A stretch of DNA of 35,192 bases from an uncultured Methylococcaceae bacterium (GTDB lineage: Bacteria > Pseudomonadota > Gammaproteobacteria > Methylococcales > Methylococcaceae). The stretch covers positions 1-35,192 of the forward strand of contig CAIWDB010000317.1 in NCBI GenBank assembly GCA_903911305.1, read 5' to 3'. The translations under genes were made by a program, and so were the position numbers. A model generated the notes under the pieces. The model was not told the origin of the DNA, did no database searches, and worked only from the letters and a program-made list of their open reading frames with translations. This document shows positions 1 through 35,192 of this stretch, one piece after another (within the stretch, counting starts at the first letter, position 1; each line of letters starts with the position of its first letter).

Positions 1-336
1 AAAGAGCAAATTGAGCAGGAAATGAAACAGATTGAGCAGGAAAAGCAGCAAGTCGAGCAGGAAAAGCAGCAAGTCGAGCAGGAAAAGCAGCAAGTCGAGC
101 AGGAAAAGCAGCAAGTCGAGCAGGAAAAGCAGCAAGTCGAGCAGGAAAAGCAGCAAATTGAGTGGGAAAACGCGCGGATACAGCATGACATGGAACAGGC
201 TCAACAGGATTTAGAACTGGAAAGGATGGAGAAACAGGTGGCTTTGAAAGAAAAAGAATTTGCATTGCAGGAAAGGCAAACTATGCAAGAGGAAATTGAA
301 CGGCTCCAAGTATTATTGGATCAATCCAAGCAATAA
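1..336 (+). CDS. C-terminal part of a coiled-coil protein with heptad repeats (VEQEKQQ)n; 5' end lies outside the window
   Basis: Frame 1 is open from the left edge (K E Q I E Q E M K Q...) to TAA at 334-336; strongly heptad-periodic E/Q/K sequence. Confidence 0.7.
   Translation, partial: KEQIEQEMKQIEQEKQQVEQEKQQVEQEKQQVEQEKQQVEQEKQQVEQEKQQIEWENARIQHDMEQAQQDLELERMEKQVALKEKEFALQERQTMQEEIERLQVLLDQSKQ
31..156 (+). repeat. 21-bp tandem repeat inside the CDS, unit gtcgagcaggaaaagcagcaa; 5 identical copies at 52-156 plus a near-identical copy at 31-51
   Basis: Direct reading; identical units start at 52, 73, 94, 115 and 136. Confidence 0.95.
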
Positions 337-359
337 TATATGACAGAATCGCCGAAATA

Positions 360-1649
360 TTATTCCTTGGGCTTTTCATCCTGTATCGGTTCCTGCTTTT
401 CATCCTTCTTTTTTTCATTGGGATCAACCACCAAAAACGTCCCCGTGGTCATGCCCATATTGCAACTCCACGGGATAATGCCTTCTTGCTGCGGGGTGAA
501 CTCAATGATTTGCTCACCCTTCTTTAAGGGGACATCCAATCCTAGCTTAGGCACTACCACCCCAGTGACACAGGACTGCTGACCATCATTATGGATTTTC
601 CATTTCACCGGCACGCCTTTTTGTAACACAATCTGACCGGGCGTTTTGTCCTGTCCATTGAATGTCATTTCCACCAGTTGATAGCCTAGCATCGACTTGG
701 ACATATCCAGCCCGGTCTTGTCACGCAGTTGCGATGTCACCCATGCAAGACCGGTGGTCATATCATATTTGGCTCCGCTGAGCACCAAACCCCGGTTAAG
801 CATGATCGCGCCCAGCACCACGACTATAGCCCCGGAGAAACGGATAATTTTTGGTGCCAATGATGCCGATGCCATGCTGGTCAGCATACCGAAACCCAAC
901 ATTACCGGTAGCGTACCTAGACCAAAGACAAACATGAGTTTGGCTCCTTCCAAGGCACTCCCTGTACCGGCTGCCATGACATACATGGCTTGCAACGGCC
1001 CACAAATGACCATTAAGCCATTCAGCAAACCAATGACGAAAGGATGACCGTATTTGCGCGATTGCGCTCCGATGAAACGTAGCAGTGTTGGCGGCGTTTT
1101 AATGCGGAAGTTGCGCAATGAAGGCCATACATTAAGCAGGCTTAAACCGAATAGCAATAAAAACACGCCCGCGACCATTCCCACGATGCCGCGCACCTGC
1201 GGGGTGAAAGCGATGATGGAACCCATCAGGCCAAAACCAGCCCCAATCGCGGTATAAGAAATCGTTTTTCCCAAGCCATACAGCAAATGCCCACTATAGC
1301 GAAGCTTGCCGGTGGAAGTGGATTTGGTCGCGTAGCTCAATACCAACGCACCGCACATGCCCACACAATGAAACCCGGTCAAAAAACCGACGAGGAATAG
1401 CAAGCCCAAACTCATGTCCAAGCTAAGTTCTGGAACGCTGGTATTCGAACGAAGACGGGCATCTAAATAAATAATCAAAGCGATACCGGCAATCCCAAAT
1501 AGGAAAGCTAACGTGCGCCTTGCCAGCACTCGGCAACGACTGGATAAACTGGGACGGATTTGAGTTGAATTAGGCTTCACCGGGTCTTCTGACAAAATGG
1601 TTGAATTGAATAAAAACAGCATATCGTTATAAGTATATGCAATAATCAC
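360..1649 (-). CDS. Sulfite exporter TauE/SafE (UreH/DsbD_2-like) membrane protein with C-terminal cupredoxin-like domain
   Basis: Multi-TM segment with GFLTGFHCVGMCGALVLSY; C-terminal PWSCNMGMTTGTFLVV resembles a cupredoxin Cys/Met metal-site loop. Confidence 0.8.
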   Translation of the reverse strand: MIIAYTYNDMLFLFNSTILSEDPVKPNSTQIRPSLSSRCRVLARRTLAFLFGIAGIALIIYLDARLRSNTSVPELSLDMSLGLLFLVGFLTGFHCVGMCGALVLSYATKSTSTGKLRYSGHLLYGLGKTISYTAIGAGFGLMGSIIAFTPQVRGIVGMVAGVFLLLFGLSLLNVWPSLRNFRIKTPPTLLRFIGAQSRKYGHPFVIGLLNGLMVICGPLQAMYVMAAGTGSALEGAKLMFVFGLGTLPVMLGFGMLTSMASASLAPKIIRFSGAIVVVLGAIMLNRGLVLSGAKYDMTTGLAWVTSQLRDKTGLDMSKSMLGYQLVEMTFNGQDKTPGQIVLQKGVPVKWKIHNDGQQSCVTGVVVPKLGLDVPLKKGEQIIEFTPQQEGIIPWSCNMGMTTGTFLVVDPNEKKKDEKQEPIQDEKPKE

Positions 1650-1906
1650 ACCAAATACAAATAAATCAATAAGTTAAGCCAAACACAAGGGGTTACAAAC
1701 TTTTGTGGATTGTTAGTCAGACAGTCATTCAAGGCACACTGTGTCATATCACACAGCAATCATCGTCATATCCCGCAAATTAATCGCGAACAGGCATTGC
1801 TCTACATATTAAGCGCTAGCACTTTCATAAACTTGGAATGTTGGCGCGAAATTTGTTTAGTAAATGCCATGTTTACCGATCCTAACCCATTTCAACGAGG
1901 TGCATC

Positions 1907-2098
1907 ATGAATAACAAACAACTCGCCATGTCCAACACGAGCAACAATTCGGGATCACTTGCTTTAGGCACAGGGCTGGCCTTCGCCTCTTTGATCTTAG
2001 TACCAGCCCTAGCCGCAACCTTTGGGGTGGGACCTAGCGTCACGGGGGCATTGCGCATGGCCTTGATGAAAGCATCCAACCGCGCATTAAACGGTTAA
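1907..2098 (+). CDS. Small single-TM protein (63 aa), Gly/Ala-rich hydrophobic segment; DUF5132-like appearance
   Basis: ATG with upstream GAGG; hydrophobic GSLALGTGLAFASLILVPALAATFGVG followed by an amphipathic tail. Confidence 0.6.
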   Translation: MNNKQLAMSNTSNNSGSLALGTGLAFASLILVPALAATFGVGPSVTGALRMALMKASNRALNG

Positions 2099-2172
2099 GC
2101 CTCCTCCACGGGTTAGCACCACCACCACTTCGATGCACCTATGCCTTTCGAATGCCAGCCAAATCCGCCCTA

Positions 2173-2255
2173 CCCCAGCCGGCCCAGCACCAGTGCTGCT
2201 AATCTGGGGACGTAGGCTTCCCAAATCCGATAATGGGTTTGCAATACCCATCATC
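2173..2255. repeat. Intergenic structured segment with two stem-loops, probably a dispersed REP-like repeat
   Basis: CCCCAG (2173-2178)/CTGGGG (2204-2209) enclosing CAGCA/TGCTG; second hairpin GAT-A-ATGGGT (2229-2238)/ACCCAT-C-ATC (2246-2255). Confidence 0.5.
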
Positions 2256-2397
2256 GCTATGGTTTGCCGGCCTTACTTTCATCTGACTGTTTTCAAACAT
2301 TGAACTCTAAGTCAGGCTGAGCATAAAAATCTTCCCCCCTCAGTTAAAGATAAGCGATAATAAGCAGAAAGATTGACAACGATACATTCTATTCGAG

Positions 2398-2580
2398 ATG
2401 ACTGAAAACCCTTCCAAAACTTGCGACTTATGCGGTTTGCCTGTCGAAACACCTGATTTTTCGCTACTTACCGTAAACGGACCTAAACAATTTTGTTGCG
2501 AGGGTTGCCACGGCATTTATCAAATGCTGCATGAAGCGGAATTGGTAGATGACGTTGATGCCGTCGATTCCACTAAATAA
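2398..2580 (+). CDS. Free-standing P-type-ATPase (CcoI/FixI-type) N-terminal Cys metal-binding domain protein, 60 aa
   Basis: CDLCGLPV...FCCEGCHGIYQMLHEAEL matches the N-terminal metal-binding domain pattern of CcoI-like ATPases (PF12156-type). Confidence 0.7.
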   Translation: MTENPSKTCDLCGLPVETPDFSLLTVNGPKQFCCEGCHGIYQMLHEAELVDDVDAVDSTK

Positions 2581-2671
2581 CTGAAGTTCAAACGATTTGG
2601 CACTCGATTGTGCAGAGGAATCTTAGCTACTAATTGGCACTTATTTTTCAACTTAAACACTGAGGTGAGTA

Positions 2672-3130
2672 ATGGCACATGTACATGGGGTAGCCGCTAA
2701 AGGTGCGGCTGAAGCAAGCAAACATGCGGCTTCGGCCGCCCACCATACCGCCCAAGCCGCCCACGCGGCAACCGTGCATGGTTCTCATCTGGCCGAGGCG
2801 GCAAAACACGCAGCCCAAGCCGCAGCAGGGCAATCCATCGCGGCCCCGGCAGCGACTTCCTTTCACAATCTGGCAAAAGGTGCTGTGGCCACCGGGGCCG
2901 CTGTGACGGCAGGTAGCCAAGCCAGCAGATCATTTATCAGCAGGGTTTTAAGGCATCCTGTGTTCGTGTTCGGTCTAGGCGTGGCGGTTGGCTATACTGT
3001 CCACAAATATCGAAAGGAAATCATTGCGTCCGCCAACCGGGCAGCGGAGACGAGCAAGGATTTTGTCCTTCAGCAACGGGAAAACCTTGAAGACCTTGTA
3101 GCCGACAGCCAAGACACCGCAAACTCCTAA
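2672..3130 (+). CDS. Ala/His-rich protein with one TM segment and charged C-terminal tail (152 aa)
   Basis: GAGGTGAG upstream of the ATG; N-terminus rich in AH/HA; TM segment HPVFVFGLGVAVGYTVH. Confidence 0.65.
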   Translation: MAHVHGVAAKGAAEASKHAASAAHHTAQAAHAATVHGSHLAEAAKHAAQAAAGQSIAAPAATSFHNLAKGAVATGAAVTAGSQASRSFISRVLRHPVFVFGLGVAVGYTVHKYRKEIIASANRAAETSKDFVLQQRENLEDLVADSQDTANS

Positions 3131-3148
3131 ATCTTTGTTCGCCGACAT

Positions 3149-3170
3149 ACGCGCCCATCGCTGGGCGCGT
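3149..3170 (+). terminator. Perfect 9-bp GC-rich hairpin between operon genes (attenuator or processing site?)
   Basis: ACGCGCCCA-TCGC-TGGGCGCGT; no strong T-run follows (cttatgg). Confidence 0.5.
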
Positions 3171-3188
3171 CTTATGGGATAAGCTTTC

Positions 3189-3764
3189 ATGTCATTAGCC
3201 AAACACATTTTCGTGCGTTACTCCTCAGAGGGGCATTTACGATTCGCCCTTCCTGAAGCATTGTGCCAAACCCACACAGCACAAAATCTGGAAAGGGAAC
3301 TGAAACGAATCGAAGGCATTTATCGCGTCGATCTTTATCGGAAACAGCAAAAACTTTCGATCCGCTACATTGAGGGGGTGACCAATGCTAAAACCGTCGC
3401 CCGCGCATTATTTGACGCCTTGGACAATATCAATGAACAACCCTCAGCTTCGGGCGATATTGCCGTGCAGGAAGAGGAACCAGGCTGGGTAAAAGCCAAG
3501 TACGAAGAGGCTAAAGAAACTATCACTGCTCTTGGGATAATCGCCAAAGGGACAGGCAATGCCAGCGCATCGGCATTGATTCCCGACAAAGAAAAATTTG
3601 CCATTGAATTTTTCACTGACATCCTTGTGTTGTATTTGATCAAACTGCACTGGCATTTGATTTTGGGACACTGGATTCGGAACCCATGGCAATACCGCTC
3701 CGAATGGATGGCGACAATTTATATGATATTCCTACTTGTCCGTTCCAAAAAACCAAAAAAATAA
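3189..3764 (+). CDS. HMA2-like (Cys-less heavy-metal-associated fold) membrane protein
   Basis: [11 protein letters not shown]...[24 protein letters not shown] resembles an HMA_2/R-rich domain; C-terminal hydrophobic His-containing segment [18 protein letters not shown]. Confidence 0.6.
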
Positions 3765-3771
3765 ACTCTCT

Positions 3772-6228
3772 ATGGATACTGGCCCAGCCCTACCCTCCCT
3801 AAAGAACTGCCGCGTCGTTCATCAGACGAGGCGGCGGGTACGCATTATTGCCCCAAGTTTGCGTAAAGCCACCGAACGCTCGTACCTCTACGAAATCTTG
3901 CTGCGCAAACATCCAGCCATCCGCCATGTTGAACTCACTGCCGAAATTGGATCAGTGGCCGTATGGTTCAACCCGCACATGCTTCCCAAGCAAAAGCTAT
4001 TCGCTGTCCTGGATGCCGTGCTGGGGAACTTGGGAAATGCCTCCCCCTTCCAAAAATCCACCATTGCACAAGACATCGACCAACCGGAACGAGACTACAA
4101 CCTCGCAGTGGAGGGAATGACATGCGCTTCTTGTGCTTTGTTGATCGAAATGGTGTTGCGCCGCGACCCGCGTGTTGCCGATGCCAAGGTCAATTTCGCC
4201 ACAGAAACGGCGACGGTGCGGGCACGCATGGACCGTGAGGCATTGAACGGCAAGCTAGAGGGCATTGGCTACAGCGTCCATTCCCTCGATAGTTTGGCGC
4301 AACGCCGGTTGCAACTGGAACGGGAAAACCTGAGGATAGACCAAGCCCGCAAGCGTTTGATGTGGGCCAGCCTGTTTAGCGCCCCCGCCATTGTGTTGGG
4401 AATGTTAGCGCCCCATACCCGCTTGGTTGGCATTCTTGAACTCATCCTGACAGCCCCCGTCGTCCTCTGGAGCGGAAAGCCCTTCTTTGACAAAGCCATT
4501 AAACTAGCCAAGCAACGCACAGCCAATATGGATAGCCTGGTGGCGATGGGTGTGGGCGCGGCTTTCGGCTATAGTTTGGTTTCTTTGCTTCGCGGCAAGC
4601 GTGAATTCTATTTTGAAGCCGCTGCCGCCATTGTTGCCTTTGTGTTATTGGGGCGATATTTAGACGAACGCGCCAAAGGGCAAGCCCACGAAGCCATCCG
4701 AAAACTGATTGACCTACAACCACAAACCGCCAGCGTGTTGCGCGACGGACAAGAGTGCGTTGTTCCCATTGATGACGTAGTTGTAGGCGACTTGTTGTTG
4801 GTCCGTCCCGGCGAACGCATCCCCACCGATGGCGAAGTGGTCTCCGGCATTTCCACTGTGGACGAATCCATGATTACCGGCGAATCAATGCCAGTGGTAA
4901 AGGAGGTTGGGCATTTCGTCACGGGCGGTTGCATCAATGGCAATGGTTCGTTGCATGTGCGTGCCACTGCCATCGGAGCCGATACCGTATTATCCGGCAT
5001 TGTTCGCATGGTGGATCAAGCCCAAGCGGGCAAATTGCCCATTCAAAAAATGGTCGATCAAGTCTCGGCAGTGTTCGTGCCAACGGTCATGGTCATTTCG
5101 GCGGCGACTTTTATTGGCTGGTTGGCGGTGGGGGCAGCACCAGGTTTCGCATTCGCCGCCTCCATTACCGTACTACTGATTGCCTGTCCCTGTGCCTTGG
5201 GTCTGGCAACACCGGCTGCCATCATGGTGGGAACCGGGCAGGCTGCCAAGCGTGGAATATTCATCCGCAACGGCGAAAGCTTGGAAATGGCATCAAAACT
5301 GACGGCGATTGTGTTTGACAAGACCGGCACGATTACCGAAGGCAAGCCGCAAGTCACCGACTTGACCAACCTGTCCCGTTTGTCCGATAACAAACTATTG
5401 GCGTTGGCGGGTTCGGCAGAAATGCATTCCGAACATTTTCTCGGCAAAGCCATCCTCGCCCATGCCCGAGAACTTGGCTTGAAGCTGGAAGAACCTGCCT
5501 CATTCCAAAACGAACCCGGACGGGGAGTCCAAGCGCAAATTGGCAAACATGTCCTATTCATCGGTAATCGTCACTGGTTGGAAGAACACGGCATCGCCCT
5601 TGGCAAGGCGGAATCCATTGCCGCCGAATTGGGAAGCCAAGGCAAAACCCCGGTGTACATGGCGGCCGACGGCAAAATTGCAGCCATTTTTGGCATAGCC
5701 GACAAGGCGCGCGACAACGCCCGCGAGGCCATCGCAAATCTTCACGCCATGGGGGTCAAAACACTGATGGCGACCGGCGATGTGCAAGCTGCCGCCCATT
5801 ACATAGCCGAACTGGTGGGCATTGACCATGTTGTCGCCCAAGCCCGCCCCGAGGATAAGCTAGCCATCATTCACGAATGGCAGGCCCGTGGCGAGAAGGT
5901 CGGCATGATCGGCGACGGCATCAACGACGCACCGGCGCTTGCCGCCGCTGATGTCAGCATTGCCATCGGCGGCGGGGCCGACGTGGCAATGCAAACTGCC
6001 GACCTAACCCTCGTCAATGGCGACATCGCCAAAGCCGCCGAGGCCATGGAACTGAGTGGCTTCACTATCCGCGTCATACGTCAAAACTTATTCTGGGCCT
6101 TTGGTTATAATATCGTTGCCATTCCTATTGCGGCATTAGGCAAGCTAAATCCAATGATCGCCTCAGCCGCGATGGCGATGAGTTCGGTTTCAGTGGTGCT
6201 TAATTCATTGAGGCTCCAAAAGAAATAG
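3772..6228 (+). CDS. Heavy-metal translocating P1B-type ATPase, Cu(I)-type signatures
   Basis: N-terminal [16 protein letters not shown], one HMA (GMTCASC), [41 protein letters not shown]7 FGYN, TM8 [26 protein letters not shown] at 3772 preferred over TTG at 3736. Confidence 0.93.
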
Positions 6229-6364
6229 ATATGTACTCCTGTCAATCACCACTATCAATAAGTTCTGCATCAAAGTTGAACGCCATCCACTGCAACTTGC
6301 GCTTGGGCAAACCGTCTAAACATGCAAGAATAAGACAACTTTAACCTTAAGACTTGACAAACAG

Positions 6365-7369
6365 ATGACCACCAACCCCTCGCCTCTACTCATAGACCGC
6401 TTTGGACGCATCGTGGACTATCTCCGCGTTTCAATCACAGACCGTTGTGATTTTCGCTGCATTTATTGCATGAGTGAGAACATGGAGTTTTTGCCTAGGG
6501 CGCAGATTTTATCCTTGGAAGAAATAGAGAAAGTTTGTCGGGCGTTTGTAGAATTAGGCGTGCATAAAATTCGCATTACAGGTGGCGAACCGATGGTACG
6601 CAAAGGTGCCATGGATTTGTTGAGAAATATCGGTCGGTTAGAGGGTTTGCGGGAGTTGGTGTTGACCACCAATGGCTCACAGTTGGAGGCATTGGCTGGT
6701 GACTTAAAAGCATGTGGCGTCAAACGCATCAACATCAGCCTAGACACCTTGGATGCAGCGCTGTTCAAACAAATGACGCGAGTGGGCGACTTGAACACCG
6801 TGCTGCGAGGCATTGATGCGGCAATTGCAGCCGACTTCCAACGAATCAAGCTTAACGCCGTGATTCTAAAAAACCGCAATCACCAAGAAGTACGCAAACT
6901 AGTGGATTTCGCCATCGCTAAACGGATTGATATCAGTTTTATTGAGGAAATGCCGTTGGGGATGATCGAATCCCACGACCGTGCTGAGGAATATTATTCA
7001 AGCGACCAAATAAAGGCTGATTTGGAAAGCCATTTGACCCTACTGCCCGACACCACCCATACTGGCGGGCCATCGCGGTATTTTCGAGTGGCGGATTCAG
7101 AAACCAAGGTCGGCTTCATATCCCCCCATAGTCACAATTTTTGCGGCGACTGCAACCGGGTCCGACTGACTGCCGAAGGTCGCTTGCTATTGTGCCTAGG
7201 CAATGAGCACTCAGTCGATTTAAAACAGATATTGCGGTCAAACCCCGATAATTTACCCGCATTGAAAAACGCAATTGTCGATGCTATGCAGATCAAGCCG
7301 GAAAAACATGATTTTGACCTTTCAGAGAAACCCGTCATATTCCGGCATATGAGCGTGACCGGCGGTTAA
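6365..7369 (+). CDS. moaA: GTP 3',8-cyclase MoaA (molybdenum cofactor biosynthesis)
   Basis: Radical SAM CxxxCxxC (CDFRCIYC), RITGGEP, second cluster CGDCNRVRLTAEGRLLLCL, terminal GG. Confidence 0.96.
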   Translation: MTTNPSPLLIDRFGRIVDYLRVSITDRCDFRCIYCMSENMEFLPRAQILSLEEIEKVCRAFVELGVHKIRITGGEPMVRKGAMDLLRNIGRLEGLRELVLTTNGSQLEALAGDLKACGVKRINISLDTLDAALFKQMTRVGDLNTVLRGIDAAIAADFQRIKLNAVILKNRNHQEVRKLVDFAIAKRIDISFIEEMPLGMIESHDRAEEYYSSDQIKADLESHLTLLPDTTHTGGPSRYFRVADSETKVGFISPHSHNFCGDCNRVRLTAEGRLLLCLGNEHSVDLKQILRSNPDNLPALKNAIVDAMQIKPEKHDFDLSEKPVIFRHMSVTGG

Positions 7370-7441
7370 ATCAACTGATAATTATCGGCTTTGCTTTTGT
7401 TTGCCACGGCCGGCATTGACTGTCGCCGTTAAACACCTAAT

Positions 7442-8482
7442 TCAGGGTTGGGTGATTGTGTAGCCCTTCTGGGCAAGCAACTTCAAAATACCTTTGTTTC
7501 CGCCGAGATGGTCCGCGCCCACCACGACAAAATAAGTCCGCCCATCGTTTGTCAATTCCACCAGCCTGTTAACCATCCTTTCATTACGATCCAAAAGAAA
7601 CGTCTTATACAGGTTGGAAGCTGCTTGGCCGGAACCAAAGCTTTGTTTCACGATAAGATCCATGGCTTCAGCGTCCCCCTCCTCCCAAGCGTTGAAATGA
7701 GCCTTTTCGTAATCTTCCCCTTGAGACAACTGCTTCAAGGTATGAAGCAACATTTCTTCTTGATCCTGGTCGGAAAAATGGTCGATCAAATCGATTTCAG
7801 TCGCCTGATTTTCAAGTTCGATAACCGGTTTTTTGCCTTGTGCCTGCTGGATTAATAACGAATCAATGGCATATTCTGTTTTGTAGCCCAATTGATTCAA
7901 GAAATGTGCATTTAACATAAGGGCAGCAAGCCAAGGTTTGGCGACTTGCAAAGACTCTTCATCCATACCCAGTTGCTTGGCTATTTCCAAGGTTTCCTTC
8001 CAAGTGGCTGGCTTGATATGATCTTCCAGCTTGCTCTTGTCAGTGTACAGACCTTTACCCTGCGTGGCATTTGCAATATCCTTCAGACCGATTTTTTCCA
8101 TATCCGCCTCCACCACCAACACATCTGCCCGATTGAACGGGTCGGTCACCAATTGCGGTAACGAGAACGGATTTCGCCCCCCATTATGCAAGGAACCGAG
8201 AAGATACAGCGTAGACTTGCCATTCACCGCTTTCCAAAAAAATGCCTGGCTTTCTTGTTTAGAACCCATCTTGGAAAGACTACTGGACAATCTTTCCACC
8301 GTCATTTCTTGACAGGGCTTGTCTTGATAATTCGTCTGTTTCTGCTTGTCCACACATTTGTATAGGGTTGCCATGGCTTGACTTTCAACCATAAGCAGCA
8401 AAAAAAATGCTGCAAATAACTTAGCTCGGTTAGCAAAGGGTAAAGTCATTGATAGTTTCTCTGGGGGTGATCGGGTAGTCAT
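7442..8482 (-). CDS. DUF4124-TraB/GumN family secreted protein
   Basis: Signal-like N-terminus, LYKCVDKQKQTNYQDKPCQ (DUF4124), then LYLLGSLHNGG...VVEADME...YFVVVGADHLGGNKGILKLLAQKGY (TraB/GumN). Confidence 0.85.
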   Translation of the reverse strand: MTTRSPPEKLSMTLPFANRAKLFAAFFLLLMVESQAMATLYKCVDKQKQTNYQDKPCQEMTVERLSSSLSKMGSKQESQAFFWKAVNGKSTLYLLGSLHNGGRNPFSLPQLVTDPFNRADVLVVEADMEKIGLKDIANATQGKGLYTDKSKLEDHIKPATWKETLEIAKQLGMDEESLQVAKPWLAALMLNAHFLNQLGYKTEYAIDSLLIQQAQGKKPVIELENQATEIDLIDHFSDQDQEEMLLHTLKQLSQGEDYEKAHFNAWEEGDAEAMDLIVKQSFGSGQAASNLYKTFLLDRNERMVNRLVELTNDGRTYFVVVGADHLGGNKGILKLLAQKGYTITQP

Positions 8483-8570
8483 TCAACATCCACCCGTCAT
8501 GAATTTTGAATACACCGTCGATTATGAAAAATGCCAGCATCATTTTGTCCTTGGCTTTTAATTATTATGC

Positions 8571-9716
8571 TTACAATAAGGCAAGATCATGCCTGCCTAC
8601 AATAGAATGGACTAAGTTTTTTTCTATTAATTCTTGACTAGCCATCTCGACATACTTGGCATTGCCTAATCGTATCATCATCAACATATAAAAATAGCCG
8701 TGTGGAAGCTTCGGACAACCAGACACATGCCGTAAACGTTGGTAAGGTTTCCCCGCATGAGTATGATGATCGGCATGACGGGAGAGACCGATGAAGGAAT
8801 GCAAAGTAAACCAAGAATCGGTATCCCAAGCGCAATTGCCTGCCAATTTAGAGCCGTTGCGGATCAAGCCCCAATGCTGAAGATAATTGACAGCCTCTAG
8901 CATTCGTAAGGCAACCGCAGCCTGATAGACAAACATTAGCCATGCGATAACACCATAATATTGAAAAATTAGCACAAACAAACCAAATTCTATCACCAAT
9001 CCGTGCAACATGCGATTGCGAAATAGCCTTCCCATACCCTTTCGATGTTGCAGCCTATGAGTTTCCAAGTGCCAGGCATTCCTTAACTGGCCAGAAACCG
9101 AACGTCGAAAAAAATCGGAAAACATTTCCCCGAAACAGGCAGTCGCAGGATCGGCAGATGTGCCTACCATACGATGATGACCATGTGCATGTTCCAATGC
9201 AAAATGGTCATAACACACCGTCCAAAGCAGCATTCGGCCCATCAGGCGCAAATGCCTTGCACGGCGGTGTAACAATTCATGGGCAATGGCAATGCCAGAA
9301 CAACAGGAAGTTGTACCCACGAGAATGCGGAACATGACAATATGGGCCGCACTTGTGGCAGAATCTAAAGGCGTTGACCAAACAAGTCGACTAGTGACTT
9401 CCAACAACAAGATTATATTGGCGATCTGCAAGGCAAACAAAACATATAGGCGGGCATCAAACCACCAATCCATCGCGCTGGGTTTGGGGATGCTTTGATC
9501 CTTTGGGCTGAAATAATCGGCGATAATGCATAACCAAACAGGCATAGTCCATATCAAAGCGGCATTCCAAGTATGAGGGGCTGTGGACAGACAAAGGAAG
9601 GTGGAAAGTGGCAAAATGAAACACAACACTCGCTCAGCCCAAAGCTTTAGGCCTCCGATAAAAATTGAACGTGGAACACTCGATACGCTTGCATGATTCA
9701 GATGAAAAATGGACAT
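8571..9716 (-). CDS. AlkB-like alkane monooxygenase / fatty acid desaturase superfamily membrane di-iron protein
   Basis: Histidine boxes HELLHRR, EHAHGHHRMVGT, NYLQHWGLIR, RHADHHTHAGKPYQRLRH; several TM segments. Confidence 0.85.
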   Translation of the reverse strand: MSIFHLNHASVSSVPRSIFIGGLKLWAERVLCFILPLSTFLCLSTAPHTWNAALIWTMPVWLCIIADYFSPKDQSIPKPSAMDWWFDARLYVLFALQIANIILLLEVTSRLVWSTPLDSATSAAHIVMFRILVGTTSCCSGIAIAHELLHRRARHLRLMGRMLLWTVCYDHFALEHAHGHHRMVGTSADPATACFGEMFSDFFRRSVSGQLRNAWHLETHRLQHRKGMGRLFRNRMLHGLVIEFGLFVLIFQYYGVIAWLMFVYQAAVALRMLEAVNYLQHWGLIRNGSKLAGNCAWDTDSWFTLHSFIGLSRHADHHTHAGKPYQRLRHVSGCPKLPHGYFYMLMMIRLGNAKYVEMASQELIEKNLVHSIVGRHDLALL

Positions 9717-9761
9717 GGCACTTTACAATAATTCTTTCCTATAATTTGACAAAACATCCAA

Positions 9762-11513
9762 ATGGCCGCAAAAACATACTATATTGGTTTAGGCGTGACT
9801 TACCACGACCCTGCCTTGGCCATCATCGACGAAACCGGCACACCTCTCTTTGTCGAAGCGAGCGAACGCTATTTGCAATACAAACGGGCAATCAATTGCG
9901 AACCTGACAACCTGAACAGAACCCCTCAGTTGCTACGCGAATTCTGCCCAGATGCGGGTCGATTCGTAGTGGCAACCAGTTGGCGCAGAAAAAGGCCATG
10001 GTATGAGAACCTTATGTCCTCATTGGGCCTGCTGGAAACTAGAAGGCTCCATCGCCAGGGAATCAAAAAACTAGGCTCTCCCTTGAGCAACCTCCATATT
10101 CACCACATGATGGCCAGCAACCGTCTAAGCCTTGCCCGCGCCGGTTTGAACCTCGCACGACTGCTAGCGGAGCAATACGCCTCGTCCACCGTTCAATTTT
10201 ATGATTTTGACCATCACGACACCCACGCTGCCTCAGCCTGTTACGCCAGCCCCTTTAAACAAGCTTCCTGCGCCGTGGTGGATTCCTATGGTGAAAACGG
10301 TTCCATCTGTTTCTACCGTTATCGTGATGGAAACTTGGAGCGCCTACATGAATCAAAAGGCTTAGGTAGCCTAGGCTTATATTACATGCACATCACCGCC
10401 TTGTGTGGTTTTGATTGGATGCAGGGCGAAGAATGGAAAGTCATGGGCCTTGCCCCTTATGGTCGATTGGACGAAGAAGTGTACAACTTGCTTCAACACG
10501 TACTGACCGTAAACCAACTCAACTTGGAACATCCCCGCAATCGATTGTTCCCTGCCTTGTCTGCTTTGGAGAAAAAGCGCAGGACAACCGATGAACCCAG
10601 TGAACGGGCCGCCGACTTGGCTTACACCGGACAGTATTTTTTTGCCCAGATCATGACAGAGATTCTGTCGAATTTTCATACCGCCTACCCAAACGATTAT
10701 TTGGCACTGGCAGGCGGATGCGCGCTGAACTCTTCGTTCAACGGACATATTATCCACAACACGAATTTCAGCAAGCTTTATGTCCCCCCTGCCCCGGCTG
10801 ACGATGGAACCGCTTTGGGCGCGGCATGGCTGGCGTTTACTAGGGACCATGGCGCTTTTCCAATTTCATCATCACCCTTGTCGGCCTATCAAGGTTCTAC
10901 ATTATCCACCGATGCACTGAAAAGGTTGGTGCGATTTTCTGCCGGGTTGGAAATACGGCACTTGCCGGATTCGGTCTGCCAAGAAACTGCCCGCCTGCTC
11001 GCTCAAGGCAAACTAGTCGGATGGGTTCAAGGCAGGGCCGAATTTGGTCCGCGGGCTTTGGGAAACCGATCCATCCTCGCCGATCCACGCGAACCCGGCA
11101 TGAAGGCGAAAATCAACGAAAGAGTAAAATTTCGCGAGGAATTCCGCCCCTTTGCCCCTTCCATTCTGCATGAATTCGGGCCAGATTATTTTGAAGATTA
11201 TCAAGAAACCCCCTACATGGAAAAAGCCTTACTTTTCCGCAAGGAAGCAGCCGTGCGTGTACCCGCCGTAGTGCATGTGGATGGTACGGGACGCTTGCAA
11301 ACGGTCAAACAGGATTGGAACCCCTTATTTCACCGGTTACTCACCGCTTTTCACCACGAAACAGGGATTCCGTTATTGCTGAACACAAGTTTCAATGTCA
11401 TGGGCAAGCCTATTATCCATTCGGTGGAAGATGCGGTGTCAGTGTTTATGACCAGCGGACTCGACATTTTGGTTATCGGTGACTGGCTATTCGCCAAACC
11501 GGAGGTCAGATGA
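9762..11513 (+). CDS. Carbamoyltransferase (NodU/CmcH family)
   Basis: FDHHDTHAASACYAS; LALAGGCALNSSFNG; GWVQGRAEFGPRALGNRSILADPR; FRPFAPSIL; LLNTSFNVMGKPI. Confidence 0.95.
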   Translation: MAAKTYYIGLGVTYHDPALAIIDETGTPLFVEASERYLQYKRAINCEPDNLNRTPQLLREFCPDAGRFVVATSWRRKRPWYENLMSSLGLLETRRLHRQGIKKLGSPLSNLHIHHMMASNRLSLARAGLNLARLLAEQYASSTVQFYDFDHHDTHAASACYASPFKQASCAVVDSYGENGSICFYRYRDGNLERLHESKGLGSLGLYYMHITALCGFDWMQGEEWKVMGLAPYGRLDEEVYNLLQHVLTVNQLNLEHPRNRLFPALSALEKKRRTTDEPSERAADLAYTGQYFFAQIMTEILSNFHTAYPNDYLALAGGCALNSSFNGHIIHNTNFSKLYVPPAPADDGTALGAAWLAFTRDHGAFPISSSPLSAYQGSTLSTDALKRLVRFSAGLEIRHLPDSVCQETARLLAQGKLVGWVQGRAEFGPRALGNRSILADPREPGMKAKINERVKFREEFRPFAPSILHEFGPDYFEDYQETPYMEKALLFRKEAAVRVPAVVHVDGTGRLQTVKQDWNPLFHRLLTAFHHETGIPLLLNTSFNVMGKPIIHSVEDAVSVFMTSGLDILVIGDWLFAKPEVR

Positions 11514-13648
11514 ACGGTCAATTTATGCCAATTGAAGGCGAAGAAGGCTCTCTTCGCGATCAGTTCCATCGGTTTGCCAATGCCAGGGAAAACCCACAAA
11601 CTCTGGCTGAAACCAATGACTACTTAGTTTCATTATTAGCCGAAACGCCAGAGCAACCGGATAAGTTTTGCTTTAACGAAATGAATCCCAACACAGATGA
11701 AGCAGCAGTGAAACTTCTGCCCACACCCCAACAGGCCCATGCAGGCTTGATAGCTTTCCATGCCCCGCTGGCCCTCATTGAAGGTTCATGGTTGCAATCG
11801 GTAGCCTTGGCTGGCAATCAACACAAAGAGCCAGCCTATAAGCTTTTCGCCTGTTATCTGGCGATGCTCGGATATGACGAATCGGATTCACCCGCCTTCG
11901 CCTATCGCGGATGGATGAACCAGAAGCGCATTAGCTTACCCGATCCAAGCTCTTGGCGTTTTGCACACAATCCCCGAGTGGGTGCCTCGGCACTGCATTT
12001 CGCCAATGTGCAATTGGCCTTAGGAATGCATTCGGCCAGCTTTTTGCCGGAAACCCTCGGGTTCACTCTGGCCTACATGAAAAGCAAGTCGTGTTGGAGG
12101 CTTGCCGCCCTGAAAACCCATAGGCGTGACGCAATCCTGACAAGCTTCGCCACTCTACTAAATAGCGCATTGCAAACACTTCGGGCTGATAGTAAAGAAT
12201 TCACTAGAGCTTGCAAAGGCTTCGTCTTGTATAAAACTATTGAAACAGACTACCTAGCCAAATTGAATGCCTATGCCAATGGCACAATGTCACTGGACGA
12301 ACAGGTGGGAGAAATTTTTCTCCGCAAGCGCACTTTCGCTAGAGGCTACCATGCCAAGGTTAACCTAGGTGGACGGGGGTTGGAAGAATGGTTCGCCGAA
12401 ACGCCCTTCGACATGGCAGGCTTCCTTGAAGAATTCGCCCATTCCAGCTTTGCCAAAACTAGAGAAGGAGGGCGATTATTCGATCAATTGACTGGTTTCG
12501 GCGGGCCCATGTTCGGCGTATTCGACAAGCATGAGATGACATTGATAAATGCTTGGCTGGATAAAGCCGAGGCTAAGCAGGATGCTTTCGTGTCAATAAA
12601 CCAAATTGCGCATACACTGAAGCCGACTGAACCAACAACTCAGGTAAAACATGGACAAGTCAAAAGCCGAGCCCTACCCTTTCTCAAATCTATCGACAAC
12701 CGCAAGCTATTTCATCTACTAGTCAACCAAGACTTCCAACCCAGCACACTGACCGCAGCGCAACAAAGGGTTGAAAAGACCTTGGCCCAAACTCGCTTTT
12801 TCTTGCGTGACAAACATCCGAATGATCGTTTTTTCGAATACTCGCCAACCGCTTTCACTCAGCGAATTTTGCAAATTCATGACACAGGAATCAGCCAATT
12901 CAAACCACTCCAAGGCGAGCCAAGTTTGCGCCGTGAAGAATACATCTGGGCCATACGTCAGTTTGCCCCGGCGATACTCGTTGACGGATGTTGGTTACAA
13001 CATTTAGGGGAAGCAGCAGAACAAGGTCAGCGTAAAATCCGCCTCCTACAGCGCATCCATGCAGAGGAATTGGGAGAGGGGAAAATCGAATGGAACCACC
13101 CGAAGATCTACCGCGATTTGCTCAATGACTTGACAATTGAACTTCCACCGCTAGATAGCTTAGATTTCGCTTATCACGCCAGTCTTCTCGATACTGCTTT
13201 TGATCTGCCCAGTTTTCTGCTTGCCATTGCCCAATTCCCCAAAACCTATTTGCCAGAATTGCTCGGCCTTAATCTGGCCATAGAACTAAGCGGGCTTGGA
13301 ACTGGTTATATGCGATTGGCGGAAGGTTTGCGCCACTGGAAGATCAACCCCTTGATTGTCACCTTGCATCTCTCCATCGACAACCTTGCGGGCGGTCACG
13401 CCGCAATGGCCTGTGAAGCCATACAATTACACATGGATGAGGTATTGTCTTGCGATGGAGAAGACTATGCGAAAATAATTTGGCATCGAATATGGAATGG
13501 TTACCGATCCTTAGAAGGTGTCACCTACTGTTTTAGACTGGCACTGATTCTAGGGTTTTTGAGGCGGTTTATGCCGCAAAGATTGCTAAGCTTTTCAAAA
13601 AACAGATATAATTCAATACAATCCAATATTTTTAACAACGACTTATAG
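11510..13648 (+). CDS. Iron-containing redox enzyme family protein (heme-oxygenase-like di-iron oxidase fold), internally duplicated, 712 aa
   Basis: C-terminal half IHAEELGEGKIEWNHPKIYRDLL...LPELLGLNLAIE...DNLAGGHAAMACEAI; N-terminal half has a parallel, degenerate copy (LIEGSWLQS...SFLPETLGFTLAYM). ATGA overlap with the upstream gene. Confidence 0.75.
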   Translation: MNGQFMPIEGEEGSLRDQFHRFANARENPQTLAETNDYLVSLLAETPEQPDKFCFNEMNPNTDEAAVKLLPTPQQAHAGLIAFHAPLALIEGSWLQSVALAGNQHKEPAYKLFACYLAMLGYDESDSPAFAYRGWMNQKRISLPDPSSWRFAHNPRVGASALHFANVQLALGMHSASFLPETLGFTLAYMKSKSCWRLAALKTHRRDAILTSFATLLNSALQTLRADSKEFTRACKGFVLYKTIETDYLAKLNAYANGTMSLDEQVGEIFLRKRTFARGYHAKVNLGGRGLEEWFAETPFDMAGFLEEFAHSSFAKTREGGRLFDQLTGFGGPMFGVFDKHEMTLINAWLDKAEAKQDAFVSINQIAHTLKPTEPTTQVKHGQVKSRALPFLKSIDNRKLFHLLVNQDFQPSTLTAAQQRVEKTLAQTRFFLRDKHPNDRFFEYSPTAFTQRILQIHDTGISQFKPLQGEPSLRREEYIWAIRQFAPAILVDGCWLQHLGEAAEQGQRKIRLLQRIHAEELGEGKIEWNHPKIYRDLLNDLTIELPPLDSLDFAYHASLLDTAFDLPSFLLAIAQFPKTYLPELLGLNLAIELSGLGTGYMRLAEGLRHWKINPLIVTLHLSIDNLAGGHAAMACEAIQLHMDEVLSCDGEDYAKIIWHRIWNGYRSLEGVTYCFRLALILGFLRRFMPQRLLSFSKNRYNSIQSNIFNNDL

Positions 13649-13658
13649 GCGTAAGGCA

Positions 13659-13917
13659 ATGAATTGTCCATTCCCACAAGATGCCATAACTTGGCTACAA
13701 GATTTGAAAACTGTTCGGCTTAGCCCTACTTGCACTGCTAACTGCCATTTTTTCCACCGTTCTCATTGGACGCGACGTGGGCGGCATGGCTAGGCATGAG
13801 AGCGAGATTCTCGCAGAACTGAAGAGGCTTCATGATAGAATTGATCGAATGGAAACTTCACGTCCGCATGAAACTGGCAATAACGTGAACAAAACCAATA
13901 GCCCACAGTTGGAATGA
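13659..13917 (+). pseudogene. Small one-TM plus coiled-coil protein, interrupted by an apparent frameshift at an A4 run (13707-13710)
   Basis: ATG at 13659 with TAAGG upstream gives MNCPFPQDAITWLQDLK; removing one A continues as LFGLALLALLTAIFSTVLIGRDVGGMARHESEILAELKRLHDRIDRMETS... to TGA at 13915-13917. Confidence 0.5.
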
Positions 13918-13954
13918 TAGCCCTCAGTGTTTGAACACATTTAGAAAAGAACGA

Positions 13955-16357
13955 ATGACTCAGCAAGCGGCAATGTCTAGAAATGCATTACCAGCACTAG
14001 TCTTGCAACGTGTGATCGCATTACTGATAGTTGCTGTGACGGGCTATAGCGTTGCGCATTACCCTTACGCAGTGATTTTGCTAAGCCTGCTATTAGTTGC
14101 CTATGCCGTATGTCTGATTATTGTACCTTCTGCTTGGTTAATGGCACTCCCAATACTATTACCACTAATCAATTTGGCACCTTGGAGCGGAAGGTTTTTT
14201 CTTGAAGATTTTGATTTTTTCATTTTGCTCACTCTGGCTAGTTCGCTTTGGCACGGTGATTACAGCAGGACAAACCGACCACAATTTTCCTTACCACCTA
14301 CCCTATTGATCATTTTTTTCTTAACTACCCATAGTATCGCCGCTTTACGTGGACTACTCCCTATCGTAGCAATAGATGGGAATGCATTCAGTAGTTATTA
14401 CAGCCATTACAACGCGCTAAGGGTAGGTAAATCATTGATTTGGGCCGTGTTGCTCATACCGGCCCTATTACGTGCATTTTCTAATAACCAAGACCGGGCA
14501 CGCCACTATTTAATATCTGGCATTAGCATTGGTTTAATCGGCATGGGGATCGCCGTGCTTTGGGAGCGCGGCGTATTCAGCGATTTAATCTATGGCGATA
14601 CTATTTACGCCAAACTTAGAAATCTGACAGACTTCAGTACTGATTATCGAATAACTGCTCTTTTCTCTGAAATGCATACTGGCGGTGAAGCTGTCGATGG
14701 ATATATTGCTTTAACATGGCCGTTCGCCTTGGCCGGGTTTGTGTTGGCAGTAACCCGCTTTGAAATGGGTATTCAATTACTTGCACTATCTGCGGGACTG
14801 TATTCTGCACTAGTCACCTTCTCAAGAGGGACTTATATTGCCGTAGGAGTTTCCCTATTGACATTCGCCACACTGTATGCTCTGAGCCATTTACGACGGG
14901 AAGTCTCTGGCAAACAATCTTGGCCAATACCGATTGTCTTATTGCTTGTCGTTGCCATTTGCTCGACACTTTATGGAAAAGGAGGTTTCTATGCATTAAT
15001 AGCCGCTTCAGGCATTTTCGGAAGCGCCATACTACTTAGCTTTCTAAAATTCCTACGCCGTGATATACGTGCGATGTTGCTTGCATTAACATTCTTTGGA
15101 GGATTAGCCCTAATGATGCGAGGGATGCTGACATCCAAGTGGGTAAGCAATGGTTTTAGCGAATCAACGATAATGTGTCTACCCAGTTCTTTTTTATTAC
15201 TAATGTCGGGAATTTTCATCGGTAGCCGCACACGAGAGGTATTCAATCTCCGCGAACTCGCCATTAGCTTAACTTTTGTCATCACCCTGATTTCAATATG
15301 CGTCCCAGCTTTGTCTGGTAGCTATATGAAAAGCCGTTTTACCACCACGCAAGATGACTTTGGTGGTCGATTGGATCACTGGAAGCATGCTGTTGCATTA
15401 ATGAATTCGGATTGGGACACCTATCTTATGGGTATGGGCTTGGGTGTATTCCCAAGAAGTTATTTGTGGGGAAAGGAAACAGAGAAATCCAGTATTGCAG
15501 CACTCCACGAAGATGGCATCAATACTTATCTAAGGCTTAGCAATAGCATGGACTTGGCGATGGGACAGCGAATTAACTTAGAAGCTAACCAGACATATAA
15601 GCTTTCGCTAGACTATAAAACAAAAGCCAACATTGGCACTTTAGACATCAGCATTTGTAGGCGCAATATTATCGTCCCTTGGGACTCCGATTGCATTTCA
15701 ACGTCAAGAGCCCTTCAAGCGGGTCAATGGCAACACTTGGAATGGGAATTCAATATGGGCCAAATCGGTGATGGGGTTCGTTTTGGTCGACGCCCATTGG
15801 TACTTCGCCTCACTCATTTTTATTACAAACCTCAAGGTGATTACAACTTACCCTTGAATTTTATCGACCTCGATAAGATCCAATTAATGGATGGCTACGG
15901 ATGGGATTATCTGACCAATGGGCTATTCGACAATGGCTTGGATAATTGGTTTCCTACCTCAGATCACGCCCACTTGCCACTTCACATCAAAAACCTCTGG
16001 GTAAATATCTATTTTGAACAAGGGTTGCTTGGAATTACTGCATTCCTTGCCCTTAGCCTGTCTGCTGTATCTTCTGGGATACGCTTATCCCGCCAAGGTG
16101 ATATATTCGCCTTGGCCCTTGTTTCTTCATTAATGGGTTTCTTTTCGGTAGGACTGATTGGTACTTTGTACGACGTGCCAAGAGTATGTTTTTTATTTTT
16201 TTTGATAGTGTTTACTTTACTGGCACAAGACCCTTTGAAATTAAGTCAGTCAAGCAAACGGAAAATAGCCGATGCTGGCATCGGCAATACATCCAAAAGA
16301 AGGGCTTCTTTTGTTCAGCCCCCAATAAATAATCTGATTAACAATCAATATACTTAA
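13955..16357 (+). CDS. O-antigen ligase/Wzy-like polytopic membrane protein with a large extracytoplasmic insertion
   Basis: About a dozen TM segments; TFSRGTYIAV; GMGLGVFPRSYLW...HIKNLWVNIYFEQGLLG signature; about 170-aa soluble insertion between them. ATG at 13955 preferred over TTG at 13931. Confidence 0.8.
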   Translation: MTQQAAMSRNALPALVLQRVIALLIVAVTGYSVAHYPYAVILLSLLLVAYAVCLIIVPSAWLMALPILLPLINLAPWSGRFFLEDFDFFILLTLASSLWHGDYSRTNRPQFSLPPTLLIIFFLTTHSIAALRGLLPIVAIDGNAFSSYYSHYNALRVGKSLIWAVLLIPALLRAFSNNQDRARHYLISGISIGLIGMGIAVLWERGVFSDLIYGDTIYAKLRNLTDFSTDYRITALFSEMHTGGEAVDGYIALTWPFALAGFVLAVTRFEMGIQLLALSAGLYSALVTFSRGTYIAVGVSLLTFATLYALSHLRREVSGKQSWPIPIVLLLVVAICSTLYGKGGFYALIAASGIFGSAILLSFLKFLRRDIRAMLLALTFFGGLALMMRGMLTSKWVSNGFSESTIMCLPSSFLLLMSGIFIGSRTREVFNLRELAISLTFVITLISICVPALSGSYMKSRFTTTQDDFGGRLDHWKHAVALMNSDWDTYLMGMGLGVFPRSYLWGKETEKSSIAALHEDGINTYLRLSNSMDLAMGQRINLEANQTYKLSLDYKTKANIGTLDISICRRNIIVPWDSDCISTSRALQAGQWQHLEWEFNMGQIGDGVRFGRRPLVLRLTHFYYKPQGDYNLPLNFIDLDKIQLMDGYGWDYLTNGLFDNGLDNWFPTSDHAHLPLHIKNLWVNIYFEQGLLGITAFLALSLSAVSSGIRLSRQGDIFALALVSSLMGFFSVGLIGTLYDVPRVCFLFFLIVFTLLAQDPLKLSQSSKRKIADAGIGNTSKRRASFVQPPINNLINNQYT

Positions 16358-16409
16358 AAGAGAAACTCAAAGTGTTATTTTATTTAACCCCCCATACAGG
16401 AGGATAAAA

Positions 16410-17525
16410 GTGAGTATAGGCATTTCCAGAATGTTTGCCAATTCTAATAAACAAGCCCGACAAAATACGAGATCAAGAATATTTTTTGAAAATCACACAG
16501 CTTCTGTTGTCAATACAGTCGTTTTTGCAGTGCTTGGAACATTGTTTCTGGTAGGTGATTTTGCACTAGACTCAAACTTTATTGTAAAGTCTATTACTTA
16601 TCGATGTGCGATATTAGGCATTCTATTGTCTTCGGCATTGTTGAAGTGGCTTTCTAAATCCATTTACTTTAATTATGCCGTTGCATATTCGTCAATCGCC
16701 CTCTGTGAAATCGGGCTAACATTATTGTTAAACGGGCTTGACGGTGGACTGAAAGCGGGTGTGGGCCAATTTATATATTTTTATCTTGGAACCTTGTTTT
16801 TTTGTAGTCTTTATCCATTTAATTATAACATTTTCGGTTGCATTGCATTAACAATCATACCATTTGCAGTTGGCATACCGTTTACCTTTAATTTCCCTTT
16901 AGTCTTGTATGCCTGTGTGCTTGCACCGACTTTATTAGTGACAATTTTAATACACTATAAAATTCGGTTTATCTCGGTCGATATTCAAAAGATTCGCCTT
17001 GAAATGGAATCTTCGGCATTGATCGAGCCAATGACAGGGTTATTGAATTATCGCGGCTTTGAACGCATGTATCAACGTACCGTTAAATTAAGCCTATTCA
17101 AACCTTCCGAGCAATTTCTGTTATTAATTGAATTGCAAGGCTTGGAAAATCTAAAACCTTTAATTGGTGTAAAACAGGTCAGCTTAATGCAAGTCAAAAT
17201 TGCAGAACTTATTGAATCATCCTTGACTGTCCGCAATTTGTCAGCATACTTTGGCGAAAGTGAATTTGCTTGCTTCCTTCAGCATGTCTCGCAAGACGAG
17301 GCTTTGGCTTATGCCGAGGGGATAAGAAAAACCATCGCTGAAAAAGAATTCGATTGTCCGTCAACAGAAACAGGCAAAGTAAGCGTCAAAGCTAGCATAG
17401 GCATTGTATCTGTAGACATTAAAGATGAAATGAAAACGTTAATAAACCGAGCCCGCATCTGCCTAAACCAAGCGGTATCTTTAGGTGGTAACCAGTGTGT
17501 AATAATATCCCGAACAGGAAATTAG
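16410..17525 (+). CDS. Membrane protein with degenerate GGDEF domain
   Basis: AGGAGG upstream of GTG; about 6 TM; EPMTGLLNYRGFE; FGESEFACFL at the GGDEF position; KASIGIVSV; RARICLNQAVSLGGNQCVI. Confidence 0.8.
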   Translation: MSIGISRMFANSNKQARQNTRSRIFFENHTASVVNTVVFAVLGTLFLVGDFALDSNFIVKSITYRCAILGILLSSALLKWLSKSIYFNYAVAYSSIALCEIGLTLLLNGLDGGLKAGVGQFIYFYLGTLFFCSLYPFNYNIFGCIALTIIPFAVGIPFTFNFPLVLYACVLAPTLLVTILIHYKIRFISVDIQKIRLEMESSALIEPMTGLLNYRGFERMYQRTVKLSLFKPSEQFLLLIELQGLENLKPLIGVKQVSLMQVKIAELIESSLTVRNLSAYFGESEFACFLQHVSQDEALAYAEGIRKTIAEKEFDCPSTETGKVSVKASIGIVSVDIKDEMKTLINRARICLNQAVSLGGNQCVIISRTGN

Positions 17526-17616
17526 CCCATATTGGATTATGTGCTAACACTGTCGGAGTCACTCTCGAAGTCAATGGATGATTAATAATAGCGATGTCTA
17601 TTTATTATTAACCATT

Positions 17617-17985
17617 TTATATCTTCATATTCGCAATAACGTATTCCTTGACCGGCCGACCACCCACTAAATGCTCAAGGATGATACGTTCAAGAACTTC
17701 TGGTGTGCATGAATGATACCAAACCCCTTCAGGATAGACGACCGCGATTGGCCCAGCCATACACACTTGGAGACAGTTTGCCTTAGTGCGATAAATTCCT
17801 GACACACCTTCAAGCTTAAGTTCCTTGATACGCCGCTTAAGATACTCCCAAGCGACTAGTCCGCACTCATGCTCACAACATTTCGGTTTGGTTTGGTCGG
17901 AACAAAGGAAAATATGCCGATTTATTTCAACCAACCCTAAATTTTTGACCACTGAAGTTAGTCTTTCTTCGCTGGCATGATGCAT
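17617..17985 (-). CDS. Thioredoxin-like (2Fe-2S) ferredoxin domain protein
   Basis: [26 protein letters not shown]...[24 protein letters not shown]. Confidence 0.88.
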
Positions 17986-18013
17986 AACCGCCCCCTTCTC
18001 AATGACAATTAAA

Positions 18014-18475
18014 TTAACGATTGACCTTTACCAAATCCACCTCAAAAATTAGGGCGGAGTTGGGGGGTATGACCCTAGCCGCACCCGTTTCGCCGTAGGC
18101 TAACGCGGATGGAATAAAGAACCGATACTTAGCCCCTTCTTTCATCAGTTGCAAACCTTCGGTCCAACCGGGAATGACGCCGTTCAAAGGGAAGCTAATA
18201 TTTTCACCGCTATCGAACTCCTTTCCAGAAATCAACATACCCTTATAATTGACTGTTACGCTATCTGATGCAGCAGGGCTCTTTCCGTTACCTTCCTTTA
18301 AAATTTGAAACTGCAAACCACTCGGAGTGGTATTGACACCATCCTTTACCTTATTTTCAGCAAGAAAAGTCTCGCCTGACTTTAGGTTCTGCCCGGGATC
18401 AGTCTTGGAGCAAGCGCTCGACAAACAAACCAAGATCACAATAACAACCGTTCTAACCGATACTATTCTACTCAT
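18014..18475 (-). CDS. FKBP-type peptidyl-prolyl cis-trans isomerase, lipoprotein signal
   Basis: Lipobox-like [27 protein letters not shown]...[35 protein letters not shown]...LIFEVDLV. Confidence 0.92.
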
Positions 18476-18858
18476 GCCATCATCAACCTTTATGAATCAA
18501 AAAAACACCACCCAGACCCACAATGATTTAGCAACGCATCGCATCAGGTTTGGATGACAAACGATAGCAAATTATATCCACTTACTTCAACAAAAACAAT
18601 ATATTATAATTTTTACAACAACAGAGTATATGAATAGCTTGATATTTTTCAATATCAATGCCTATCGCATACATCAACTTAATGTACCAATTTCCGTCAT
18701 TTCAGATGACCGTAGTTGATTAATCTAGTAAAAATAATGCAAACTAGCAAAAGCCTAGTATTTTTCGTTATAATATTTTGTTGGACAAAATTGCCTGGCA
18801 GATAAATGATTTCCAAATCAACCTAAATAGCCAATACAAGGCCCTACAGATTAAACCT

Positions 18859-19983
18859 ATGCTTATTACAAGTATCAACCCAAGAAACATCCTCTCTTTC
18901 GGCGAGGATTGCGCACCTATCGAACTGTCTCCCCTGACTATTCTCGTTGGCCCTAACGGTAGTGGAAAATCCAACTTAATTCAGTGTGTCAAACTCCTAC
19001 AAAAGGCCACCAACTTTCAACCAGCCCCGCCCTTGGATTGCTTATGGCAAGGTCGCAAAAATCAATCCGTCGCCCGGTTGGAAGCAGTGATTGAGTGCCC
19101 CATCGGATCCAGGAATCTACGCTACTGGTTAGAATTCACCACCGATGATCAAAGCTTAAAATTAACGGATGAACGAATAGAAAACGAACACCCCGATGTG
19201 GGACATGGAAAATCATATTTCTATTTTGCTTTCCAGAAAGGCTGGCCTGTTATCAATGTAAAAAGTGTGCGCCGTCAGTTGAAACGCGAGGAAATAGACA
19301 CTAACTTATCCATACTCGCTCAACGCAAAGACTCAGAGGCTTACCCGGAAATAACTTGGTTAGGCGAAGCATTTGGCGCTATACGTATTTACAGCAATTG
19401 GACATTTGGCCCTAATTGCCCGCTTAGGCTTCCCGAAAACTCAGGCTTGCCCAACAACTTCCTATCCGAAAACTTTGATAACCTCGGAACCATTCTTAAC
19501 GCCCTATGCAAAGAACCCAACATAAAAAGCAAAATTTTGGATCAACTCAAAAGGCTATTACCCACTGCACAAGATATTATTATCAATTATTTTGAGGATA
19601 GCCCACAATGCTTGATTAAGGAGGGAGACTTCTTAATCCCTATATCAAGCATGTCTGATGGCACGCTGCGCTTCCTATGCCTGCAAGCAATCCTTTGCCA
19701 CCCTGCACCGCCGCCTTTAATATGCATTGAAGAACCTGAACTTGGCTTACATCCAGAGATGATGCCCGTACTCGCGGAATCTTTGCGTGAAGCGTCTCAT
19801 CGCACTCAATTGATTGTATCAACCCATTCTGATTTGCTTGTGGAAGAGTTCATCACTACACCAGAAAATGTGATGACTTTCGGCAAACATGACGGACAAA
19901 CCAACACTCAGCGATTAGGGACTGAAGCCTTGGAAGCTTGGCTGGACACATTCACCCTTGGGGTGGAACATCCAGAACACTGA
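18859..19983 (+). CDS. AAA family ATPase (AAA_21 / RecF-OLD-like)
   Basis: Walker A LVGPNGSGKSNLI; signature region SMSDGTLRFLCL; Walker B LICIEEPELGLHPEM; IVSTHSDLLV. ATG at 18859 preferred over TTG at 18778. Confidence 0.85.
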   Translation: MLITSINPRNILSFGEDCAPIELSPLTILVGPNGSGKSNLIQCVKLLQKATNFQPAPPLDCLWQGRKNQSVARLEAVIECPIGSRNLRYWLEFTTDDQSLKLTDERIENEHPDVGHGKSYFYFAFQKGWPVINVKSVRRQLKREEIDTNLSILAQRKDSEAYPEITWLGEAFGAIRIYSNWTFGPNCPLRLPENSGLPNNFLSENFDNLGTILNALCKEPNIKSKILDQLKRLLPTAQDIIINYFEDSPQCLIKEGDFLIPISSMSDGTLRFLCLQAILCHPAPPPLICIEEPELGLHPEMMPVLAESLREASHRTQLIVSTHSDLLVEEFITTPENVMTFGKHDGQTNTQRLGTEALEAWLDTFTLGVEHPEH

Positions 19984-20167
19984 TAAATCAGCGTCTGGTT
20001 CGCAAATTTGAATTTAGACGGTGAAATTTGACAGGGAGGTTTTTAGATTTAACGGCAAGGAAACAGGCTTTAAACCAGTCGGCAGTCCTTCCCTTTTGTA
20101 CCTTGGTTTCGCTATCATGTCACTAGCAAACCGCTCATCTCAACTCGGCAACGGAGAAAACTTTACC

Positions 20168-20683
20168 ATGGCAAGTCGCGGGATTAACAAAGTCATATTG
20201 ATCGGCAACTTAGGGGCGGACCCTGAAGTGCGTTACATGCCTAGCGGCGACGCACTGACATCCATCCGCCTTGCCACCAGCGAAACGTGGAAGGACAAAA
20301 GCACGGGGCAGCCGCAAGAGCGCACAGAATGGCATCGGGTCGTTTTTTTCCAACGTCTGGCTGAGATTGCCGGTGAATATTTGAAAAAGGGCTCCAAAGT
20401 GTACATAGAAGGAAGTTTGCGCACCCGCCAATGGGAAAAAGAAGGCCAGAAGCATTACACGACAGAGATTGTCGCCAATGAAATGCAAATGCTGGATAGC
20501 AGGGCCGGCGAAGCTTCGCAAGCCCCCCGTGCCGGCGGCTATGCACCATCACAGCAAGCGCCGACACCCCCATCACGCTACGACCAAGACCGCTACGCCC
20601 CTTCCCCGGAGCCCATGCGCCAGCCTGAACCGGCTTATGGCAGAGGGTCGGATGACGGGTTCGATGACGATATCCCGTTCTAG
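20168..20683 (+). CDS. ssb: Single-stranded DNA-binding protein
   Basis: [27 protein letters not shown]...[35 protein letters not shown]; acidic tail DDDIPF. Confidence 0.96.
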
Positions 20684-20724
20684 AATATATCTGCATATTT
20701 GTTAAAACCTCGAAAAGCCGCTTA

Positions 20725-20830
20725 CGTTCGTGGTGAGCCTGTCGAATGCTGTCCTGAGCAAAGTCGAAGGGCATGAACGGCTTCATTTAGCGCCATCCCG
20801 TTTACCCTTCGATACATAAGGGTGAACGGG
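20725..20830. repeat. Dispersed intergenic repeat (cgttcgtggtgagcctgtcgaa...ctgagcaaagtcgaaggg type) plus a strong hairpin
   Basis: Recognisable repeat text at about 20725-20783; hairpin CCCGTTTACCCTT (20797-20809)/AAGGGTGAACGGG (20818-20830) with one wobble pair. Confidence 0.7.
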
Positions 20831-20896
20831 AGAGAGGTGCTTATTTCAACAATCTTGCGTCATTCACCTCAAATATTCACGAATCAAGGCATCTAT

Positions 20897-21700
20897 TTAG
20901 ACTTCATCCTTAACCGGATTTGTCAAACTTCCAATTTTTTCGATTTCAACCGTCACTGTATCACCTTCTTTTAGCCATACCGGGGGATTACGCGCCATGC
21001 CAACACCATGGGGCGTACCCGTCAGAATCACCGTACCCGGCAACAGTGTCGTACTGCCGCTCAAGAATTGAATCAGCGTAGCCACGTCGAAGATCATGTC
21101 GTTCGTATTCCAATCCTGCATAGTCTGTCCGTTTAAGATAGTCTTTATACCCAGACTGTTTGGATTGGGAATTTCATCGGCTGTCACCAAGACTGGGCCA
21201 AGCGGGCAAAATGTGTCGAAGGTCTTGCCTCGACACCACTGGCCGCCTCCCGCGTGCTTTTGCCAGTCACGGGCGCTCACATCATTCGCACAGGTGTAAC
21301 CCAGCACATGGTTTAGCGCGCTTTCCCGGCTCACATTTTTGGCTGTTTTGCCGATGACCACCGCCAGTTCGCATTCATAATCAACCTTGTCACTTTTTAA
21401 ATGCGTGGGCAGGATGATAGGTTCCCCCGGATGCTGAATGGCGTTAGGCAATTTCATGAACACCACAGGATATTGCGGGATTGCCGCCTTGGTCTCCTCC
21501 GCATGAAACTTGTAGTTCAAGCCGATGCAAACAATCGCGATTGGCTGAATCGGAGCAAGCCGTTTGGACACGCTGACCGGGCGATCAGTCACTTGATACT
21601 CGCCAAAAATATTGCCTTCAATCGCCAAAGCCGTTCCGTCCGGCTGCTGCGAGGCGTGACCGGAATTACCTAGGGTATCGATATAACGGATGATTTTCAT
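20897..21700 (-). CDS. Fumarylacetoacetate hydrolase (FAH) family protein
   Basis: [101 protein letters not shown]. Confidence 0.95.
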
Positions 21701-21722
21701 AAATATAATGCCTCAAATTGCG

Positions 21723-22673
21723 TTACTGCTTCGCTTTAGGCCAACTGGGGGCAGGAATGGCAAGATAAGCCAAGCGCTTCAATTCTTGCCGCCCGCGTGT
21801 GACACTGTCGAGAATCAATCCACAGGCTAATGACAAGAAGGCAAGCAACATGATAGAGGCAGACAGGATGGCCGTCGGAAAACGAGGGACTAAGCCGGTT
21901 TGCCAGTATTCCACCACCACCGGAGCAGCCAGCCCCAAGGAAAGCAATGCCAGCAGTGCAGTCAGTGTTCCAAAGAACAGCACAGGCCGCTCTTCTTTAA
22001 TTAACGCCGCAATCGTGCGCAAAATTCGAACCCCGTCACGAAGGGTGTTTAATTTGGACAGTGAACCATCAGGACGTTCTTTATAAGGGGTTGGCATCTC
22101 GGCAGTCTTCATACGCAGTTCAAGCGCGTGGACCGTCAATTCGGTCTCTATCTCAAAGCCTTGAGCCAAAGCAGGGAAAGACTTGACGAAACGGCGTGAA
22201 AAAATTCGGTAGCCAGATAACATATCTGTAAACTGCCTGCCGAAAATAATGGCGACCATTTGGGTAAGCATGACATTGCCAAACCGGTGTCCGAAACGAT
22301 AAGCCTCTTTTTGTGTGCTGACGCGGACACCGTTGACCATATCCAGCTTACTATCCAATAACAAGCGAACCATGCCGGGTGCCGCAGTACTGTCATACGT
22401 GTCGTCCCCATCCACCAGCACGTAGACATCCGCATCAATATCGCTAAACATGCGCCTCATGACATTTCCCTTGCCAGCAAATGGTTCAAAATCGACAATC
22501 GCACCCGCTTTTGCTGCCACCTCTGAGGTTCGGTCGGAGGATTTATTGTCATAAACATAAATATGAGCAGATGGCAGTGCCTTGCGAAAATCTTCCACCA
22601 CCGAGGGGATGGCTATTTCCTCATTATAACAGGGAATAATCACGGCAATAGTTATGCCTTCAAATTCATCCAT
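21723..22673 (-). CDS. Family 2 glycosyltransferase (polyprenyl-phosphate GT-like) with C-terminal TM helices
   Basis: VIIPCYNEEIAIPSVVEDF; VLVDGDDTYD; MLSGYRIFSRRFVKSFP; two C-terminal TM segments. Confidence 0.92.
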   Translation of the reverse strand: MDEFEGITIAVIIPCYNEEIAIPSVVEDFRKALPSAHIYVYDNKSSDRTSEVAAKAGAIVDFEPFAGKGNVMRRMFSDIDADVYVLVDGDDTYDSTAAPGMVRLLLDSKLDMVNGVRVSTQKEAYRFGHRFGNVMLTQMVAIIFGRQFTDMLSGYRIFSRRFVKSFPALAQGFEIETELTVHALELRMKTAEMPTPYKERPDGSLSKLNTLRDGVRILRTIAALIKEERPVLFFGTLTALLALLSLGLAAPVVVEYWQTGLVPRFPTAILSASIMLLAFLSLACGLILDSVTRGRQELKRLAYLAIPAPSWPKAKQ

Positions 22674-22807
22674 AGACTCTCACCTTTATAATCAAATTAA
22701 ATATAGACTTTATCCTAGAAAACAATTTGTTCAATTGCCAGCAAGCCCCGGATTTTAGGATAATACCCGATTGCAGCACAAACCCCTTCAGCACAGCCCA
22801 AAAAATA

Positions 22808-24568
22808 ATGAAAAAACGCCTGGAACACTTACTTCAATCCGCAATCGACACGTTAAAATCTCAAGGCGAGTGGATCGCCGACGTCGATGCCACGGTCATG
22901 CTGGAGCGCGCTCGCGACCCCCGGCATGGCGATTATGCCACCAATTTGGCTATGACAGTCGCCAAAGCCGCAAAGTGCAATCCCCGCCAATTGGCGGAAA
23001 AGATCATCAATGCCCTACCCGCCCATCCTATCTTGTTGAAAACCGAGATTGCGGGCCCTGGCTTTATTAATTTTTTCATCGACCCAAAGGCTCAGTTTTC
23101 CATCGTACACCAAATTCTTGACGAGGGGCGTGAATATGGATTGAGCGATATCGGCTCCGGCAAACGCATTCTCGTAGAATATGTTTCCGCCAACCCAACC
23201 GGACCGTTACATGTGGGCCATGGGCGCGGGGCGGCCTATGGTTCAGTCGTTGCCAACCTACTGTCAGCAACGGGGTTTAACGTTCATAGGGAATACTACG
23301 TGAATGATGCGGGCAGGCAAATGGATATTCTTGCCGCGAGTGTGTGGCTACGCTATTTGGAGGAATGCGGCGAAGTCTTGGCTTTTCCCAGCAATGGCTA
23401 CCGAGGTGAGTATGTCCGTGACATAGCCCAAGATTTACTCAAAAAGGCGTGTTCCGATTATTTACACCCGGCCAAAAAAGTCTTGGGGGATTTGCCACTG
23501 GATGAACCTGAAGGCGGGGACAAGGAAATTTATATTGATGCCGTGGTCGCCCGCGCCAAACAGTTGCTCGGCACGGAGGGTTACCGACGGGTGTTCGATG
23601 CCGGACTAAACAGCATTCTCGATGACATCCGCATGGATTTGGCTGAATTCGGCGTGGAATACGAGGAATGGTTTTCCGAACGCAGCCTCGCCGAATCCAA
23701 GGCGGTGGAGCGGTCTTTGGACAAACTTCGCGCCAGTGGGTATTTATATGAAAAAGAGGGGGCCGTGTGGTTCGCCTCTAGCCAACTGGGTGACGAGAAG
23801 GACCGCGTCGTTGTCCGCGAGAACGGACAGATGACTTATTTTGCATCGGACATCGCCTATCACATGGACAAGCTGGACCGTGGTTTTGACCAATTGATAA
23901 ACATTTGGGGTGCCGACCACCACGGCTACATCCCTCGCGTGAAGGCTGCCATACAAGCCTTGGGAGGCAACCCGTCACGCTTGGACGTGCTACTTGTCCA
24001 ATTTGCCGTGCTTTACCGGGGCGAGGAAAAGGTGCAGATGTCCACACGCTCAGGGGAATTTGTCACTTTGCGCCAATTGCGCAACGAAGTGGGCAAGGAC
24101 GCGGCAAGATTTTTCTATGCCATGCGCAAATCAGACCAACACATGGACTTTGACCTTCGTCTTGCCACCTCGAAAACCAACGAAAACCCAGTCTATTACG
24201 TTCAATATGCCCATGCCCGCATTTGCAGCGTATTCCGCCAGTTGGATGAAAAAGGCTTCAACCGCGACATGGTGCAAGGCATGAACCACTTGGAACGGCT
24301 AACTGAGCCTCATGAGACGACCCTGCTGACGACTTTGTCGCGTTACCCGGAGGTTGTGGAAAGTTCAGCCATGCAACACGCACCTCATCATCTGGTACAC
24401 TATCTACGAGAATTGGCGACAGAACTTCACGCCTATTACAATGCCCACCAATTTTTGGTGGAAGACGCGGGTTTACGCGACGCCCGTCTCAACCTAATTG
24501 CCGCTGTGCGGCAGGTGCTGCTCAATGGTTTGCGCCTGCTTGATGTTAGTGCCCCCGAATCAATGTAG
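22808..24568 (+). CDS. argS: Arginyl-tRNA synthetase
   Basis: [84 protein letters not shown] at 22808. Confidence 0.97.
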
Positions 24569-24576
24569 TGCATTCC

Positions 24577-25266
24577 ATGGACTATAAACACCGTTTTCCT
24601 GATAATCGATACCGCTTTGAAGAAAAGAAAAGCCGAGCGGGCCTATGGGTTTTGCTTGCCGTGGCAGTGTCCATCGCCACTGCTGCAATTGGCTGGGTCA
24701 TCATTTCCCGCCACCAAGAACAAGCCACAAACCCCGTGCAGCCGGATACATCCACAGCCCAAGCAAAAGACAACTCGAACCCGTTGGCTTTACCCGTAAA
24801 ACCGATCATAAAAAAGCCCGTCAAACCAACGGGTGCGGATAACAAAAACCCAGGCCAGGAATCTAATCCGAGCGTCGTTAAACCTCCCGAACCAAGATTC
24901 ACTTTTTATAAAATTTTGCCGGAAAAGGAAGCCATTATTCCTGAAAGCGAAATAAAAACCTTAAAAACCCAAGAAAGCCTAAGCAAAAAACCCCAAGCGG
25001 GACAATATTTGCTGCAAGTGGGTTCTTTTGCCAATCCTTCGGATGCTACCAATCTGAAGGCGCGACTATCAGAACTTAAAATAAAGTCGCATATTGAAAA
25101 CGTAAAAATCGAAAACGTCGCTTGGAACCGTGTCAAAATCGGCCCATTCAAAAGTCTGGCCGACGCGGACAAGGTCAGAACCTATCTGCGCAACAACCAA
25201 GTTGATAGCGTCGTCCAAAAAGCCGTGACCAAACCCGCTCCACAGCCAAAACCCTCTAAACGGTGA
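24577..25266 (+). CDS. SPOR domain (FtsN-like) cell envelope protein
   Basis: N-terminal TM, Pro-rich linker, C-terminal YLLQVGSFANPSDATNLKARLSELKIKSHIENV...WNRVKIGPFKSLADADKVRTYLR. Confidence 0.9.
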   Translation: MDYKHRFPDNRYRFEEKKSRAGLWVLLAVAVSIATAAIGWVIISRHQEQATNPVQPDTSTAQAKDNSNPLALPVKPIIKKPVKPTGADNKNPGQESNPSVVKPPEPRFTFYKILPEKEAIIPESEIKTLKTQESLSKKPQAGQYLLQVGSFANPSDATNLKARLSELKIKSHIENVKIENVAWNRVKIGPFKSLADADKVRTYLRNNQVDSVVQKAVTKPAPQPKPSKR

Positions 25267-25280
25267 ATCCCTATTGCGGT

Positions 25281-25309
25281 GGTTCCCATGTTCCTCAACC
25301 ATGGGAACC
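25281..25309. terminator. Hairpin between convergent genes (putative bidirectional terminator)
   Basis: GGTTCCCATG-ttcctcaac-CATGGGAACC, perfect 10-bp stem. Confidence 0.6.
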
Positions 25310-25320
25310 GCATTGGACTC

Positions 25321-26028
25321 TCAGGGACCCACTGTCACATGCTGCACCGGACTAAACTCCCCATGGGCGTCGTTCTTGTCAAACCACCGCATGCGGTATT
25401 CGCGGACTTCCGGGGTTTTGCCGTCCACTAACGGGCGAATATCGAACCAAGGCTTTACCAACGCAATGCCTATGGCTTCCCACAGCCCATCATTGCGGCG
25501 GGATTCGATCGCCACACCGCCGTGCTGATACTTGGTGAAGGCAATCCTCACCCGCGCTGCGTTTGCCCCACGCTCGACAGTCGCAGAGAACTCAGGGTAT
25601 GTATGGTTGGCGGTCTGCAATGAGGCATGGGCACTGCCTATGATGCCTAAGTCAATCCCCACGCTTTCAGTGTAACCGGCGCTGCCCTTGATGCGCTGGA
25701 CTTGAGCGAAAATCCGGTTGAACACACCCGGCGGGCGCGAGACGGGAATATTCTCAAACTGGCTATGGCTAGGAATGACCACATTGCCATAACCGGAACC
25801 ATTCAACACTAAGTGCTTAACCGATGTGGCTTGCAAAGCCTCTTGCTGGATCGCCGGGTTCCAAGCTGTCATCACCCAAACCGCAAAGTTTATATCGGCC
25901 TGCGTCTCCTCAATCTCCTGCGCACTGACCCCGTAATTAAGGCCGTACTCGGGAAGCTTCAGCGAATAATGCAGCAGCCAAGCAACTTGCTCGGATTCGG
26001 AGGTGGGAAAGTAAGATTGACTGGTCAT
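25321..26028 (-). CDS. Conserved-looking hypothetical protein, about 235 aa
   Basis: Start at MTSQSYFPTS (26028) with AGAGGA upstream; no family recognised; C-terminal part (EYRMRWFDKNDAHGEFSPVQHVTV) Fn3-like. Confidence 0.65.
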   Translation of the reverse strand: MTSQSYFPTSESEQVAWLLHYSLKLPEYGLNYGVSAQEIEETQADINFAVWVMTAWNPAIQQEALQATSVKHLVLNGSGYGNVVIPSHSQFENIPVSRPPGVFNRIFAQVQRIKGSAGYTESVGIDLGIIGSAHASLQTANHTYPEFSATVERGANAARVRIAFTKYQHGGVAIESRRNDGLWEAIGIALVKPWFDIRPLVDGKTPEVREYRMRWFDKNDAHGEFSPVQHVTVGP

Positions 26029-26106
26029 AAGGTTAAATCCTCTTATTGTAATAATGGGAAGATATAGCAGCGTCAAATTGACAGGCATAAGGAAACTGTG
26101 CTGCCG

Positions 26107-26268
26107 CAGGGTAAGCTTACCAAGCCGCAAAATAAGCTTACCAAACCGCAAAATAAGCTTACCGCGTCACAAAGTAAGCTTACCAAACCGCAAAGTAAGC
26201 TTACCACGTCACAAAGTAAGCTTACCAAGCAGCAAGGTAAGCTTACCCAATGACAAAGTAAACCTATT
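26107..26268. repeat. Tandem 21-bp palindromic repeat array (TAAGCTTA core), 7 perfect cores plus 1 degenerate
   Basis: TAAGCTTA at 26112, 26133, 26154, 26175, 26196, 26217 and 26238; degenerate TAAACCTA at 26259; spacing exactly 21 bp throughout. Confidence 0.97.
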
Positions 26269-26367
26269 TCGTCACCGGGCCACCTTGTTTTTCAAGCGGT
26301 TCACCCCATGACGGGTGTGATTAATAGTGATGCGCGCTACTTTGGCAGTCGTTGAAATTATGCCTGG

Positions 26368-26419
26368 AGTGCAAGGCTTGCCTTGCAAGGGCGCGTATAA
26401 GCAAGGCAAGCCTTGCACT
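26368..26419. repeat. Perfect 19-bp inverted repeat with 14-nt loop
   Basis: AGTGCAAGGCTTGCCTTGC (26368-26386) / GCAAGGCAAGCCTTGCACT (26401-26419). Confidence 0.95.
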
Positions 26420-26606
26420 TCCGCATCACTTTTAATCTTTAATCGCACCCGCCCACGAAGCAGTCTAAGATCAACTTTCGGGAGGAAGGTCAAACGGTTG
26501 CCGGACAAAGCATCCCATTGCCATTTCTAGCAAAAATTATAGCACCGGAATTCGAAGTTCCCATGGGGGTGCTTTACTAGCTTAAGGCTATGCAAAACCG
26601 TGACAT

Positions 26607-27239
26607 CTAAACTCGATGAGTGAAATCGAAGTACAGATACATTAACCATAGCAAGCCGTGCAGGGTGACTATTTCCCAGAAAATCCGCTGATAATTGCCT
26701 TTGCTTTTCTTATGTTTAAATGCCTTCTGCGACAACAAGGCCCCCGGCCATCCGCCCAACAATTCAAAACAATGAAGGTAGATTTCAGGTATTCGCCAAA
26801 GATTCAACAAGGCTCTGCGTTTATCGACTGCATAATACAGGGACGATAGCGCGCTCATGAAAATATAGGAAACTAACGGTATTGGATTGCCATTCCTCCA
26901 AATAAGGTAAAACGACAATAAAATCGGCGTCCCGGCCAATAACTTCAATCCTAACACTCCCCACCACGAACCCTCTTCAGCATCAATTCCAAAACTGGCG
27001 TTGTTGATGCCAACGACTAATGCAGCGCTGATGCGCCTTTGGCCTTTGGCTTCTACGTGACTAATCGGTTGGTAATGGACAATATCCCCCGCTGCCGGAC
27101 GTCGACTCAAGCCTTTGCGGTAATTTTTTATCGCGCTGATATGGAGAAATAAATCTTTTTCGTTGGAATCGGGTCGGACAAAGCCAAACCCTTTCCCATC
27201 ATTCCACAAGACTAATTTGCCCTTTGAAGGCTCAGCCAC
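26607..27239 (-). CDS. Cold-shock domain - DUF1294 membrane protein
   Basis: KGKLVLWNDGKGFGFVRPDSNEKDLFLHISAI (CSD) followed by a DUF1294-like membrane region (YAVDKRRA...PEIYLHCFELLGGWPGALLSQKAFKHKKSKGNYQRIFW). Confidence 0.92.
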   Translation of the reverse strand: MAEPSKGKLVLWNDGKGFGFVRPDSNEKDLFLHISAIKNYRKGLSRRPAAGDIVHYQPISHVEAKGQRRISAALVVGINNASFGIDAEEGSWWGVLGLKLLAGTPILLSFYLIWRNGNPIPLVSYIFMSALSSLYYAVDKRRALLNLWRIPEIYLHCFELLGGWPGALLSQKAFKHKKSKGNYQRIFWEIVTLHGLLWLMYLYFDFTHRV

Positions 27240-27282
27240 TTTTATTCTCGAATAGGTTGATGATTAAAACTTAGGGGATTTA

Positions 27283-27307
27283 TAAAAAACTTGCCCCAAA
27301 GGGGCAT
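27283..27307 (-). terminator. Rho-independent terminator for the 27352-30208 operon
   Basis: On the minus strand: TGCCCC-TTT-GGGGCA followed by AGTTTTTTATAAA. Confidence 0.7.
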
Positions 27308-27351
27308 AGTTTAAGCTATTTTAGGTCTGCTTAGCCAAGACTCGGGCTTAG

Positions 27352-28497
27352 TTATTGTTGCCTAAGGTCAAGCTGCGCCAAATCGACTTTTTTGTTGATT
27401 CCACGAAACCTTAAGTAAGCTTTGTATGACAAATGACGCAACAACATGAGAGGCGGCATTTTCAGCCAATGGGAGCGCACGTACAGGAGCCAGCGGGCAA
27501 CGCTTGCCCTGGGCTTAGGATAGTCTGGATGACCCGGCAATAGTGCCAAAGGCACTAGGAAATCCATTAAGGCACGAACCGGCCAATAAGGTCTGGAACC
27601 CCGAATTTCCAGCAGGACGCTTTCGGGTATCTGGGTGGAAAAGAATTGTTGGGCGTATCTCAACCCATAAAACAAGGGCCGGGCCAAGCCCAACTGCTTG
27701 GCGCGGGGAACCAAGCCTTCCCAGAAACCTGGCTCTTGCCCATAATGCTGCAACAAGAGATGTACGTCTAGCAAATCCCTGAGCCGCAAACCTTCAACCG
27801 GATCACCTTCCAGAAACAAATGGACCAAGGAATGCAGCACCATATCGGCTGGACACAGGACTTTTAGCTGTGAATTTGCCAATGGGCAGGCATCGCCTAT
27901 CATCAATGCGGGATCGGGCTTCAGCCGGCTGGTCCTAGGCAGAATCCGATGATGTATGTCAATTTCCGTGCCGCGTTCGCGATGGCGTAACGGCGGGATT
28001 TCATGCATCCAAACTCGATAATAGCGGTCATCATAAGGATCAAGCTGCATCTTATACCATCCTTTGGAGACTAACTTCTCCTCTATCTCACTCACATTCC
28101 CCTCTGGCGTCAGCAAATCGACATCGGCAAACAACCTCCCCGGTGCAGGGGGAAGGCCGGCCATCATGTAGGCAGCGCCTTTGAGCAATATAATCGGAAC
28201 GTCCGTGCCTTTTAACGCCCAAAGAATACGATTGATTTCCCAAGTCACCAAAGTTTTACGATGCTGGATGACATTGCGGGATGCCCGCAAGTGATCCGCA
28301 GCTTTTGCAGGAATTTTGTCTAGCAAACCCGCCGATGAGAGGTCGGCTTCCAATCTGCCGAGCAGCCTGACACGGCGGGCGACGCGAATCAGCAATTCCC
28401 AATCGGCATTCGACAGCATGGGTAGTTGTTCGGGCGAGCGAATGGCTTCAAGCAACAATTCGTTTGCCCTTAAAGTTTGTTGGCTATTTTCACCCAT
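27352..28497 (-). CDS. Nucleotidyltransferase family protein (NTP_transf_5-like)
   Basis: VPIILLKGAAYMMAGLPPAPGRLFADVDLLTPEG; position downstream of HprK-related kinase and PqqD-like genes. Confidence 0.85.
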   Translation of the reverse strand: MGENSQQTLRANELLLEAIRSPEQLPMLSNADWELLIRVARRVRLLGRLEADLSSAGLLDKIPAKAADHLRASRNVIQHRKTLVTWEINRILWALKGTDVPIILLKGAAYMMAGLPPAPGRLFADVDLLTPEGNVSEIEEKLVSKGWYKMQLDPYDDRYYRVWMHEIPPLRHRERGTEIDIHHRILPRTSRLKPDPALMIGDACPLANSQLKVLCPADMVLHSLVHLFLEGDPVEGLRLRDLLDVHLLLQHYGQEPGFWEGLVPRAKQLGLARPLFYGLRYAQQFFSTQIPESVLLEIRGSRPYWPVRALMDFLVPLALLPGHPDYPKPRASVARWLLYVRSHWLKMPPLMLLRHLSYKAYLRFRGINKKVDLAQLDLRQQ

Positions 28498-29407
28498 GGT
28501 TGGAACGTGTCAATTCGTCTATGGCGGTGACGGCTTGATTCAAATCGGAATAGACTAAGGAATAACAATCGCAGTCTTTTACCATATCGGTGACAAGTCG
28601 AAAGGCGGTTTGATCCAGCACTTCATAATTGAAGGCATTGGTTGCCACCATCAGGAAAGCTTGGCTTTTGGGGATAGGCTCCAAGCTCAGCGGTGCATTG
28701 GCGACCCAACGCGGGAAGATTAACCACCGTGGTTTAGCCGGTTCGTCCATGCGATGAATACTATCCTCTGGCGGTATGACATGGGCCACCGTGCCTTTAC
28801 GGGTTTTGAAGAACGAAGGGCCGATGACCGCTTCCGGGCAAAACTGTCGGATCACGTCTATGGATTCGTTCTTCAAAGGAATTAACCGGGGTATTGGCAA
28901 CAACACCCCATCTTCGGGCCGCACCAAGCCAAACTCGTCGGATAATAAACGCCAACCGGAAAAGACTAACGCGGCACAAAGGGTTGATTTGCCATGGCCC
29001 GGCCAAGCAGGAAATAAGATGGCGTGACCGTTACGTTCGACCACCGCCGAATGTAGCATTAACAAGTGGTGGGCGCGGGTGGCGATGCACCAGTTGATGC
29101 CCCATTCTAAGGCAGGGAAAGCGTGTTCGATGGCGTAGGGGGCAAAAGGTTGTCCACCGTCTATCGAAAAAACCGCTTGCCTTCGATACCAATGGCGCAA
29201 TCCTCTTGGATAAGCAATTTTAATATGCAAATCACTGATGCTATCTTGTCGAACGACTGGATAAAAATGATAAAGCTGGCTGAGCAGCGGAACTAGGCTA
29301 GCAATGTTGGAAAATATTCGGATCTGGAATGGCCCTAGTTGGACATTAAACTCGCTGCTTTTCAGTAGCCGCTTTATCTGTACAGCAGTGCAGTCGTTTA
29401 CCCTCAT
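28490..29407 (-). CDS. HprK-related kinase A family protein
   Basis: Walker A-like FPAWPGHGKSTLCAALVFSGWRLLSDEFGLV; HPr kinase-like organisation; overlaps neighbours by a few nt. Confidence 0.85.
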   Translation of the reverse strand: MRVNDCTAVQIKRLLKSSEFNVQLGPFQIRIFSNIASLVPLLSQLYHFYPVVRQDSISDLHIKIAYPRGLRHWYRRQAVFSIDGGQPFAPYAIEHAFPALEWGINWCIATRAHHLLMLHSAVVERNGHAILFPAWPGHGKSTLCAALVFSGWRLLSDEFGLVRPEDGVLLPIPRLIPLKNESIDVIRQFCPEAVIGPSFFKTRKGTVAHVIPPEDSIHRMDEPAKPRWLIFPRWVANAPLSLEPIPKSQAFLMVATNAFNYEVLDQTAFRLVTDMVKDCDCYSLVYSDLNQAVTAIDELTRSNHG

Positions 29408-29727
29408 AGACTCGCGCTGATGCCATCTACCCGATCAATCAAACCCAATTCCTCCAATCTGTTAATCCAAAAATCCAAGGCCTCAGGAATGATCTTTTCA
29501 CCCACTTGTTCAAATTCCATGTCAATTAGCTTGCCTAGTGTTTCCAAACCAACGGGTTCCTGTGCTAAACGCTCAAGTATGAAAGCAGATATTTCGTTTA
29601 TGAAATGGGTTTCAGCCGATGACGGTTGAAATAAAACAAATGCATCATCCCATTTTTGCCATAGCAATTCTTGTCCCGAGTCAGTCAAACAAAAGCGATC
29701 CAAGCTTTCGCCGTGACTTTGGGCCAT
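29404..29727 (-). CDS. PqqD-like peptide chaperone (HPr-rel-A system type)
   Basis: Small PqqD-like protein WDDAFVLFQPSSAETHFINEISAFILERLAQEPVGLETLGKLI; start MAQSHGES at 29727 preferred. Confidence 0.75.
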   Translation of the reverse strand: MAQSHGESLDRFCLTDSGQELLWQKWDDAFVLFQPSSAETHFINEISAFILERLAQEPVGLETLGKLIDMEFEQVGEKIIPEALDFWINRLEELGLIDRVDGISASL

Positions 29728-29734
29728 ATAAAAC

Positions 29735-30208
29735 TTAAAGCAGCGAATTGTAGGCAGATATACTGAGAAGTGCAATTGATGGTTCGTTTTTTATAGCACC
29801 AGACTTCGATGATGTGGTTGAGCAATAGAATCCTCCATCATTAATTACTTTAAGATTTGTGGTTTTAGTACCACCTAAAATTTGCAAATCAGGCAAAGGG
29901 CAGCCAGATTGGCTGTATCCGGTGACACAATTATCACCGACAACGATTGAGCCACCTGTACTAGTTTTGGTTAGTAGACCATCATTATTATCTGCTGACG
30001 CACGCGCCGAAACGCCGGTGCAAGAAGACGCTGCCAATCCACCACTCCGTAAAGTCAACACCACCGGAGCTATCCCCGCTGCCCCACGAATTAGCCGACG
30101 ACGACGCAAATCGGGCCCTTGCGCATCAGCAAGGCTTGCCTCAGAGCTTGTGGTAGATTCTGTAAGCGGAAGAACTTCCGTTTTTTCAATTGATTTTCCA
30201 TCGTTCAT
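29735..30208 (-). CDS. Small Tat-like signal protein, candidate substrate of the HPr-rel-A cassette
   Basis: DLRRRRLIRGAAGIAPVVLTLRSGGLAASSCTG...; short, Ser/Thr/Gly/Asn-rich mature part with Cys residues; first gene of the operon. Confidence 0.65.
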   Translation of the reverse strand: MNDGKSIEKTEVLPLTESTTSSEASLADAQGPDLRRRRLIRGAAGIAPVVLTLRSGGLAASSCTGVSARASADNNDGLLTKTSTGGSIVVGDNCVTGYSQSGCPLPDLQILGGTKTTNLKVINDGGFYCSTTSSKSGAIKNEPSIALLSISAYNSLL

Positions 30209-30469
30209 GTGCGCTACTCCCGTGACGGTAAGATAGTAAAGAGGAACTCATTCCATTGTAACAAAAAAGGCCCATTCAAATTCGGTTGATGCTATCATTT
30301 TCCCTAATTTATTTGCAAGCGTGATTTATAGCGACTAACAATTCGCATTTTTGCTGCAATATCACTCTCCCGCTTGATTTATGGGGCTGGTTCTGGCATG
30401 TTGAACACCTTGACCAGTGACAGGCTTGTGGGCCTTTCTCATTTCCCGACAATCAAAATCTAGGAACCA

Positions 30470-30826
30470 ATGCAAAGCAACCAAATACTCACGCTAGCCT
30501 TGTCCGCACTGGACGACGGCAAAGGCAACGATATCAAAGTCATTGATGTAAGAGAAAAAACCAATATCACCGATTATATGGTGATTGCCAGCGGCACGTC
30601 TGACCGGCACGTGGTATCCCTCGCCGACCGTGTCGTGGAACGCATGAAGGAAAACCACCTGACACCCATAGGGGTGGAAGGCCAAAACACCGGGGAATGG
30701 GTTTTGGTTGACCTTGGCGATGCGATTATCCATGTCATGAAACCGCAGACTCGCGAATTTTATCAGTTGGAAAAACTATGGCAAGGGGATTTCAGCCATC
30801 CGTCGGCGATATTTGCAAGCCATTGA
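30470..30826 (+). CDS. rsfS: Ribosomal silencing factor RsfS
   Basis: KVIDVREKTNITDYMVIASGTSDRHV...VEGQNTGEWVLVDLGDAIIHVMKPQTREFYQLEKLW. Confidence 0.95.
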   Translation: MQSNQILTLALSALDDGKGNDIKVIDVREKTNITDYMVIASGTSDRHVVSLADRVVERMKENHLTPIGVEGQNTGEWVLVDLGDAIIHVMKPQTREFYQLEKLWQGDFSHPSAIFASH

Positions 30827-30965
30827 TCTAAATGCCTATAAATAAAAGCAAAAGTTGGGGCTTATTCATCCGCCCAATGTTTCCATTAAACATGATTCTT
30901 GATGACTGATGTTGCGCTCCAAGACAGACTTTGACGCTCCCGTTTCGTTTGGATAAAACTCAGGC

Positions 30966-31820
30966 TCAGCCCATCGGATGCATCACAATCTCAACATCGC
31001 CATCCAACCATCGCTCCTGAACCAAACCCGCTTGATGATGTTCGATCATCGCCCAAAGTTCACGGATCAAAGCATTTTGGCTGTTCCGCAAGGCTTGTTC
31101 CGAACCCGGCCGCTGCTTGCGGTATAACTCCAGGCTCCCATTCTGTAGCAATGCGTCAAGTTTAGTCAATGATGGGGCCAACACGCCAACCACCCCCGGC
31201 AAAGATTGGGCGATGACCAAACCCGCCGGGTCAATGTCCACCAGTGCCAGCACCGACAATTGATGTGATTTAATAAAGGCCATCACATCATTTGCGCGGC
31301 TGGCATTCGGATCGCCTCGATAGACAATAACGGGATTGACGGCCAGTCCAAACTCAATTTGATGGATTCGGTCAAAACACTCGTAATTTTCAACCACCAA
31401 GGCTGCGTCATGACCCAGATCAACTATTGTTTCATGGGCGATGTCTAGGTGGCTACGTTCTGGCAATGATATGTGCTTTCCGTTAACAACCAGCAAATGG
31501 TCAGGAAGCGATTTGAGCAATATCCGGCCCGAGGCAACCGCCTTGCCAGCCCACTTTTCTTGTCGGCTTTTTTGCAAGGACTCATGCCGGTTCATGCTTG
31601 AAAATTCCGCCATGGAGCCGGTGCGCACATCCACGCCTTCCATTTTCAAAACCAGTTCAGCCAATTCAGTCTTGTCCTGAGCAGAAATACGAATTTTCGT
31701 ACCCAACGGGGAACCCACGTTAAATTCACGGTGCAGGGCTTGCCAACTGGCGTTGTAAAGAAATAATTCCCGGTCGGATTGCACAGCGCGCTGAATGAAA
31801 GCCACCAGCCGCTTATCCAT
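30966..31820 (-). CDS. Toprim-like protein (JetD/MksG-like)
   Basis: ALVVENYECFDRI, NPVIVYRGDPNASRANDV, LALVDIDPAGLVIAQSL: conserved Glu then DxD-like Toprim pattern as in DUF2220/JetD. Confidence 0.65.
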   Translation of the reverse strand: MDKRLVAFIQRAVQSDRELFLYNASWQALHREFNVGSPLGTKIRISAQDKTELAELVLKMEGVDVRTGSMAEFSSMNRHESLQKSRQEKWAGKAVASGRILLKSLPDHLLVVNGKHISLPERSHLDIAHETIVDLGHDAALVVENYECFDRIHQIEFGLAVNPVIVYRGDPNASRANDVMAFIKSHQLSVLALVDIDPAGLVIAQSLPGVVGVLAPSLTKLDALLQNGSLELYRKQRPGSEQALRNSQNALIRELWAMIEHHQAGLVQERWLDGDVEIVMHPMG

Positions 31821-33042
31821 GTTGTTTGGGGCGATACATGAGGCGCAAATCTTTAACTCTTAGATTGCCAGTGAATCCATTGGCATCCCAACTGACAAAC
31901 TCAAAATCGTAGCCCTGTTGTTGGGCCTTGCGGCGTATCCCCTCCCCTAACACGCAACTTAACCAGACAGCTTCGGCTATCTCAATGGCATGTAACCGCC
32001 GAAATGCCAACGCCGAAACCCCATGCCCCGGCAATTTTTTGGCATGATCGAACAAGCCGCCTAGGTGTTGGCGATACAAGGGCTGTTCGACCCGGATGGC
32101 CGGCCGACGAACCAAGCTGACGCTATTAATCCGCCGTTGTGGTTGCCTTGCCAGCAATGCCGCGTTATCAATTTTCACCTTGTGGGCAATCTCAATCAGT
32201 TCTGCCTCCATGGCATGGGACACGGTGTCCGGGTGAGCCTTGAAGCTCAAACCTTGAACCCGATTCCACTGGCTCGGTATGTGTTCCTGCTCGCTCCACT
32301 CTTTGGGAATATAATCGGGGTTTTGCCGGAGGAAAAATGCAAATCCTCTGACCAACTTAGCCCGTACTTCAATTTGGCGCAATTGGAACAGAAACGTCTT
32401 TAAGGTGTCGAGAATGTCTTGCAAACGTTGCCGGTGGGTAGGCAAATTGCGCACCAATTGGCGTTCAATCAGCGCCTGCATCCCCTCATGGTCTTCGGCC
32501 AATTCTAAAAGCAGAGTCGGTTGCAAATTGCTGACTGCACTGACCAATTTCTCCAAACGCCCAATGTAGAAAATATTTTGGCGTTTTTTTTCTGACAAGC
32601 TACGCACATTGGCAAAGCGGCTATTGACCAACATTAACAGATAGGTGGTGTTTTCTTCCAAGGTGTCGGACAGGTCAAACACCAGTCGTTCGACCTCCGC
32701 CAAATAGGCATCGCAATCTTCCAGCCTGTCTTCACTGAAAGCATCACAGTACAAAGCGATTTGCTGTTCCAGCAAGTCCACCCAACTGCCAAGGTCAGTG
32801 TCCAAGCGACGCATCCGGTCACTATTGAGCGCCCCATCCAAAAATTGGCTCAACCGAGCCGACAGTCGGAAATTTTGACTGCCGGAATTGGCAAGGACTT
32901 TCAGTTGCTTGAGTTGATTCAGCGCCCGTTGGTTGGTTTCACACAGCGCCACACTGCCGCCGAAATATGCCTCGGCCACAATATCGCTATGTTGGGCCAT
33001 CGCTTGAAATAAGCGATGCAAGCTGGTCTTGTCGTTGCTCAA
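31813..33042 (-). CDS. Helical kleisin-like (MksF-like) protein
   Basis: 409 aa, predominantly helical, wedged between MksE-like and Toprim ORFs with overlaps at both ends. Confidence 0.45.
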   Translation of the reverse strand: MSNDKTSLHRLFQAMAQHSDIVAEAYFGGSVALCETNQRALNQLKQLKVLANSGSQNFRLSARLSQFLDGALNSDRMRRLDTDLGSWVDLLEQQIALYCDAFSEDRLEDCDAYLAEVERLVFDLSDTLEENTTYLLMLVNSRFANVRSLSEKKRQNIFYIGRLEKLVSAVSNLQPTLLLELAEDHEGMQALIERQLVRNLPTHRQRLQDILDTLKTFLFQLRQIEVRAKLVRGFAFFLRQNPDYIPKEWSEQEHIPSQWNRVQGLSFKAHPDTVSHAMEAELIEIAHKVKIDNAALLARQPQRRINSVSLVRRPAIRVEQPLYRQHLGGLFDHAKKLPGHGVSALAFRRLHAIEIAEAVWLSCVLGEGIRRKAQQQGYDFEFVSWDANGFTGNLRVKDLRLMYRPKQHG

Positions 33043-33695
33043 AACAATTCCACCTGTTGCGGTTCTTCTTCCTGCTGATCCAACGGCAATTCTTCATGCT
33101 CTTGGATGAATTGCAAAGCTTGGAGAAAATAATCGAGTTTGCCGGTCGCTTGGTAAATTTCAGGGTCTCGGCTAACCATTTTTAGATACCCCCAAGCACT
33201 CAGCGTCTTGAGCAGTTTGGTCAATCGCCCCTTGGAGGTGTCTTCAGAACTGAGAAAGTCTTTGAAACGGGCAAAACCTTGCAAACGATCCGCCAAGGCT
33301 TGATTGTTTTCAATTTGTTGCAACAAGCCCGAAAATGAAATCGTATCACCGGGGTGTATGGCGGTGTCTTGATGTAGGCATTGCATCATCATATCCAGCC
33401 ATTCCACCACCGGTTGCAGTTCCCATTTGAATTGTTGAAACAATCGGCGGATTTCTGCACGTGCCTCGGTGTCAACTTGACGGTAAGCGGCGAAGTAAGC
33501 GAGGTGGTTTTGCGTAGCCGAAAGTGTATAACCCAGCCGAGCCAAGAATTCCTCCACCTCCCGGCGATGCTCAGGCGATTTTAAGTGACGGAAACACTGT
33601 TCGGCGGAAACCTCGCAGATGAACTCGCCCTGCAACAAGCGTTTGACGGTGGATTCGAACATGAGTGGATAACCATTAGACATTCCGGCAACCAT
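33039..33695 (-). CDS. MksE/JetB-like condensin accessory protein
   Basis: YPLMFESTVKRLLQGEFICEVSAEQCFRHL...LAYFAAYRQVDTEARAEIRRLFQQFKWELQPVVEWLDMMMQ...GDTISFSGLLQQIENNQAL...TKLLKTLSAWGYLK...YQATGKLDYF resembles MksE. ATG at 33695 with AAGGAAC. Confidence 0.6.
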   Translation of the reverse strand: MVAGMSNGYPLMFESTVKRLLQGEFICEVSAEQCFRHLKSPEHRREVEEFLARLGYTLSATQNHLAYFAAYRQVDTEARAEIRRLFQQFKWELQPVVEWLDMMMQCLHQDTAIHPGDTISFSGLLQQIENNQALADRLQGFARFKDFLSSEDTSKGRLTKLLKTLSAWGYLKMVSRDPEIYQATGKLDYFLQALQFIQEHEELPLDQQEEEPQQVELF

Positions 33696-33789
33696 TTTAC
33701 CTGTTCCTTTTGGTATTTGCGCAAGTGGCAAAGATTAAACCCAGCGTCTATGATGTGCGTTCAACACTCACGCATTCAGGAGAACACCG

Positions 33790-34806
33790 ATGACTACAGC
33801 AAACACATTGCGTTTTGGCATACTCGGGGCAGCCCGTATCAATGAACGCATGATTCCCACCATTATCCAAGCAGCCAACGCCGAACTGGTCGCCATTGCC
33901 AGCCGCAGGCCCGGTGCCGCTGCCGAAACCTTGGCGAAATATGCCCCGAATCAACAAGGTGTGCGGACTTATGACAACCTCGATGCGCTGATTGAAGACG
34001 CTGAAGTTCAGGCAGTCTATCTGCCCATGTCCAATCACGAGCATGAGGAATGGGCTTTGCGTGCCATTCGGGCGGGTAAGCATGTGCTGGTGGAAAAACC
34101 CATGGCCTTGACCGTGCTGGATATTGAAGCCATTGAATATGCAGCGAAAGAACATCATGTGACGGTCATGGAGGGGTTCATGTACCGCTTCCATCCGCAA
34201 CACGCACGGGTGCGCGAATTGATTGATTCAGGGATTATTGGGGAAGTCCGCTCGGTACGCTCTAGTTATTCGTTTATCATGCGCCCTGCCCGCTTATATC
34301 GGCTGGCCGAAGACGTGTCCAAGGGCGGTGGGGCGATGTGGGACATCGGACCTTATGCGATACATTCCGCCCGCTGGTGTTTCGACGTGCCGCCGGTGGC
34401 AGTGACGGCCATCGCCAAATTTGTGGAGAGCGGCGCAGACATCACCACCAGTGGCGTGATTGATTTTGGCGAGGGCAAACACGCACATTTCGATGTCAGT
34501 TTTGAATGGGCACGGCAATCCATTTATGAAGTCACCGGGACCAAAGGCGGAATCAAATGCCATGCCGCATGGCGCTTGCCCGAAGACGTGCCGGTGATTT
34601 CGTGGTGGACCGAAGACGGCAAAGGCGGCGAAGAAAAATTGCCTATGGCTGACCATTTTGTGTTGGAGATCGAGCATTTCAGCGATTGCGTGTTGAACGG
34701 CAAGACACCTTTGCTCAGTTTTGAAGATGCCAAAGCCAACTGTCGGACAATAGAAGCCATATTGCAATCGGCAGCAACGGGGCAAGCGGTGTTGTTGGAG
34801 GCTTGA
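33790..34806 (+). CDS. Gfo/Idh/MocA family NAD(P)-dependent oxidoreductase
   Basis: RFGILGAARINERMIPTI; VYLPMSNHEHEEWALRAIRAGKHVLVEKPMALT; VMEGFMYRFHPQHARVRELI; GGGAMWDIGPYAIHSARW. Confidence 0.96.
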   Translation: MTTANTLRFGILGAARINERMIPTIIQAANAELVAIASRRPGAAAETLAKYAPNQQGVRTYDNLDALIEDAEVQAVYLPMSNHEHEEWALRAIRAGKHVLVEKPMALTVLDIEAIEYAAKEHHVTVMEGFMYRFHPQHARVRELIDSGIIGEVRSVRSSYSFIMRPARLYRLAEDVSKGGGAMWDIGPYAIHSARWCFDVPPVAVTAIAKFVESGADITTSGVIDFGEGKHAHFDVSFEWARQSIYEVTGTKGGIKCHAAWRLPEDVPVISWWTEDGKGGEEKLPMADHFVLEIEHFSDCVLNGKTPLLSFEDAKANCRTIEAILQSAATGQAVLLEA

Positions 34807-34813
34807 TTGTTAG

Positions 34814-34846
34814 CGTTGCGTGAAATAAATAAGGTTTCACGCAACG
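34814..34846 (+). terminator. Perfect 12-bp hairpin downstream of the Gfo/Idh gene
   Basis: CGTTGCGTGAAA-taaataagg-TTTCACGCAACG. Confidence 0.6.
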
Positions 34847-34929
34847 AATCAACAAAGAAAAATTTATTGAAATGATGGACAATATTGTCACCACCAGAAC
34901 AAAAAACCAATCGTTTAAGGAATCCAGCC

Positions 34930-35103
34930 ATGGCGGATAGATTTACTCAAACGCAGAACATTACCAATGACGAAAGCCAGAGTCAGCTTAGCCTTCAAGC
35001 GTTGGTTCATTGCTGGCGGATGGAAAATCCAGAATTCATCGCCGCTTACAATCATTGCATAGAAACCGAAGGCTTGCCTTTGGAAGAATGGCGGGGTTTT
35101 TAG
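34930..35103 (+). CDS. CcdA-like antitoxin family small protein
   Basis: C-terminal ENPEFIAAYNHCIETEGLPLEEWRGF resembles CcdA-family tails; ATG at 34930 with AAGGA upstream. Confidence 0.55.
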   Translation: MADRFTQTQNITNDESQSQLSLQALVHCWRMENPEFIAAYNHCIETEGLPLEEWRGF

Positions 35104-35192
35104 TGGACCCATCAACCTTCGTCAGCATCAAGTGGGTCAATCCACTGCTGAAAATGCTAAAAAATATCCGAGGCCAACGGGAAAAAGACGTG
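35103..35192 (+). CDS. 5' end of a downstream gene, open to the window edge
   Basis: GTG at 35103 overlaps the antitoxin stop by 1 nt; open frame VDPSTFVSIKWVNPLLKMLKNIRGQREKDV runs to the edge. Confidence 0.35.
   Translation, partial: MDPSTFVSIKWVNPLLKMLKNIRGQREKDV

What the first reader, a model, noticed from the sequence alone, without database searches (positions are those of the whole stretch)
30966..33695. MksE / kleisin-like / Toprim operon apparently lacking its SMC subunit
Three overlapping minus-strand genes look like MksE (JetB-like), a helical MksF/kleisin-like protein and a JetD/MksG-like Toprim protein. Wadjet/MksBEFG systems need a large SMC ATPase (JetC/MksB), but none is encoded in the window, and the upstream neighbour is a divergent Gfo/Idh gene. 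It could be a minimal or trans-acting Wadjet variant, or a different Toprim system.
Basis: partly seen in the sequence, partly recalled or inferred. Interest (0 to 1): 0.7.

Follow-up and report, generated by a model that had tools for sequence, protein, structure and literature searches.

The report
Split SMC plasmid-defence operon in methanotroph
A four-part DNA-looping and DNA-cutting machine of the Wadjet/MksBEFG kind, whose genes sit in one operon in related methane-eating bacteria, is broken in two in this genome: the three genes here lack their motor gene next door because the intact motor gene sits alone at a separate locus.

Summary
Three overlapping minus-strand genes encode MksE (Pfam E 2.8e-11), an unannotated protein that folds like the MukF/JetA kleisin, and a DUF7281 Toprim protein (E 7.9e-23) with the Topo VI/JetD-type acidic residues. 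No SMC gene is in the window. The SMC is not missing from the genome, however. The same assembly holds exactly one DUF3584 SMC ATPase, an intact 1,212-codon gene alone on contig C70 with no E, F or G nearby. It is the cognate partner: SMC and kleisin trees both place this genome as sister to Methylococcus sp. STC_26 with full support. In relatives the genes form one operon, SMC-MksE-kleisin-DUF7281, with an 8-bp SMC stop/mksE start overlap in 20 of 20 checked. Here the operon is cut at that junction. The trio lies between rsfS and Gfo/Idh, which are neighbours in five same-genus genomes. The SMC lies upstream of a conserved transglutaminase gene. The overlapping SMC stop in mksE is mutated away and the SMC has gained its own stop. 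This makes an assembly artefact unlikely. I read it as a complete, dispersed Wadjet/MksBEFG-like system with its SMC supplied in trans. Anti-plasmid function is inferred, not shown.

The parts
33039..33662 (-). mksE (KITE subunit, JetB/MukE-like), 207 aa; most likely start is the ATG at 33662, which aligns with the start in homologues (ORF open to TTG at 33731)
   Evidence: Pfam MksE 2.8e-11; 60-73% identity to clade-A homologues of 207-208 aa
31813..33042 (-). kleisin (MksF/JetA/MukF-like), 409 aa
   Evidence: N-terminal winged helix, long helical bundle and C-terminal winged helix in the model; MukF is the best PDB fold match; always between mksE and the DUF7281 gene in relatives
30966..31820 (-). 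DUF7281 Toprim protein (JetD/MksG position), 284 aa; family-invariant E144 and D195/D197
   Evidence: Pfam DUF7281 7.9e-23, JetD_C 0.025, TOP6A-Spo11 Toprim 6.6e-4; alignment of 21 homologues; Topo VI-A by profile
33663..33789 (.). 127-bp region between mksE and Gfo/Idh that replaces the SMC gene; no SMC remnant in any frame; mksE starts ATGTTCGA instead of the ATGTTTGA that carries the SMC stop in relatives
30470..30826 (+). rsfS, left flank of the insertion; next to Gfo/Idh without the trio in five same-genus genomes
33790..34806 (+). Gfo/Idh-family oxidoreductase, right flank of the insertion

Best explanation
The trio is the mksE-mksF-nuclease part of a complete, four-subunit Wadjet/MksBEFG-like complex whose operon has been broken at the mksB/mksE junction. 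The motor subunit, a DUF3584-family SMC ATPase, is encoded alone at a second locus (G000:C70:5750-9388) and is supplied in trans. Expected mechanism, inferred from Wadjet and MksBEFG work: two SMC dimers are joined by the kleisin and KITE subunits and extrude DNA loops. On small closed-circular DNA, total extrusion stalls the motors and switches on the Toprim nuclease, which cuts the plasmid. Shown here: gene identities, operon organisation in relatives, the one-to-one complement in this genome, and the break. Inferred: complex assembly from two loci, loop extrusion and plasmid cleavage.
For: The own genome has exactly one match each for MksE, the kleisin, DUF7281 and the DUF3584 SMC. The SMC ORF is intact over 1,212 codons (DUF3584 E 4e-208), and Walker A (GVNGAGKTT), signature (SSHGLSYL) and Walker B (WPMDEL) motifs lie in columns that are invariant or nearly so in the family. 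The SMC is 59% identical to that of Methylococcus sp. STC_26 and 43-47% to other clade-A SMCs; the kleisin is 67% against 51-55%. Trees of SMC and kleisin agree (100/100), with mirror correlation 0.94. In relatives the order is SMC-E-F-DUF7281: in 23 of 26 named loci the SMC abuts mksE, two are cut by contig ends whose mate contigs show the abutment, and one has an insertion. The 8-bp stop/start overlap is present in 20 of 20 intact operons and destroyed here.
Against: No experimental data exist for this clade. The SMC's last roughly 15 residues are replaced by a short unrelated tail, which might weaken it. No close relative shares the split, so selection after the split cannot be measured. 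Only one assembly (661 contigs) was available. Most divergence from relatives predates the split, so intact ORFs do not prove the system is active today.
Confidence: 0.7

Rival explanations
1. Decaying system: the operon was broken, function was lost, and both parts are drifting.
For: SMC C-terminal tail altered. Short SMC N-terminal fragments without full-length partners occur in three other Methylococcales genomes (G109, G140, G117). The nuclease diverges fastest (34-43% identity).
Against: All four ORFs are full length, about 6.3 kb in all with no frameshift or internal stop, and family-invariant catalytic residues are kept. Base composition matches the neighbouring genes.
Confidence: 0.2
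2. Assembly artefact: the operon is intact in the cell and the contigs were misjoined.
For: The assembly is fragmented (661 contigs, 2.95% contamination) and nearly all relatives have the intact operon.
Against: The artefact needs two independent misjoins. C317 is collinear with same-genus genomes on both sides of the trio (rsfS and Gfo/Idh, 83-92% identity). C70 matches them from 20-25 bp after the SMC stop onwards and up to about 300 bp before the SMC start. The two contigs share no significant repeat. The mksE start no longer encodes the SMC stop, and the SMC has a new in-frame TAA.
Confidence: 0.05
3. The trio works without an SMC, as a minimal or different Toprim system, and the C70 SMC is an unrelated orphan.
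For: No SMC next to the trio. Published C. glutamicum MksG cuts DNA without MksBEF in vitro (PMC10123090).
Against: The C70 SMC is the sister of the SMC that belongs to the sister kleisin, is the only such SMC in the genome, and has no other E or F partner.
Confidence: 0.05

Closest known systems
Wadjet (JetABCD) / MksBEFG anti-plasmid systems (types I-III)
   Same: SMC ATPase + KITE + kleisin + Toprim nuclease with Topo VI-like acidic residues
   Different: Gene order SMC-E-F-G rather than the published mksFEBG; nuclease is 284 aa with DUF7281 instead of DUF3322/DUF2220; kleisin matches no Pfam or PADLOC family and the other subunits match PADLOC Jet models only weakly; SMC encoded at a second locus
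DUF3584-MksE-kleisin-DUF7281 operons of Methylococcales, with similar four-gene sets on large proteobacterial plasmids
   Same: Same four genes; this is the family the trio belongs to (plasmid copies by kleisin match and gene layout)
   Different: There the SMC overlaps mksE in one operon (8 bp in the clade-A operons checked); here it is at a separate locus
MukBEF / MksBEF condensins
   Same: MksE and MukF-like kleisin folds, MukB-like SMC
   Different: They lack the Toprim nuclease gene and act in chromosome organisation

Membership tests
Wadjet / MksBEFG | SMC ATPase subunit (JetC/MksB) with Walker A, signature and Walker B motifs | tested here: met
   Present in the same genome at C70, not in the window; DUF3584 E 4e-208, motifs in conserved columns
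Wadjet / MksBEFG | KITE subunit (JetB/MksE) | tested here: met
   Pfam MksE 2.8e-11; PADLOC JetB1 9.4e-4
Wadjet / MksBEFG | Kleisin subunit (JetA/MksF) | tested here: met
   MukF and Wadjet-II JetA among top PDB fold matches (E 6e-4 to 6e-3) with two winged-helix ends; no sequence-family match, low TM-scores
Wadjet / MksBEFG | Toprim nuclease subunit (JetD/MksG) with metal-binding acidic residues | tested here: met
   PADLOC JetD 2.4e-5, Topo VI-A profile match 0.0033, invariant E144, D195, D197; cleavage itself not tested
Wadjet / MksBEFG | All four genes co-located in one operon | tested here: not met
   Met in relatives but broken in this genome
Wadjet types I-III as modelled by PADLOC | Clear match to type-specific JetA-D models | tested here: not met
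   Only weak matches for B, C and D, none for the kleisin
Wadjet / MksBEFG | Restriction of small circular plasmids | not testable with these tools
   Needs a transformation or plasmid-stability assay

The most novel reading that the evidence does not exclude
The separation of the SMC motor from its kleisin-KITE-nuclease module is functional: independent expression of the two loci controls when the nuclease is armed, so a Wadjet-type machine can be regulated by supply of its parts from two loci.
Probability: 0.12. Interest if true: 0.65.

Novelty: new variant of a known kind. Interest (0 to 1): 0.45.

Why it matters
Defence-system finders look for co-located genes, so a Wadjet-like system split over two loci would be missed or called incomplete, and this family is hardly recognised even when intact (two plasmid copies are annotated only as 'ATP-binding protein' and 'hypothetical protein'). 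The split gives a natural test of whether the SMC motor and the nuclease module need coupled expression. The family itself, present in a fifth of the Methylococcales genomes searched (62 of 311 have a match to the SMC), is a little-characterised branch of SMC-based systems.

Tried and rejected
(1) SMC remnant upstream of mksE in the window: none in any frame. (2) Shared repeats at the two loci that could explain relocation or misassembly: no significant match between contigs, and no clear long repeats at the ends. (3) A second MksE, kleisin or DUF3584 SMC in the genome: none. (4) A second full relocation: only G648 (also listed as G151) departs; there an AAA_15 ATPase follows the SMC and an AAA_15 + DUF3226 pair precedes mksE, so this looks like an insertion at the same junction, on two contigs. 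(5) Promoter scan at both loci: nothing on the coding strand upstream of mksE or mksB. (6) Phmmer of single proteins against the PDB gave no useful hit; the SMC profile gave none at E 0.001. (7) Literature: no paper in the library names DUF7281, and none holds both 'Wadjet' and 'Methylococcales'.

Full report
What is there. The window is one whole contig (C317, 35,192 bp) of a 5.84-Mb genome in 661 contigs. Named relatives carrying the family are nearly all Methylococcales, so the host is taken to be a Methylococcales bacterium. Three overlapping minus-strand genes lie at 30966-33662. Reading along their strand, the first product matches Pfam MksE (2.8e-11) and the third matches DUF7281 (7.9e-23), with weaker similarity to the Topo VI/Spo11 Toprim domain and JetD_C. 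The middle product matches no family. A model built on 23 homologues (mean pLDDT 73) has a winged helix at each end and a long helical bundle between them. Its best PDB matches are MukF chains and the Wadjet-II JetA kleisin. TM-scores are low because of flexible segments, so the kleisin call rests on fold ranking, gene position and domain layout together. The Toprim family keeps an invariant glutamate (E144) and a D-x-D motif (D195, D197), like the metal-binding residues described for MksG and Topo VI (PMC10123090).

Is the SMC really missing? It is absent from the window but present in the genome. A search with the SMC of a related operon found one full-length SMC at C70:5753-9316. The Pfam DUF3584 model finds the same single gene. 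The genome has one kleisin, one MksE, one DUF7281 gene and one DUF3584 SMC, a complete one-to-one set on two contigs. Around the SMC are a CheB-CheR-PAS gene, a PAS gene, a predicted transglutaminase and a malic-enzyme-like gene (the last two named by eye), with no E, F or G.

Is it the right SMC? In relatives the four genes stand in the order SMC, mksE, kleisin, DUF7281. Of 26 named loci, 23 show the SMC directly upstream of mksE. Two are cut by contig ends whose mate contigs show the same arrangement. One (L114) carries foreign genes at the junction. An order-wide search found an SMC match in 62 of 311 genomes; of the 28 relatives' SMC loci inspected, 27 have mksE directly after it, and the exception is the genome of L114 again (these overlap in part with the 26). 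SMC and kleisin trees both place this genome as sister to Methylococcus sp. STC_26 with full support, and pairwise distances of the two proteins correlate at 0.94. The simplest reading is that the window trio and the C70 SMC descend from one operon.

Is the split real? In five same-genus genomes rsfS and Gfo/Idh are neighbours without the trio, so the trio sits in an otherwise conserved stretch. On C70 the sequence from 20-25 bp after the SMC stop onwards matches the region upstream of the transglutaminase gene in two same-genus genomes at about 81%. The left side matches relatives up to about 300 bp before the SMC start. Whether those two flanks abut each other in relatives is not shown, because their contigs end there. 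In 20 of 20 intact operons the SMC stop overlaps the mksE start as [A/G]TGTTTGA. Here mksE begins ATGTTCGA, which no longer holds that stop, and the SMC ends in its own TAA after a replaced tail. These changes fit genes that have lived apart for some time; a simple misjoin would not produce them.

How it probably works. By analogy with Wadjet and MksBEFG (PMC10586767; PMC10123090), the SMC-kleisin-KITE complex extrudes DNA and the Toprim subunit cuts small circular DNA once extrusion is complete. Supplying the SMC from another locus is not a mechanistic obstacle, since smc and scpAB are usually unlinked (general knowledge). None of this has been tested for this clade.

Position relative to known systems. 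All four subunit types of Wadjet/MksBEFG are present, but PADLOC type I-III models match only weakly and the kleisin not at all. The published mks operon order is mksFEBG with a DUF3322/DUF2220 nuclease (PMC10123090), which differs from this family. A similar four-gene layout around a kleisin homologue occurs on plasmids of Aromatoleum aromaticum EbN1 (207 kb) and Pseudomonas sp. FeN3W (910 kb), annotated only as ATP-binding protein and hypothetical proteins. I file the trio as part of a dispersed member of a divergent, little-annotated Wadjet-like family: a new variant of a known kind.

Limits. There is one assembly, no reads, no strain-level relatives and no experiment. Activity today is likely but unproven; decay after the split is the main rival.

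Noticed in passing
L114 (1-1416) and L127 (49-963), genome G648/G151: In another Methylococcales genome the same mksB/mksE junction is interrupted: an AAA_15 (OLD-like) ATPase follows mksB and an AAA_15 + DUF3226 pair precedes mksE, on two contigs. The junction may be a recurrent insertion point.
   Followed up: partly
L009 (G030), L004/L010 (G003), L005/L011 (G006): A different Wadjet-like operon with a distant DUF7281-type nuclease. In G030 it is a 423-aa protein, a 192-aa protein, a 918-aa SMC-like ATPase and the nuclease. In same-genus G003 and G006 related nuclease genes were found, neighbours not examined fully.
   Followed up: partly
G109:C300:1554-1730, G140:C109:87997-88224, G117:C19:47794-48066: Short N-terminal fragments (59-91 aa) of the same SMC in three other Methylococcales genomes; they may be remnants of lost systems.
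   Followed up: partly
window 27352-30208: HPr-rel-A peptide cassette: nucleotidyltransferase (NTP_transf_5), HprK-related kinase A (TIGR04352, 1.8e-120), PqqD-related protein (TIGR04353) and a short possible precursor gene; the last two are much less conserved among same-genus genomes than the first two.
   Followed up: partly
L135, L136 (G291, G498): Related SMC-MksE-kleisin sets in another gammaproteobacterial family show no recognisable DUF7281 gene in the 0.8-1.4 kb held downstream; they may be condensin-like versions without nuclease.
   Followed up: no
L174 (761-2793) and L175 (6994-8697): In two same-genus genomes the site corresponding to C70:5361 carries a possible IS element with a gene of about 561-567 codons, and the contigs end nearby, so the region upstream of the orphan SMC may be an insertion hotspot.
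   Followed up: partly
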